Shown piece after piece: positions 1 to 64,000 of a stretch of DNA of 64,000 bases. The notes beneath the pieces are model-generated. The model was not told the origin of the DNA, did not search any database, and saw only the letters and a program-made list of their open reading frames with translations. How positions within the stretch are numbered: the stretch's first letter is position 1; every line of letters starts with the position of its first letter. The position numbers and the translations under genes were made by a program. Origin of the DNA: Sulfurimonas sp. (GTDB taxonomy: Bacteria > Campylobacterota > Campylobacteria > Campylobacterales > Sulfurimonadaceae); NCBI GenBank assembly GCA_021648285.1, contig JAKITC010000001.1, positions 1-64,000 on the forward strand, written 5' to 3'.

Positions 1-35
1 GGCTGATTCCGATTGGATGCTTTGAATTGTTTCAT
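1..35 (-). mobile_element. Probable 5' end of a transposase gene (IS1182-like N-terminus MKQFKASNRNQP...), truncated by window edge
   Basis: Reverse complement of 1-35 reads ATGAAACAATTCAAAGCATCCAATCGGAATCAGCC. The peptide resembles the M-x-x-F-K-x-x-N-x-x-Q start of IS1182-type transposases. Only about 11 codons are visible. Confidence 0.4.
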
Positions 36-173
36 GTATAAATATTGCTCTACTTCTCTTGTATTTATATTTATTTTATCTACTTTTCGCTGTTATCTTG
101 ATTTAGCTTAATCCGACAGACTCCTAGGTTTGACTACTGTTAAAGGTGAATTTTAAAAATTCAATAAATTAAT

Positions 174-632
174 TTAAGTAAGCGATCTTAAAAGCTTACG
201 AATCCCACCTGTTATTTTGGCTAAACTATATGCAGACATGCCGAAAAAAGTTTGAGCCTCTGTATCTGCACCGTTTTTTATTAGGAAATCCACAATATCT
301 CTGTGTCCAAACATGGCAGCAAACATCAAAGGGGTTTTTCCTCCGCCGTTATCGGCATCGATATTTGCATCATGTTCTAACAGAAGCTTTACAAGTTCAA
401 GATCGCCTTTAAATGCTACTCCGCCAAGAGGTGTCTGCCCTCTGTCGTTGCGTTTATCAACATTTGCATGATAATGCAACAACATAGCAGTAGTATCGAT
501 ATGTCTGGAGTAAGCAGCAAGCATCAGAAGTGTATTGCCTTTTTCGTCGCACAGCTCTACACTTAAGCCTGATTCTATCATACGCTGAAGCGTATCACTC
601 TCTCCTACTCTGGCGAAATCAAGTGCCATCAT
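174..632 (-). CDS. Ankyrin-repeat protein
   Basis: Repeats such as GNTLLMLAAYSRHIDTTAMLL, GQTPLGGVAFKGDLELVKLLLEHDANID and GKTPLMFAAMFGHRDIVDFLIKNGAD. Confidence 0.9.
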   Translation of the reverse strand: MMALDFARVGESDTLQRMIESGLSVELCDEKGNTLLMLAAYSRHIDTTAMLLHYHANVDKRNDRGQTPLGGVAFKGDLELVKLLLEHDANIDADNGGGKTPLMFAAMFGHRDIVDFLIKNGADTEAQTFFGMSAYSLAKITGGIRKLLRSLT

Positions 633-687
633 CTGAAGCTCTATGTATCGTGCTTCTTCTTCATGGCTCAGAGATAAATTTTCCGTT

Positions 688-2118
688 TTACAGTCCTAGT
701 GCTTTTGAGACTCCGGCACTGTAAGTGGAATCAACTTTTTCAAAAAGTGACAACTGTCTATCTATAATCTCTCTTGGAACACCATTCATAGCTGCGGCTA
801 TGTTTCCAAATAGCTGATTTTTCTGATCTTCGTTCATCAGATGGAAAAGAGCTCTTGGCTGTGAGTAGTGGTCGTCACTATCCTCAAGATGGTTATATCG
901 GTATCCATCACCATCTACAGAAAACGGCGGTTCAACAAATGATTTGTCTTCAACAGGGCCGTCAAAACTATTTGGCTCATAATAAGCATCACTGCTTGCA
1001 GGTTCGCTGAAATTCATAGGACCATCTGCATGGTATGTGTTAACTTCACTTAAAGGTCTGTTTACCGGAAGCATCTCATAGTGAGTTCCTAATCTATATC
1101 TGTGTGCATCTGCGTAGGAGAAGACTCTGGCTTGAAGCATCTTGTCAGGTGACCAGCTGATTCCTGGGACAACATTTGATGGGCTAAATGCAGATTGTTC
1201 AATTTCTTGGAAGTAGTTTTGTGGGTTTTTATTTAGCTCAAACGAACCTACCTCAATAATAGGATAATCAGCATGTGGCCACACTTTTGTCAAGTCAAAA
1301 GGGTTGAAAGAGGCATTTTTCGCATCTTCCTCTGTCATAATCTGTATCTGCATGTTCCATTTTGGAAAATTTCCATTTTCAATGGATTCGTACAAATCCC
1401 TTTGATTACTTTCTCTATCTTTTGCAATAACAGCCTCAGCTTCAGCATTTGTCATAGTCTCAATACCTTGAGCCGTTTTGAAATGAAATTTTACCCAAAA
1501 ACGCTCACCACTTTCATTTATAAGACTGTATGTGTGTGAAGCGTAACCATTCATATGTCTAAGCGTTTTTGGAATTCCACGATCAGACATCAAAGTAGTC
1601 ACTTGATGTAGTGACTCAGGACTTAGTGACCAAAAATCCCAGGCAGCTGTATTGCTTCTCATATTTGTTCTTGGATGTCTTTTTTGCGTATGAATAAAAT
1701 CAGGGAACTTCAACGGGTCTTTAATAAAAAATATGGGAGTGTTGTTTCCTACTAGGTCCCAGTTACCCTCAGTAGTATAAAATTTTATGGCAAAACCACG
1801 CACATCTCTTTCAGCATCAGCAGCACCTCTTTCTCCCGCAACTGTAGATATTCTGATTAGCATAGGTGTTTCCGTACCTTTTTGTAAAACCTTTGCTTTT
1901 GTATATTTGCTTATATCGTGCGTAATAGTTAAAGTTCCAAATGCACCACTGGCTTTTGCATGAACTACACGTTCAGGAATACGCTCTCTATTTTGATGAG
2001 CTAGTTTTTCTAAAAGCTGATAGTCCTGCATCAATAACGGTCCACGAGCACCTGCGCTTAATGAATTTTGATTGTCGCCTATAGGGTTTCCGCCGCTTGT
2101 AGTCATTGTTTTTTTCAT
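688..2118 (-). CDS. katA: Catalase (clade 3, heme)
   Basis: Full-length catalase with [41 protein letters not shown] and [23 protein letters not shown]. Likely start at internal ATG ([13 protein letters not shown]). Confidence 0.95.
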
Positions 2119-2193
2119 TGTATCCTCCTTGAAGAGATGCATTTCACATCTCTTTTATCACTATGCGTTTTCAGCACACCATTGTTTTGTAAG

Positions 2194-2709
2194 TTAGTGG
2201 ATATTTTTCTTGATATCAGCGATAAACTCATGAATGTCATCATAAAGGGCCTGAAGATCTTCTTCATGTTCCACCTCATCAGCAAGAATTTGAGAGACAA
2301 GATCGTAAGTGATAATATCTTTTTCACGAGTAATATCAAGAATATTAGAATAGACACTAATCGCACACTGTTCACCCTTAATCGCCTGCTCTAGGACAGT
2401 AAGAACATCAGGATTTTCAGGTGCATCGTAACCGCAATTTGAATGTGTCAACCAATCTTTGGGGTGAAGAACAGGTGTTCCGCCGAGTTGTAAAATACGA
2501 CCTGCTACCATATTTGCATGACGCAGTTCATCGGCCGCATGTTGATCGAGTTCAGCAATAGCTGCATCTTTCATCAGCCCTTTAACCACCTTGGATTCAA
2601 TAAAATACTGGTAATAAGCTAGCCATTCGTCACAGTACGCCTTATTTAACAACTCTGTTACTGTCTCAGCTTCGATGCCTTTGAGTATTGATATGCCACG
2701 TTTCGCCAT
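2194..2709 (-). CDS. Ferritin-like / bacterioferritin-DPS-like protein
   Basis: Ferritin-like di-iron motifs YYQYFIESK...ELDQHAADELRHA and EQAIKGEQCAI...DEVEHEED. Confidence 0.8.
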   Translation of the reverse strand: MAKRGISILKGIEAETVTELLNKAYCDEWLAYYQYFIESKVVKGLMKDAAIAELDQHAADELRHANMVAGRILQLGGTPVLHPKDWLTHSNCGYDAPENPDVLTVLEQAIKGEQCAISVYSNILDITREKDIITYDLVSQILADEVEHEEDLQALYDDIHEFIADIKKNIH

Positions 2710-2809
2710 AATTGTTTCCTTTGAAAATAAATATTTAAACACAAGTATACACTATTTACAGTGCAAGGTGTAGCTTATTTGGTTTGTTTTAATGTTGTGT
2801 TGCTTCAGT

Positions 2810-3310
2810 TTATAATTGAATATATACTGAAGCTTTTGCTCCACAGACAGGACATTTTTCAAGTGGTGTACCTAGCTCTATATGACCACATATAGGACAT
2901 AGGTAAATATTTATTTCATCCAAATCTTTTCCGTCTTTGACAGCTTGAAATGCTTTATTATACAACTCTGCATGAACTTTTTCAGCCTCCATTGCATAAC
3001 CAAACATCTTCTTTGCTTTGTGATTATCTTTTTTAGCTTGTTCATACATAGGTGGATACATGTCTTCGAATTCATATGTCTCACCCTGAATTGCAGCTTT
3101 AAGATTGTCTAAAGTAGAATCTATCTTATCCATTGCTTTTAAATGACCCGAAGCATGAATTTTTTCAGCTTCTGCTGTAGTCCTAAAGAGTTTGGCAATA
3201 TTTGCAAATCCATCTTTTTCAGCCCTGTCGGCAAATGCACTATATTTTTGAAAAGCTTGAGACTCTCCGCTGAATGCTGTTTCTAAGTTTTCTTGGGTTG
3301 TTGGCACCAT
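2810..3310 (-). CDS. Rubrerythrin
   Basis: Di-iron domain (ENLETAFSGESQAFQKYSAFA...EAEKIHASGH) plus C-terminal rubredoxin CPICGHIELGTPLEKCPVCGA. Confidence 0.95.
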   Translation of the reverse strand: MVPTTQENLETAFSGESQAFQKYSAFADRAEKDGFANIAKLFRTTAEAEKIHASGHLKAMDKIDSTLDNLKAAIQGETYEFEDMYPPMYEQAKKDNHKAKKMFGYAMEAEKVHAELYNKAFQAVKDGKDLDEINIYLCPICGHIELGTPLEKCPVCGAKASVYIQL

Positions 3311-3338
3311 GTATCCTTTTTAATAAAATAATTTTTTA

Positions 3339-3362
3339 TAAAGGAAAAAAATTATCCTTAAC
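3339..3362. promoter_or_regulatory. Imperfect AT-rich inverted repeat between rubrerythrin and the perR-like gene; candidate Fur/PerR-family site
   Basis: TATAAAGGAAAAAAATTATCCTTAA: AAAGGA/TCCTTA arms lying in the divergent promoter region. Confidence 0.3.
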
Positions 3363-3459
3363 GAAATTATAGTGCTAAAATACTTAAAGGAAAATTATTG
3401 TTATTTACTATATATGATATGTCTGTGTAATTAAATAAATAGAGAGATATAATTCTATT

Positions 3460-3867
3460 ATGATGAATTATGAGAATATATTGAGAGAACATAATCTGAA
3501 GGCGACTAATCAAAGGGTTGGTATCTTGTCGATTATGGAACAAAAAGGTCATATCAGCATAGAAGATTTGTACAGTAAGATCAAGCTTGATTTTCCTTCT
3601 ATATCACTTGCAACTCTATATAAAAATATGCATGCAATGTTAAAGAATGAGCTATTAACTGAAATAAAAGTAGAAAATTCAAAGACTCACTTTGAAATTG
3701 CTAGTAACAACCACGCACACCTGTATTGCGAAAAATGTAGAGAACTTGTTGATTTGGATATCGAATTTAAGAAACTAAATAATGAGATTTTAAAAGATAG
3801 CGGATTTTTGCTAAATAAGACAAACTTGACATTTAGCGGCATTTGTATTGCTTGTCAAGGTGTTTAG
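3460..3867 (+). CDS. perR: Fur-family regulator, PerR-like
   Basis: HNLKATNQRVGIL, SLATLYKNMHAML, HAHLYCEKCRELVD; adjacent to oxidative-stress genes. Confidence 0.8.
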   Translation: MMNYENILREHNLKATNQRVGILSIMEQKGHISIEDLYSKIKLDFPSISLATLYKNMHAMLKNELLTEIKVENSKTHFEIASNNHAHLYCEKCRELVDLDIEFKKLNNEILKDSGFLLNKTNLTFSGICIACQGV

Positions 3868-4757
3868 AATATAATCTTCTCAAGCTCCTCAAGCGGGGCA
3901 CTTGTGATATTCTCAAACTGAGTACGATTAAAAGTCTGCTGTCTTTTCGCAAGTTGTGCTGTATGAGTAGATATATTTTCAAGCATCTGCTCTTTTGTGA
4001 CCTTTCCGTCTAGATACTCTAATACCTCTACTATACCGATAGAGTTCATAGAATGTGGAAGTCTAGTATATTTTTTTTCCAAATCACATACTTCATTTAT
4101 CAGACCTAACTCTAACATTTTATTGGTTCTTTTTGAGATTCTTTTTCTTAAGATATCTCTATCGATATCTATATTGTATATGTCTAGATTTTCTATGATT
4201 GGTTTTGGAGGATTTTGATAAAAGTATTCGCTTGGAGTTAGTCCTGAAGCCTCATAAATAAGTAGTGCTTTTTCTATCCTATAGCTGTCCTTGGCAGATA
4301 TGTTTTTCATGTAATGACTATCTTTACTTTTTAAAAATTCATAACACTCTTGCAGATTGTTTAGTTTGACATGTATATTTTTTGATACTTCTTCAGTGAT
4401 TTTTGGGAGAGTGGATAGCCCTTGAATAAGGGATTTTAAATAAAAAGATGTTCCGCCTACAATGATAAGGTTTTTATTTTCTTTTTGACAAATGGACACA
4501 ACATTTTTATAAATGTCAATAAAAACATCAACACTAAAGTAATCATCTGGATTTAAAATATCTATGCCAAAATGTTTAACAGAGCCAAGTTCATCTTGAG
4601 ATGGTTTAGCCGATACAATATTAATCTCTTTGTAAATACTAAGTGAGTCAATAGAGAGTATATAAGCATCGATTTTTTTAGCAATTTTTATGGCTAAGTC
4701 ACTTTTTCCAGATGCTGTTGGACCGATTATAGCAAGCTGTTTTATATCTGAATTCAT
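3864..4757 (-). CDS. miaA: tRNA dimethylallyltransferase
   Basis: P-loop IIGPTASGKSDLAIKIAK; LIIVGGTSFYLKSLIQG; TAQLAKRQQTFNRTQF. Confidence 0.95.
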   Translation of the reverse strand: MNSDIKQLAIIGPTASGKSDLAIKIAKKIDAYILSIDSLSIYKEINIVSAKPSQDELGSVKHFGIDILNPDDYFSVDVFIDIYKNVVSICQKENKNLIIVGGTSFYLKSLIQGLSTLPKITEEVSKNIHVKLNNLQECYEFLKSKDSHYMKNISAKDSYRIEKALLIYEASGLTPSEYFYQNPPKPIIENLDIYNIDIDRDILRKRISKRTNKMLELGLINEVCDLEKKYTRLPHSMNSIGIVEVLEYLDGKVTKEQMLENISTHTAQLAKRQQTFNRTQFENITSAPLEELEKIIF

Positions 4758-4823
4758 TGTGAAATTATATCATTTTAAATCAACTTTAGATAAAATAGCC
4801 TTTAATTATACAAAAGGCAACAT

Positions 4824-5684
4824 TTGCAACGATATATTAACAAACTAAAAAATTTTAATGAACTGGTAATGTTTGAGCACTCTATATTTTCACTTCCATT
4901 TATTTTTATTGCCATGATTGTTGCGGCAGACGGTTGGTTCGGTTTTACTCTACTTATTTTAGGTGTGTTCGCAGCAATAAGTGCAAGAAATTTTGCAATG
5001 GGTTTAAACAGGTATGCAGATAGAGATATTGATGCACAAAATCCTAGAACTTCTTCACGACCAAATGTTGATGGAAGATTAGATGCAACAAGTATTATGA
5101 TCTTTACTCTTGTTAATGCTTTTGTTTTCGTAGCGGTTGCTTATATGATAAATTCATTAGCCTTCTATCTTAGTTTTCCAATTCTTTTAGTTTTGGGAAG
5201 CTATTCATACTTCAAACGTTTCTCATCATTAGCACATGTAGTCTTGGGTGTTTCTCTCGGACTTGCTCCAATAGCAGGTGTTGTAGCGGTTCTTGCAGAG
5301 ATTACACCTTGGTCGGTTCTGCTCAGTTTGGGTGTTATCTTTTGGGTGGCAGGTTTTGATTTGCTTTACTCACTTCAAGATATGGAGTTTGATAAAGAAA
5401 AAGGTTTACACTCTATTCCATCAAAGTATGGTCACGAAGCCACTCTTCTGTTGTCATCATTATTTCATACGTTAACAGTAATCTTTTGGGCTCTTTTTGT
5501 TTGGATGGCAGGACTCGGCACATTCGCATTATTTGCTGTAATACTAAGTGCTTTTATGCTTGGCTATGAGCACTATCTGGTTAGAAAAGATTTTACTAAA
5601 ATAGATCGTGCTTTTTTTACCGTTAATGGTTATCTTGGCATAGCATTTTTTATTTTAATAGTTTTAGATAAGGTTACCTCATGA
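4824..5684 (+). CDS. UbiA-family prenyltransferase (menaquinone biosynthesis type)
   Basis: GLNRYADRDIDAQNPRTSSRP and DLLYSLQDMEFDKEKGLHSIPSKYG, the two Asp-rich UbiA motifs. Confidence 0.9.
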   Translation: MQRYINKLKNFNELVMFEHSIFSLPFIFIAMIVAADGWFGFTLLILGVFAAISARNFAMGLNRYADRDIDAQNPRTSSRPNVDGRLDATSIMIFTLVNAFVFVAVAYMINSLAFYLSFPILLVLGSYSYFKRFSSLAHVVLGVSLGLAPIAGVVAVLAEITPWSVLLSLGVIFWVAGFDLLYSLQDMEFDKEKGLHSIPSKYGHEATLLLSSLFHTLTVIFWALFVWMAGLGTFALFAVILSAFMLGYEHYLVRKDFTKIDRAFFTVNGYLGIAFFILIVLDKVTS

Positions 5685-6202
5685 ATGTTCGTCTAGTTAA
5701 AGCACCGATTAGTATTCATTTCAGTGAAGCTACAGTAGATGAAGAGATATATCTTAGGGAGTATCAGCAGTTAAGTGAGAGTGACGATGATCCAATAAAC
5801 CATTGGCTAAAACTTGCACGTGCAAAAGGTGATACCGCAGATACAGATCCAGTGCTGCTTAATCTTATGGTGGAGTTATATAGAAAGATAGATTCACTTG
5901 AGCGATTTATTAAAAATGAAGAGCTAAAAAGATTATCTCTGACTAATGAAGCTGAGATAGAATCTATAGGATTTGAGCACTTTAAATTATCAAATGATAT
6001 TTTAAAAGAGGGCACTTCTTACTATGCAAGAGTAGAGATGCCGGTTCATCCAAAAAGAGATGTGGCGATTTTTTTTACAGCAGTGGATAAGTCACTGGCT
6101 AAAATAACTAAAATACATGATCGTGATGAAAAAGAGTGGGGAGCTTATCTTACAGCTAGAGAGAGAGTTCTTATCCGTGAAGCGAGAGAGAGTAAAGAAT
6201 GA
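5681..6202 (+). CDS. Conserved hypothetical protein (possibly PilZ-related)
   Basis: ORF overlapping ubiA stop (ATGA) and overlapping the next gene; no clear family recognised. Confidence 0.6.
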   Translation: MNVRLVKAPISIHFSEATVDEEIYLREYQQLSESDDDPINHWLKLARAKGDTADTDPVLLNLMVELYRKIDSLERFIKNEELKRLSLTNEAEIESIGFEHFKLSNDILKEGTSYYARVEMPVHPKRDVAIFFTAVDKSLAKITKIHDRDEKEWGAYLTARERVLIREARESKE

Positions 6203-6717
6203 ATTTAGAGTTTATAAGCATAGAGTATCTTGTAGTAGCTATGGCCGCTATGATTTTATATCTTATCTATTATGTTTTTACAAAAGATTCAGAATATAAT
6301 AAAAATATTCGTTCGGTTGCGTCTGCGGCAGAAGAGTTAAATAGAGAAATATTCTATTTAAAGAAAAAGCTAAGTGATACTCAAAAAAAAATAAAAAATA
6401 GCACGAGTCGCATGAGCGATGATGACATTTATCAAGAAGTTGAGAGAACTGTTTATGATATGGTTAAGCCAATTTCTTTAGGATTAAAACGTTTAGAAGA
6501 CAGTGTTCAAAGTATTGATGAGCATATAGATTCTAGAATCTCATCTTTAGAGAACGGCGTTAAACAGATATCTATTCCAACTTCTATTCATGGGAATGAT
6601 GATGAAAAGATTATCTCATTGTTCAAGCAGGGAATCACCTTAGACACTATCTCAAAAGAATTACATATATCAAAAGCTGAAGTTGAGTTTGTTCTGAAAA
6701 TCAACAAAATAAAGTAA
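6199..6717 (+). CDS. Hypothetical membrane-anchored coiled-coil protein
   Basis: N-terminal TM segment, coiled-coil centre, C-terminal HTH-like segment (LFKQGITLDTISKELHISKAEVEFVLKI). Confidence 0.6.
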   Translation: MNLEFISIEYLVVAMAAMILYLIYYVFTKDSEYNKNIRSVASAAEELNREIFYLKKKLSDTQKKIKNSTSRMSDDDIYQEVERTVYDMVKPISLGLKRLEDSVQSIDEHIDSRISSLENGVKQISIPTSIHGNDDEKIISLFKQGITLDTISKELHISKAEVEFVLKINKIK

Positions 6718-6721
6718 TATT

Positions 6722-7888
6722 TTGACAGCAGATAGAAAACTATTTACACTTGTTTCAATACTTATTGGAATCAGTATCGTTTTGACTTACTCCTTATCTG
6801 CATATACAACCCTGCTTTTTGGTGTAAATGAGTTTCACTTCGCCATAAGACAGGCAGCTTTTGGATTTTTAAGTATTCTAATTATTTGGTCTTTAGCTCA
6901 AGGGAACCCAGATAAATTACTTACTCCGATAGGTTTTACACTATTTATAGGTTCTGCAGTTTTGATGATAGCTATGCCGTTTTTACCTGAATTTTTGGTA
7001 TCTGCTGTAGGCGGAGCAAAAAGATGGATAAAACTGTTTGGATTCTCTTTGGCACCGGTTGAGTTTTTTAAAGTCGGTTTTGTATATTTTTTAGCATGGA
7101 GTTTTTCCAGAAAACTTGGACATCATGATGGAATGGGAGTAAAGCAGGAGTATATTCGTTTTGCACCCTACGGTGTTGTTTTCATAGGCGCTATGTTTGT
7201 TATTGCTTTTGTTCAAAATGATTTGGGACAAGTTTTCGTGCTAGGGCTGACTCTTCTTTTTATGCTTATGTTTGCAGGAAGTAGCTTTAGATTTTTCTTA
7301 ACATTGCTAGCCGGTGCTCTTGCGTTTTTTCTTTTCTTTATTTTTACAGCGGAGCATAGAATTCTTCGAATAAAATCTTGGTGGGCATTAGCACAAAATA
7401 GTGTTTTAGAAATATTTCCAGAGTCAATAGCTCAGCAGTTAAGGGTTCCGACAGCAGTAGAGCCATATCAGATAGGACATTCACTAAATGCTATACATAA
7501 CGGTGGATTATTTGGAACGGGTATAGCAAACGGTACATTTAAGTTAGGCTTTTTAAGTGAAGTTCATACGGATTTTGTTTTAGCCGGATTGGCAGAAGAG
7601 TTTGGATTTATTGGAGTTTTATTTGTTGTTTTTATATTTTTATGGATGCTTCAAAGAATCTTCAAAATAGCAAACCGCGTGGAAGACTCTTCGCTTTATC
7701 TCTTTAGTATAGGCATAGGACTTCTACTTGCATTTGCATTTTTAGTAAATGCTTATGGAATCAGTGGTATTACTCCAATCAAAGGTATATCTGTTCCATT
7801 TTTAAGTTATGGTGGCTCATCCATGCTTGCGGCTTCTGTTGGAATCGGTATGGTTCTTATGGCATCAAAAAAAGCGAAGATGGACTAA
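6722..7888 (+). CDS. FtsW/RodA/SpoVE-family lipid II polymerase
   Basis: GGAKRWIKLFGFSLAPVEFFKVGFVYFLAW, FVQNDLGQ, GISGITPIKGISVPFLSYGGSSML; followed by murG. Confidence 0.9.
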   Translation: MTADRKLFTLVSILIGISIVLTYSLSAYTTLLFGVNEFHFAIRQAAFGFLSILIIWSLAQGNPDKLLTPIGFTLFIGSAVLMIAMPFLPEFLVSAVGGAKRWIKLFGFSLAPVEFFKVGFVYFLAWSFSRKLGHHDGMGVKQEYIRFAPYGVVFIGAMFVIAFVQNDLGQVFVLGLTLLFMLMFAGSSFRFFLTLLAGALAFFLFFIFTAEHRILRIKSWWALAQNSVLEIFPESIAQQLRVPTAVEPYQIGHSLNAIHNGGLFGTGIANGTFKLGFLSEVHTDFVLAGLAEEFGFIGVLFVVFIFLWMLQRIFKIANRVEDSSLYLFSIGIGLLLAFAFLVNAYGISGITPIKGISVPFLSYGGSSMLAASVGIGMVLMASKKAKMD

Positions 7889-7889
7889 G

Positions 7890-8909
7890 ATGAAGCTATG
7901 TATAACAGGCGGTGGAACAGGCGGTCATCTAATGATAGCTCAAGCTCTTGTTGAAGCTGCTGTGCAAGATGGTCATGAAGCAATATTTGTTGGTTCAACA
8001 AGTGGACAAGATAGAAAATATTTTGGGGAGCATAGCGCTTTTTCACATGTATATTTTTTAGAGACTACCGGTGTTGTAAATCAAAAAGGTTTTTCCAAAT
8101 TAAAAGCACTTTACAGAGTCTTTAAAGCTTTTTTTGTCTCAAGAGCTTTACTGAAAAAACATAAAATTATGGCAACTTACAGTGTTGGCGGTTTCTCTGC
8201 TGCTCCGGCATCCTGTGCGAGTATAAGTAAGTTTATTCCTCTTTTTATGCATGAGCAAAATGCTGTTGTTGGAAGATTGAACTCGCTCTTAAAGCCATTT
8301 GCTAAAAGATTTATATCTGCTTATGATAAGAGCTCACCTATAAAAGGTTATCCCGTCAAAGAAGTGTATTTCACAAGTTCAAGAGTTAGAACAGAGCTAA
8401 AGAGTATTATATTTTTGGGTGGTTCTCATGGCGCAAAAGCTATAAATGACCTAGCATTAAGTGTTGCTAAAAAGCTTCAAAACTTAGGTATTAAGATTAT
8501 TCATCAAGCTGGTGAGAAAGATTTTGACAGGGTTAAAAAAGAGTATGAAGATTTACATGTAGATGCAGAATTATATGGCTTTACAAAAGAGTTAGACTCT
8601 TTAATGAGCAGAGCTGATTTAGCAGTAAGCCGAGCAGGTGCAAGTACCCTTTGGGAGCTTTGTGCAAATGGGCTTCCGGCTCTTTTTATTCCATATCCTC
8701 ATGCTGCCGGAGATCATCAATTTTATAATGCAAGGTTTATAGTTGATAACAACCTTGGGTGGTGTGAACGTGAGAATGAAAACTTAAAAAATAAATTGAT
8801 TTCTATTTTAAATGAAGAACTTGAGAGTAAAAGCCAAGCACTTTTAGAGTACGCTAATAAAGATGTAGCAAAAAAAATGATTGAAGATGTCGTACGAGGT
8901 TATAAATGA
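7890..8909 (+). CDS. murG: UDP-GlcNAc:undecaprenyl-PP-MurNAc-pentapeptide GlcNAc transferase
   Basis: MKLCITGGGTGGHLMIAQAL, FMHEQNAVVGRLN, SRAGASTLWELCANGLPALFIPYPHAAGDHQ. Confidence 0.95.
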   Translation: MKLCITGGGTGGHLMIAQALVEAAVQDGHEAIFVGSTSGQDRKYFGEHSAFSHVYFLETTGVVNQKGFSKLKALYRVFKAFFVSRALLKKHKIMATYSVGGFSAAPASCASISKFIPLFMHEQNAVVGRLNSLLKPFAKRFISAYDKSSPIKGYPVKEVYFTSSRVRTELKSIIFLGGSHGAKAINDLALSVAKKLQNLGIKIIHQAGEKDFDRVKKEYEDLHVDAELYGFTKELDSLMSRADLAVSRAGASTLWELCANGLPALFIPYPHAAGDHQFYNARFIVDNNLGWCERENENLKNKLISILNEELESKSQALLEYANKDVAKKMIEDVVRGYK

Positions 8910-9508
8910 TTAGAGAACTGGCACAAGATTTAGTTGATTTGATTTTTGACTGGGGCTATTTAGGAATCTTTTTACTTATGACTGTTGAGAGTTCTTTTAT
9001 TCCATTTCCAAGCGAGATAGTTCTTGTACCGGCAGGATATTTGGCATCTAAAGGTGATATGAGTATCGGCATGATAATGACTAGTGCTTTGAGTGGATCC
9101 ATGGTTGGAGCTTTAATAAACTATTATTTAGCTCTTACACTTGGAAGAAAACTCCTCTCTAAGTATGGGAAATATTTTTTTATTAAAGAGGAGGCTTTGC
9201 TAAAGATGGATAGCTACTTTGCCAAGCATGGACATATCTCTACTTTTATAGGCAGATTGATTCCCGGAATTCGTCAGCTCATCTCAATACCTGCAGGACT
9301 TTCAAGAATGAACTTGGCAGTATTTTCATTTTACACTGCATTAGGAGCAGGTATATGGGCTTTGATTCTTGTAATGCTTGGATATTTTATCGGTGAAAAT
9401 GAAGAACTTATTAGTATGTACTTAAAACAGATAACTATAATTGTACTTATTACCTTGGTTTTATTGGCTTCTTGGTATTATACTGTTCAAAAAAGAAAAA
9501 AAGGATAA
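8906..9508 (+). CDS. DedA-family membrane protein
   Basis: ESSFIPFPSEIVLVPAGYLA, FIGRLIPGIRQLISIPAGLSRM. Confidence 0.9.
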   Translation: MIRELAQDLVDLIFDWGYLGIFLLMTVESSFIPFPSEIVLVPAGYLASKGDMSIGMIMTSALSGSMVGALINYYLALTLGRKLLSKYGKYFFIKEEALLKMDSYFAKHGHISTFIGRLIPGIRQLISIPAGLSRMNLAVFSFYTALGAGIWALILVMLGYFIGENEELISMYLKQITIIVLITLVLLASWYYTVQKRKKG

Positions 9509-9513
9509 AATAT

Positions 9514-9978
9514 ATGAGTTATTTTGATTATATGTTCAACGCAGGTTTTTTTGGAACTCGTGCTCCATTTTTTATGGATCTGGTAACGTTTATAGTTGCT
9601 CTTTTACCTCTTCTTGTTGCAGGTGCAATCTCTCTTGCGAGAAATAGACACTACAAGGCTCACTCGTATGTTCAAACTTTTATATTTTATTTTTCTGTTA
9701 TTGTCATTTCATACTTTGAATTTGGAGTAAGACTTAGCGGCGGGTTTAACCATTTTATGCAGGAGAGCAGCGTCTCGCACTCTTATGCTATCATAGTTTT
9801 AGTTTTTCATATTGCTGTCTCAGTAGTAACATTGATAATTTGGGCAACAACTATATTTAGAGCTAAAAAAATGCTACAATCTAATAAACATAGAAAAGCG
9901 GGTCTGATGACCTTTACAGGGGTTGTACTAACTTCACTAACAGGGATATGGGTCTATATTTTACTATTTGTATACTAA
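9514..9978 (+). CDS. DUF420-like membrane protein
   Basis: Four TM-like segments with spaced His residues (NRHYKAHS, FHIAVSVVTLIIW). Confidence 0.55.
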   Translation: MSYFDYMFNAGFFGTRAPFFMDLVTFIVALLPLLVAGAISLARNRHYKAHSYVQTFIFYFSVIVISYFEFGVRLSGGFNHFMQESSVSHSYAIIVLVFHIAVSVVTLIIWATTIFRAKKMLQSNKHRKAGLMTFTGVVLTSLTGIWVYILLFVY

Positions 9979-9985
9979 TTCATAT

Positions 9986-10095
9986 AAAAAGCACTAGTGC
10001 TTTGGGCTCTCTGCCGAAGAGAACCTAATGTTAATGTAGGTAGCGGAATCAGCGTGCCCCCCTTGAGGGTATAGAATAAAATTAAGGAATTTATT
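9986..10095 (+). repeat. Intergenic repeat element A, copy 1
   Basis: AAAAAGCACTAGTGCTTTGGGCT...GCCGA.GA.AACC.A.TGTTAA.GTAG.TAGCGGAATCAGCGTGCCCCC.TTG.GGGTATA is also found at about 10684-10768; tail GTGCCCC(CC)TTGAGGGTATANAATAAAATTAAGGAAT recurs at 10820-10855. Confidence 0.85.
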
Positions 10096-10665
10096 ATGAA
10101 ATATACATTAAAATTTAGAATTTGGCACTGGCTGAATGCAATCGTAGTCCTTGGTTTATTAGCTACTTTCTTTTTGAGAAAAACATTTCTTTCTTGGAGA
10201 ACAAACTCTGAGATATTGATGACTAAGCTCACTGATATGGATATAGAAGTGACAGCAGAACAAACAAAAATATTGGCAAAAGCCGTTCGTGCAGGTATGT
10301 GGGAGTGGCATATAATTTTTGGATATGCACTTGCATTTCTAGTTCTATATAGAATTTATCTATTTTTTGCAGACAGAAGTGAAAAAGTAGATTTTAGCTC
10401 TTTAGATATGCATCATAAAGCTGTTAGAATATCTTATTATGTTGTTTATGCAATACTACTGTTTATGAGTGTAAGTGGTTTGAGTATACACTTTTACCAA
10501 GAGTTGGGCATGAGTAAAGATTTTACAGAAAGTATTAAAGAGATACATGAGACTGTCGCTTATGCAGTTGCTATTTTCGTTTCACTGCATATTGCAGGTG
10601 TATTTGTAGCAGATGCTACAGATGAAAAGGGTATTGTCTCAACTATGATAAACGGTAAAAAGTAA
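10096..10665 (+). CDS. Cytochrome b561-family protein
   Basis: KFRIWHWLNAIVVLGLLATFF, WEWHIIFGYALAFLVLYRIYLF, VSLHIAGVFVADAT. Confidence 0.85.
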   Translation: MKYTLKFRIWHWLNAIVVLGLLATFFLRKTFLSWRTNSEILMTKLTDMDIEVTAEQTKILAKAVRAGMWEWHIIFGYALAFLVLYRIYLFFADRSEKVDFSSLDMHHKAVRISYYVVYAILLFMSVSGLSIHFYQELGMSKDFTESIKEIHETVAYAVAIFVSLHIAGVFVADATDEKGIVSTMINGKK

Positions 10666-10683
10666 TTTAAAATATAGATAAAA

Positions 10684-10858
10684 AAGCACTAGTGCTTTGG
10701 GCTTTGTGCCGAGGAAAACCAAGTGTTAACGTAGATAGCGGAATCAGCGTGCCCCCTTGTGGGTATACTTCCGATAGCGTTATTATAAAGAAGATGAAGG
10801 GTTCCATTCATTTTACCAGGTGCCCCTTGAGGGTATATAATAAAATTAAGGAATATAT
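10684..10858 (+). repeat. Intergenic repeat element A, copy 2, plus a separated second copy of the element's 3' tail
   Basis: Near-identical to copy 1 up to GGGTATA, then about 50 nt of unique DNA, then GTGCCCCTTGAGGGTATATAATAAAATTAAGGAAT repeating the copy 1 tail. Confidence 0.85.
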
Positions 10859-10862
10859 ATTA

Positions 10863-11336
10863 ATGATAAAAATAGACGATAAAGCACCACAGTTTTGCTT
10901 ACTAAATCAAGATGATGTGGAGATATGTTTGAGAGACTTAAAAGGCAAGTGGATAGTTTTATACTTCTACCCAAGAGACAATACTCCAGGTTGTACAACA
11001 GAAGCATGTGAGTTTACAGAGGCACAGCCTGATTTTAATGATCTTGATGCAATTATCTTGGGCGTAAGTGCTGACACTACTAAAAAACATCGTAGTTTTA
11101 TAGAGAAAAAAGAGTTAGGTATCACACTTTTAAGTGATGAGTCAACTGACATGATGCAAGAGTATGGTGTCTGGCAGCTGAAGAAAAATTACGGAAAAGA
11201 GTATATGGGCATTGTCCGTACAACTCTGATTATAAATCCACAAGGTGTTGTAAAAGCTCTTTTTGAGAAAGTGAAAGTTAAAGAGCATGTTGCAGCAGTA
11301 AAAGTAGAGCTTGAGAGACTTAAATCTTTGGTATAA
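10863..11336 (+). CDS. bcp: Thioredoxin-dependent thiol peroxidase (Bcp/PrxQ)
   Basis: YFYPRDNTPGCTTEACEF, ILGVSADTTKKHRSFIEKKELGITLLSDE; likely start MIKIDDKAP. Confidence 0.95.
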   Translation: MIKIDDKAPQFCLLNQDDVEICLRDLKGKWIVLYFYPRDNTPGCTTEACEFTEAQPDFNDLDAIILGVSADTTKKHRSFIEKKELGITLLSDESTDMMQEYGVWQLKKNYGKEYMGIVRTTLIINPQGVVKALFEKVKVKEHVAAVKVELERLKSLV

Positions 11337-11362
11337 TTCCAAAAATTGTTCGAGGAAATTTA

Positions 11363-12352
11363 ATGAGAAAAATCACGTCTATATACTTAGTCTTTATCGC
11401 TTTAACACTAAGCACCCTTCAAGCTGATACTAAAATGGATAAAATAGTTATTGCTGGTCCCTTTGCTTCTGTGTCACACCCAATTTTACATATGATTGAG
11501 AGAGGCGCCTTAAAAGATGTAGCAAAAAAGGTTGAGTTTAGACTATGGAAAAATCCGGATGAACTTCGTGCTATAGCTATAAAGGGTGATGTTGATTTTG
11601 TTGCTATTCCTACAAATACTGCGGCTATTTTAAATAACAAGGGTGTAGATATTAAACTGCTTAACGTCTCTATTTGGGGAATCCTTGGGATGATAAGCAG
11701 AGATAAAACTATAAAAACTCTAAAAGATTTTAAGGGCAAAAAAATTGCAGTACCCTTTCGTGCTGATATGCCTGATATTGTTTTTAAACAACTTCTTAAA
11801 AAACAGGGACTTGATCCTAAAAAAGATTTTGAATTTATGTATGTTAGCAGTCCGATTGATGCTATGCAGATGCTGATACTGAGAAGAGTTGATCATGCAC
11901 TTTTAGCAGAACCTGCTATATCTGTTGCGCTTCGTAAAACAAAATCATTTCCAATAAATATAATAGCTCCTGCCTTGTATAGAAGTACTGACTTACAAAA
12001 AGAGTGGGCAGAAGTTTTTAATACTGATTCAGATGTTCCAGAAGCGGGAATAGCTGTAATGGGTCGTATGAAAAATGAAAAAATTATATCTCGTTTTATG
12101 GAGGAGTATGACAAATCACTTTCATGGTACATGTCACATCCTAAAGAAGCTGGCATTTTAGTCGCAAAAAAGATATCTATGCTAAGTGAAGAGGGTGTAG
12201 CTGATTCTATTGCACACATAAATATGAAAAGTATTAATGCACCAGCTGCAAAAGAGAAATTAGAATTTTTCTTCAACATTTTAAAAGAGGAAGATCCTAA
12301 GAGTATAGGTGGAAAACTTCCAAAAGACAGTTTTTATTATAAAGCTAAATAA
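11363..12352 (+). CDS. ABC transporter substrate-binding protein (NMT1/SsuA-like)
   Basis: Signal peptide; KTLKDFKGKKIAVPFRADMPD; followed by permease and ATPase. Confidence 0.85.
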   Translation: MRKITSIYLVFIALTLSTLQADTKMDKIVIAGPFASVSHPILHMIERGALKDVAKKVEFRLWKNPDELRAIAIKGDVDFVAIPTNTAAILNNKGVDIKLLNVSIWGILGMISRDKTIKTLKDFKGKKIAVPFRADMPDIVFKQLLKKQGLDPKKDFEFMYVSSPIDAMQMLILRRVDHALLAEPAISVALRKTKSFPINIIAPALYRSTDLQKEWAEVFNTDSDVPEAGIAVMGRMKNEKIISRFMEEYDKSLSWYMSHPKEAGILVAKKISMLSEEGVADSIAHINMKSINAPAAKEKLEFFFNILKEEDPKSIGGKLPKDSFYYKAK

Positions 12353-13134
12353 TGAATTTTGTCATTAAAATATTAAAGGATTTCCCAGCCTATCTTTGGA
12401 GTGGATGGGGGTCTATAGCATCTATTTTTCTATTTATTGCTCTGTGGGATATGGGCAATCAAATTTATGGGGATTTAGTTTTACCATCTCCGCTAGAAAC
12501 TTTTCAAACTCTTTGGCTAATGCTTCAAGATAAGGAAATAATAGGAGAAATAAACACAACTCTATATCGTGCCAGTGTCGGCTTTGGAGTATCTTTAGCT
12601 TTAGGTTCAATACTTGGGTTGATTGCCGGTTTCTTTGTAACAGCATCTATGATGAGTCGTCCTATAGTAACAATATTAGTTGGAATGCCCCCGATAGCTT
12701 GGATAGTTTTAGCGATGATTTGGTTTGGTATGGGTGATGAGACTGTTATATTTACCGTTATTGTCGCATCTTTTCCTATTATATTCGTTGGTGCTTTGCA
12801 GGGAACCCGTACTCTTGATGGTGATCTTAAAGAGATGGCAGTAAGTTTTAAGCTGCCGTGGCATATGAAATTTTTAGATGTATACTTTCCACATATATTT
12901 TCATATCTATTTCCTGCTTGTGTAAGTGGTCTTGGTATGGCTTGGAAAATAGTTGTTATGGCCGAACTTTTAGCTACCAGTGATGGTATCGGAGCGACTC
13001 TTGGAGTTGCAAGAAGCCAGTTAGACACTCCAACGGCACTTGCTCTTGTCGTAATTATGATAGGTTCACTTATGTTTGTAGAGTACATAATATTAGAGCC
13101 TATCAAGAGAGAGGTTGAGTTATGGAGAAGTTAG
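12352..13134 (+). CDS. ABC transporter permease (SsuC/TauC-like)
   Basis: ATLYRASVGFGVSLALGSILGLIAG-type permease sequence, ATSDGIGATLGVARSQLDTP. Confidence 0.9.
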   Translation: MNFVIKILKDFPAYLWSGWGSIASIFLFIALWDMGNQIYGDLVLPSPLETFQTLWLMLQDKEIIGEINTTLYRASVGFGVSLALGSILGLIAGFFVTASMMSRPIVTILVGMPPIAWIVLAMIWFGMGDETVIFTVIVASFPIIFVGALQGTRTLDGDLKEMAVSFKLPWHMKFLDVYFPHIFSYLFPACVSGLGMAWKIVVMAELLATSDGIGATLGVARSQLDTPTALALVVIMIGSLMFVEYIILEPIKREVELWRS

Positions 13135-13859
13135 AGGTAAAAAAACTCAATCACAGTTTTGGGTTTACTGAGATTCTAAGAGATATAAACTTTAAACTAA
13201 CCAAGGGCGAAGTTCTCTCAATCGTCGGGCCAAGCGGAGGCGGCAAAACTACACTTTTGCATCTGTGTGCGGATCTGCTTGATGTAGAGGAAGGAAGTGT
13301 TACCAATACTTTTGCCAGCAGTGCATTCGCTTTTCAAGATGCAAGACTTCTGCCTTGGAAAAATGTTATAGATAATATCTCTTTGGGTCTCTTGGCAAAT
13401 GGCTGTAAAAAAGCAGAAGCGATTAAAAAATCTCAAGAGATAGCTATTAAGTTTGGTCTTGAAGAGAGTGATTTTGAGAAGTTTCCAAAAGATTTAAGCG
13501 GTGGAATGCGTCAACGTGTCAGTTTCGCCAGAGCCTTGGTTGTAAAACCGTCACTGCTATTTCTTGATGAGCCATTTTCTGCTTTGGATATAGGGCTGAA
13601 AAAAGAGCTTCAAGCAATTCTTATAGAGATGATCTCCAAAAAAGAGATAAGCATACTTTTTATTACTCATGATCTGATGGAAGCGATAAGACTTAGTGAT
13701 GAGATACTACTTTTAAAAGCAGACCCGGGACATATTGTAAAAAAGTTCTCTTACTCACTTGCTCAAAATGAGCGTGATGACAAATATGTGTATGGTGAAA
13801 GTGCAAAAATACTTCAAGATGAAGAGATAATAGATACGTTTGAGCTGGAGTTAAAATAA
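13122..13859 (+). CDS. ABC transporter ATP-binding protein (SsuB/TauB-like)
   Basis: Walker A GPSGGGKTT, signature LSGGMRQRVSFARAL, Walker B LLFLDEPFSALD. Confidence 0.95.
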   Translation: MEKLEVKKLNHSFGFTEILRDINFKLTKGEVLSIVGPSGGGKTTLLHLCADLLDVEEGSVTNTFASSAFAFQDARLLPWKNVIDNISLGLLANGCKKAEAIKKSQEIAIKFGLEESDFEKFPKDLSGGMRQRVSFARALVVKPSLLFLDEPFSALDIGLKKELQAILIEMISKKEISILFITHDLMEAIRLSDEILLLKADPGHIVKKFSYSLAQNERDDKYVYGESAKILQDEEIIDTFELELK

Positions 13860-15106
13860 TGAGTGAACAAAATCAAGAACAGAAGCTTCATGCTACTAAC
13901 CACTATCTTTACTATCCTGATGAAAAAGATATACCTCCATACTTGGCGTATGGATTTAGACCAATATTTTTAGTATTGGCTCCATATATGCTAATAAGCA
14001 TGATACTTTGGGGATTAGTCTGGAGCGGTTTTATAAACTTGCCATTTATGGATGATGTACTTACTTGGCATGTGTATGAGATGCTTTACGGACTGGTAAC
14101 TGCAGGAACATTGGCATTTCTTGCAACTGGCCTTCCGGAACTTTTCCCTGGAATCATACCGCTTGTTGGAAAACGCTTAAAGTATGTTGTAATACTTTGG
14201 CTTGCCGGGCGAGTCAGCTTCTGGTTTATAGATATCACTGGAGTTTACTTAAGTGCTTTTTTAAATCTTGCGATGTTGGGGTGGATTATCTGGTTTGCTA
14301 AAGATGCAGTTTTTGACAAACTTCAAAGACATGCATCTATTGGTTATACGGCTTTAGTACTCTTTATCATAGAAGTTTGGTTTTTTGCAGCCCAGTTAGG
14401 ATTTGCAACAACTCCCGCCATTGATATTCTAAAAGTAGCATTAGGGGCAATAGTAGTTTTAGTTTTATTAGCCATGAGGCGCGTAAATATGGAAGCTATA
14501 AATGAACTTATGGAAGATAATGAGATAGATGATGTATTTATCTCTCGGCCGCCTAAAACAAACCTTGCAATTTTTTCGGTTATAGTTTTTACTATAGTTG
14601 AGTTTCTGTATCCTGGGAATTCTGCTCTTGGTTGGTTGGGTTTTGCAGCTGCTGCGGCTATACTTGGTATAACAAGTGAGTATATTTTAAAAGATGAGTT
14701 TATACTCAATCAAGCTTATGTTATATATCTTGCATGTGTATATCTTCTGCTTAGTACAGGTTATGCTCTTATGGCTTGGGATTATTTAAGTGCAGACATA
14801 AATGGAATTAGCCACTTTAGACATTTCATCACAAGTGGAGGAGTAGGACTCTCATATCTTGTTGTTATGTTGATTATCTCATGGGTTCATACCGGACGCC
14901 ATTTAACATCAAATATCTATACACATGTAATGGTTATGCTAATCATATTAGCTACATGTATGAGAGGGCTTATTCCGTTTTTTGAAGAGTATTCGAGTGA
15001 ACTTTATATTTACTCTAGTATAGTTTGGAGTATTCCATTTGCTATTTACATAAAACTATTTTTTGGATTTTTGATAGCTCCAAGAGCTGATGGAATTAAA
15101 GGATAG
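13859..15106 (+). CDS. NnrS-family heme/copper membrane protein
   Basis: PYLAYGFRPIFLVLAPYMLISMILWG; TWHVYEMLYGLVTAGTLAFLATGLPE; 10+ TM; starts at the ABC ATPase stop. Confidence 0.85.
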   Translation: MSEQNQEQKLHATNHYLYYPDEKDIPPYLAYGFRPIFLVLAPYMLISMILWGLVWSGFINLPFMDDVLTWHVYEMLYGLVTAGTLAFLATGLPELFPGIIPLVGKRLKYVVILWLAGRVSFWFIDITGVYLSAFLNLAMLGWIIWFAKDAVFDKLQRHASIGYTALVLFIIEVWFFAAQLGFATTPAIDILKVALGAIVVLVLLAMRRVNMEAINELMEDNEIDDVFISRPPKTNLAIFSVIVFTIVEFLYPGNSALGWLGFAAAAAILGITSEYILKDEFILNQAYVIYLACVYLLLSTGYALMAWDYLSADINGISHFRHFITSGGVGLSYLVVMLIISWVHTGRHLTSNIYTHVMVMLIILATCMRGLIPFFEEYSSELYIYSSIVWSIPFAIYIKLFFGFLIAPRADGIKG

Positions 15107-15151
15107 TCTTAAGCTGTTTAGTATAAAAGCTAAACTTAAAAATATTTTGGG

Positions 15152-15157
15152 TATAAT
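15152..15157 (+). promoter_or_regulatory. Putative -10 box of the rpsB-tsf promoter
   Basis: TTTTGGGTATAATTCGCGG, extended TATAAT about 270 nt upstream of rpsB ATG. Confidence 0.5.
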
Positions 15158-15279
15158 TCGCGGATTTTTCTTTACTACATATGCAGTAAAAGGAACATTT
15201 ACAGGTATGTATCATAAGTCAGTGTAACTCCTTTTTTAAGTGAGTATTACCCGATATTACCAAAGCTAACTGACAATCT

Positions 15280-15430
15280 ATTAAATTGCAAACGCGAATC
15301 GGAACAAAGTCTCGCATTGCTACGCTAGCCGCTAGGGCACTAGAGATTGCCTCTTTGAGGCAGAAAACTTCTTGTTTTGCAAGAAGAAAATTAAAATTCG
15401 GCTTGAAAAATAGCCCTTAAAGGACCTTAA
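15280..15430 (+). promoter_or_regulatory. Structured 5' leader of rpsB
   Basis: Consecutive hairpins: CTAG-GGCA-CTAG, TGCCTC-TTT-GAGGCA, CTTCTTG-TTTTG-CAAGAAG, ending just before the rpsB RBS (AAAGGACC). Confidence 0.55.
15321..15365 (+). repeat. Repeat element B, copy 1 (inside rpsB leader)
   Basis: GCTAGCCGCTAGGGCACTAGAGATTGCCTCTTTGAGGCAGA; about 85-90% identical by eye to the reverse complement of 63104-63149. Confidence 0.8.
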
Positions 15431-16228
15431 ATGGTAACTATGAAAGACTTATTAGAATGTGGTGTACACTTCGGACACCAAACTCGTCGTTGGAATCCAA
15501 AAATGAAAAAATACATCTTTGGTGTTCGTAAAAATATCTATATTATAGATTTACAAAAAACTCTTCGTTATTTTCGTAACACTTATAAAATCGTTATGGA
15601 TGCAGCAACTGAAGGTAAAATTGTACTTTTTGTTGGTACAAAGAAACAAGCTCGTAACTCAGTTAAAGATGCTGCAATCGCTTGTGGTATGCCATACGTA
15701 GATAATAGATGGTTAGGTGGTATGCTTACTAACTTCCCAACTATTCAAAAGTCTATTCGTAAACTTGACGTTATTTCTGAGATGCAAGAAAATGGTCAGA
15801 TTGATCTTTTAACTAAAAAAGAAGCTTTAATGCTTTTAAGAAAAAAAGAGAAATTACAAGCATACTTCGGCGGTATCCGTAATATGAAAAAACTTCCTGA
15901 TATGTTATTTGTTGTAGATGCAGTTAAAGAGCATATCGCTATATTAGAAGCTAGATGTTTAGGTATTCCAGTTGTAGCTCCATTAGATACTAACTGTGAT
16001 CCAGATTTAATCACTTACCCAATACCTGGTAATGATGATGCAATCCGTTCAATTCAACTTTTCTGTCGTGAAATGACAGAAGCTATCAACGAAGGTAAAG
16101 CTCTTAGAGATGCACCTACTGAAGAAGAGCAAGTTGAAGAAGTGACTGAAAAAATTTCTGCTGAATCTGAAACAGCTCCAGAAGTTAAAGAAATAGAAGA
16201 AGCTCCAGTAGCTACAGAGGAAGCATAG
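15431..16228 (+). CDS. rpsB: 30S ribosomal protein S2 with acidic C-terminal extension
   Basis: [47 protein letters not shown]; acidic tail [34 protein letters not shown]. Confidence 0.98.
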
Positions 16229-16230
16229 TC

Positions 16231-17280
16231 ATGGCAGTTACAGCAGCACAAGTAAAAGAATTACGCGCAGCTACTGATGCGCCAATGATGGATTGTAAAA
16301 AAGTTTTAGTTGAAGCTGATGGAGACATGGCTAAAGCAACTGAACTTTTAAAAGAACGTGGTATCGCAAAAGCAGCTAAAAAAGCTGATCGAGTTGCGGC
16401 TGAAGGTCTTGCAGGAATCGTTATCGCTGATGATTTCTCAAAAGCTACTGTAGTTGAAGTTAACTCTGAGACAGACTTTGTCGCTCAAAATGAAGGTTTC
16501 CAAAATCTTATAAAAGATACAGCACAAGAAGTTTACTCTGCTCAACCTGCTGATGTTGCTGCTTTAATGGCTAGTCCATTTGGAGCTACTTTTACAGACC
16601 TTGTAACTAAAATTGGTGAAAAGATTGAAGTACGTCGTTTTGGTACACTTACAGCTGATGCTACAACTGCACTAAATGGTTATATTCACTCAAATAGCCG
16701 TATTGCTGTTATTTTAACTGCAAAATGTGATAGCGAAAAAACTGCTGAAGGTATGAGAACTGTACTTAGACAAGTTGCTATGCATACATCTGCTATGAAA
16801 CCAACAACTCTATCTTATAAAGATTTTGATCCTGAGTATGTTGCATCTGAGACTGTTGGAAGAATCGAAGTTATCAAAAAAGATAATGAAGAGCTTGCAC
16901 GTCTTAAAAAACCTCTTAAAAATGTACCTCAGTATATTTCTATGAGTCAATTAACTGAAGAAGTTTTAGCTCAGGCTGAAACTGATATCAAAGCTGAGTT
17001 AAAAGCTCAAAACAAACCAGAAAAAATCTGGGACAAAATCATTCCTGGTTCACTAGCACGTTTTATCTCTGATAACACTACTTTAGATAAAGAGCAAGCT
17101 CTTCTTGATCAAAACTATGTTTTAGATGAGAAATTAACAGTTGCACAGGCTGTTGAAAAAGCTGCTAAAGAACTTGGTGGTACGGCAGAGATCACTGAAT
17201 TTATTCGCCTTGAAGTTGGTGAAGGAATTGAGAAAGCTGAAGACGACTTCGCTGCAGAAGTTGCTGCTCAAATGGCTTAA
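16231..17280 (+). CDS. tsf: Elongation factor Ts
   Basis: [50 protein letters not shown]. Confidence 0.98.
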
Positions 17281-17535
17281 GCATATTTGCTTAGCCACCC
17301 CATGACTTTTTATATAGCTGATATGATTCTTTATAGGTCTTCTGTTCTTGCTCTTATACTGATATCTTAGTCTTGCACTTATTGTGGCATTAATAGCATT
17401 ATATTCAATATTATCTAGTGAGTTTCTTTTTAGCTCTCTACTTATTGTTGAGTGATGCACACAAATATTCAAAGCTATTGCTCTTTGACTTAAGCCTTCT
17501 TTAATTACCCGCCTATTGAGCCTTACATGTGTTGC
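17281..17535 (-). pseudogene. IS30-family transposase N-terminal fragment (remnant)
   Basis: Reverse strand reads RLNRRVIKEGLSQRAIALNICVHHSTISRELKRNSLDNIEYNAINATISARLRYQYKSKNRRPIKNH, an IS30-type HTH; homology stops abruptly at the tsf stop codon. Confidence 0.8.
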
Positions 17536-17703
17536 ACTTTAAACTTGAATTGGCGATTTAAATAAAAAGGAAATCAGAAGTACTGCTAATAAATGCAATG
17601 AAACCAGCATATAATTTATCAAATATACAGAGTACAAATATATTATGGAAAAACTGACACAAGCATTAAGTTTCATTCTAGTAGTCTAGATTTTCTAAAT
17701 GAT

Positions 17704-17994
17704 ATGGATAACTATAATATAAACTATTGTGATACGAAGCAATATATAGGTGATGATTGCATAGATAATGTAATAAAAGAACTTTTGAGAAGTGAAAAGA
17801 GTAAAGAGATGCAAAATAGTACTTATACTATTTTATTTATAAAAATAAATCCAAATACTTCAATAGAAACTATTAATGAGCGTTTATGGATATTGAGTAC
17901 AATGGAGGGTGGTCACAACACGTCTTTTATAGTTAAACATGATGATAATTTTTCTATCTTAACAACGGAGGTTTTTGCAATTGGTATAAAATGA
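17704..17994 (+). CDS. Hypothetical small protein
   Basis: 96-codon ORF in a gene-poor stretch; no recognised family. Confidence 0.35.
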   Translation: MDNYNINYCDTKQYIGDDCIDNVIKELLRSEKSKEMQNSTYTILFIKINPNTSIETINERLWILSTMEGGHNTSFIVKHDDNFSILTTEVFAIGIK

Positions 17995-18249
17995 AAATAT
18001 TAATAATTTTTATCTGACAAATCTACGACCAATTTAACACCAAAACTATAATAATCCGATAAAGTAGACAGGCGAGTATCAACCCACTTATGATTTACTC
18101 TTCTTCTATTTATTAAACCTGTCTAACTATAACTATTCAATTCATCTTCTTTTTATCCATATTTAGTAATATTAGAGTATTTTTTGTTAATTGCTAATAA
18201 TAAATTAAAAAATTGTTATATAATTAACTAACTAAGAGAGGTTAATGAA

Positions 18250-18612
18250 TTGAATTATAATTTTTACTTGCCATTGACTATCATACTCATACTTGCTGTT
18301 GTCATTCCGTTTTTATTTCATCTAAGCCGTTATATCGGTGAAAGGTCGAAAAATAATGCATCTATTAACGAAACATATGAAAGCGGTGTAAAGAAAACAT
18401 ATAAAGACAGCTTTGAGCGTTTTAATATCAAATACTATTTAGTTGCTATCATATTTGTTTTGTTTGATGTTGAGATTCTTTTTATGTTTCCATGGGCAGT
18501 AACTCTACGAGAAACAAATCTTTTAGGTCTATTTGAGATGTTTACTTTTATGTTGCTTCTTCTAGCCGGACTTATTTACATTTATAAAAAAGGTGCTTTG
18601 AAGTGGGATTAA
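18250..18612 (+). CDS. nuoA: NADH-quinone oxidoreductase subunit A
   Basis: YESGVKKTYKDSFERFNIKYYLVAIIFVLFDVEILFMFPWAV. Confidence 0.95.
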   Translation: MNYNFYLPLTIILILAVVIPFLFHLSRYIGERSKNNASINETYESGVKKTYKDSFERFNIKYYLVAIIFVLFDVEILFMFPWAVTLRETNLLGLFEMFTFMLLLLAGLIYIYKKGALKWD

Positions 18613-19121
18613 ATAATCCGGCAATGCCTATTGATACTGCTATAGCAACTAAACTTGATAAAGCTATAGGATGGGCAAGGGAGTCTTCTCTTTGGCCCAT
18701 GATATTTGGTACTGCATGTTGCGCAATAGAGTTTATGAGTGTGGCTGCAAGTAAGTATGACATCTCACGTTTTGGTGCGGAAGTTGTCAGGTTTTCCCCT
18801 CGTCAGGCAGATCTGCTGATAATCGCAGGGACTATCACCTACAAACAGGGTCCTATTTTAAAACAGATTTATGATCAGATGAGTGAACCAAAATGGGTGA
18901 TAAGTATGGGTGCATGTGCGTGTAGCGGTGGTTTTTATGATAACTACTCGACGATGCAGGGGATTGATGAGATTATCCCAGTCGACCTTTATGTCGGTGG
19001 TTGTCCGCCAAGACCTGAAGCTCTTCTTGATGCACTTTTAACTCTGCAAGCCGATGTTAAAACAAATAAATATGATCCAAACAGACATAAAGATTTTAAG
19101 GGCTTGCTTGATAATGTCTAA
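18603..19121 (+). CDS. nuoB: NADH-quinone oxidoreductase subunit B
   Basis: TACCAIEFMSVAASKYDISRFGAEVVRFSPRQADLLIIAGTIT; VGGCPPRPEALLDAL. Confidence 0.97.
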   Translation: MGLNNPAMPIDTAIATKLDKAIGWARESSLWPMIFGTACCAIEFMSVAASKYDISRFGAEVVRFSPRQADLLIIAGTITYKQGPILKQIYDQMSEPKWVISMGACACSGGFYDNYSTMQGIDEIIPVDLYVGGCPPRPEALLDALLTLQADVKTNKYDPNRHKDFKGLLDNV

Positions 19122-20760
19122 TTATATAACCATCCAAAGAGAGGAGCTTTATCCTTTTATACAAGATAAATTTTCTCAAGGCTTTAACTATCTTCTTGAT
19201 ATTACGGCTATTGACTACAGTGAATATGTGAAGACTCAAGATGAGGAGTTTGCAGTAGTATATATAATCCGTCATGAAGATTTTAAACAGACAATAGTGA
19301 TAAAGAGTTATCTTTCAATCTTGGAAGTTCAGACTGTTACAGATATTTTCAGCGGTGCTGACTGGTTAGAGAGAGAAGTTTATGATCAATATGGGATTAT
19401 TTTTAAAGATCACAAGAATCTAAGAAGAGTTTTAAATCATCATGGTTTTAAGGGGCATCCCTTAAGAAGATCATACCCCATTACAAAAGGGCAGCTTTCA
19501 CTTTGTGTCGATGATTTGCAAGATGAGATGAACAACAGGCTTCTTGGTAAAAGCGTAGTATGTAAATTGGAAGATGGCTCATTCAGCGACTGTAGTAAAG
19601 ATTTGATGTTTTTAAATCTTGGACCGTCACATCCTGCAAGTCATGGAACTATCAGAACTTACCTGGCTCTTGACGGTGAGACTATTGAAGCTGCTGTAAC
19701 TGAGATTGGTTATCTGCATCGCGGATTTGAGAAGAGCTGTGAAAACCACACTTATAATCAGATTATCCCATATACTGACAGACTGAACTACTGCTCTGCT
19801 ATCAGTAATAATATAGCTTTTGCAAAGACTGTCGAGGATATGCTTGGCGTGACTCTTCCTCCTCGCGGACAGGCAATAAGGGTTCTACTGCTTGAGCTCT
19901 CACGTATAGAGGATCACCTAGTATGTTTGGCCGCTATCTTGGTGGATATGGGGGCTATGACAAATTACTGGTACATGTATAACCCAAGAGAGTCAATTTA
20001 TGAGCTTCTCTCCAAACTTACAGGTGCAAGACTGACTAACTCTTACATGAGAATCGGCGGTATGACAAATGATCTGCATGACGATTTTGAGAGTGACTTA
20101 AACAATGCGCTTCTTAAAGTAAAAGAGGGAGTAGAGGAGACGCTTTCACTTATAAAGCACAATAGAATTTTTCATGACAGAACACAAAATATAGGCATTA
20201 TAAGTCCAGAGGATGCTATAAACGCATCTTTGACAGGTCCTAATCTTCGAGCATCGGGAGTAGCTTACGATATGAGAAAAGATAATCCATATTATGGTTA
20301 TGAAAACTACGAATTTGATGTTGTAGTAGGGAGTGTCGGTGATGTGTATGACAGGATTATGGTCCGATTTGAGGAGATTCAGCAGAGCTCCAAAATAATA
20401 GATCAGGTCATGAGAACTATGCCTGATGGTGAGATAAATATTAAAGATGCTTCAATAGTTTTACCGAAAAAAGAGGCTGTCTATACCACTATAGAGGGTG
20501 TAATGAATCAGTTCAAGCTTACATATGAGGGAGTAAAAGTTCCTGTAAATGAGTATTATGGTTCAATAGAGGCTACAAACGGAGAGCTTGGTTTTTTCAT
20601 AGTAAGCGATGGAAGTGGGACACCATATAAGGTAAAAGTAAAAGCACCGTCTTTTACAGCAATTGCAGCCTATGCAGATATGATAGAGGGCCTACAGCTT
20701 GCAGACTCAGTTCTTACTCTTGGAAGTTTAAATATCATAGCAGGGGAGATGGATAGATGA
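19114..20760 (+). CDS. nuoCD: NADH-quinone oxidoreductase fused subunit C/D
   Basis: NuoC (SGADWLEREVYDQYGIIFKDHKNLRRVL) continuous with NuoD (NLGPSHPASHGTIRTYLALDGE...EIGYLHRGFEKSCE). Confidence 0.95.
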   Translation: MSNYITIQREELYPFIQDKFSQGFNYLLDITAIDYSEYVKTQDEEFAVVYIIRHEDFKQTIVIKSYLSILEVQTVTDIFSGADWLEREVYDQYGIIFKDHKNLRRVLNHHGFKGHPLRRSYPITKGQLSLCVDDLQDEMNNRLLGKSVVCKLEDGSFSDCSKDLMFLNLGPSHPASHGTIRTYLALDGETIEAAVTEIGYLHRGFEKSCENHTYNQIIPYTDRLNYCSAISNNIAFAKTVEDMLGVTLPPRGQAIRVLLLELSRIEDHLVCLAAILVDMGAMTNYWYMYNPRESIYELLSKLTGARLTNSYMRIGGMTNDLHDDFESDLNNALLKVKEGVEETLSLIKHNRIFHDRTQNIGIISPEDAINASLTGPNLRASGVAYDMRKDNPYYGYENYEFDVVVGSVGDVYDRIMVRFEEIQQSSKIIDQVMRTMPDGEINIKDASIVLPKKEAVYTTIEGVMNQFKLTYEGVKVPVNEYYGSIEATNGELGFFIVSDGSGTPYKVKVKAPSFTAIAAYADMIEGLQLADSVLTLGSLNIIAGEMDR

Positions 20761-21194
20761 GTTTTTCATATACACAAGAAAACAGTATAAAAATAGCCTC
20801 TCTTTTAAACAGATATCCCCAAAAAAAAGCTCTTATTCTCCCACTTTTATGGTTGGCTCAAAAACAGGATAGTTACATCAGTGAAGATGCAATGGGGCAT
20901 ATCTCTGAGTTTTTGAATATGCCATATATGCATATCTACAGCGTGGCAACTTTCTACACGATGTTTAGACTGACAAAGCCTCAAAAAAGAATTATTGAAG
21001 TCTGCAGAACACTATCTTGTGAGTTAAACGGCAGTGAAGATATTAAAAAATATCTTGATAACAACTATAGTAAAGAGTTTGAGATTATAGAGGTCGAGTG
21101 TATGGGAGCATGTTCCGGTGCGCCGATGTGTACGGTTGATGGAAAGTATCATGAAAATCTTACAACTGAGATGATTGATGAGGTCTTAAAATGA
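20757..21194 (+). CDS. nuoE: NADH-quinone oxidoreductase subunit E-like
   Basis: VATFYTMFRLTKPQKRIIEVCRTLSCELNG...VECMGACSGAPMCTVD, 2Fe-2S thioredoxin-like. Confidence 0.93.
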   Translation: MSFSYTQENSIKIASLLNRYPQKKALILPLLWLAQKQDSYISEDAMGHISEFLNMPYMHIYSVATFYTMFRLTKPQKRIIEVCRTLSCELNGSEDIKKYLDNNYSKEFEIIEVECMGACSGAPMCTVDGKYHENLTTEMIDEVLK

Positions 21195-22423
21195 TAACCA
21201 GGATTGTCAGCAATAATTTTGAGATACCAGATTCACATACAATGGATGTTGCACTCTCAAACGGTCGCTACTCATCACTTAAACCTGTTTTTGAAAAAGA
21301 GCCGCAAGAGTTGATAGATATTATAAAGGCTAGCGGTTTAAGAGGAAAAGGTGGCGGTGGAGCTGCTGCCGGTAATAAATGGCAAATTGTTTCTGATTGG
21401 GAAGGGACTAAGTATGTTGTTGTAAATGCAGATGAGAGTGAGCCTGGAACATTTAAAGACAGAAGAATATTGTCACTTGATCCTCATCTGCTTATAGAGG
21501 GAATTATTGCTACATGTTACGCTGTAGGTTCAAACACATCATATATCTATGTAAGAGGCGAATATGAGGAGTTCAGCGATATACTGCAGGATTCCATAGA
21601 TGAAGCCTATGAGAAAAACTTTTTAGGAGTCGGAGCACAATATAGGGTCGATATAACTATTCACAGAGGTGCCGGTGCATATATTTGCGGTGAGAAATCT
21701 GCCCTTTTAGAATCCCTAGAGGGTAACCGTGGACATCCGAGACTAAAGCCTCACTCACCTAAGCCGGAGTTCTATTTTAATGAACCTACGCTTGTCAACA
21801 ATGTTGAGACTATAGCTTCTGTTCCCTTTATCCTTGAGAATGGAGCCGAAGCCTACAGGGCTTACGGTACTGAAAAATCACCTGGAACAATGCTCTTTGG
21901 AATCAGCGGAAATATAACAAAGCCAGGTATTTACGAGGTGGAATTTGGCGTAAGTATGCTTGAATACATAGAAAAAGTCGGCGGCGGCGTAAAAAACGGT
22001 AAAAAGCTAAAAGCGGTCATCCCTGGAGGCGCATCAACACCAATACTACCTTTTGAGATGTTAAAAGAGGCAAGGCTTGATTATGAAAATCTGCGTGATC
22101 TTGGTTCAGCTTTGGGTACCGGCGGTATGATTGTCATGGATGAAGATGCGTCAATGGTCAAAGCTCTGAAAAATCTACTCAGGTTTTATCACCATGAATC
22201 TTGCGGGCAGTGTACACCTTGTCGTGAAGGTACATCTTGGAGTGATAAAATACTTGACAGATTTGTAGCAAAAAGAGCGACCATGGAAGATCTTGAGATG
22301 TTACGTTCAGTCTCTAAAACTATGAACGGAAAGACTATATGTGTATTCGCACCGGCAGCAAGCGGTGTGATTGACGGCTTTTTAAAACATTTTGAATCAG
22401 AGTTTCTGGAGTGTATTGTATGA
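21191..22423 (+). CDS. nuoF: NADH-quinone oxidoreductase subunit F-like (atypical NADH pocket)
   Basis: NADESEPGTFKDRRIL (FMN region), ESCGQCTPCREGTSW (N3 cluster), but LRGKGGGGAAAGNKW and CGEKSALLESLEG instead of the canonical GAGFPTG/GEET motifs. Confidence 0.93.
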   Translation: MITRIVSNNFEIPDSHTMDVALSNGRYSSLKPVFEKEPQELIDIIKASGLRGKGGGGAAAGNKWQIVSDWEGTKYVVVNADESEPGTFKDRRILSLDPHLLIEGIIATCYAVGSNTSYIYVRGEYEEFSDILQDSIDEAYEKNFLGVGAQYRVDITIHRGAGAYICGEKSALLESLEGNRGHPRLKPHSPKPEFYFNEPTLVNNVETIASVPFILENGAEAYRAYGTEKSPGTMLFGISGNITKPGIYEVEFGVSMLEYIEKVGGGVKNGKKLKAVIPGGASTPILPFEMLKEARLDYENLRDLGSALGTGGMIVMDEDASMVKALKNLLRFYHHESCGQCTPCREGTSWSDKILDRFVAKRATMEDLEMLRSVSKTMNGKTICVFAPAASGVIDGFLKHFESEFLECIV

Positions 22424-23763
22424 AAATTATAATCGACGACAGAGCAGTTGAGTGCGAAGAGGGAGCTCTTTTAATAGAAGTAATGCTAAAAAACTCTATT
22501 GAAATCCCACATTTTTGTTATCAGGAAGATTTGGGTGCTGATGGCAACTGCAGAATGTGTATGGTGGATATAAAGGGGATGAAGCGTCCTCAAATAGCAT
22601 GTAACACTTTTGTAAGCGAGAATCTTGAAGTATCTACTATCAGTGAAAATATCACAGAGGTAAAACGCTCAATTTTAGAGCTTGAACTTTTAAACCATCC
22701 GGTAGATTGTGCAATATGTGACCAAGCCGGAGAGTGTAAACTGCAGGACTACTATATGGACTTTGGTCTCTACGACAGCCATTTAACAACTGCAAAAACA
22801 AAAAAAGGCAAACATATAGACCTCGGCTCAAACGTGATGCTTGATCAGGAGAGATGTGTTTTATGTACAAGGTGTACGCGATTTACTTCAAATATCACCA
22901 AAACAGGTGAGCTTGGAATCATAGGTCGTGGTGACAGTGCAAGAGTTGGAATAGCACCAGGCAGGGAGTTAAACAATCCATACGCTATGAATGTCGTAGA
23001 GTTATGTCCGGTTGGAGCACTGACGTCTAAAGACTTCAGGTTTAAACAGCGTGTCTGGTTCTTAGATTCTACAAAAAGTATCTGCCACGGATGTTCCCGC
23101 GGTTGTAATATACATGTGGATTACAACGAGACAAAATACTCCGATGAGAAAATCCATCGTTTTCGTGCCAGAAGAAATAATAAAATCAACCAGTCATTTT
23201 TATGTGATTATGGAAGACTCAGTTACACAGAGTTAAATGAGAGTTTCAACGGGGAAGTCTCACATGTCAAAGATTTGGCAGATTTGTTGAAAGAGGATAA
23301 AAAACTCGCCCTTGTATCTCCGTCTATGAGTCTGCAACAGCTTCAGGCAATAAAATCTTTTTGTAAAAATAATGCCATAGAGCTTTTTTCATTGGCTTAT
23401 ATTGATGATAGTTTTGGCGATGAGTGGCTAAGAACAAACGATATGAGTGCTAACTTTGCCGGTGTAAAAGAGCTTGAAATAAACTATGACGAAGGTAAGT
23501 TTAACAGCTCTTTGCAAGATGCACATGTAGTTATAAATTTTGACCATAAATATCTTAAAAATATGGATTTAAATAATAAGCGAGTAGTCCATTTTGCAAC
23601 TTCACATGTAGACAGTGATTATGAACTGATATTTGCGATTGCAGACTTTGCTCATGACAGCGGAACGATTATTAACTGTGATGGAATAAGACAAGATTTT
23701 TACGCCACTAAATATGAGAGCTCAAATCCGCGTCTTGTTGATATACTCGAGGAGTTAAGATGA
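22420..23763 (+). CDS. nuoG: NADH-quinone oxidoreductase subunit G, short form (about 447 aa)
   Basis: DGNCRMCMVDIKG; HPVDCAICDQAGECKLQDYYMDFG; ERCVLCTRCTRF; CHGCSRGCNI; ends well before a typical full-length NuoG. Confidence 0.92.
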   Translation: MKIIIDDRAVECEEGALLIEVMLKNSIEIPHFCYQEDLGADGNCRMCMVDIKGMKRPQIACNTFVSENLEVSTISENITEVKRSILELELLNHPVDCAICDQAGECKLQDYYMDFGLYDSHLTTAKTKKGKHIDLGSNVMLDQERCVLCTRCTRFTSNITKTGELGIIGRGDSARVGIAPGRELNNPYAMNVVELCPVGALTSKDFRFKQRVWFLDSTKSICHGCSRGCNIHVDYNETKYSDEKIHRFRARRNNKINQSFLCDYGRLSYTELNESFNGEVSHVKDLADLLKEDKKLALVSPSMSLQQLQAIKSFCKNNAIELFSLAYIDDSFGDEWLRTNDMSANFAGVKELEINYDEGKFNSSLQDAHVVINFDHKYLKNMDLNNKRVVHFATSHVDSDYELIFAIADFAHDSGTIINCDGIRQDFYATKYESSNPRLVDILEELR

Positions 23764-25025
23764 ACACATTTTTAATTCTGCTTCCTCTGCTATTAACAAT
23801 GCTCTACTCACTTGCAACTGTTCCACTTTTGGTGTGGATGGAGAGACGTATAGCCGCATTTATCCAAGACAGAGTAGGTCCAAACAGATGTAACATAGGC
23901 GGCATAAGACTTGGCGGTATAATCCAGTCAGTTGCAGATATGATGAAGCTTGTTTTTAAAGAAGAGTTTTTGCCATCGCATATCAAAAATAAATTCTACT
24001 ATCTTATAGCTCCGAGCATCGCTTTTGTGAGTGCTTTTTTAACATTTATGGTTATACCATACGCCGATAACATAACCGTGAATGGACAAATTTACTATAT
24101 GCAGGCACTGCCAACGGAATTAGGCGTGTTGTGGTTTTTGGCTTTTGCCGGTCTTGGTGTATATGGCATCATTCTTGGAGGTTGGGCTAGTCATAACAAG
24201 TTTGCGATTCTTGGCTCCATGAGAGCAACTGCTCAGGTTATAAGTTACGAAGTTGCCATGGGGCTCTCTCTTGTCTCAATGCTCATAACATATGGGACAA
24301 TACACCTTAATGAGATGGTGACCTACCAGACACAAAGCTTTTTTCTCATCCCGGCATGGGGTGTAATTATCCAGCCGCTTGCGACAATCATCTTTATTGT
24401 GACAGCGTTTGCCGAGACTAACCGTGCACCTTTTGACGCGGCAGAGAGTGAGAGTGAGATCGTAGCCGGTTATCATACGGAGTATGGGGCAATGAAATTC
24501 GGGCTCTTTTTTGTAGCAGAATATATTGCAATGGCTGCATCAGGAGCTTTGATAGTAACTATCTTTTTTGGCGGATACCAGCTTCCATATATGACTACAA
24601 ATGATTTGATAAATAATTTTGAGACTATTCTGTGGGGAGTGATAATATTTGCTGTTATTACATCAATACTATTTTTAAGATGGATGAATAAAAACAATAG
24701 ATTTGAATTTTCATCAAACGGTGAGACAAAAATCTATACTACACTTATTATCGGATTTACAGTTTTTACAACTATTCTGATGGCTTATTATGCTCTTGGG
24801 TTTGGTGAGACTCACAAAGTTGGTGTAATGATTTTGCAGTTTGTTCTGTTTACAATCAAGCTTTTTGTTTTACACTTTGTATTTATCTGGGTTAGATGGA
24901 CACTGCCTCGTTTTAGGTATGATCAAACCCAAAAACTTGGATGGAATATTTTGCTTCCTCTCTCTTTGGCAAATATATTTATAACAGCAATAGTTGTAGT
25001 TATTGGAGTAAATTATGGGAATTAA
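23760..25025 (+). CDS. nuoH: NADH-quinone oxidoreductase subunit H
   Basis: MERRIAAFIQDRVGPNRCNIGG; TNRAPFDAAESESEIVAGYHTEYGAMKFGLFFVAEY; RWTLPRFRYDQTQKLGW. Confidence 0.97.
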   Translation: MNTFLILLPLLLTMLYSLATVPLLVWMERRIAAFIQDRVGPNRCNIGGIRLGGIIQSVADMMKLVFKEEFLPSHIKNKFYYLIAPSIAFVSAFLTFMVIPYADNITVNGQIYYMQALPTELGVLWFLAFAGLGVYGIILGGWASHNKFAILGSMRATAQVISYEVAMGLSLVSMLITYGTIHLNEMVTYQTQSFFLIPAWGVIIQPLATIIFIVTAFAETNRAPFDAAESESEIVAGYHTEYGAMKFGLFFVAEYIAMAASGALIVTIFFGGYQLPYMTTNDLINNFETILWGVIIFAVITSILFLRWMNKNNRFEFSSNGETKIYTTLIIGFTVFTTILMAYYALGFGETHKVGVMILQFVLFTIKLFVLHFVFIWVRWTLPRFRYDQTQKLGWNILLPLSLANIFITAIVVVIGVNYGN

Positions 25026-25533
25026 AGTGGTGCATCGTCATGGGAATACCTTTAAAGAGAAGATGTATATAAGTGCTATATTTTCGGGCATGAAGACTAC
25101 ACTGAAACACTTCTCTGCAAATCTAAAAGATGCTTCACAGATTCCTACGGTTTGCTATCCGGATGAAAAACCGACTGATATAACACCGCGATATAGAGGT
25201 GTTCACAGATTGACGCACAGAAAAGAGGATGACTCTATAGCTTGTGTGGCCTGTTTTATGTGTGCGACAGCATGTCCATCAAACTGTATAGACATAGTCG
25301 CTATAGCAAGAGAGGATGGAGTCGATGAGAAGATGCCGAAAGTTTTCAATATTGATCTGTTAGAGTGTATATTTTGTGGCTACTGTGTGGAAGCCTGTCC
25401 ATGTGACGCAATAAGAATGGATAGCGGAATCTACTCGGTAGTGGGTGAGACAAGGGAAGAGTTTGTTTACGACAAAGAGAAACTGCTCTCCATAAAAGGA
25501 ATTTCAAAAGAGGAGTACAGCCTTGCAAAATGA
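25015..25533 (+). CDS. nuoI: NADH-quinone oxidoreductase subunit I
   Basis: Two 4Fe-4S motifs: CVACFMCATACPSNCIDI and CIFCGYCVEACPCDAIRM. Confidence 0.97.
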   Translation: MGIKVVHRHGNTFKEKMYISAIFSGMKTTLKHFSANLKDASQIPTVCYPDEKPTDITPRYRGVHRLTHRKEDDSIACVACFMCATACPSNCIDIVAIAREDGVDEKMPKVFNIDLLECIFCGYCVEACPCDAIRMDSGIYSVVGETREEFVYDKEKLLSIKGISKEEYSLAK

Positions 25534-26023
25534 GATTATTTTTGCCATATTGGCACTGCTTACTATAGTCAGCTCAATCGTTATGATAAGCGCTCACAGA
25601 CCGATAGACTCGGCACTTGCTTTTATAGTCGCTCTGATCTGTATAGCAGCTCTTTTTGGGCTTGTTAATGCTACATTTTTATTTGTCGTGCAGATAATTA
25701 TCTATGCAGGTGCCATACTCTCTTTGATTTTGTTTATAGTCATGTTTTTAAATATAAAAGATGAGAATCTTCCAGATGAGAAGAATAAAAACTGGTGGCT
25801 TCTTGGGACATCGCTTATTGTAGCGCCTTTTGGGGCTATCTTGATTGACCTGATTGTCAGAAGCGACATAGCAGTAAACATGGTGCCGGCTGAAGGGTTT
25901 GGAGGCATTAAAGATGTTGGCTTGACTCTTTTTAGCAAGTGGGTACTCCCTTTTGAACTGGTCTCAATTTTACTGCTCGTAGCACTTGTCGGTGCAGTCA
26001 CTTTAGCAAAGAGGGATAACTGA
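25523..26023 (+). CDS. nuoJ: NADH-quinone oxidoreductase subunit J
   Basis: HRPIDSALAFIVALICIAALFGLVNATFLFVVQIIIYAGAILSLILFIVMFLN. Confidence 0.95.
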   Translation: MQNEIIFAILALLTIVSSIVMISAHRPIDSALAFIVALICIAALFGLVNATFLFVVQIIIYAGAILSLILFIVMFLNIKDENLPDEKNKNWWLLGTSLIVAPFGAILIDLIVRSDIAVNMVPAEGFGGIKDVGLTLFSKWVLPFELVSILLLVALVGAVTLAKRDN

Positions 26024-26325
26024 TGTTGCAGGAATATATGATACTCTCAATTATTCTTTTTTGCATTGGAGTGGTTGGACTTATCAGCAGAAGAAACATC
26101 ATAGTTATCTACATGTCGATTGAACTGCTGCTAAATGCAGTCAACCTCTCTTTAGTTGCAATAAGTGCAGATTTAGCTGATACTTCTGGACAGGTTATCT
26201 CACTTATCATTATTGCTATTGCAGCATCTGAAGCGGCTCTTTTTATGTCTTTGTTTGTTGTTCTCTTTAGAAATAAGAGCTCACTTGACGCAGATCTATT
26301 TGACATGTTGGGGAGCAAAAAATGA
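26023..26325 (+). CDS. nuoK: NADH-quinone oxidoreductase subunit K
   Basis: GVVGLISRRNIIVIYMSIELLLNAVNLSLVAIS. Confidence 0.97.
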   Translation: MLQEYMILSIILFCIGVVGLISRRNIIVIYMSIELLLNAVNLSLVAISADLADTSGQVISLIIIAIAASEAALFMSLFVVLFRNKSSLDADLFDMLGSKK

Positions 26326-28199
26326 GTGATTCTTTACTCCTAAATATCTTGCTTCTTTCGCCTCTGTTAAGTGCAACACTGATATTTTTACTCAATATCT
26401 CTATTGCGGGAGTAAAGCAGTACATATATACATTTTTAGCCTTAATGGGTTCAGGTATTAGCGCACTTCTTGCTCTTTATATCAGCTATTTTAGCTACGC
26501 AGAGAATCAAGTTTTGGGTTCACACCTCTTTACATGGTTGAGTATTGAAAACTTTATTGTTGAAGTTGCCCTAAAAGCAGACGCTCTAAGCTCTTTTATG
26601 ATTCTGTTTATTGCACCTGTAAGTTTTTTAATACATGTATATGCAACCGGCTATATGAATAAAGATAAAAGCTACGGCCGCTTTTTTGCCTATTTTAATC
26701 TCTTTATATTTTTCATGTTTTTATTGGTCCTGGCTGACAATCCGATAATCATGTTTATAGGATGGGAGGGAGTTGGTCTTACTTCCTACGCCTTGGTAGG
26801 TTTTTATTTTGAGGACATTAAAAACACATATGCAGGCAATAAAGCCTTTATAGTAAATAGAGTGGGAGATTTTGGTTTTTTAAGCGCTCTGATGCTTCTG
26901 TTTATAGAGGTTGGAAGCGGAGGCTTATCGTTTGATGCCATCCTCTCTAACATAGGACAGATTGAGCCATCTATGCTTAGCCTGATTGCATTTTTGCTTT
27001 TTGTAGGTGCTATGGGAAAATCTGCCCAAATTCCTCTGTTTGTATGGCTGCCTGACGCTATGGCAGGACCAACACCGGTTTCTGCTCTGATACACGCAGC
27101 CACTATGGTAACTGCCGGTGTTTATATGGTGGCAAGGTTTGCACCGCTGTATAACCTCACACTTGATGTATCACTCTTTATAGCTTATATCGGAGCTTTT
27201 TCAGCTCTCTTTGCAGCCATTGTCGCAACCAGACAGTTTGATATTAAGAAGATTCTTGCATACTCCACAATTAGCCAGCTAGGTTTTATGTTTATGGCTC
27301 TTGGTGTTGGAGCTTACTCGACTGCGCTCTTTCACATGTTTACACACTCATTTTTTAAAGCACTTTTGTTTATGGGAGCAGGCGCGATTATAGTTGCCTT
27401 TCATCATAAGCAGGATATACGTGAACTTCGCGGCATAAGAGAGAGTATTCCGGCCCTATTTGTTATGATGTTTATCGCAACTCTGACCATCAGTGCAATT
27501 CCGCCGCTATCAGCATTTTTTTCTAAAGATGCAATCATGAGTGCACTCTACGCTAGCGGGCATATAGAGCTGTTTATTATCGCTCTTGTTGCCTCACTTT
27601 TGACAGTGTTTTATATGTTCAGATTAATCTTTGTAGTTTTTTACTCTAAAGTAAAGCAGGCTGGAGCCTCAAATAGCAGATCTATGATCTACCCTATGGC
27701 TGTTTTAACGATACTGTCTATATTTGCAGGATTGCTCAATGTTCCTGAGATTTTTGGCGGAAATCTTAACATATCAAATTGGCTGAATATCTTGGATAAG
27801 CAGTTTTTTATTTCACATTCAGATGAGATAATATTAATGTCGGTAAATACGCTATTGATTATAGGAGTAATATTTTACACATATAAAAGATATGCATACA
27901 GCGATACGATAGAAAAAGAGAGTGAACACTCTTTGGTGGCAAACAAATTTTATATTGATGAGATATACAGTGCAGTTATAGTTAAACCTCTGTATGCACT
28001 TTCTGTTATATTTGACAAAAATATAAGTCACCATTTAATAGATAATACAATTCACAGATTAGCACTCTATTATGAAAAACTTGGAGTCGTGTTTTCTTAT
28101 TCTGAAAATGGAAATGTAAGGTATTATGCACTTTATATGCTTTTTGGGGTAGTTTCAGGCTTTACCTATCTATATATTTTATTGAGGGCTGCATTATGA
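26322..28199 (+). CDS. nuoL: NADH-quinone oxidoreductase subunit L
   Basis: GWEGVGLTSYALVGFYFEDIKNTYAGNKAFIVNRVGDFGFL; HAATMVTAGVYMVARFAPLY. Confidence 0.97.
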   Translation: MSDSLLLNILLLSPLLSATLIFLLNISIAGVKQYIYTFLALMGSGISALLALYISYFSYAENQVLGSHLFTWLSIENFIVEVALKADALSSFMILFIAPVSFLIHVYATGYMNKDKSYGRFFAYFNLFIFFMFLLVLADNPIIMFIGWEGVGLTSYALVGFYFEDIKNTYAGNKAFIVNRVGDFGFLSALMLLFIEVGSGGLSFDAILSNIGQIEPSMLSLIAFLLFVGAMGKSAQIPLFVWLPDAMAGPTPVSALIHAATMVTAGVYMVARFAPLYNLTLDVSLFIAYIGAFSALFAAIVATRQFDIKKILAYSTISQLGFMFMALGVGAYSTALFHMFTHSFFKALLFMGAGAIIVAFHHKQDIRELRGIRESIPALFVMMFIATLTISAIPPLSAFFSKDAIMSALYASGHIELFIIALVASLLTVFYMFRLIFVVFYSKVKQAGASNSRSMIYPMAVLTILSIFAGLLNVPEIFGGNLNISNWLNILDKQFFISHSDEIILMSVNTLLIIGVIFYTYKRYAYSDTIEKESEHSLVANKFYIDEIYSAVIVKPLYALSVIFDKNISHHLIDNTIHRLALYYEKLGVVFSYSENGNVRYYALYMLFGVVSGFTYLYILLRAAL

Positions 28200-29671
28200 G
28201 TACTTTAAGTATATTGATATTTTTACCAATTGCAACCGCTCTATTTCTGTTTTTTATTAGAATAAATATTCAAATAGTAAAAGTTTTATATATGGTAGTA
28301 ACATCGATTATTTTGTATGTTGCACTAAAGCTATACATTGATTTTGATCCAAATGCTCCTATGCAGTTTGTTGAGTATAAAGTTTGGATACGTGAATATG
28401 GGATTAATTATTTCGTAGGGGTTGACGGAGTATCACTTGGTATAGTTATGATGAATGCGATTTTGATGCCGCTTATAGCTATTGCTTTGTATAAACAAAG
28501 AGATAAACATGGCTACTGGATTCATCTGCTTTTTGTTCAGGGAGGGATTATGGGGGCTGTTTTGTCTCTTGATTTGATGCTTTTTTATCTTTTTTGGGAG
28601 ATAATGCTGCTGCCGATATTTTTTATGATTGGTCTTTTTGGATATGGCAGAAAAAACTTTATCACGATGAAGTTTAACATGTACACAATTTTAGGTTCAC
28701 TCGTGATGCTTATAGCTATATTATATATTGCTGTACAGTATAAAGAACAGTTTGGTGTTTACTCTTTTTCACTTTTTGAGCTTAAAAATATCACTCTGTC
28801 CTCAACTCAGTCAATCCTTGTGTTTAGTGGATTTATGCTTGCCTTTGCAATTAAGATTCCTATTTTCCCATTTCATACATGGCTAACTGAAACTTATAGA
28901 AGCGCACCGACGGGAGCAGTTATAGTGATGTCTGCTTTGATGGCAAAGCTTGGTACTTATGCTATTTGGAGATTTTTATTTACCCTGTTTAGTGATACAT
29001 CACATGAAGTAGCACCATATTTTATTGCACTAGGACTTTTTGGTTTAATATTTTTTGGAATATCCGCAATGTATCAAACTCATCTAAAAAAAATGTTTGC
29101 ACTCTCGTCAGCTTCACATCTGTCTCTTATCGTAGTAGGCTTTTTTATATATGATGTTTATGGTCTTGTCGGTTCATCTTATTTGATGGTAGCACATGCA
29201 CTTTCATCAGCAGCACTGTTTCTCATGGTAGGTATGCTCTTTGAAAGAACTAAAACTCATTATATTGACTCACTTGGTGGAATTGCAAAAGTTGCTCCAA
29301 GATTTGCGCTATTCTTCGCATTCTTTGCTCTAAGTATTGTGGGGGTTCCATTAACAGCAGGCTTTGTAGCCGAAGTACTAATAATCCTTGGAGCATTTAA
29401 TTATAATATTTACATAGGTTTTATAACAGCCACGACTATTTTAATAGCAATGCTCTTTATGTTCAAAGTGATAAGCAAAGTTCTTTTTGGAGAGCCAAAT
29501 GAGGTGACAAAAGATTTTCAAGACCTTCGTATGCATGAACTTTTTGCACTCGTTCCATTGGCTTTGTTGGTATTGGCTATGGGAATCTTTCCAAATTATT
29601 TTATAAAAAACATTGAGCCGACAGCACAATTTTATATACTTGAAAAAGAGGCACCTAAAAATGACAAATGA
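28196..29671 (+). CDS. nuoM: NADH-quinone oxidoreductase subunit M
   Basis: FYLFWEIMLLPIFFMIGLFGYGRKNF; FPFHTWLTETYRSAPTGAVIVMSALMAKLGTYAIWRF. Confidence 0.97.
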   Translation: MSTLSILIFLPIATALFLFFIRINIQIVKVLYMVVTSIILYVALKLYIDFDPNAPMQFVEYKVWIREYGINYFVGVDGVSLGIVMMNAILMPLIAIALYKQRDKHGYWIHLLFVQGGIMGAVLSLDLMLFYLFWEIMLLPIFFMIGLFGYGRKNFITMKFNMYTILGSLVMLIAILYIAVQYKEQFGVYSFSLFELKNITLSSTQSILVFSGFMLAFAIKIPIFPFHTWLTETYRSAPTGAVIVMSALMAKLGTYAIWRFLFTLFSDTSHEVAPYFIALGLFGLIFFGISAMYQTHLKKMFALSSASHLSLIVVGFFIYDVYGLVGSSYLMVAHALSSAALFLMVGMLFERTKTHYIDSLGGIAKVAPRFALFFAFFALSIVGVPLTAGFVAEVLIILGAFNYNIYIGFITATTILIAMLFMFKVISKVLFGEPNEVTKDFQDLRMHELFALVPLALLVLAMGIFPNYFIKNIEPTAQFYILEKEAPKNDK

Positions 29672-31151
29672 GTTGATTGCACTGCTTGTACCTGGATTAC
29701 TGCTATTTAGTGCAATATTTATATTACTCTATGGATTGAGCACATCCTATACTAAAGAGAAAGGTTATTATATGACCTTAGTTACTCTATTAGTTACTTT
29801 TATACTTGCTGTAAGCACAATATCCGAGAAACACTCAATAGAGGTTTTACCGGACATATTTAACTCAATGTTGGTATATGACACGTTTAGTGCCACATTT
29901 ATTTCTCTATTTCTTTTCGGCGGTTTTTTAACTTTGGCAATCGCAAAGTCTTTTATAGATAAAACATCATATTTTACTCATGAGTCATTTGTGCTACTTC
30001 TATTCTCACTCTTTGGCATGGTGATATTGAGTATGGCCAATGAGCTTGTTACCGCCTTTGTTGCCCTAGAGATAGCATCTATGTCGGTATATGTCTTGGT
30101 TGGATTAAACAGACACTCTCTTAAAGCTTCAGAGGCATTTTTTAAATACCTTCTGCTTGGTTCATTCGCGGCATCTTTTTACCTGCTTGGTATGATGTTG
30201 ATCTACGCACAGGCAAAAACTACAAACCTGGATGGTATCGCAGAGTATATTTTACATACAGAGTTGCACTCTCAACTTCTAATAGTTGCAGGAAGTATGC
30301 TGATAATGATAACAATTATGTTTAAAATAGCCTCAGTTCCGTTTGGTGCATGGGTTATAGATGTATATGAAGGTGCCTCTCTTCCAATTACAGCTTATAT
30401 GGCGGGAGTGTTTAAAATTGCAGTTTTTGCATTTGCGCTGAGGATATTTTTATCGGACTATATATCATTTGAGGCTATCTATGATCCTCTCATAATCGGT
30501 GGTGCAGTTGTCACTATGATTGGCGGTTCACTCTTGGCCGTTATTCAAAATAGCGTCAAAAAAATGTTGGCAGCCTCATCTGTTGTCCATAGCGGTTACC
30601 TGCTAATAGCTTTAGCTTCAATAGAGGTAAGTAATCAAAATGCCGCTAACGCTATTATATTTTATCTTTTTGCATATTTCATAAGCGCTCTTGGTGCCTT
30701 TGGGGTACTTAGCTACATAAGCAAAGGTGGTGATGTACTTATTACATTCAGTGATTTGGATGGACTCGCAAAAGATAAACCGTTAATAGCTGCGTCACTG
30801 ACCATATTTATGCTTTCATTGGCCGGTTTTCCATCTACAATCGGTTTTATTGGGAAATTTTATATTTTTACTTCAGCTATTGAAGCAGGAAATACATTGC
30901 TGGCTCTTTTTGGAGCGTTAACGGCATTTGTCTCAATATATTACTATTTTAAGGTGGTTGTGCATCTCTATTTTAAAGAGAGTGTTCATTTAAGTGTAGA
31001 TTATGGATATAAAGTATCGCTAGCTTTTATTGTCATCTCTGCTTTTATAGTTTTATGGGGCGGGGTAGGTACATCACTGCTGTTTGATATTCCCGGTATA
31101 AATGAGTTGAACAAATTGACAGAACACTCTATTGAGTCACTTGGCTTATAG
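29661..31151 (+). CDS. nuoN: NADH-quinone oxidoreductase subunit N
   Basis: VALEIASMSVYVLVGLNRHSLKASEAFFKYLLLGSFAASFYLLG; LAGFPSTIGFIGKFYIF. Confidence 0.95.
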   Translation: MTNELIALLVPGLLLFSAIFILLYGLSTSYTKEKGYYMTLVTLLVTFILAVSTISEKHSIEVLPDIFNSMLVYDTFSATFISLFLFGGFLTLAIAKSFIDKTSYFTHESFVLLLFSLFGMVILSMANELVTAFVALEIASMSVYVLVGLNRHSLKASEAFFKYLLLGSFAASFYLLGMMLIYAQAKTTNLDGIAEYILHTELHSQLLIVAGSMLIMITIMFKIASVPFGAWVIDVYEGASLPITAYMAGVFKIAVFAFALRIFLSDYISFEAIYDPLIIGGAVVTMIGGSLLAVIQNSVKKMLAASSVVHSGYLLIALASIEVSNQNAANAIIFYLFAYFISALGAFGVLSYISKGGDVLITFSDLDGLAKDKPLIAASLTIFMLSLAGFPSTIGFIGKFYIFTSAIEAGNTLLALFGALTAFVSIYYYFKVVVHLYFKESVHLSVDYGYKVSLAFIVISAFIVLWGGVGTSLLFDIPGINELNKLTEHSIESLGL

Positions 31152-31193
31152 ATTTTAGTTGGGATTGGTATTACATTAGCTATAATCCCTGTT

Positions 31194-31838
31194 ATGAATT
31201 TATTATCTGCAAAAAACCTATCACATACATTTGAGTATGAACTCTTCTCTGATGTCTCATTGGATTTACAAGCAAAAGAGTCTATTGCTATAATTGGAAT
31301 GAGTGGTAGTGGAAAGTCGACTCTGCTCAATATTTTATCAACACTGCTAACACCAAATAGTGGTTCTGTATCCCTTTTTGGTGAAGATACTTCAAGTATG
31401 AGTAAAAAAAGATTAGCACAAATAAAAAGAGATGAACTTGGACTTGTTTTTCAGTCTCATTATCTTTTTAAAGGCTTCAGTGCTATGGAAAATCTTGAAG
31501 TTTCCGCAATACTTTCTAAAAAAGATATTGATGATGAGCTCCTTAAAAGACTTAAAATATATGAGTCCATGAATCAAAAAGTTACTGAACTCTCAGGCGG
31601 ACAGCAACAGAGAGTCTCTATCGCAAGAGTTTTAACAAAACAGCCTCGTATTCTTTTTGTTGATGAACCAACCGGTAACTTGGACAAAGAAACTGCGAAA
31701 GAGGTTATGAATATTCTTTTTGAGTATATTGAGCAGATGAATTCAGGAATGATACTTGTAACACACGATGAAGAGCTTGCTCATAAATGCCATAAAGTTT
31801 TTAGACTTCAAAACAGAGAACTCAAGGAACTAAAATGA
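31194..31838 (+). CDS. ABC transporter ATP-binding protein (LolD/MacB-type)
   Basis: GMSGSGKSTLLNILSTLLTPNSG, LSGGQQQRVSIARVLTKQPRILFVDEPTGNLD. Confidence 0.92.
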   Translation: MNLLSAKNLSHTFEYELFSDVSLDLQAKESIAIIGMSGSGKSTLLNILSTLLTPNSGSVSLFGEDTSSMSKKRLAQIKRDELGLVFQSHYLFKGFSAMENLEVSAILSKKDIDDELLKRLKIYESMNQKVTELSGGQQQRVSIARVLTKQPRILFVDEPTGNLDKETAKEVMNILFEYIEQMNSGMILVTHDEELAHKCHKVFRLQNRELKELK

Positions 31839-31942
31839 TATTTCTCGCCAAAGGCGTAGCTTTTATTCTGTGCTTTGAAATGGTACAGAACACACGAGTG
31901 ACTGAAGATAAACTGGACTTGTTCAGATTATATGAGATTTAA
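31835..31942 (+). CDS. Candidate small protein (35 aa) between the ABC ATPase gene and fliR
   Basis: MIFLAKGVAFILCFEMVQNTRVTEDKLDLFRLYEI; ATG overlaps upstream TGA (ATGA) and stop lies 2 nt before the fliR GTG start; too short for the supplied ORF track. Confidence 0.45.
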   Translation: MIFLAKGVAFILCFEMVQNTRVTEDKLDLFRLYEI

Positions 31943-31944
31943 TT

Positions 31945-32709
31945 GTGTCTTGGGTAGAAGTTTTTAGTGATACATATGTAGTTGGTTTTATACTTCTATT
32001 TTTTAGATTTGCTGCACTATTTATGGCAGTTCCTATTTTTTCGCATAAAAGTATTCCCGTAACAATAAAAACATCTATGGCCTTTTTTTTCACTATTGTT
32101 TTTTATTCTTCAATGCCGCCTACAGACATACCAATAACTATTCCAAGTATTGTACTGGCAATATTAAGTGAGTTACTTTTTGGTTTAGCAATAGGGGTAA
32201 TATTACAAATTACATTTAACATTATAACTTTTGCCGGTGGTCAAATATCCTTTATGATGGGTTTTTCTATGGCGAGTGCAATTGATCCTATATCCGGTGT
32301 GTCAATGCCTATAATCTCTCAGTTTTTATCACTTATGGCATTAATGGTACTGCTTTCTATGGATATGCACCACTGGATACTTCTTTTTGTGAATAGTTCT
32401 TTACAAAATATACCACTTGGCGGCTTTTTAATGAGCGAAGATCTTTTTAATTATATTATTAAAGCAACTTCAAACATGTTTATGGTTGGTTTTATGATTG
32501 CATTTCCTATTATCGCTCTATCTTGGCTTGCAGATATAATATTTGGAATGCTTATGAAAACGATGCCACAATTTAATCTTCTTGTTATTGGATTTCCAAT
32601 AAAAATCATGGTGGCATTTGTTGTCCTGATTGCCACACTTAGTGCTTCGATGTTAATTTTAAAGATACAAATGCAAGAAGCTTTTAACTATTTAGAGATG
32701 TTTTTTTAG
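31945..32709 (+). CDS. fliR: Flagellar biosynthetic protein FliR
   Basis: FRFAALFMAVPIFSHKSIPVTIKTSMAFFFTIVFYSS; GLAIGVILQITFNIITFAGGQISFMMGFSMASAIDP. Confidence 0.92.
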   Translation: MSWVEVFSDTYVVGFILLFFRFAALFMAVPIFSHKSIPVTIKTSMAFFFTIVFYSSMPPTDIPITIPSIVLAILSELLFGLAIGVILQITFNIITFAGGQISFMMGFSMASAIDPISGVSMPIISQFLSLMALMVLLSMDMHHWILLFVNSSLQNIPLGGFLMSEDLFNYIIKATSNMFMVGFMIAFPIIALSWLADIIFGMLMKTMPQFNLLVIGFPIKIMVAFVVLIATLSASMLILKIQMQEAFNYLEMFF

Positions 32710-32758
32710 TTTTTTTTGATACAATAATGTCAAAAGAGCCTCACAAAGGGAATCTAGT

Positions 32759-34324
32759 ATGAAAATATTACTTTTAAATAATAATCCGGTAGTAAATAAG
32801 TTAGTAACTTTAAGTGCACAAAAGACTTCAGATGAGTTAGATGTAGCAGATAATCTTGAGGACGTAGAGTCAGGTAGCTATGATCTTTTAGTTATTGATG
32901 ATACTTTGTATAGTGAAGAGGTTATGCAAGAGTTAAACTCCAAAATAGAGTTTAAAAAATCTTTATATATATGTGCTAAAGATGCAGATACAGAAGAGGG
33001 TTTCACCTCAATACTAAAAAAACCTTTTTTACCAACTGATTTGGTTGAATTATTTGTTTCTTTGGCTAGCAGTTTAGATATTATTGAACTTGATAAAGAA
33101 GAAGTAAATTTAGATAACTTAAGTGAATCAGAAACAGAAACAGATACAGAAGCTGACGACTTTGATGAGTTAGACAGTGAACTGGATGAATTAGATAGCA
33201 TCGATGATGATATTAATGATTTTGATGAAGTGGAGGAACTTGACGAATTGGGTGATATTGAAGAAGAACTTGATGAAGATGAGTTAGACGAAGATGGGGC
33301 AGGTACAGAAGTTGAAGAACTGGAAGAAGCTGAAACAGGTGAAGTTGATTCAGAAGTGTCAGATAATGAACTTGAAGAAGAAGTAGATTTAGAGAGTCCA
33401 AGTGAATCTAGTGAAAGTGCAGAAGTTGATGAACATGATTCAATCCTCGATAAAGAGGACCTCCAAGAGGTACAGGAGCTATTAGAAGACGTGAATGAAG
33501 ACGAGTTAGGCGAAGCTGAAATAATTGATGAACTTGAAGAAGTAACTGAAGAGAGTTCGATTGAATCTAGTGAAAGTCCAGAAGTAAGCAGTGCACTTGA
33601 TGATTTTGATGTTGATGATACTGATTTAGAAGTAGACGCAGATGAACTAGAGCTTGGTGATTTTGATATTGATGATGCTGATTTAGAAACAGAACTAAAT
33701 GAACTGGATGAGTTAGAAGAAGTAACTAAAGATAGTCCAATTGAATCTGAGGTAGAGCTTGAGGCAGAACTAAATGGACTAGAAGAAGTAACTAAAGATA
33801 GTCCGATTGAATCTGAACAAGATACAGAAGTTGATAATCTTGAAGCTAATAACCTTGAAGTTGAAAATGTGAATGAAGACGAGTTGGACGAAGTTGCACT
33901 AGAGGATGAAGTAGAAGATTTAGAATTTCAAATACAGAGTGCGGTTGAAGAGTTAAGTGATGAGGATTTAGAAAGTGAAATTGATGAGGATATTTTATTA
34001 AACATTGACTCTTTAACAAGTAGAGATTTAAAAATTGCTATTGGCGAGGAAGTAACTGAAGAGACTCCTAGCGAATCTAGTCAAGATACAGAAGTTAATG
34101 AACTCGAAGAGTTCAGCGCAGAGCCTGAGCCTGAGCTAGCAGAAGAAGAGCCTGCAGTTGAAATAGAATTAGATGAAGAAGTAGCTGATGCTACTGACAT
34201 GTCAGATAACAACGACGGTGTAGAGTCCTTAAAAATATTATTGTCAGCACTTACAGATAAAAATGTAGCAGCTTCATTAAAAGGCATGAAAATAAATATA
34301 AATATAACTTTAGGCGATAAATAG
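32759..34324 (+). CDS. ChePep-like acidic protein: N-terminal degenerate receiver, long D/E/S-rich repeat region, conserved-looking C-terminal segment
   Basis: Receiver-like N-terminus (MKILLLNNNPVVNKLV...YDLLVIDDTLY...KKPFLPTDLV), acidic centre, C-terminus VESLKILLSALTDKNVAASLKGMKININITLGDK; sits between fliR and gmk-tatA-argS, as in Campylobacter jejuni. Confidence 0.75.
   Translation: MKILLLNNNPVVNKLVTLSAQKTSDELDVADNLEDVESGSYDLLVIDDTLYSEEVMQELNSKIEFKKSLYICAKDADTEEGFTSILKKPFLPTDLVELFVSLASSLDIIELDKEEVNLDNLSESETETDTEADDFDELDSELDELDSIDDDINDFDEVEELDELGDIEEELDEDELDEDGAGTEVEELEEAETGEVDSEVSDNELEEEVDLESPSESSESAEVDEHDSILDKEDLQEVQELLEDVNEDELGEAEIIDELEEVTEESSIESSESPEVSSALDDFDVDDTDLEVDADELELGDFDIDDADLETELNELDELEEVTKDSPIESEVELEAELNGLEEVTKDSPIESEQDTEVDNLEANNLEVENVNEDELDEVALEDEVEDLEFQIQSAVEELSDEDLESEIDEDILLNIDSLTSRDLKIAIGEEVTEETPSESSQDTEVNELEEFSAEPEPELAEEEPAVEIELDEEVADATDMSDNNDGVESLKILLSALTDKNVAASLKGMKININITLGDK
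33713..33816 (+). repeat. Tandem in-frame direct repeat (TTAGAAGAAGTAACTAAAGATAGTCCRATTGAATCTGA) x2
   Basis: 33713-33750 and 33779-33816 nearly identical (LEEVTKDSPIESE twice). Confidence 0.9.
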
Positions 34325-34947
34325 TGAATCATAAAACAGGTGCCATATTAGTTCTTTCAGGTCCTAGTGGGGCAGGGAAGAGCTCTTTGTTAAATGAAAT
34401 TATAGATGATATTGGAGATTGTTATTTTTCTATTTCAACTACAACGCGTCCTATACGAGAAGGGGAGGTTGAGGGTGTTCATTATCATTTTGTAGATGAA
34501 GAAGAGTTTAAAAAAGATATTGAAGAAGATCATTTCTTAGAGTATGCTTTTGTTCATGGAAATTACTATGGAACATCAATTAAGCCTGTTAAAAAAGCGC
34601 TAAATGAAAAAAAATTGGTTCTTTTTGATATAGATGTTCAGGGAAATACAGTTGTAACAAATAGATTGGGAGATATAACAACATCAGTTTTTATATCACC
34701 TCCAACTCTATCAGAGCTTAAAAAACGGTTAAAAGCTCGTTCAACCGATAAGCAAGAAGTAATTGAGCGTCGTGTTAAAATGGCAAAAAAAGAGATACAG
34801 AGAATCAGTGAATATGATTATTTGATTATAAATGATAATCTTGAGGAAGCAGCATCTACATTAAGAGTCATTGCAAATGCAGCAAGAGCAAAAATTCCAG
34901 GCAATGAAATAAATGAATTTACTCAAAAATGGGAAGATATAGACTAA
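34324..34947 (+). CDS. gmk: Guanylate kinase
   Basis: VLSGPSGAGKSSLLNEI; ISTTTRPIREGEVEGVHYHFV. Confidence 0.97.
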   Translation: MNHKTGAILVLSGPSGAGKSSLLNEIIDDIGDCYFSISTTTRPIREGEVEGVHYHFVDEEEFKKDIEEDHFLEYAFVHGNYYGTSIKPVKKALNEKKLVLFDIDVQGNTVVTNRLGDITTSVFISPPTLSELKKRLKARSTDKQEVIERRVKMAKKEIQRISEYDYLIINDNLEEAASTLRVIANAARAKIPGNEINEFTQKWEDID

Positions 34948-35031
34948 TAAGCAAATTATATAGTTATGATAAGAGAAGTTACAGCAAAGAGTAGCTATAA
35001 TTTTTGACTTAATTTTACAGAAGGAATTAGC

Positions 35032-35274
35032 ATGGGAATGCCCGGTGGAACAGAACTATTAATAATATTGGCAATTGTTGTTTTATTGTTTGGTGCAAAA
35101 AAAATACCTGATTTAGCAAAAGGTCTTGGTAAAGGAATTAAAAACTTTAAATCTGAGATGAAAGAAGTTAATGCAGATGAAGTTGAAACTGCATCTGCCC
35201 AAGCTCCAAAAAAAGTAGAAGGTAGTGAAGAAACTGCTTCAACTGAAGCTCCAGAAACTACAAAAAAAGCGTAA
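35032..35274 (+). CDS. tatA: Sec-independent protein translocase TatA
   Basis: [39 protein letters not shown]. Confidence 0.95.
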
Positions 35275-35277
35275 CTT

Positions 35278-36894
35278 TTGAAACAACGAGTATCGGCGCT
35301 TTTGCGTGAAAAGTTTGGTCGTGAAGTTGTTTTAGAGAAGCCAAAAGACCGTTCTTTTGGTCATTTTGCTACCCCTATTGCTTTCTCTTTAGCTAAGGAA
35401 CTTAGAAAGTCTCCAATGATAATTGCTGAAGAGTTAGCCGCTTCATTTAATGAATCAGAAATTTTTACTAGTGTTGAATCTGTAAAAGGATACTTAAATT
35501 TTCGTCTTAGTGAAAACTTTTTAAGTGAGTATGCTACCTGGGCACTTGAAAATCAAGATGAATTCGCTAAACAGGAAAAAAAAGAAAAAATACTTTTAGA
35601 GTTTGTTAGCGCAAACCCTACAGGTCCTCTTCATATTGGTCATGCTCGTGGAGCAGTTTATGGTGATACTCTTTATAGACTGGCAAAACATCTTGGTTAT
35701 GATATTACAGCTGAGTATTATGTAAATGATGCCGGTAATCAGATTGATTTACTCGGTCTCTCAATTGCTTTATATGCTCGTGAGAATATTCTTAAAGAGA
35801 GTGTTGAGCATCCTGAGAGTTACTATCGCGGTGATTATTTAGAAGCTTTAGCGCTTGGAGCAATTGAAAAATTTGGTAAAGAGATTTTCAATGATGAAAC
35901 TCGTTATAAAGAACTTGCGCTTTGGGCTAAAGATGGCGTTATGGAAATAATTGTAGATTCTCTAAAAAATTTGAATATTCACTTTGATACATTCGTCAAT
36001 GAATCATCTCTTTATAACGACTGGGATAGAGTTATGGCTAAGATGGGTGCAAATGATAAAAATGCTATCTATAAAAAAGATGATAAAATCTGGATAGCAA
36101 GTGAAGCTAAAGGTGATGATAATGATAGAGTTGTTGTACGTGAAGACGGTCGTCCAACCTACTTAGCTGGAGATATAGTTTATCACAATCAAAAGTTTGA
36201 GCGTGGATATGATCACTACATTAATATTTGGGGTGCCGACCATCACGGTTATATTCCACGTGTTAATGCTGCTATTGAGTACTTAGGTTATGACAGTAGT
36301 AAACTTGAAATACTTTTATCTCAAATGGTTAGTTTGCTTAAAGATGGTGAGCCATATAAGATGAGTAAGCGTGCGGGTAATGTAATCCTTATGAGTGATA
36401 TTGTTGATGAGATTGGTGCTGATGCACTTAGGTTTATCTTTGCTTCAAAAAAGAGTGATACTGCCTTAGAATTCGATTTGTCAGAATTTAAAAAGCAAGA
36501 CAGCTCAAACCCTATATTTTATATTCAATATGCACATGCAAGAATCAAAACTATTATTTCAAAAAGTGATTTGAGTGAAGAAGAAATTATGTCAGCAACT
36601 CTAAAGAATCTAGATGAAAATGCTGATAGTTTGATGTTTGATGCACTTCTTTTACCTGAAATAATAGATGATGCTTTTCACTCAAGACAGGTTCAGAAAC
36701 TTCCTGATTATCTAAAAGCGCTTGCAGCATCCCTGCACAAGTTTTACTATGATGTTAGAATTATAGGAACAGAGGATGAAGCAAAACTTTTAAAACTTCT
36801 TTTGGTTGTAGCACTGTCTTTAAAAACAGGACTTTCTTTAATGGGAATTACTGCAAAGGATTATATGACTAAAGAAGTAACTGAAGAGAGTTAA
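35278..36894 (+). CDS. argS: Arginyl-tRNA synthetase
   Basis: EFVSANPTGPLHIGHARGAVYGD; MSKRAGN; class I ArgRS, with a short TKEVTEES tail after ...GLSLMGITAKDYM. Confidence 0.97.
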   Translation: MKQRVSALLREKFGREVVLEKPKDRSFGHFATPIAFSLAKELRKSPMIIAEELAASFNESEIFTSVESVKGYLNFRLSENFLSEYATWALENQDEFAKQEKKEKILLEFVSANPTGPLHIGHARGAVYGDTLYRLAKHLGYDITAEYYVNDAGNQIDLLGLSIALYARENILKESVEHPESYYRGDYLEALALGAIEKFGKEIFNDETRYKELALWAKDGVMEIIVDSLKNLNIHFDTFVNESSLYNDWDRVMAKMGANDKNAIYKKDDKIWIASEAKGDDNDRVVVREDGRPTYLAGDIVYHNQKFERGYDHYINIWGADHHGYIPRVNAAIEYLGYDSSKLEILLSQMVSLLKDGEPYKMSKRAGNVILMSDIVDEIGADALRFIFASKKSDTALEFDLSEFKKQDSSNPIFYIQYAHARIKTIISKSDLSEEEIMSATLKNLDENADSLMFDALLLPEIIDDAFHSRQVQKLPDYLKALAASLHKFYYDVRIIGTEDEAKLLKLLLVVALSLKTGLSLMGITAKDYMTKEVTEES

Positions 36895-36946
36895 TCTTTA
36901 GCTATAAAATTATCCAAGTTAAAGTATGTTTAATCTTCTTTAATCG

Positions 36947-36980
36947 CTGGAAAACAAATATAGTTTTCCAGTTTTATTTT
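36947..36980. terminator. Bidirectional intrinsic terminator between convergent argS and the RND gene
   Basis: CTGGAAAAC-AAATATA-GTTTTCCAG followed by TTTTATTTTA. Confidence 0.8.
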
Positions 36981-39900
36981 ACTTTTCCAACTTCATAAAA
37001 CTTTCTCAAGTATCTGTCTAACGGATTTATAAGTCTATACATTACCGGAACAACAAGAAGTGTCAAAACCATTGAGCTGATTAGCCCACCTATAATAGAA
37101 ATCGACATAGGTGCTTTTGTTTCACTCCCAAGTCCATCACCAAGTGCCAGAGGCAGCATTGCAAAAACCATAGCGATAGTAGTCATAAGGATTGGTCTAA
37201 GTCTTTTCTCTCCAGCTTCTATAAGTGCTTCATCTGCACTTTTACCTCTATCTATAGCACTGTTTGCAAAGTCAACCAGAAGCACGGCATTTTTTCCAAC
37301 CATACCCATAAGCAGCATAAAGCCAATCATTACAAATAGACTAAACTGTAAGCCTGACATGTATAAAGCCAGCATCACACCGATGATACTTAGAGGCAGT
37401 GCCATCATTATGATTATAGGTTGAATTAGTGATTCATACAGTACTGCCAAGATAATAAACATCAAAATTACAGATAAGCTGATAGCAACGCCAAATGCGG
37501 CTCCTGTTTTCTCCATCTCTTCAGCAAATCCTGTAAATCTATAAGTAACACCATCAGGCATCAGTTCATCTATACCTTCTCTAACATAGCCAACTGCTCC
37601 GCCTAAATCTAAACCAAACAGATCTGAGTAAATTGTAACTTGTCTCTGTCTATCAAAGTGGTTTATTGAAGAGAGGGCTTTACTCGAAGTAAATGTAACC
37701 AAGCCGTCAAGATAAACAAATTGACCGTTATCAGCACGAAGTTGAATCTTTTTAATATCATTGATGCTTACTCTGTTGTTATCATCAAATCTTAAAGTGA
37801 TATTGTACTGCTTGCCGTTTTCTTCAAAGTATGAAATCTCCAAGTCACTAGAAAAAGCAGTTGATACAGCCTCTGCAATTTGAGAAGCAGAGATACCAAG
37901 CCTGGAAGCATTTTGTCTTAAAATATTTATATCAATTTGAGGTCTGGCATCATCCAAGTTTGTATCAATATCAACAAAGCCCTCTTTTTTTGCCATATAC
38001 TTTGTAAGTCTGTCTTTTGCAATTTCCAAGTCCTCAAAAGAGTCAGATTTTAAAACTATTTGAAAAGGAACTGTAATACCTGCACCTTTGATATTTGGAA
38101 TTGCAGCGGCTGTTATAAACATATTTTTAGCAAAAGGTTTTAACTTATCTCTAAAACTTTGAGTAATCTCTTCTTGACTCAGCTTTCTTTCATGTTTTTC
38201 TATCAGCTTTACATACATAAGAGCTTTGTGCTTTTCTTGTGCCGTGTTATAACCTATACTTAGGGTAGTGTAAACAACATTTGGGTCTTTTCTTATAACA
38301 TCTTCAACTGCTTTAGATTGCTTAATCATCTCCTCTAACGAGATACAGGAATCTGCTTTTATTTTTATCTCTAATTCTGACTTGTCTTCTTTAGGGATAA
38401 AGTCCATTCCTATCTTAGGAAAGAGACTAAGGGATGCAAAAAATACTCCAAAAACAATAATCAAAGTAATAATTTTAAATCTAAGTACAAATTTTAAAAT
38501 TCCCTCATAGCCTTTTTCTAATGATACAAATATTGGTTCAGTAAGATTATAAAATTTGCTTTCTCGTTTTTTAAGAACTCTAGCACTTAAACTAGGGATA
38601 AAACTAAGAGCAATCGTATATGAGATAATAATTGCAAACCCAACTGTCATTGCAAAGCTTTCAAAGAATTTCCCAACTATACCGCTCATCATAGATACTG
38701 GGATAAATACGGCTAACAGCATTGCAGAAATAGCTAAGATGGTAAATGCCATCTCTTTAGTTCCTTCGACGGCGGCTTGCAGTTTATCCATGCCCGCTTC
38801 CATTTTTTTATAAATATTTTCAATTACGACAATTGCATCATCAATAATAATACCGATAGCTAGAGTAAGACCGATAAGTGTCATCTTATTCAAATCAAAT
38901 CCCATAAGGTCCATAAGTGCAAATGTACCAATGATAGAAGAAGGGATAGAAAGAGCAGATACTAAGGTTATAGTAAAGTTTCTTAAAAACATAAAAACAA
39001 TGATAGCTGCCAAAAATGCACCATACATAAGATCAAATTCTACATCTTTCAAGGAATTGACAATAAATGGAGAGGTGTCGTTTAGTACTTTTACTTCGTA
39101 GTTGTCTTTAGCTAGTTTTTGTAATTTTGGAACTATCTCTTTTACTCGTTCAACTATATCAATTGTATTGGTTCCTGAAATTTTTTGAACTTCAAGCATA
39201 ACACCTTCTACTCCATTATATGAAGCGTAACTTTTAGCGTCACTTAGAGAGTCTGTCACCTGTGCTATATCTTTTAGTTTGATATCATCTTTGATTATTA
39301 TATTTTCAAGTTCTTCTACGCTAAGTGCATCTGCTTTTGTTTCTAATATAAACTCTTCAGTCTTTGTGATTAGCTTACCGCCGCCTATTTTTACATTTTC
39401 TTTGGCGACTATATCGTTTAATTCACGTACTGTTATCCCGAATTTATTGAGTAGTTTAGGATTTGGATATATCTTTATCTCTCTTTCTTTGTATCCTATG
39501 ATATTGATAGACCCAACGCCGTTAATCTTTTGCAGTGAAGGTTTTGCTTTCTCATCTGCAAACAGCATGAGATTTTCAATGCTGTCATTTTTCACAGTTA
39601 AAAAAATATTGATTATAGATGCTCCGCCAATATCTAGTTTACTTACAAGTGGTGTTTTAGAATCAGTAGGTAAAATAACTGCTGAGACTTTATCTCTGAC
39701 ATCATTTGTAGCTTCATCTATATCTCTTTGCAGAAAAAATTTAACAGTAACTACACTGATACCCTCACTGCTTGAAGATATGATACTGTCAACTCCGCCG
39801 ATTCTCGAAACTGCTTCTTCTATCTTATCGGTAATCTGAGACTCCATAGTACTAGCTTCAGCCCCTGGATATACTGTTTTAATAGTTACAATTGGAAAGT

Positions 39901-40015
39901 CAACATTTGGAAAGAGTGCTGATGGCATGGATTTAAAACTCATCCATCCAAATATTACCAATGTAACAACATACATCAGAGTTGTTATGGGTTTATTTAT
40001 GGCATATTTATACAT
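36974..40015 (-). CDS. RND-family efflux pump inner-membrane transporter (AcrB/HAE1-like)
   Basis: 1013 aa; FPNVDFPIVTIKTVYPGAEASTMESQITDKIEEAVSRIGGVDSI; GIIIDDAIVVIENIY; GMVGKNAVLLVDFAN. Confidence 0.95.
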   Translation of the reverse strand: MYKYAINKPITTLMYVVTLVIFGWMSFKSMPSALFPNVDFPIVTIKTVYPGAEASTMESQITDKIEEAVSRIGGVDSIISSSSEGISVVTVKFFLQRDIDEATNDVRDKVSAVILPTDSKTPLVSKLDIGGASIINIFLTVKNDSIENLMLFADEKAKPSLQKINGVGSINIIGYKEREIKIYPNPKLLNKFGITVRELNDIVAKENVKIGGGKLITKTEEFILETKADALSVEELENIIIKDDIKLKDIAQVTDSLSDAKSYASYNGVEGVMLEVQKISGTNTIDIVERVKEIVPKLQKLAKDNYEVKVLNDTSPFIVNSLKDVEFDLMYGAFLAAIIVFMFLRNFTITLVSALSIPSSIIGTFALMDLMGFDLNKMTLIGLTLAIGIIIDDAIVVIENIYKKMEAGMDKLQAAVEGTKEMAFTILAISAMLLAVFIPVSMMSGIVGKFFESFAMTVGFAIIISYTIALSFIPSLSARVLKKRESKFYNLTEPIFVSLEKGYEGILKFVLRFKIITLIIVFGVFFASLSLFPKIGMDFIPKEDKSELEIKIKADSCISLEEMIKQSKAVEDVIRKDPNVVYTTLSIGYNTAQEKHKALMYVKLIEKHERKLSQEEITQSFRDKLKPFAKNMFITAAAIPNIKGAGITVPFQIVLKSDSFEDLEIAKDRLTKYMAKKEGFVDIDTNLDDARPQIDINILRQNASRLGISASQIAEAVSTAFSSDLEISYFEENGKQYNITLRFDDNNRVSINDIKKIQLRADNGQFVYLDGLVTFTSSKALSSINHFDRQRQVTIYSDLFGLDLGGAVGYVREGIDELMPDGVTYRFTGFAEEMEKTGAAFGVAISLSVILMFIILAVLYESLIQPIIIMMALPLSIIGVMLALYMSGLQFSLFVMIGFMLLMGMVGKNAVLLVDFANSAIDRGKSADEALIEAGEKRLRPILMTTIAMVFAMLPLALGDGLGSETKAPMSISIIGGLISSMVLTLLVVPVMYRLINPLDRYLRKFYEVGKVK

Positions 40016-40021
40016 GTAGAA

Positions 40022-40774
40022 CTACTTTTCATCAGGTACAATAATATACCCATCACCAAAAAGACCGACAATAAAGCCATTCGCCAATACTTCAGCTTTT
40101 ATTTTTCTATTATCATTATTTGCATGAGGATAGAGTTTAGAGATCTTCCCATGGTAAGTTTTAGTGTCACCGTTTACTGTATATCTTACACTGTCTCCAA
40201 CTTTTACCATTTTCCAGTACTTTTGATCAAACTCAAAAATCAGTTTTCGTTTACTTTTGCTTTGGATCTTAAAAATAGTTCTAAGCATCAGTCCGCTTAC
40301 TACATCACCAAGTTCTACACTTTTTTCAAAAATTACACCATTAAATGGAGCATAAATGGCAGTTCTGTCTAGTAGTGACTGTTGATAAGCCAAATTTGCT
40401 TTTGCAGATGCTACGGCTACTTTTGCTTTTTCATAAACAAGTGTATAGCGGTCAAACATCGCCTCGTCAATAAAATCTTTTATTAGTAATTGTCTGTCAT
40501 AATCTTTTTTAGCAAATTTAAGTGATACCTCTGCATCATTTAATGAAGCCTCAGCCATTCTTAGAGTTGCTTTTAAATCATCATTTTGAAGCTCTACTAA
40601 CTTGGCACCTTTTTTTACACTGCTTGATACATCTACATGTATCTTGTTTATAATTCCACCAGAGTAAAATGCCAGATTTGCACTTTTGTCTGCTTCGATA
40701 TTAAAGGTTGTATATATCTCTTGTGCATTTAAACTAGCTATTAAAAGCAAAGTGGTTAAAATTATCTTCTTCAT
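40022..40774 (-). CDS. RND efflux periplasmic adaptor (short HlyD/MFP type)
   Basis: KKGAKLVELQNDDLKATLRMAEASL...YAPFNGVIFEKSVELGDVVS. Confidence 0.88.
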   Translation of the reverse strand: MKKIILTTLLLIASLNAQEIYTTFNIEADKSANLAFYSGGIINKIHVDVSSSVKKGAKLVELQNDDLKATLRMAEASLNDAEVSLKFAKKDYDRQLLIKDFIDEAMFDRYTLVYEKAKVAVASAKANLAYQQSLLDRTAIYAPFNGVIFEKSVELGDVVSGLMLRTIFKIQSKSKRKLIFEFDQKYWKMVKVGDSVRYTVNGDTKTYHGKISKLYPHANNDNRKIKAEVLANGFIVGLFGDGYIIVPDEK

Positions 40775-41997
40775 TGTAAAAACTCCTCTATATTTTTTCC
40801 TGCGTAGTAATAATAAATTGCGTATGCAATTTCTAAATCATTAAGTGATGTTTCATATAGTGCTTTAGCCCTGGTTTTAGAGCTTAGTGCATCTAGGTAT
40901 ACTACATTATCAACTATCCCTGCATCATATTTTTTGCTTATGGTTTTAAATGCACTAGTTGCCGAGATTAAAGCACTTGAAGCACTTTTTATTTTTATGT
41001 TACTTGTTTTAATTCTGTATAGAGCTAAATCATAATGTATCTGCTGCTCTTTTTTACTAAAGAGGACTTGAGTGTTTATGGCCTGAGAATTAATTATAAT
41101 TGCTTGTTTGCTTTTTGCAACACCACCTCTATCAAATAGTCTGAAGTTTAGAGATAACATCAGTTTATTTTGACTATCAACACCTTCTGGATGAAAGGCA
41201 TCTGTTCTGTCATATCCGTAGACACTGTATGTGTTTTCAACTTTTATCTGTGGATAATAGATGCTATCGACTGACTCTGCACCGTCTACTAATGCGTCTT
41301 TTTTTGCCATTAAATATTTAACACTGTCTATTGGTTCAATATCGTGTTGTTTAAACTCTTTAAATCTTGAATCATCAAAGCTTGATATATTTGTTCCAAC
41401 TTTTAATTCTAATATCTTTTTTAAAGACAAGATTTGAAGTTTTATAGATTCCATTTCGTATATATTTGTATCGTAAGCTGCTTTAAGTCTGTCAACATCA
41501 TCTTTTGTAGCTACTTTTGCTTCAAAAAATCTCTGCATACGAATCAGTTGTTCTTCTAGTGATTTTTTTGCTTCATCTTTAGAGCTAAGAGTTGCTTTTA
41601 AACTTTTAATATTGAAAAAATCTTGAACTATTTGCAGACTTAAACTCTTTTTTGTAAATTCTGAATCAAAACTGCTTGCTTTATACTCATTTTGACTTTG
41701 AGAAAGTAGGGCAGATCTTTTACCTCCATCATATATATCATAAGAGAGTTTTGCATATCCGCTGTAAACATCACCGTAAAGTGATGGAGTTTTCTCATTT
41801 TCACTTTGGTAGAATGCACCTACATCTATGGTAGGGTAGTATGCGCTGTCACGTGCTTCAACTTCCATATTTTTTGCTTTTTGTGTTAGAGTCTTAGATA
41901 TTACCAATTCACTGTTGCTTGTTGCAAAATCAAGTAATGATTTCAAATCTTGGGCATAGATGAAAAAAGGAATAATTAAAATCAATAATATTTTCAT
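40771..41997 (-). CDS. TolC-like outer-membrane efflux protein
   Basis: Signal peptide; YPTIDVGAFYQSENEK; SLNFRLFDRGGVAKSKQ; KKYDAGIVDNVVYLDALSSKTRA. Confidence 0.9.
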   Translation of the reverse strand: MKILLILIIPFFIYAQDLKSLLDFATSNSELVISKTLTQKAKNMEVEARDSAYYPTIDVGAFYQSENEKTPSLYGDVYSGYAKLSYDIYDGGKRSALLSQSQNEYKASSFDSEFTKKSLSLQIVQDFFNIKSLKATLSSKDEAKKSLEEQLIRMQRFFEAKVATKDDVDRLKAAYDTNIYEMESIKLQILSLKKILELKVGTNISSFDDSRFKEFKQHDIEPIDSVKYLMAKKDALVDGAESVDSIYYPQIKVENTYSVYGYDRTDAFHPEGVDSQNKLMLSLNFRLFDRGGVAKSKQAIIINSQAINTQVLFSKKEQQIHYDLALYRIKTSNIKIKSASSALISATSAFKTISKKYDAGIVDNVVYLDALSSKTRAKALYETSLNDLEIAYAIYYYYAGKNIEEFLQ

Positions 41998-42590
41998 TTT
42001 TTCACCTCTATAAGTGAAAATATTGCATCAATATAGTTGTCTATCTCTTTTTGAACATTATCAATAGCATTCGTTGCAGAACTTGATATGAATAAACCCT
42101 CTGCTGTTACAAACATACCTTTTGTTAATGGCATAGATTCAGCTATAAGTTCACCATTATTAATACCGTCTTGTATAAGTTGCTCAAACCAAACATAATG
42201 CTCTACAAAACACTTTGTTTGAAATTCGATCATTCTTTCATCTGGAGAGCTTAGTGCAATAGAGATAAACTCTTTATAAAGTTGTCTAAGTTCTGTATCT
42301 TCATCACAATAAAAAAAACTTACGAACAATTTGATTTTATCTTTTGTTATATCTATCTCAGACATCCGCTTTTCAACAATTCCATTTCGTTCTTGGATTA
42401 ATATATTGACAATTTCAAAAACAATATCTTCTTTATTTTTAAAATACTCATATATGGTACCCTTACCGATACCTGCTGTCTTTGCAATTTGTGAAATAGT
42501 TAAATCCTTAATGCCGTGCTGAAAAAAAATCTCTTTACAAGCTAATGCTATATCTTTTCTTTTTTGTACCTTATCTACTATAATTGCCAT
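41994..42590 (-). CDS. TetR/AcrR-family regulator
   Basis: DIALACKEIFFQHGIKDLTISQIAKTAGIGKGTIYEYFKNKEDIVFEI. Confidence 0.95.
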   Translation of the reverse strand: MAIIVDKVQKRKDIALACKEIFFQHGIKDLTISQIAKTAGIGKGTIYEYFKNKEDIVFEIVNILIQERNGIVEKRMSEIDITKDKIKLFVSFFYCDEDTELRQLYKEFISIALSSPDERMIEFQTKCFVEHYVWFEQLIQDGINNGELIAESMPLTKGMFVTAEGLFISSSATNAIDNVQKEIDNYIDAIFSLIEVKK

Positions 42591-42615
42591 AATTAAAACC
42601 TTTTAATATAATGAC

Positions 42616-42628
42616 TGACCGTCGGTCA
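42616..42628. promoter_or_regulatory. TetR-family operator palindrome upstream of the tetR-tolC-mfp-rnd operon
   Basis: TGACCG-T-CGGTCA perfect inverted repeat 26 nt upstream of the tetR start. Confidence 0.8.
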
Positions 42629-42671
42629 TTTAAAGGAATTGTATATTCTTGTTGCTAAAATATAGATTAAT

Positions 42672-43352
42672 TTATTGTTTTAGTTGGGGATAAAGTTCCA
42701 AAATTTGAGGTAATTTTGATTTTGGAATTTGAATTAAAATAGGATTTTTATTTATATCTAACCAGTTAATTATTTGTTTTATATTCTTTAGTTTCATAGA
42801 TGTGCATCCCGCGGTTGAAGAATCTTTGAATTTTTCTACATGTAGAAATATACATGAGCCTCTTTTTTTAACTTGATCTGTATTATGTGCTACAACTATT
42901 CCAAGCTCATATTGTTTATCATCTCTTTTCATATATTCAAAACTTTGCGGTTTAGTTTTTGGCGAACTTATTATTTGATTATAAAATTTTGAATTGGAAT
43001 CATCTACACAAATCAGGTCTTTAGTAGCGTGAAGGTAAGGCATTTTAAACTTTAAATCTTTTTCATAGCCAAATATATGAGTTAATTTAAATATCCCAAC
43101 AGGTGCTTTTTTATCACCTTCATATTTAAGAGGCTCCAAAATCTTTTGAGTAAGTTCAGTTTTACCAAGTCCCCATCCAAGTCCATTTTTTCCTATATTT
43201 ACATCAATAGTATCAAAAACTTTTTTACCATCTTCAAAACAGCTCAATCTTGCCTTAGGAGAGTTGAAACCATCACTGACAACTAAAATTATTTGCTCGC
43301 TGGAATATGCGAATATTTGTAAACTTATTAAAATTAAGAATGTTTTTACCAT
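42672..43352 (-). CDS. L,D-transpeptidase (YkuD-type) family protein
   Basis: Signal peptide; APVGIFKLTHIFGY; GSCIFLHVEKFKDSSTAGCTSMKLKNI (HxX..S..GC motif). Confidence 0.85.
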   Translation of the reverse strand: MVKTFLILISLQIFAYSSEQIILVVSDGFNSPKARLSCFEDGKKVFDTIDVNIGKNGLGWGLGKTELTQKILEPLKYEGDKKAPVGIFKLTHIFGYEKDLKFKMPYLHATKDLICVDDSNSKFYNQIISSPKTKPQSFEYMKRDDKQYELGIVVAHNTDQVKKRGSCIFLHVEKFKDSSTAGCTSMKLKNIKQIINWLDINKNPILIQIPKSKLPQILELYPQLKQ

Positions 43353-43412
43353 AAAGTATGTTACTATTACTAAAATATGAAACAGATTAATTTATAGATA
43401 TGGAATAAGACA

Positions 43413-44036
43413 ATGAGTATAAAGATAAGAAAAGCCACGAGTGCCGATGCGCCTTTTTTAGCACAGATGATTTTACAAAGTTCTAGAGCAGAAAAAAGTT
43501 TTGGCATGTATGATTTAATTTTTAGTACAACTAGTGATAAAGATACTTTGAAAAATTTAGAAAAGTTGACAACTACAACGGCAAAAAACAGTTGCCATTA
43601 CAGTAATTTTTTAGTTGCAGAGATGGATGGAAAGAGTGTTGGAACCCTGTGTAGCTATGAACCAAGGATTTCAACTAGAGATGCATTCTGTGATGCTCTA
43701 AAAGAGATAGGTATAGATACTGTAAACAGTGAATATCTGGAGATATCATCTTCTTGTGATTTTAAGCTAAATACTAGAACACTCGTTTTTGATTTTATGG
43801 AGGAGCTGGAAGGTTTTTTAAATCTTGGAATATTAAAAGAGCTAATGCAAAAAAGTCTTCTTAGTGCAAGACTAAAGGGTTATCGTATTGCACAAACAAT
43901 AGTAGAAATCGGTTCATTAGAGGCTTTGTTTTACTATAAAAAACTTGGCTTTAAAGAGGTTGAAGTAAGAGAGTGTGAGCTGTATAAAGAAAAATTTGGC
44001 AGAGCCGGTTTAATTTTATTAGCTTACGAGTTTTGA
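43413..44036 (+). CDS. GNAT-family N-acetyltransferase
   Basis: IRKATSADAPFLAQMI...LVAEMDGKSVGTLCSYE...IVEIGSLEALFYYKKLGFKEV. Confidence 0.8.
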   Translation: MSIKIRKATSADAPFLAQMILQSSRAEKSFGMYDLIFSTTSDKDTLKNLEKLTTTTAKNSCHYSNFLVAEMDGKSVGTLCSYEPRISTRDAFCDALKEIGIDTVNSEYLEISSSCDFKLNTRTLVFDFMEELEGFLNLGILKELMQKSLLSARLKGYRIAQTIVEIGSLEALFYYKKLGFKEVEVRECELYKEKFGRAGLILLAYEF

Positions 44037-44121
44037 TTGGTTTAACATAGATAATTCTGCACTTTCACTTCTCCCATCTCTCCTTGCTATCGCTTTAGCA
44101 CTATATTGGCGAAATGTACTT

Positions 44122-45414
44122 TTGTCACTTTTTGGCGGTATTGTTTTAGGTCTTTTTGTTTTAAACGACTTTGCGATTTTAGACTCTCTGAATGCTCTGC
44201 TTTCACTTTTTATGTCATTGTTATCAGAAGCTTGGATAATTAAAACTTTGGCTTTTGCGGTCTTGGTTGGAAGTATTATGGCCCTTATAGAAAAGTCTGG
44301 TGGGATAGAGGGCTTTGTAGATTTTATGCAACACAAGGTTTCTTTAGTAAAATCTCAAAGATCTGCTTTGATGTTAAGTTATTTTATAGGTGTGATTATC
44401 TTTGTTGAGTCATCTATAACTGCCCTCATAGCAGGTGCAGTCGGTAAACCTCTTTGTGATAAATATAAAGTCCCAAGTGCAAAACTAGCTTTTGTATGTG
44501 ATTCTACTTCAGCTCCTATTAGTTCATTGATTGTTTTAAATGGCTGGGGAGCGCTTCTTCTTGGACTTATATCAACTCAAATATCACTTGGTGTGATTGA
44601 TGCTAATGCAATTGATCTTTTAATTGACTCGATTGTTTACAACTTTTATGCGATGACTGCTTTGGCTGTGACATTTTTATCTGTATGGTATAACATAGAT
44701 ATAGGGCCGATGAAAAATGTAAAGCATATACCTAGAGACAAAGAGTTTAGCTCTCAAACAAAAGCGAGTATGTTCTACATGTTAATGCCGATTGTTCTTA
44801 TGATAGTTTTTGTATTTTTATTTTTGTATATAACGGGAGATGGAAATATTTTAAAAGGGAGTGGTTCTAGCTCTATATTTTACACAATGTTGGCTACTCT
44901 TGTATTTACACTTTTTTATTTTGTTGGCAGTAAAAATATGAGTTTTGCTTCTTGGAGTAAGACATCACTAAAAGGTGCCGTTAAACTTGTTCCTATAGCC
45001 CTTATACTGCTGTTCGCATTTGCCATAGGTAAAGTTACAACTGAGCTTCATACAGGGCAATACCTAGCTTCACTGGCAAGCGAGAACTTAAGTATCTATC
45101 TTTTAGCAGGGGTAATATTTATTCTAAGCTCTATAATGTCATTTGCAACGGGAACAAGCTGGGGAACATTTTCTATTATGATTCCTGTTGCAGTTCCGAT
45201 GGCAGTCGCCATGGATGCAGATGTTGCTCTTTGTATCGGGGCTGTAATATCCGGCGGTATTTTTGGTGATCACTGCTCGCCCATTTCAGATACGACTATC
45301 ATATCTTCATTGGCAAGTGATTGTGAAGTTATAGAGCATGTAAAGACTCAGCTTCCTTATGCTCTGATTAGCGGAGTTATAGCTTTAACACTGTTTATAG
45401 TTTTTAGTTTTTAG
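44122..45414 (+). CDS. Na+/H+ antiporter, NhaC-type family
   Basis: SSIMSFATGTSWGTFSIMIPVAVPMAVAM; GAVISGGIFGDHCSPISDTTIISSLAS. Coding-like sequence extends upstream of this ATG. Confidence 0.88.
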   Translation: MSLFGGIVLGLFVLNDFAILDSLNALLSLFMSLLSEAWIIKTLAFAVLVGSIMALIEKSGGIEGFVDFMQHKVSLVKSQRSALMLSYFIGVIIFVESSITALIAGAVGKPLCDKYKVPSAKLAFVCDSTSAPISSLIVLNGWGALLLGLISTQISLGVIDANAIDLLIDSIVYNFYAMTALAVTFLSVWYNIDIGPMKNVKHIPRDKEFSSQTKASMFYMLMPIVLMIVFVFLFLYITGDGNILKGSGSSSIFYTMLATLVFTLFYFVGSKNMSFASWSKTSLKGAVKLVPIALILLFAFAIGKVTTELHTGQYLASLASENLSIYLLAGVIFILSSIMSFATGTSWGTFSIMIPVAVPMAVAMDADVALCIGAVISGGIFGDHCSPISDTTIISSLASDCEVIEHVKTQLPYALISGVIALTLFIVFSF

Positions 45415-45511
45415 TTTTATAGCATAAGTTCTAAAATTAAATCGTTCATTATTTTACGATTATTCTTATTTATGCTATAATTCAGAAATATATGAACGAA
45501 AAGAAGTAGAT

Positions 45512-45787
45512 ATGATTAATATATTAAGTGATAATTATGAATTTATGACATCGGCAGAGATTAATAAATCAATAGCACAAAATATTAAAATAATTCGAAA
45601 AAGAAAATTTAAAACGCAAGAACTTTTTGCAAAACATATCGGTATGAGTTATGGAAAGTATGCTAGATTTGAAAAAACAGGTCAGATATCGTTTCAGGGA
45701 TTTATTGATATTTTAAAAGGCATTGATAGAGTAGAAGAGATAACAAAGATTTGTAATATAGATAGTGAAGCAATACAATGGAAATAA
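45512..45787 (+). CDS. HipB-like XRE-family antitoxin
   Basis: HTH IAQNIKIIRKRKFKTQELFAKHIGMSYGKYARFEKTG; immediately upstream of hipA-like ORF. Confidence 0.75.
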   Translation: MINILSDNYEFMTSAEINKSIAQNIKIIRKRKFKTQELFAKHIGMSYGKYARFEKTGQISFQGFIDILKGIDRVEEITKICNIDSEAIQWK

Positions 45788-47024
45788 TTGTAAAAGCATG
45801 GGGTGACGTAGTTGCAAAAATAAAGCATAAAAATGGCTTAAACCACTTTTCTCTTTCACCTGATAACCATTTAGATTTTTCTCCGATAAAACTAAAGCAA
45901 AGAGGTGTGAATTATGAATTCTCTCATCTCCCTTTTCAAAAAGGACTGCCAGGAATGATTAGCGATAGTTTGCCTGGTGTGTACGGTAAAGAATATCTAG
46001 ATGAATTCTTTATAAAACATTTTCAATTTAAGCCTACATACATAGAAGCTCTTCAATTTCTTGGTGAAAATACGATGGGAGCATTAACATATGAACCAGA
46101 GCATGAAAAAATAAATCACGAGCGTGTTAATGCGATCTTTGATGCAAAAGAGTTGTACAAAGAGACAAATAAAGCATTGCACGGAGGTGCTGATTTTTCT
46201 ATAAATGAAATTATTGCAATATCTAATTCTGCTGCATCTGGGGCAAGACCAAAAGCAATAGTTGGCTTTAATCCAGTGACAAAAAAAATGTTTGTTGGCT
46301 CAAAGTTTGAATTTCTTCCCAAAGGCTATATTCACTCTATTGTAAAATTTGACAACCTTATTTATAAAAATGCTTTATCTGGTGTGTCAAATGAAGAAAA
46401 GGCTTCTCAAACAAAAGGAGAGTATATTTACTCTTTAATCGCCAAAGAAGTTGGGATTGAGATGGCAAATACATATCTAATAGAAGATTCAGATAATTAC
46501 ATTTTGTAACAGAGCGTTTTGATATCTCGGTTGAGAACAAAACAGTTACCAGAAAACATATGCATTCACTTTCAGGAATCATGCATCATAACCCAGCAGA
46601 AACATCTTTTGATTATACAAATCTATTTAGAGTTGGAGAAAAATTAAATATTCCATATGATGATAAAGTACAGTTTTTTAGAACAATGTTGTTCAATCTG
46701 ATTTTTGGTAATAGAGATGACCACAGCAGAAATTTCTCATATCTTATGGATAAAGATGGCGCTTGGAGAGGTGCACCAGCGTATGATTTGACATTTACTA
46801 CCAATAAACATCATCAACTGATGTTTGATTATAAAAATGGATATAGATTAAAAAAAAGAGATATTGAAAAAATCGCAACTACTTTTGGTATTAAAAATTC
46901 AACTGAAATAATTGAGCAAATGATTGATGTAAAACAGACTTTTCTGTCAGATTTAGCAACTCAATACGATATGAAAAGTTGGTACGATTCAATAATAAAA
47001 TCAACTGATTATGTTTTGAAATAG
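45778..47024 (+). pseudogene. HipA-like kinase toxin, split by a frameshift into 45778-46509 and 46560-47024
   Basis: N-half SNSAASGARPKAIVGF; C-half LIFGNRDDHSRNFSYL...APAYDLTF; adding one T at 46502-46505 restores ...NYIFVTERFDISVENKTVTRKHMHSLSG. Confidence 0.85.
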
Positions 47025-47172
47025 CGTGTAGCAGTTTAATTAGGTGTTGCATTTACTATTATAATGTACATGTAGTATTTTTTGTTGCTTGAGTGGAGTG
47101 GTAACCTAAATTCATACAAAGAATTTAGATATACACTCCCAAGAAGAATATAGGAGCGAGAGTATTTTTAGT

Positions 47173-47916
47173 TTAGTTTCCTAAAGCACTGTTTATAGAG
47201 TAACGCATATCTTCATCAAGGTTTTCCATGCCTGTAAGCATCCACCTTAAGTATCCTGCATCAGAAGCTGCTACTTCTTGAAGTGTTTTACCCTTATACT
47301 TTCCAAATCTAAAAGATGTTATTAATATAGGCGTATTTGTTAAATCAACCATCTTCTCAACTGGATTTTCACCTGGAAATTTAGAAGCGACTTCATCTTT
47401 TAGTTTACTAAGTAGTAGTTTTAAGATTAAAACATCACCGATAGCATCGTGAGCTTTTACAACTATGTCAAGAGCATCAGCCTCTTTTTGCTCTTCTTTA
47501 TAAAGATCCATTTTATATCTAAAATACTGAAGTCTGTGAGCATCTTCATCCGGAAGTACATGTTTGGCAACTCTAAGCGTATCTATAACTTTCATCTGAG
47601 TGTTAAAACCCTCTTTTTCAAGCATACCCAAATCAAAAGGTGCATTATGAATAATCATATAGTTCTCAGGTGTGTTTAACTCTACAAGTCTTTTATATGC
47701 AGTTGTCTCTTGACATGTAGGTTTTCCTTCAATCATATCAGGAGTTATACCGTGAACTTCCATCGCTCCAAAACTAATAGGAACATCAGATGAACAAAAT
47801 TCATTTTGTACCTCTGGTACTTTTTCTCCAAGCACAATATATCCTAACTGAATAACTCTGTCTGTATCACCTGTCCCTGTTGTTTCTGTGTCTAAAATCA
47901 CATATTTTCTTGCCAA
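47173..47916 (-). CDS. DnaQ-like 3'-5' exonuclease (exonuclease X-like C-terminus)
   Basis: VILDTETTGTGDTDRVIQLGYI; MIIHNAPFDLGML; C-terminal FGKYKGKTLQEVAASDAGYLRWML. Confidence 0.88.
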   Translation of the reverse strand: MARKYVILDTETTGTGDTDRVIQLGYIVLGEKVPEVQNEFCSSDVPISFGAMEVHGITPDMIEGKPTCQETTAYKRLVELNTPENYMIIHNAPFDLGMLEKEGFNTQMKVIDTLRVAKHVLPDEDAHRLQYFRYKMDLYKEEQKEADALDIVVKAHDAIGDVLILKLLLSKLKDEVASKFPGENPVEKMVDLTNTPILITSFRFGKYKGKTLQEVAASDAGYLRWMLTGMENLDEDMRYSINSALGN

Positions 47917-47938
47917 ATTATTTCCTTGAATGAAGCTT

Positions 47939-48316
47939 TTAATTACCTAAAAAGGAGTCTAACATATATTCACTTTGAGCATGTAAATATTCAGGACATA
48001 AATTAATTTCAATTGTCTCTTTATGAATAGTATATTCACAAAACTGAATAAATTTTAGCTGCATAATCTCCCCCTTAAATTCAAAATTTCTAATTGCTAA
48101 TGGTTCATTTAACTCTTCTAACAAGTCCTGAATATCATTAATAGAGTCTTTGCATGAGTGGAGATGTAAAAGTTTGAAAAAAGTTTGAAATTTTATTTCC
48201 ATATTCAAATCATCATAAGTTATATAGGAATTATATATGGCACGAGCTAGCTTGAGGGCATTTTCACTTACCGGTTCTGCTAATAATTTTTGTTTTACTA
48301 TTTCATCTGTATTCAT
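47939..48316 (-). CDS. Hypothetical protein
   Basis: 125-aa ORF co-oriented with the exonuclease; no recognised domain. Confidence 0.5.
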   Translation of the reverse strand: MNTDEIVKQKLLAEPVSENALKLARAIYNSYITYDDLNMEIKFQTFFKLLHLHSCKDSINDIQDLLEELNEPLAIRNFEFKGEIMQLKFIQFCEYTIHKETIEINLCPEYLHAQSEYMLDSFLGN

Positions 48317-48402
48317 ATTTATATATTATAGCGATTAGCATTAAAAGCGTATAAAACTAATTGTAATATGCTACACTTTTAAAAAAAAGACAGGAATTTT
48401 TA

Positions 48403-49065
48403 ATGTATAAAATTATTATATTATTTACGTCATTTTGTATATCTGTTTTTGCTTTACAAATAAAACAGCTTCCAATAAAATTTGGTGAAAAAAGAGTAGA
48501 GCTAACAAAAGAGTATATTAAAGCTCACTACAATTTGGATGTAAAAGATATAAAAATAATTCCTCGTATTATAGTTATTCATCACACTGCTATAGATGAT
48601 TTTAAAGATTCTATCTCGCGTTTTACATCTCAAACACTACCAACAGACAGGCCAGATATCAGTAATGGTGGCTCAGTAAATGTATCTACTCACTTTATGG
48701 TTGAGCGAGATGGAACAATCAATCAGTTAATGCCATTAGACTATATGGGCAGGCATGTAATAGGGCTTAACTATAACTCTATAGGCATAGAAAATGTAGG
48801 CGGTCAAAACTCAAAAGATAATCTGACAGATGCACAACTAAAATCAAATATAGAACTTATTGAAGAGCTTAAAAAAAAATTTAAAACTATAGAATATGTG
48901 ATAGGTCATTATGAGTACAGATGTTTTGAAGGAAGTGCGTTGTGGTTAGAGTTAGATGATAATTATAGAACTAAAAAAGATGATCCAGCTCCAAGATTTA
49001 TGAAAGAGTTGCGCAGTAATATAAAAGGTTTCAAAATTGCACCTTGCACCCAAGGGCATAAATGA
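48403..49065 (+). CDS. N-acetylmuramoyl-L-alanine amidase (amidase_2 type)
   Basis: Signal peptide; RIIVIHHTAIDDF; STHFMVERDGTINQLMPLDYMGRHVIGLNYNSIGIENVG; VIGHYEYR. Confidence 0.9.
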   Translation: MYKIIILFTSFCISVFALQIKQLPIKFGEKRVELTKEYIKAHYNLDVKDIKIIPRIIVIHHTAIDDFKDSISRFTSQTLPTDRPDISNGGSVNVSTHFMVERDGTINQLMPLDYMGRHVIGLNYNSIGIENVGGQNSKDNLTDAQLKSNIELIEELKKKFKTIEYVIGHYEYRCFEGSALWLELDDNYRTKKDDPAPRFMKELRSNIKGFKIAPCTQGHK

Positions 49066-50192
49066 TTAGTTCACCTCTTTTTTATCTGCTCTCTATTGCT
49101 TTTATCGCAACATTTTTCAGTCTCTTTGAATCAAAAACAAAACTAAAAATTTTCAAGTTCGTTCCTGCCGTTGTAATGATATATGCATTTAGTATGTTTT
49201 TAGCAGCTCTTGGAGTGTTTGAGTATAATGAAGAAGTAAATAACATATATAAAACCGCAAAAAAAAACCTACTTCCTGCCATGCTTTTTTTGATGTTACT
49301 ACAGGTTGATTTAAGACACTTTTTTAGACTTGGAAAATCACTTCTTATATCTTATGTTTTGGCAGTTTTTTCTTTAGCTATTGGATTTATAGTCGTTTCT
49401 TTGGTTTTTAATTTTAACCAAGATATGGCATCTGCTTTTGGAGCATTAGCTGGAAGCTGGATGGGCGGAACAGCAAATATGGTTGCCGTTGGTTCTGCTT
49501 TAGAGGTATCCGATGAAGCTTTTGGATATGCTCTGATAGTTGACAGTGTAAACTATACTATATGGGTTATGTTTTTACTGTTTTTAGTTCCATTTGCAAC
49601 TTACTTTAATAAGTTCACAGATAGCCATGAAAGAATGGCAAAACTAGGTGATATTGGGTGTGCATGTAATGTAGGGGCAAAAAGATACTGGCTTTTGATA
49701 TTTTTATCTATCATAGTGGCTTTTGTTGTAAACGCTACAGCTTTTGAATTTAAGATACTTAATTATACAACGACTACGGTTATTCTTGCTACTCTTTTTG
49801 GAGTGCTGGGCTCATTTACAAAGCTCAAAACTATAAATGGCTCCAGTGAAGTCTCTACTACAATGCTTTATATTCTTATAGCACTTATTGGCTCAAAGGC
49901 AGTTTTTGACAGCTTTAGTGATGTTGGTATTTATGTTTTGGCAGGCTTTCTAATTTTAGTAATTCATGCAGTTATTATGGTATTGGGGGCTAAGATATTT
50001 AAGCTGGATCTGTTCTCCATTGCAGTAGCATCTCTCTCCAACATAGGTGGAGTTGCTTCTGCTCCCATACTTGCGGCAACTTACAATAAAGCACTTGTGA
50101 GTGTTGGAGTTTTAATGGCGATAATGGGATATATTATAGGTACTCTTGGTGGCTTGGCTGTCGGTGGACTTTTAATTGAATTAGCTAAATGA
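49062..50192 (+). CDS. DUF819-family membrane protein
   Basis: LLPAMLFLMLLQVDLRHFFRLGKSLLISY; AGSWMGGTANMVAVGSALEVSDEAFGYALIVDSVNYTIWVMFLLFLVP. Confidence 0.85.
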   Translation: MISSPLFYLLSIAFIATFFSLFESKTKLKIFKFVPAVVMIYAFSMFLAALGVFEYNEEVNNIYKTAKKNLLPAMLFLMLLQVDLRHFFRLGKSLLISYVLAVFSLAIGFIVVSLVFNFNQDMASAFGALAGSWMGGTANMVAVGSALEVSDEAFGYALIVDSVNYTIWVMFLLFLVPFATYFNKFTDSHERMAKLGDIGCACNVGAKRYWLLIFLSIIVAFVVNATAFEFKILNYTTTTVILATLFGVLGSFTKLKTINGSSEVSTTMLYILIALIGSKAVFDSFSDVGIYVLAGFLILVIHAVIMVLGAKIFKLDLFSIAVASLSNIGGVASAPILAATYNKALVSVGVLMAIMGYIIGTLGGLAVGGLLIELAK

Positions 50193-51223
50193 AAATAGTA
50201 AAAATCACAACCGAGATTAAATATATTGAGCTAAAAACTCCATTTAAAACAGCTTTGCGTGAGACTACACATGTAGAGTTTGTAAGGGTACATGTGCAAG
50301 ATGAAAACGGTTTGGTCGGGATTGGTGAAGCCCCTGCAACAAAGGCTATAACAGGCGAAGATATTGAGATAATCCTAAACTCAATAAACAGTGTAAAACA
50401 GACTTTTTTAAACTCTACATGTCAAGAATCATTATCAACTTTGCACTCTACATGTAGAATCGGTTCAAGTGCTAAAGCTGCTTTGGATATGGCCTTTATC
50501 TCTCTACATGTAAAAGAGCAAAATCAAACATTTTTAGACTATTTTGAGACTAAAGATTTAAGCCCTTTAAAGACAGATGTAACTATAAGTCTAAACGCTT
50601 CCGATGTTATGATTGAAGATGCGATAAAAGCTTTTAAAAATAACATGTCAATACTAAAAGTAAAATTTGGCAGTGATATTTCACATGCCACCCAAGTTGT
50701 AAAAAAAATATCAAATAAACTTCCAGAAGCAGAGATTATCGTAGATGCAAATCAAGCTTGGTCATTAGAAGATACACTTGAATTTATAGAAGCTGTAAAA
50801 GAAATAGATATTGAGCTTATAGAGCAGCCTGTCAGTGCAGATGATTTAAGTGCTTTAAAAACTATCAGTGACATGTCACATATTCCTATACTTGCAGATG
50901 AAGCTGTTTTTACACTCAAAGATGCTAAAAAAGTAGTTGAGAGTAAAAGTGTCCACATGATAAATATAAAACTTATGAAGTGTGGCGGAGTTACCAAAGC
51001 TATGGAGATTTTAGAATATGCAAGAGAACAAAGAGTGACATGTATGTTAGGTTCAATGCTTGAAGGACCGTACTCAATAAATATCGCCTTACATCTTGCA
51101 ATGGCTTACCGGGATGTAATAAAGTATATTGATTTAGACAGTCCTCTACTTTACAAAAAACCATCAGATGAACTGGAGTTTGATTATAGAGGCTGCTATG
51201 TCAGTTATGCACTCAAAGAATAG
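50189..51223 (+). CDS. Dipeptide (L-Ala-D/L-Glu) epimerase, enolase superfamily
   Basis: LKVKFG...IIVDANQAWS...IELIEQPV...PILADEAVF...INIKLMKCGG...GSMLEGPYS. Confidence 0.9.
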   Translation: MKIVKITTEIKYIELKTPFKTALRETTHVEFVRVHVQDENGLVGIGEAPATKAITGEDIEIILNSINSVKQTFLNSTCQESLSTLHSTCRIGSSAKAALDMAFISLHVKEQNQTFLDYFETKDLSPLKTDVTISLNASDVMIEDAIKAFKNNMSILKVKFGSDISHATQVVKKISNKLPEAEIIVDANQAWSLEDTLEFIEAVKEIDIELIEQPVSADDLSALKTISDMSHIPILADEAVFTLKDAKKVVESKSVHMINIKLMKCGGVTKAMEILEYAREQRVTCMLGSMLEGPYSINIALHLAMAYRDVIKYIDLDSPLLYKKPSDELEFDYRGCYVSYALKE

Positions 51224-51228
51224 TCATT

Positions 51229-52194
51229 TTATCGAAACATCATTAGCATACTGTTTAGCAGTTTAAGATCTACATGATTGCTCATTTGAGTTTTTATCAG
51301 TTTTATAGCGTCAAATGTGGTCATAGCGTCTTTGTAGCTTCTCTTACTCGTTAAGGCATCAAAGATATCACACAGACCTATTATGCGGGCATAAATAGGT
51401 ATTCCATTTCCAAGCAGTCCATCAGGATAACCGCTTCCATCCATCTTCTCATGGTGGTATTTAATGCCTTGGAGTATCCTATTGTTGTCTATTCCTAGCT
51501 TTAATCCAATAGAGTATCCTAGCGTAGAATGAGCCATCATCTTTCTGAACTCTTTGTCAGTCAGCTTCCCATTTTTATTGATTATATCTGGCGATATTTT
51601 ACTTTTACCAAGGTCATGCAGCAGAGCAGATTCGCCAAGTTCAGCCAGAGATTTTTTATCCAATTTTAAAAAAGATCCTAAGCTCATGGCATACACGGCT
51701 ACATTAAGTGAATGAGTATGAGTGTAGTAATCATGCTCTGCAATATTCATTAAAGACTTAAGGGTAAAGTCATCATGTAGAATATTCTCAACAAGTTCAC
51801 TAACAACGACTTTTGAATTTTCATAATTGCCCAATGTCTCTGGGTTATTAAAGAGGTCCTCAAGTGTTTTTGTTGCGTTAGTATAAACAACTGCTGACAT
51901 TTCCGTAAAACTAGTAGATTCAATCTCTTTGCTTTTTTTAGCATCTTTGTTTTGTGCATCTTTTTTTACACCGTCTAAGTGTATCAGATAGTTTTCATGT
52001 TCTGTTGTATTAATATACAGAGCTTTTCCAGCACCTAGTCTCATTAAATCATTGCTAGTTATTATGGAGTTTTTTTCTTTAAAGAGTTTTATTTCTTGGT
52101 TTAAATTAGATGGCAAAAAGATGTTGAAGTCAAATACCGCTCCTGTTGAAACGATGTTTCTGTCCATTAGAAGATATTTATTTGAAATCATCAA
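51229..52194 (-). CDS. HD-GYP domain protein (putative c-di-GMP phosphodiesterase)
   Basis: HTHSLNVAVYAMSLG, LLHDLGKSKI, KYHHEKMDGSGYPDGL, ICDIFDALTSKRSYKDAM. Confidence 0.92.
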   Translation of the reverse strand: MMISNKYLLMDRNIVSTGAVFDFNIFLPSNLNQEIKLFKEKNSIITSNDLMRLGAGKALYINTTEHENYLIHLDGVKKDAQNKDAKKSKEIESTSFTEMSAVVYTNATKTLEDLFNNPETLGNYENSKVVVSELVENILHDDFTLKSLMNIAEHDYYTHTHSLNVAVYAMSLGSFLKLDKKSLAELGESALLHDLGKSKISPDIINKNGKLTDKEFRKMMAHSTLGYSIGLKLGIDNNRILQGIKYHHEKMDGSGYPDGLLGNGIPIYARIIGLCDIFDALTSKRSYKDAMTTFDAIKLIKTQMSNHVDLKLLNSMLMMFR

Positions 52195-52287
52195 CCCACC
52201 TTTATATAATTTAGAATATAAAAGTATACAATTCTAATATATAAAGAGAGCCTTAAATATGAAACAACATTATATAATAAGTTTCGC

Positions 52288-53397
52288 TTAAAAAGTGAAA
52301 CTTTGCTTTTTGAATATATGAAACTTTGTTGCTGCTTTTTCTTTTTGTAAACCGAGTTTTTTAAGGGCTTTAGGATTTACTAAAAACCAGCCTAAAACAA
52401 CATCAACTCTATCACCTTTGAGGATTTTAAAGTCTCGTTTAATGGCTCTTTTTTCATTTGCTTTAATCATTGTGTCTTTTATGATTGTATCGGCTATCCA
52501 AGGCATAGTAGGTTTACCGTCTTTACCGATAACTCTTACAAAGACCTCTTTTTCAAGTTTGATAGTCTCATGAGCTCTGTTTACACTTATTTTTAGAATC
52601 CCGACACGAAGAGGGTGAAGTAAAAGGGCATGAGAACTTCTATTGTCAATATTAACAATAAAATTATTAATATTTTTTAGTATAGAAATATCTACGTATT
52701 TAGTTAACATGTCAGAGTTGTAGTGAGTTCCTGGGAAACCGTGAAAAGAGTGAGTTCTTGTATCGCTGATTGATGACATACTCCCTTTTACTTCTGGCAT
52801 GTGACAACTTACACAGTTAGCTCCGTCCATCTCATTCGCTATGTTAGTTGAACAAACATTCAGCTTGTTTTTGTTCATCTTGTGAGAATGACACCCAATA
52901 CAAACATTTCCATTTTGCATATGTTCATTGCCCTCTGTCATAATCTTATGATACGGTGAATCAGGTCCGATTTTTGAAGTTCCATAGTAGCTGTTTGGTA
53001 TTTTGTTTATGATGTTAGTGTTACTTTTAGGATGTTTTTTTATACCCTCTATGCGATGACAATATGCGCAACTGATCGCCTCTTGGTGAGTTGCATTTTT
53101 AGCATCAGGCATTGCTTTTTCGCCTTTTGTAAGCATCTTGTCCAGATTATTTGCAGCTGGAGTATGACATTTCCCACATTGGTATCTGCTATTTTTTGTA
53201 TTTGCCGGGTGTTTATCCCAAACAGCCTTGTGAATAGAGTCTTGACTAGGTGTTGCATTTGCATGCATAGAGCCGTAAAACTCACTGTAAATTTGAGTGT
53301 GACACTCTTTACACTCACTACTTGGAGTAAAATCATGCACCCCGTCATTTGAAAAGAGAGATATTGCAAGAACGAAAAGCATTGATAGTGTTTTCAT
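52288..53397 (-). CDS. Multiheme (five CXXCH) c-type cytochrome, cytochrome c554-like
   Basis: Signal peptide; CKECH, CGKCH, CAYCH, CIGCH, CVSCH motifs. Confidence 0.88.
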   Translation of the reverse strand: MKTLSMLFVLAISLFSNDGVHDFTPSSECKECHTQIYSEFYGSMHANATPSQDSIHKAVWDKHPANTKNSRYQCGKCHTPAANNLDKMLTKGEKAMPDAKNATHQEAISCAYCHRIEGIKKHPKSNTNIINKIPNSYYGTSKIGPDSPYHKIMTEGNEHMQNGNVCIGCHSHKMNKNKLNVCSTNIANEMDGANCVSCHMPEVKGSMSSISDTRTHSFHGFPGTHYNSDMLTKYVDISILKNINNFIVNIDNRSSHALLLHPLRVGILKISVNRAHETIKLEKEVFVRVIGKDGKPTMPWIADTIIKDTMIKANEKRAIKRDFKILKGDRVDVVLGWFLVNPKALKKLGLQKEKAATKFHIFKKQSFTF

Positions 53398-53438
53398 TTT
53401 AGGGCCTTTTAATTGTGATTATTATGTTACGATTATAT

Positions 53439-54782
53439 CTAATGCTGCTTACTAGAATCTTTGGCTACATATCTAAGCCAAAAAAATCCAAATAAACCAG
53501 CTATTAGAGAAGCTGCTAAAATGCCCATTTTTGCTTGAAATATTAGATCTTCATTACCTACAAACGCCAGATCTGCAATAAAAATAGACATAGTAAATCC
53601 AATTCCGCCAAGAAAGGCAACACCAAAAACTTGACTCATACTACTACCGTCAGGAAGTTTTGCAATACCGAGCTTAATTGCTAAGTAAGCTACACCGGCA
53701 ATTCCTAAAACTTTTCCAATAATTAGCCCAGCCATAATTCCTAAAGAAGCTGGTTGTAAAACAGTAGCACTGATAGAATAAAAATCTATTGATATACCGG
53801 CATTGGCTAGTGCAAAAAGAGGGATAACTAATAAACTCACAGGAAGATGCAAGGCATGTTCAAGTTTTGCAGAAGGTGAGCTTACAGCATCTATTTGATC
53901 TTTAATATTTTGCAGTATAGCTTTTTGTTTTTCATGCATCATATGGTCTGTAGTAACTGGATAATTATCATACTCTTCAAGTCTGTTTTTTGCATGTTGT
54001 GTGAAATCAAGAGGAGTAAACTTTGGTCTAGAGGGTATTGCCATAGCAGCGATTACTCCTGCAATAGTTGCATGAACACCAGACTCAAGCATAAATAGCC
54101 ACATAATGGCTCCAACAATAAAGTATGGAAGAATTGCATGAATCCCAAAACGGTTAAACAGTACTAAAACTAAAAAAGAGACAAGGGCCAAACTAAGCGG
54201 AATCATATTTATCTGTTCAGTATAAAATATAGCAATAACTATAACTGCACCAAGGTCATCAACGATTGCAAGGGCTACTAAAAATGTTACAAGTGGTGCT
54301 GATACTCTTTTTCCAAGAAGTACTAAAGCACTGATGGCAAAAGCTATATCTGTTGCCATTGGGATTCCCCAACCATTTGCGGCTTCTGTGCCACTTGTTA
54401 TGCTGAGATATATAAGTGCCGGTAAAAGCATACCGCCAATGGCTGATAAGATTGGCAGCATTGCAACTTTTATATTTGAGAGTTCACCTACTAAAACTTC
54501 TCTTTTTATTTCAAGTCCAATAATAAAGAAAAATATCGCCATCAGTCCATCGTTAATCCAATGGTGAATGCTTTTAGAAATACTCCAAGGACCTACTAAA
54601 ATATCTATTTTTGTATGAAAAAAGTGCAGATATGCTTCTGCGAACGGAGAGTTTGCAAGAATCAAAGCAATAACTGTCATGAGCATCAGCATTAATCCGG
54701 TTGTAGTTTGCGCATGTAGAAAATTCTCAAACGGAGTAGCTACTTTGTCAAATGCTTTTTCCCATGGTGCATATATTTTCAT
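53439..54782 (-). CDS. nhaA: Na+/H+ antiporter NhaA
   Basis: NDGLMAIFFFIIGLEIKREVLVGELS; ATDIAFAISALVLLGKRV; ALAIVDDLGAVIVIAIFYT. Confidence 0.96.
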   Translation of the reverse strand: MKIYAPWEKAFDKVATPFENFLHAQTTTGLMLMLMTVIALILANSPFAEAYLHFFHTKIDILVGPWSISKSIHHWINDGLMAIFFFIIGLEIKREVLVGELSNIKVAMLPILSAIGGMLLPALIYLSITSGTEAANGWGIPMATDIAFAISALVLLGKRVSAPLVTFLVALAIVDDLGAVIVIAIFYTEQINMIPLSLALVSFLVLVLFNRFGIHAILPYFIVGAIMWLFMLESGVHATIAGVIAAMAIPSRPKFTPLDFTQHAKNRLEEYDNYPVTTDHMMHEKQKAILQNIKDQIDAVSSPSAKLEHALHLPVSLLVIPLFALANAGISIDFYSISATVLQPASLGIMAGLIIGKVLGIAGVAYLAIKLGIAKLPDGSSMSQVFGVAFLGGIGFTMSIFIADLAFVGNEDLIFQAKMGILAASLIAGLFGFFWLRYVAKDSSKQH

Positions 54783-54857
54783 AAAAATTCCTTTAATAAA
54801 CGACAGCATTATAGCAAAAGAGTAACAACTTTCAATAACGAATGCTATAATTCATTT

Positions 54858-56030
54858 ATGAATATGAAAGAGTTACAAAACAAATCGATACTACTGTTTG
54901 GCAAGAGCCGTGCTTTTAGCAGTGATGAGTTCGAGTCACAGATGAAGTTTCATAAAATCAGGCTGTTCTCCGAGTTTAATGATGATGTCGTCGTGGTTAT
55001 TGATGGCAAGATGATGACTCCCTATGAACAGATGGCAAGTGATGAACTCTATGAAAAGCATTCTAAGGAAGTAGAGTTTATACCTATAGATATTTTTGAA
55101 AAAGAGATAGCTAAGTATATAGATTCAGATACTCTTTTGATGAGCTTGAAGCTCTCACATGATAAACAGAGACTAAAGAGTTTTATACAAAACTCTATGC
55201 TTAGCGATGAACTGTTCTTAAAACTTTTAAAAATGTACTCTTGGTCGGGTGAAGATTTCTTTGAAAATGATGATAATCGTGATGTAAGTGCCGCTTTGAT
55301 ATTACGTTTTTATGAAAACATAGAGAGAAATCACAATGTTCAATATGCAACTACCGGCATTATGCATCTTGTTGCACAAACTAAAAGCACAAAACTTTTA
55401 AAAGCTATTTCTAATTTAGAACCAATAAAGCATCATCCTAAAATCCAGGTTGCAATTGCTATGAGTGATTGCTGTGATGACGAGATGCAAGAGCGGCTTT
55501 ATAAATCCAAAAGTCAAAAGATATTAGAAGCTTTATCTTTGAATAAAAATTTAAAATCAACTCTTATAGAAAAATTTTCAAAAGATGAAATACTGGGAAG
55601 AAATGTAGCTAAAAATATAATACTTAGCAATGAACTTTTTGAACTATTTAAAGACAATAAAATAGGATTGGCACTAAATGAAAGTTTGACTACAGAGATG
55701 CAAAAAGAATTAGTAGAGCTTGACAATGAGAATATTTCTTATGCCTTGGCTCTTAATAATAGTATTGATGAAACTATTTTAAAGATACTGTTGCTAAATA
55801 GCAATAAAGAGATTCAATCCGCTATATATCAAAATAGCACAACACCTTTAGAGATACTCCGTAGGGCATATAAAAATAATCAAAATTATGAAGAGTTGGC
55901 AAAAAATGAGAATACTCCAATAGAGATTTTATATCAACTTCAACTAGATGGCAGATATGAAAGATTTGTAAAAACTAATAAAGCATTTGGTAAACATATC
56001 GTGCGCGAAAATATAGGATGGGACGTATGA
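54858..56030 (+). CDS. Leucine-rich-repeat-variant (LRV)-like repeat protein
   Basis: Repeating ...LALNNSIDETILKILLLNSNKEIQSAIYQNSTTPLEILRRAY...LAKNENTPIEILYQL; stop overlaps moxR-like start. Confidence 0.6.
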   Translation: MNMKELQNKSILLFGKSRAFSSDEFESQMKFHKIRLFSEFNDDVVVVIDGKMMTPYEQMASDELYEKHSKEVEFIPIDIFEKEIAKYIDSDTLLMSLKLSHDKQRLKSFIQNSMLSDELFLKLLKMYSWSGEDFFENDDNRDVSAALILRFYENIERNHNVQYATTGIMHLVAQTKSTKLLKAISNLEPIKHHPKIQVAIAMSDCCDDEMQERLYKSKSQKILEALSLNKNLKSTLIEKFSKDEILGRNVAKNIILSNELFELFKDNKIGLALNESLTTEMQKELVELDNENISYALALNNSIDETILKILLLNSNKEIQSAIYQNSTTPLEILRRAYKNNQNYEELAKNENTPIEILYQLQLDGRYERFVKTNKAFGKHIVRENIGWDV

Positions 56031-57022
56031 AAGCAACAAATCTGATAGATACAATTACTTCTTTAGTAGAACAAAAAGTTCCAACATTTTTATGGGGTGC
56101 GCCAGGTGTCGGTAAGTCATCAATAGTTAGACAGATAGCGGATGAGAAGGGAATTGGTTTTATTGATTTAAGACTTGCACTTATGGATCCTACAGACTTA
56201 AAAGGAATCCCGTTTTATGACAAAGAGTCACACACTGCACTCTGGGCGCCTCCAGCATTTTTGCCAAGCTCAGGAAGCGGAATTTTGTTTTTAGATGAAT
56301 TAAACTCTGCCTCTCCATCTGTTCAGGCTTCAGCATATCAGTTGATACTCGACAGAAAAGTAGGTGAGTATGAACTACCTGAAGGTTGGGCAATTGTAGC
56401 GGCAGGAAATCGTGAGGGAGACAGAGGTTTAACATACAGAATGCCAAGCCCGCTTGCAAACAGATTTGTTCATTTTGAGATGGAAGTAGATGTAGAGGAT
56501 TGGAGACTGTGGGCGTATAAAAATAGTCTTGATGAAAGAATAATCTCATATATCTCATATAAGAGTGAACACCTGTTTACATTTGATTCTAAGAGTGATG
56601 TAAAAAGTTTTGCAACACCAAGAAGCTGGGAATATGTAAATTCTATACTAAAAAGTTCAATTACTCAAGGATTGCTTTTGGATACTTTAAGTGGAGCAGT
56701 AGGCAAAGATGTAGCAGTCTCTTTTTTGAGTTATTCTAAAGTGATGAATAAACTTCCTGATATACAAAATATTTTGACATGTGGAACTGGTGAGTATAGC
56801 GATGAGGTAGATGTACTTTATGCTTTAAGTACAGGTCTTGTTAGTGCATATTTAAAAGATACTAACGATGAAAATCTAGAAAACTTGTTGAAATATACTT
56901 TAGACCTCAAAAGTGAGTTTGCCATAATGATAGTTCAGGACCTGCAAAGAAACGGTGTTCGCATGGAACACTCATCAGTTTTTAAAGATTGGGTTAAAAA
57001 GTTTTCATATCTGCTTGGGTGA
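56027..57022 (+). CDS. MoxR-type AAA+ ATPase
   Basis: FLWGAPGVGKSSIVRQIADE; GILFLDELNSASPSVQASAYQLILDRKVGEYELPEGWAIVAAGNREGD. Confidence 0.92.
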   Translation: MKATNLIDTITSLVEQKVPTFLWGAPGVGKSSIVRQIADEKGIGFIDLRLALMDPTDLKGIPFYDKESHTALWAPPAFLPSSGSGILFLDELNSASPSVQASAYQLILDRKVGEYELPEGWAIVAAGNREGDRGLTYRMPSPLANRFVHFEMEVDVEDWRLWAYKNSLDERIISYISYKSEHLFTFDSKSDVKSFATPRSWEYVNSILKSSITQGLLLDTLSGAVGKDVAVSFLSYSKVMNKLPDIQNILTCGTGEYSDEVDVLYALSTGLVSAYLKDTNDENLENLLKYTLDLKSEFAIMIVQDLQRNGVRMEHSSVFKDWVKKFSYLLG

Positions 57023-57072
57023 AACAAAAATAATCAACTTGTGTTATAATACAAAAAAGCAAAAGAGAAAAA

Positions 57073-57387
57073 ATGAGAGCAGATAAAAGCAGTATCTTGG
57101 ATTATTTAAAGGAGCTAAAACCTTTGTTAAATAACAGGGGTATATCAGTGGTCGGTTTTTTTGGCAGTTTTGCAAGAGAAGAAAATAGTGTTTACAGCGA
57201 TATAGATGTAGCAATAAAAAAAGAGAAAGATTATCTTACAGTAAAAAGTGGATATGATTATTTTAATGATATAGAATTTTTAAAAAATTTAATAAGAAAA
57301 AAATTTCATAGAAACATAGATATATTTGATATAGACAGTAATTCAAACATGAAAAATGACATTTTAAAAGATATGATATATGTTTAA
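57073..57387 (+). CDS. MntA-like minimal nucleotidyltransferase antitoxin
   Basis: VVGFFGSFAREENSVYSDIDVAI (GSxxR...SDIDV nucleotidyltransferase motif). Confidence 0.88.
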   Translation: MRADKSSILDYLKELKPLLNNRGISVVGFFGSFAREENSVYSDIDVAIKKEKDYLTVKSGYDYFNDIEFLKNLIRKKFHRNIDIFDIDSNSNMKNDILKDMIYV

Positions 57388-57736
57388 TCAAAAAGCGATA
57401 GATAGAATTAAAGTGATATACAAAAAAATCGGTTTTATTGAATCGATTATTAAACAATACGGTTCAACCTCAAAAGCATTAGAGGATGAACAAAATGGCA
57501 GAGCTTCTATAATGATGCATTTAACCAGCATAGCTGAACAGTTTGACAAACTTTTACATAACGGCGAGCTAGAACTACTCTCAAATTTTGAAAAACAGGA
57601 CATAAAAGGCAGTTATGATTTAAGAAACTTCATATCACATGACTATGAGGGAGTTGACCTTTATATAGTTGAAGATGTTATAAATCATCGCCTGCCGATT
57701 ATTAAAGAAAGTGTAAATAAAATTCTTAAAATTTAA
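57380..57736 (+). CDS. HepT-like (HEPN, DUF86) toxin
   Basis: LRNFISHDYEGVD contains the RX4HXY motif; overlaps MntA-like gene. Confidence 0.88.
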   Translation: MFNQKAIDRIKVIYKKIGFIESIIKQYGSTSKALEDEQNGRASIMMHLTSIAEQFDKLLHNGELELLSNFEKQDIKGSYDLRNFISHDYEGVDLYIVEDVINHRLPIIKESVNKILKI

Positions 57737-57914
57737 TACCCTCCTAGAAAGCTCTTTGCCTAAAAATTGTAAGTATATGGATTGTAGTATCTATGATTTT
57801 AAAAACAATAGTGCACCTTTTAGTTTAGTGCATTGGTATTGTAAGTAAGTAACTTTTATTATTGTAAAAATATCTTACTTTGATATAATAGTCTTAAAAA
57901 ACGGGTGTCTTTAC

Positions 57915-59129
57915 ATGTCAAGCATTGATCATAAAATCTCACAAGCCAAAGCCAAACTTTTAGTGGATTATCCATACTTTGGAACTTTGGCATCAAAGCT
58001 GGAACTTGTTGTAAATGATGACATAGAAGCTTTTAAAAGCAACGGAGTCAAACTGGAGTACAACAGTGATTACCTGCAAGCTTTAAAACTCTCGGAGATG
58101 GAGTTTGTATTTGCAAATGGTGCGATGCACGCCTCTTTGGCACATGAGCAGAGAAAGAACAACCGCAGTGGTTGGCTCTGGCAGATGGCAACAGACTACG
58201 CAATTAATGACATGTTGGTTGAAAATGGACTTGATTTACCGGATAGAGTACTATACAGAGTGCGTTTTAAAGGACTTTATGCTGAAGAGATTTATGCTGA
58301 GTTAAAGGAAATGAATTTAGACAACTTTACTGAATTTAGCGAAGTTTCCGAACTTAATGAGGTCGAAGACCTCAGCTCAGAGTCTAACTCAAATCAAAAA
58401 TTTCAAGAGCAAATCCAACAAGAAGTAAATTCAGAGAGTTCTACTGAATCCAGTCAAGGTTCAAAACTTAATAGACTCGAAGAGTCTAGCTTGTGCAGCA
58501 CCTCAGACCAAGATCTAGAAGAACAACTTTTTGGGGAATTTGCAAAAACAACACTTGAATCAGAATTTAAAAAAGGGGAAGCTCCTAAGACAATAGAGAG
58601 ATTTTTTAATCTTACATGTCAAGGCAAAATAGATTGGCGGGATGAGTTAAAAGTTGCTATTGACAGGTTTCATAAAGATGATTATGTTCTTATTCCGCCA
58701 AATAAGAAATTTCTATATGTAGGCATCTATCTGCCATCTTGTGTAAGCCAAAGATTCAAATTAGTTGTTGCCGTTGACAGTTCAGGTTCTGTTGATGAAG
58801 AGCTTTTGAATACATTTTTTAGTGAGTTAAATTTTCTTATGAATACCATTGCAAATTATCAGATAGATCTGTTGGTATGTGATGATAAGATTCAATCTCA
58901 CAAAACTTTTTACAGTGGAGATATTCTAGAGGCTGATTTAAAAGGTGGTGGAGCTACTGATTTTAGACCTGTATTTGAGTTCATAGAAGATACTTTACAA
59001 GACACAAAGCTGCTTTTATACTTTAGTGATTTAGCTGGAAAGTTTCCACATGTGAATCCATCCTATGATGTTAAGTGGGTAGTTCCAAGGGAGTTGGAAG
59101 TCCCTTTTGGAGAAGTTATAGTTTTATAA
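57915..59129 (+). CDS. VWA-like / DUF2201-type putative metallopeptidase protein with Ser/Glu-rich insert
   Basis: FVFANGAMHASLAHEQRKNNRSGWLWQMATDYAINDMLVENGL; KLVVAVDSSGSVDEELLNTFFSEL (MIDAS-like DxSGS); KGGGATDFRPVFEFI. Confidence 0.82.
   Translation: MSSIDHKISQAKAKLLVDYPYFGTLASKLELVVNDDIEAFKSNGVKLEYNSDYLQALKLSEMEFVFANGAMHASLAHEQRKNNRSGWLWQMATDYAINDMLVENGLDLPDRVLYRVRFKGLYAEEIYAELKEMNLDNFTEFSEVSELNEVEDLSSESNSNQKFQEQIQQEVNSESSTESSQGSKLNRLEESSLCSTSDQDLEEQLFGEFAKTTLESEFKKGEAPKTIERFFNLTCQGKIDWRDELKVAIDRFHKDDYVLIPPNKKFLYVGIYLPSCVSQRFKLVVAVDSSGSVDEELLNTFFSELNFLMNTIANYQIDLLVCDDKIQSHKTFYSGDILEADLKGGGATDFRPVFEFIEDTLQDTKLLLYFSDLAGKFPHVNPSYDVKWVVPRELEVPFGEVIVL
58319..58520 (+). repeat. In-frame repeat insert with two GAA-triloop hairpins, related to repeats in the ChePep-like gene
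   Basis: CTTAAT-GAGGTC-GAA-GACCTC-AGC (58359-58373) and CTTAAT-AGACTC-GAA-GAGTCT-AGC (58473-58487); compare GTTAAT-GAACTC-GAA-GAGTTC-AGC at 34100-34114. Confidence 0.75.
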
Positions 59130-59131
59130 AA

Positions 59132-60364
59132 TTATTCAGACAGGACTTGGTTCCCGCCTGCTTGTTTTGCATTGTGTAACATCATATCAGCTTGATTCAC
59201 ACTATCTTTAAACTCATCCTCGTCGTGCATTGTAAGTCCAGCAGATATTGTAAACTTTATTTTTTCATCTTTAGTTGAAACTAAGATAGCATTTTTTGCC
59301 TCTACTACAGCACTGTTTAGTGTCTCCAGCGCAGAGTAAAGGTTTGTATTTTTTAATACAATACAAAATTCATCATCTTCAAGTTTTATAACTACATCTT
59401 GGTAAGAAGTAGCGGAAGTTAGTATGTTTGAGAGAGTGATTAAAACTTTATCAACACTTGGCGCATCGAAATTTTTTGCCATATCTTCAAAGTTGTCAAT
59501 GCTAACCATTGCTACAGCAACTCCCTGGGCATCATCAAGTATTTTATCTGTATTGTTTAAAAAATAACGACGGTTATAAAGACCTGTTCGAGTATCACGA
59601 TTGGTTTGATTTGTAATAAGATTGATATTTTCCAAAGCTTCTATTGAGTTGTTTATACGACATGAAAACTCCTCTTTTGAAAAAGGCTTTTGAATGTAGT
59701 CATTTGCTCCATCTTTTAAAAATTGAGCATTTATATCGTCCTTTTCGTTTGATGACAAAGCAATTATGCTAAGTTCATTTTTAGTGTGATTTTCTCTTAT
59801 ATTTTTTGTAAGTTCAAGACCATTCATTACAGGCATATTGTAGTCTGTTAAAACTAAAGATAAATCCGGATGTGTACTTAGCATGCCTATAGCTTCTTCG
59901 CCATGAGCAACAGTGATGACCTTATAAAAAAGATTTTCTAATAATTCTTTCATATATTTTCTAAATACCATTGAATCATCTACAACTAAAATTTTATGAG
60001 TTTGATTTTTTTGAAGTCTTTTAATTGTGTCTATAATATAATTTATATCATTAACGCCGCTTTTATGAATATAATCAATGATATTTTTTTTGATTATTTT
60101 TTCTCTAAACTCTTTGTCTATGCTTCCAGTTAAAACTATTGCATGACAACCTTTGTTTAGGACATAGTCAATAGACTCTCCGTTTGGTGCATCAGGCAGG
60201 TTTAAATCAACTAAAACAAGAAAGTATTTATACCTTTTTAAATAGAGTTTAGCTTCAGATAATTTGAAAGCCACATCTACTTCAAAGTTTAATTCAGTGC
60301 TGATTTTTTTTGCTATTAGTTTTGCTAAAGTTTTATTGTCTTCTACTATTAGAATTCTGTTCAT
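59132..60364 (-). CDS. Response regulator with two receiver domains and a degenerate GGDEF domain
   Basis: REC1 ILIVEDNKTLAKL...VLVDLNLPD; REC2 ILVVDDSMVFRKYMKEL...LVLTDYNMPVMNG; GGDEF position reads LEDDEF. Confidence 0.92.
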   Translation of the reverse strand: MNRILIVEDNKTLAKLIAKKISTELNFEVDVAFKLSEAKLYLKRYKYFLVLVDLNLPDAPNGESIDYVLNKGCHAIVLTGSIDKEFREKIIKKNIIDYIHKSGVNDINYIIDTIKRLQKNQTHKILVVDDSMVFRKYMKELLENLFYKVITVAHGEEAIGMLSTHPDLSLVLTDYNMPVMNGLELTKNIRENHTKNELSIIALSSNEKDDINAQFLKDGANDYIQKPFSKEEFSCRINNSIEALENINLITNQTNRDTRTGLYNRRYFLNNTDKILDDAQGVAVAMVSIDNFEDMAKNFDAPSVDKVLITLSNILTSATSYQDVVIKLEDDEFCIVLKNTNLYSALETLNSAVVEAKNAILVSTKDEKIKFTISAGLTMHDEDEFKDSVNQADMMLHNAKQAGGNQVLSE

Positions 60365-60414
60365 TTTATAAAAAATCCTTCAAAAGCTTTAGGGTAATTA
60401 TAGTATAATTATTT

Positions 60415-61683
60415 ATGAATTATTTAACAACTATTGTAGATAAATTAAAGACTAAACAAAATATTTTTTTGACAGGTGGTGCCGGTGTAGGAAAAACTAC
60501 AGTTACGAGAGATGTCATAAAACAGTACGAAGATGAAGCAAAAAAAGTGGCAAAATTGGCTTCAACAGGAATGGCTGCTACACTCATAAATGGACAAACA
60601 CTACACAGTTTTTTAGACTTGGGAATCGCCGGTGATATGCAAGAGCTAGAGAGAAACGGTAAGCTGGAGATAAAAAAGAAAACTAAAAAACTGCTCTCTA
60701 GTATGGACCTAATTGTTATCGATGAGATTTCAATGGTTAGCGACACTCTTCTTGATATGATAAGATTGAGACTGTCTCAAGCTGATTTTCGTGGTTCACT
60801 TCTTGTTGTCGGTGACTTTTTACAACTCCCGCCGGTTGTTCGTGGTTATGATGAAGTTAGATTTGCATTTGAATCTCCATCGTGGAAAAAACTTCAATTC
60901 GAGACTATAGAATTAACATATGTATATAGGACTGATGATAAAGATTTTATAGAACTCTTAGGTAGTGTAAGAGACGGTTATGTAGATGAAAATATTCATA
61001 ATAATCTAAATGAGTTTATCAAACCACTGCCTGAGGATTTGAGTGAGTTTACATTTTTGTTTGGAAAAAACAATTCTGCGTCATTTCACAATAAAAATCA
61101 ACTTGACTTTGTAGAGAGTGAACTGTTTGTAAAAGAGGCTCAAGTTATCAAACATGTTAAAAGTACAAAAGAAGTGGATATAGAGAGGTTTATAAATGAC
61201 GCTAGAATAGAGAAAGAGCTAGAGTTGAAGATCGGAGTGCCTGTTCTTTTTACACGAAACTCTTGGAACTATTTTAACGGCGAAAGAGGTGTTGTTGTAA
61301 ATGTTGACAGCAGTTTTGTATACGTGCAAAAGAGTGATGGCTTGGTTGTAAAACTTGAAGCAATCGCTCAAAGTAAAAGTATGTGGAAAGAGAAAAGCGT
61401 AGGCGGGAAAAAAGAGATGATGGAGGAGGCAGTTTTTAGTGTTTATCAGTACCCTATAAAACTAGCTTATGCCATTACGATTCATAAATCACAGGGAATG
61501 TCTATCGAGGATTTAATAATTGAGACAAATGAGATCTTTGCACCATCACAGTTTTATGTGGCAATATCAAGAAGCTCTAACCCAAAAAGACTAAACCTTA
61601 TTGCACCGAGAAAGCAGTGGAGAGAGATAGTCTTTGTGAGTCATAAAGCTCTGGAGTTTGTTAAAGTAGATAAAAGTTGTTAA
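60415..61683 (+). CDS. PIF1/RecD-like AAA helicase
   Basis: FLTGGAGVGKTTVTRDVI; LIVIDEISMVSDTLLDMI; VVGDFLQLPPV; AYAITIHKSQGMSIEDL...FYVAISRSSNPKRLNL. Confidence 0.9.
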   Translation: MNYLTTIVDKLKTKQNIFLTGGAGVGKTTVTRDVIKQYEDEAKKVAKLASTGMAATLINGQTLHSFLDLGIAGDMQELERNGKLEIKKKTKKLLSSMDLIVIDEISMVSDTLLDMIRLRLSQADFRGSLLVVGDFLQLPPVVRGYDEVRFAFESPSWKKLQFETIELTYVYRTDDKDFIELLGSVRDGYVDENIHNNLNEFIKPLPEDLSEFTFLFGKNNSASFHNKNQLDFVESELFVKEAQVIKHVKSTKEVDIERFINDARIEKELELKIGVPVLFTRNSWNYFNGERGVVVNVDSSFVYVQKSDGLVVKLEAIAQSKSMWKEKSVGGKKEMMEEAVFSVYQYPIKLAYAITIHKSQGMSIEDLIIETNEIFAPSQFYVAISRSSNPKRLNLIAPRKQWREIVFVSHKALEFVKVDKSC

Positions 61684-62564
61684 ACAGGGTAGACAGAGGC
61701 GTATTATATATGCTCTCAGGTGCTTTAATATCTGCAATGAATGGTGCACTGACAAAGATTTTAGCAGAGTATATGAGTGCCTTAGAGATAGTGTTTTTTC
61801 GTAATCTTTTAGGAATACCACTTATACTTTATGCGCTAAAGCATACAGCTCCAAAACTTAGTGGCGGTAAATTTTACATGTTAATCAGCCGCGGAGTTTA
61901 TGGCTTCTTGGCGATGATACTGTTTTTTTACACTATCACGGTTATACCGCTAGGTGAAGCAATAACTCTAAACAAAACGTCGCCTCTGTTTGTTTCAATT
62001 TTAGCCTACTATCTGCTTAAAGAGCATCTGAGTTTAAATACCATATTTGCACTTATTAGAGTTTTTTTAGGAATAATCCTTATAGTAAAACCTTTTGGGT
62101 TGAGTATCTCGTATGCACACTTTTTGGGGATACTCGGTGGATTTTTTGCTGCTGCCGCATATACAACTATTAAAAAAATAAAGGATATATATGATTCAAG
62201 AGTTATAGTCCTTTCTTTTGTTGGTATTGGCACAATTCTACCGGCAATAGGGTTTTTACTGGCACCATATGTAAATGCACCAGAAGCTATAAGTTTTATG
62301 TTTCCTGTTTTTAGCATGCCTGACACAACATATGTCTGGTCGCTTATAGTGTTTATGGGACTTATTTCAACACTCTCTCAATGGCTGCTTACAAAAGCGT
62401 ACAGTGCTTCAAAGGTAAGCATAATCGGAGTGATTTCTTACACAAACATACCATTTTCTATAGGTTTCGGATGGATGCTTGGTGACGCGCTTCCTGACAT
62501 GTATATGTATATGGGAATAGGGTTGATTATAGTTGGTGGTATTTTGGTTGGGATGAAGAAGTAG
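61677..62564 (+). CDS. EamA/DMT-family permease
   Basis: Two EamA-like halves; YTITVIPLGEAITLNKTSPLFVSILAYYLLKEHLS. Confidence 0.9.
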   Translation: MLNRVDRGVLYMLSGALISAMNGALTKILAEYMSALEIVFFRNLLGIPLILYALKHTAPKLSGGKFYMLISRGVYGFLAMILFFYTITVIPLGEAITLNKTSPLFVSILAYYLLKEHLSLNTIFALIRVFLGIILIVKPFGLSISYAHFLGILGGFFAAAAYTTIKKIKDIYDSRVIVLSFVGIGTILPAIGFLLAPYVNAPEAISFMFPVFSMPDTTYVWSLIVFMGLISTLSQWLLTKAYSASKVSIIGVISYTNIPFSIGFGWMLGDALPDMYMYMGIGLIIVGGILVGMKK

Positions 62565-62571
62565 AAATTAT

Positions 62572-62985
62572 CTAAAACTTATATTTCTGCATATTCTTTT
62601 TATTATATATATCAGCATCAGTAGCGTTTGTATCTACTGTAACATTTGCATCAGCAGGAGTTTTTTTTTCTACCACTATAACAATACCATTCTCTTTGAC
62701 ATACTCTTCTATATCTTCATCTGTCATTTTTACATAAGTTGCATAATCTACAACACAACCCCCGTTCCTTTCGACATATTTTTGAGCAGTTTTTTTCGCA
62801 GCAAAGCCAAAGTTTTTCTTCATCGTTCCATGTTGTTCATTTCCGATTACATAAAAGGCAGTTTTTGAACCTATTAGTTTAATTGTTGTCACATCTATTA
62901 TATAGCTTGGTATTTTTCTCTCAAAGGCACTAAGAGATAAAGTGAGTAAGATTATTAGTAGTATAGTTTTCATATTGTAATCCAT
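62572..62985 (-). CDS. Hypothetical secreted protein
   Basis: N-terminal signal peptide MKTILLIILLTLSLSAF; no recognised domain. Confidence 0.5.
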   Translation of the reverse strand: MDYNMKTILLIILLTLSLSAFERKIPSYIIDVTTIKLIGSKTAFYVIGNEQHGTMKKNFGFAAKKTAQKYVERNGGCVVDYATYVKMTDEDIEEYVKENGIVIVVEKKTPADANVTVDTNATDADIYNKKNMQKYKF

Positions 62986-63103
62986 TTAGTAAAATTTAAT
63001 AGTAATGATAGCAATTTAATTGTTTATTTAATATAAATAGTTGTTAAGAAAGAGTAAGTAAAAAAAATAGAGAATAGATAGTTAGGCTTGGAGGAAATTT
63101 AAA

Positions 63104-63149
63104 TCTGCCTCAAAAGAGGCTAGCTTTAGTGCCTAAGCGGCTAGCACTC
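63104..63149 (-). repeat. Repeat element B, copy 2 (downstream of peroxiredoxin)
   Basis: Minus strand GTGCTAGCCGCTTAGGCACTAAAGCTAGCCTCTTTTGAGGCAGA matches the rpsB-leader copy at 15321-15365. Confidence 0.8.
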
Positions 63150-63176
63150 AGTATATAGGTTCTTGCTCATATACTG
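63149..63176. other. Stem-loop 3' of the peroxiredoxin gene
   Basis: CAGTATAT-12 nt-ATATACTG perfect 8-bp stem, 12 nt past the prx stop on the minus strand; no U-tract. Confidence 0.55.
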
Positions 63177-63187
63177 AATTTAATAAA

Positions 63188-63784
63188 TTAAAGCTCACCC
63201 TCATGCTTACCTAAGTATTCAGCCACACCTTCAGTAGTAGCTTTCATGCCTTCGTCACCTTTTACCCAACCAGCAGGACATACTTCACCATGCTCATCAG
63301 TAAACTGCATTGTATCTACCATTCGTAACATCTCATCAATGTTACGACCAAGTGGTAAGTCATTAACAACAGAGTGACGAACAACACCTTTACCATCGAT
63401 AAGAAATGATCCACGTAGAGCAACTGCTTCACCAAATAGTACATCATAATCCTTAGAGATTTGTTTTGTAAGGTCTGCTACCAGTGGGTAACCAACACGG
63501 CCAATACCACCAGCATTGATTGGAGTCTCTCTCCATGCAAAGTGAGAGAATTGACTGTCTACAGATACGCCGATTATATTAACACCACGATCTTTAAAGT
63601 CTTTTAGTCTATGATCAAAAGCGATAAGCTCTGATGGGCATACAAAAGTGAAGTCTAGTGGGTAAAAGAATAAAACTGTACCTTTTTCACCAAAGTTTTC
63701 TGATAATTTAAAGTCTTCAACGATTGAGCCGTCACCTAAAACTGTAGTTGCCGTAAAGTCTGGAGCTGTATTTGTTACTAACAT
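63188..63784 (-). CDS. 2-Cys peroxiredoxin (AhpC/TSA family)
   Basis: FFYPLDFTFVCPSELIAFDHRLKDF; VDTMQFTDEHGEVCPAGW. Confidence 0.95.
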   Translation of the reverse strand: MLVTNTAPDFTATTVLGDGSIVEDFKLSENFGEKGTVLFFYPLDFTFVCPSELIAFDHRLKDFKDRGVNIIGVSVDSQFSHFAWRETPINAGGIGRVGYPLVADLTKQISKDYDVLFGEAVALRGSFLIDGKGVVRHSVVNDLPLGRNIDEMLRMVDTMQFTDEHGEVCPAGWVKGDEGMKATTEGVAEYLGKHEGEL

Positions 63785-63869
63785 ATATAATGTCCTTGTG
63801 TTTTAATATGCTGAAATTTTAACTAAAAATTATTAACAAATCTTCTCTTATATAAAGTAGTAAAGTTTT

Positions 63870-64000
63870 TTAAGGATAATTTTTATCTTTTATAACTCTT
63901 CTCTTATTGCCACCACCATATAAAATAATTTCAAAACACACACCATCTTTAGTATTGTTGACATTCAACTTTCCTGAGCTATGGTTTTCAATCACTACTT
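63870..64000 (-). CDS. C-terminal fragment of a sensor histidine kinase (ATPase domain end), truncated by window edge
   Basis: Reverse strand reads ...VVIENHSSGKLNVNNTKDGVCFEIILYGGGNKRRVIKDKNYP*, typical of the end of a HATPase_c domain. Confidence 0.6.
   Translation of the reverse strand, partial: VVIENHSSGKLNVNNTKDGVCFEIILYGGGNKRRVIKDKNYP

Follow-up and report, generated by a model that had tools for sequence, protein, structure and literature searches.

Why should three short hairpins with the same triloop lie in one reading frame of two unrelated protein-coding genes? The question is raised by the window, the 64,000-nucleotide stretch of Sulfurimonas sp. DNA that was analysed here, in which an earlier note made from the sequence alone had described three palindromes as copies of a dispersed, protein-tolerated element resembling the Rickettsia palindromic elements (RPEs). 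In-frame palindromic inserts have so far been viewed as particular to Rickettsia and Wolbachia and have been linked to reduced intracellular genomes. A family of such inserts in free-living, sulfur-oxidising members of the Campylobacterota would mean that small palindromic DNA invades proteins recurrently, and not in intracellular bacteria alone. In the open-access literature, outside which most subscription papers fall, no report of an element of this kind was found for Sulfurimonas or Campylobacterota. We consider it likely that the hairpins of the window belong to a family of approximately 81-nt, mobile-like palindromic elements that insert in protein genes in part of the genus Sulfurimonas.

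Hairpins of the window and anatomy of the element

The three hairpins were verified at the coordinates first given for them, in one frame and on the + strand. The first hairpin, T-GAACTC-GAA-GAGTTC-A (34099..34115, +), lies in the gene of a ChePep-like acidic protein (32759..34324, +; 521 aa, no Pfam hit) and folds as single-stranded DNA with −5.0 kcal/mol (z −5.2). The other two, T-GAGGTC-GAA-GACCTC-A (58358..58374, +) and T-AGACTC-GAA-GAGTCT-A (58472..58488, +), lie in the linker of a putative metallopeptidase (57915..59129, +; 404 aa) to which Pfam assigns DUF2201_N (PF13203) and the VWA-like DUF2201 (PF09967). Once the flanking T/A is counted, the stem is indeed 7 bp in all three, each with a GAA triloop, and the single-stranded DNA folding energies range from −4.4 to −5.8 kcal/mol (z −4.2 to −5.7).

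The DNA upstream of the hairpins can be aligned, as the earlier note claimed, but approximately 51 nt of it is the element itself rather than mere flank. A gapless alignment of the copies indicates an element of approximately 81 nt, or 27 codons, in which the hairpin forms the 3′ part. The extent originally proposed for the first copy, 34046-34120, is therefore corrected to approximately 34049..34129 (+; alignment A5); this copy encodes EVTEETPSESSQDTEVNELEEFSAEPE and scores 87 bits (E 7.5e-12) with the covariance model R2. The second and third copies occupy approximately 58308..58388 (+; R2 83 bits) and 58422..58502 (+; R2 87 bits). Weak covariance-model hits, all within acidic repeats and uncertain, were also obtained inside ChePep at 33380-33456, 33539-33616 and 33785-33865, and the acidic middle of this protein may be partly made of degenerate copies of the element.

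The layout of the element is GAA-GTAAAT...GAAGTTAAT, followed by the 7-bp stem with its GAA triloop and by AGCTTAGAGTCTAAC, and the consensus of the aligned copies reads GAA-GTAAATTTAGAGAGTTCTAGTGAATCTAGTCAAAGTTCAGAAGTTAAT-[stem]-GAA-[stem]-AGCTTAGAGTCTAAC. The distance from the first GAA to the stem is constant at 17 codons, and only one of the six reading frames of the consensus is open. Folding of the 81-nt consensus returned the 7-bp stem alone, with no terminal inverted repeats and no fold of the whole element. Among the 24 best copies, the first codon is GAA in 17, the loop is GAA in 21 and the closing pair is C-G in 23. Only one copy has a stem longer than 7 bp, with columns 50/68 complementary. 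The C-GAA-G loop is that of the extra-stable d(GCGAAGC) mini-hairpin, a class of single-stranded DNA structure. A search of Rfam gave no match, and thus no known RNA family.

Copies and host genes

In its own genome, the strict pattern TTAAT-N6-GAA-N6-AGC occurs four times; three occurrences are the palindromes of the window, and the fourth is non-palindromic. A relaxed core pattern, BLAST with the consensus and the covariance model retrieved additional copies, so the element is not confined to the three copies of the window. Seven strong copies are distributed across five genes of this genome (E<=5.1e-11, model R1), and of the four outside the window, two lie in a CheA-like kinase with Hpt, HATPase and CheW domains, and a small membrane protein and TatC each carry one at the C-terminus. 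Six of the own-genome copies were obtained by BLAST alone and form 33 of 36 possible pairs, with a query that itself held a paired stem. Fragments of the 5′ part that lack the hairpin occur in MoeA and in a response-regulator protein.

In some Sulfurimonas, the element resides in at least a dozen unrelated host genes, including essential ones. The hosts are ChePep, the DUF2201/VWA protein, the CheA-like kinase, TatC, MoeA, DnaX (gamma/tau), a BamD-like lipoprotein and PstC, together with Jag/KhpB-like RNA-binding proteins, hybrid kinases and response regulators; by their domain assignments, these hosts are unrelated. Each of the 24 best copies lies in the sense direction, and the reading frame is always the same; the 27 codons are free of stops in 22 copies, and the remaining two copies terminate the host gene. 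Our search found no clear intergenic or antisense copy, just decayed remnants behind stop codons. Because 11 of the 24 copies have an open antisense frame, the lack of antisense and intergenic copies is odd for a random inserter.

Several copies have unusual arrangements. A ChePep gene of genome G090 (L072, G090:C176, 1454-2260) carries tandem copies with a 93-nt period, three units of which are identical. In four genomes (L010, L058, L049, L084), the element forms the end of the same small membrane protein, and two of these copies contain stop codons and are decaying. The DnaX copy of G017 (L078, around 1040-1147) shows a partial tandem duplication (SSNESNQSTKVNKLEK / SSNESNQSTEVNRLEESK).

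Occupied and empty sites

Comparison of orthologues, which the earlier note had proposed as a check, identified sites with and without the insert in DnaX and MoeA. In DnaX of G073, a 27-codon (81-nt) insert, VNSESSNESKKSTKLNRFEESSLKSNN, is placed precisely between two Glu (GAA) codons, and the matching site of G017 is empty (AIE|EKIKQP), with the two GAA codons adjoining. With regard to target-site duplication, GAA flanks the insert on both sides, but the empty site already reads GAAGAA. A second DnaX site holds a copy in G047 and G017 and none in G073. In MoeA, 28 of 31 orthologues keep a loop of fixed length (within one residue), and in G000, G017 and G055 the 5′ part of the element replaces this loop and adds 9 aa. 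The linkers of CheA were also tried as an empty-site comparison; their length is variable in all species.

According to the alignment of the VWA proteins, the copy at 58422 is common to four genomes at the same site, and the copy at 58308 is found in the own genome alone among the four orthologues compared. A TatC copy is common to G000, G047 and G052; in G055 it is decayed behind a new stop, and in G032, the sister of G055, it is gone. Therefore, the insertions differ in age, are passed on vertically and are sometimes lost. With its many sequenced relatives, this lineage allows insertion, upkeep of the hairpin and loss to be dated separately at each site. Copies within a genome have a similarity of 0.678, compared with 0.685 for random or between-genome pairs and 0.761 for copies at the same site in different genomes. 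Since copies within a genome are not more alike, no recent burst or transposition is visible.

Pairing and conservation at the DNA level

Across the 24 copies, 97.6% of the stem cells pair. Double changes occur on five of the seven pairs (27 cells), and the observed covariation score was reached by 0 of 500 shuffles and approached by none of the slid structures; the covariation suggested by the earlier note is thus significant. We also used a null model in which amino acids were kept and codons were drawn from the usage of the window. Under this synonymous-codon null, 71.9 pairs (sd 4.4) are expected and 137 of 144 were observed, and 0.065 perfect hairpins are expected and 19 of 24 were observed; these counts include copies retrieved by a model for which pairing raises the score. 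Swapping of arms reached the observed pairing in 0 of 10,000 trials. Moreover, where pairing calls for them, the copies use CTC and TTC, rare codons that make up 6% of Leu and 12% of Phe, respectively.

Pairing has also been retained at individual sites. At the orthologous ChePep site, the two arms have changed jointly (GAACTC/GAGTTC vs GAGCTC/GAGCTC), and the same is true of the orthologous VWA site (AGACTC/GAGTCT vs AGACGC/GCGTCT). Because the arms covary at orthologous sites after insertion, the stem is kept and not just inherited. Some copies, such as those in MoeA and response regulators, have no hairpin.

When codons that differ by one base were compared between copies over the 51 nt that precede the stem, a synonymous share of 0.195 (bootstrap 0.161-0.225) was obtained, and 0.198 is expected at random. 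The share is 0.86 in whole TatC genes, 0.79 in MoeA, 0.68 in VWA and 0.40 in the acidic middle of ChePep. Third codon positions are conserved across copies as much as first and second positions. Since the synonymous share equals the random expectation, it is the DNA, and not the peptide, that is common to the copies. In the stem, G-T cells and A-C mismatches are equally rare (3 of 168 each). This equal rarity, together with the constant loop and the constant stem size, fits better with a DNA hairpin of defined size than with an RNA helix.

Distribution and subfamilies

Matches to model R2 at E<=1e-4 were found in 12 of 135 Sulfurimonas genomes, that is, in the own genome and 11 of 134 congeners. 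No match was found in 396 other genomes sampled from the whole phylum, for which few candidates were scored per genome and weak copies could thus have escaped detection. When 84,980 species were scanned with the pattern, 19 records were returned, none of them from Rickettsiales. The records that combine 5-6 of 6 arm pairs with the conserved upstream sequence are exclusively Sulfurimonas, and the Sulfurimonas records are NORP87, Ca. S. ponti, D96SM.bin.28, N3M-Bin_6 and S012_79_esom. A wider taxonomic range was considered and rejected: the 13 non-Sulfurimonas records pair at 2-4 of 6 positions, two of which are forced by the pattern, and have no upstream similarity, as expected of chance matches. 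Carriage by viruses was likewise rejected, because two IMG/VR pattern matches carry a different upstream sequence and are attributed to chance. On a TatC tree with many open forks, the positive genomes cluster (5 changes vs 9.3 with shuffled labels) and do not form one clade.

A context-free search with RRACTC-GAA-GAGTYY revealed a second subfamily (B) in G026 and G111, with the form GAAGTAAATGAAGTAAACGCTGATATACTTGATGATAGTACTAAGGATAAT-GGACTC-GAA-GAGTCC; in G026, ChePep carries two copies and an HTH_17-like protein a third. A possible third subfamily occurs in the TatC tail of G042 (...GATGGACTCAAAGAGTCC), with remnants in G116 and G077. The 17-codon distance from the first GAA to the stem is exact in subfamily B and in the G042 sequence despite their diverged middle.

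Interpretation and rival explanations

The proposal of a dispersed, protein-tolerated, RPE-like palindromic element is supported by the unrelated hosts, the empty and occupied sites, the covariation and the conservation at the nucleotide level. Such an element would spread as DNA, and the C-GAA-G loop suggests that spread may involve the formation or recognition of its hairpin in single-stranded DNA. Insertion just after in-frame GAA/GAT codons of acidic linkers could account both for tolerance and for the constant orientation, and inserts would survive where the reading frame stays intact. After insertion, the element would be a disordered stretch of linker that the host tolerates, without a shared function at the peptide level, inherited vertically and decaying in some lineages. 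The bolder version of this reading, in which the copies constitute a coding-only, genus-restricted class of mobile element with a single-stranded C-GAA-G hairpin as the mobile form, acidic-codon targeting and arms renewed to perfection at each insertion, is speculative and in our estimation rather unlikely. No mobilising gene was identified; Y1 transposases are absent from the positive genomes G032, G055 and G090, two of them complete single contigs. The Y1 transposase (RAYT) was rejected as the mobiliser because its presence is uncorrelated with the element.

The strongest competitor, which we regard as possible but clearly less probable than insertion of an element, is spread by ectopic recombination or gene conversion among GAA-rich acidic coding stretches, with a palindrome that is incidental and is perfected by template-switch (quasipalindrome) correction. 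Template switching is known to homogenise the arms of inverted repeats within coding DNA (PMC8604942) and to maintain hairpins (PMC8794818). The sense orientation of every copy, the prevalence of acidic linkers, the initial GAA in 17 of 24 copies, the tandem 93-nt copies in one ChePep and the MoeA loop, which is replaced rather than purely inserted into, are all in keeping with recombination. However, the 7-bp stem is constant and does not extend into columns 50/68, the GAA loop is constant with no inversion of the spacer, the 17-codon spacing is kept even in the diverged subfamilies B and C, and the 81-nt insertion in the conserved protein DnaX is clean. The element may serve as a clean test case for whether compensatory change in short stems results from selection or from template-switch correction.

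The remaining explanations place the selected function in RNA or protein, or dispense with function. An mRNA stem-loop that is bound by a regulator or nuclease and selected in a chemotaxis and cell-envelope regulon would explain the compensatory changes at the orthologous ChePep and VWA sites and the stable RNA fold of the window hairpins (−7 to −9.4 kcal/mol), but we consider it improbable, given that G-U cells are no more frequent than A-C mismatches, MoeA and the response regulator keep the 5′ part without the hairpin, the host functions are scattered and Rfam offers no match. Still less probable is a short peptide binding motif, EVNxLEExS, shared through convergence or domain shuffling. 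All copies do share one frame and encode an acidic, Ser/Glu-rich disordered peptide, and several hosts are polar or chemotaxis proteins; nevertheless, the random-like synonymous share and the equally conserved third positions led us to reject the motif, and the arm codons include the rare CTC and TTC demanded by pairing. The alternative named in the earlier note, codon bias of acidic low-complexity sequence, or chance, draws on the natural acidity of ChePep, which yields weak model hits. It is ruled out by the excess of perfect hairpins over the synonymous-codon null and by the arm-swap null, and the host loop of MoeA is not acidic low-complexity sequence in relatives; we assign it practically no probability.

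Comparison with known systems

RPEs (Ogata et al. 2000, 2002; Wolbachia 2005) measure 100-150 bp, fold end to end, have 12-bp terminal inverted repeats and are present in Rickettsia and Wolbachia, also between genes and in RNA genes (PMC2229807, PMC3767692). The Sulfurimonas element resembles them as a short, dispersed palindromic DNA that lies in frame in unrelated and often essential protein genes without breaking the frame, with insertions common to orthologues, the same site empty in orthologues of related species (DnaX, MoeA, TatC), several subfamilies and no known mobilising enzyme. A palindromic fold is kept between copies, although it is just a 17-nt hairpin near the 3′ end. Unlike RPEs, it comprises 81 nt, carries a single 7-bp C-GAA-G hairpin towards the 3′ end, has neither terminal inverted repeats nor a whole-element fold, is found sense in genes only with no intergenic copies, and belongs to Campylobacterota. 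We would therefore describe it as a protein-coding palindromic element that appears to work like RPEs and is not an RPE; the likeness is one of behaviour, and no sequence relation is claimed.

Other dispersed repeats are less similar. PARCELs share with the element a dispersed coding repeat with dyad symmetry of the DNA, but they are 25-residue tandem amphipathic repeats with conserved hydrophobic residues in genes of unassigned function from many phyla (PMC2996958), whereas the Sulfurimonas copies are mostly single inserts in conserved genes of one genus and encode an unconserved peptide. Pfam and NCBIfam detected no PARCEL domain (DUF285/TIGR02167) among the scanned hosts. REPs and GTAG-tagged palindromes with their RAYTs are also small palindromic repeats with a single-stranded DNA hairpin (PMC3733652); REPs are extragenic (PMC3733652), and the element does not track the Y1 transposase. 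The MITEs ERIC, NEMIS and YPAL are non-autonomous repeats with an open frame that can be fused in frame to coding sequences, but they mostly have terminal inverted repeats and are primarily intergenic (PMC2229807), neither of which applies here. In nematomorph mitochondria, perfect inverted repeats are likewise kept in coding sequence; unlike the Sulfurimonas element, they are long, encode conserved protein regions and are not dispersed inserts (PMC6649704).

The own genome also contains a separate, intergenic repeat (L006:996-1060; L018:180-235, minus; L024:330-395), in which a hairpin is followed by AGTSRCCACAGYGGYSC-AAGCG-RAGYAAAA.GGACTT and a second inverted repeat. It adjoins rRNA genes in two instances. 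Two of the three intergenic repeats contain C-GAA-G hairpins (GATTC-GAA-GAATC and GCTTC-GAA-GAAGC), and a relationship between this repeat and the coding element is possible.
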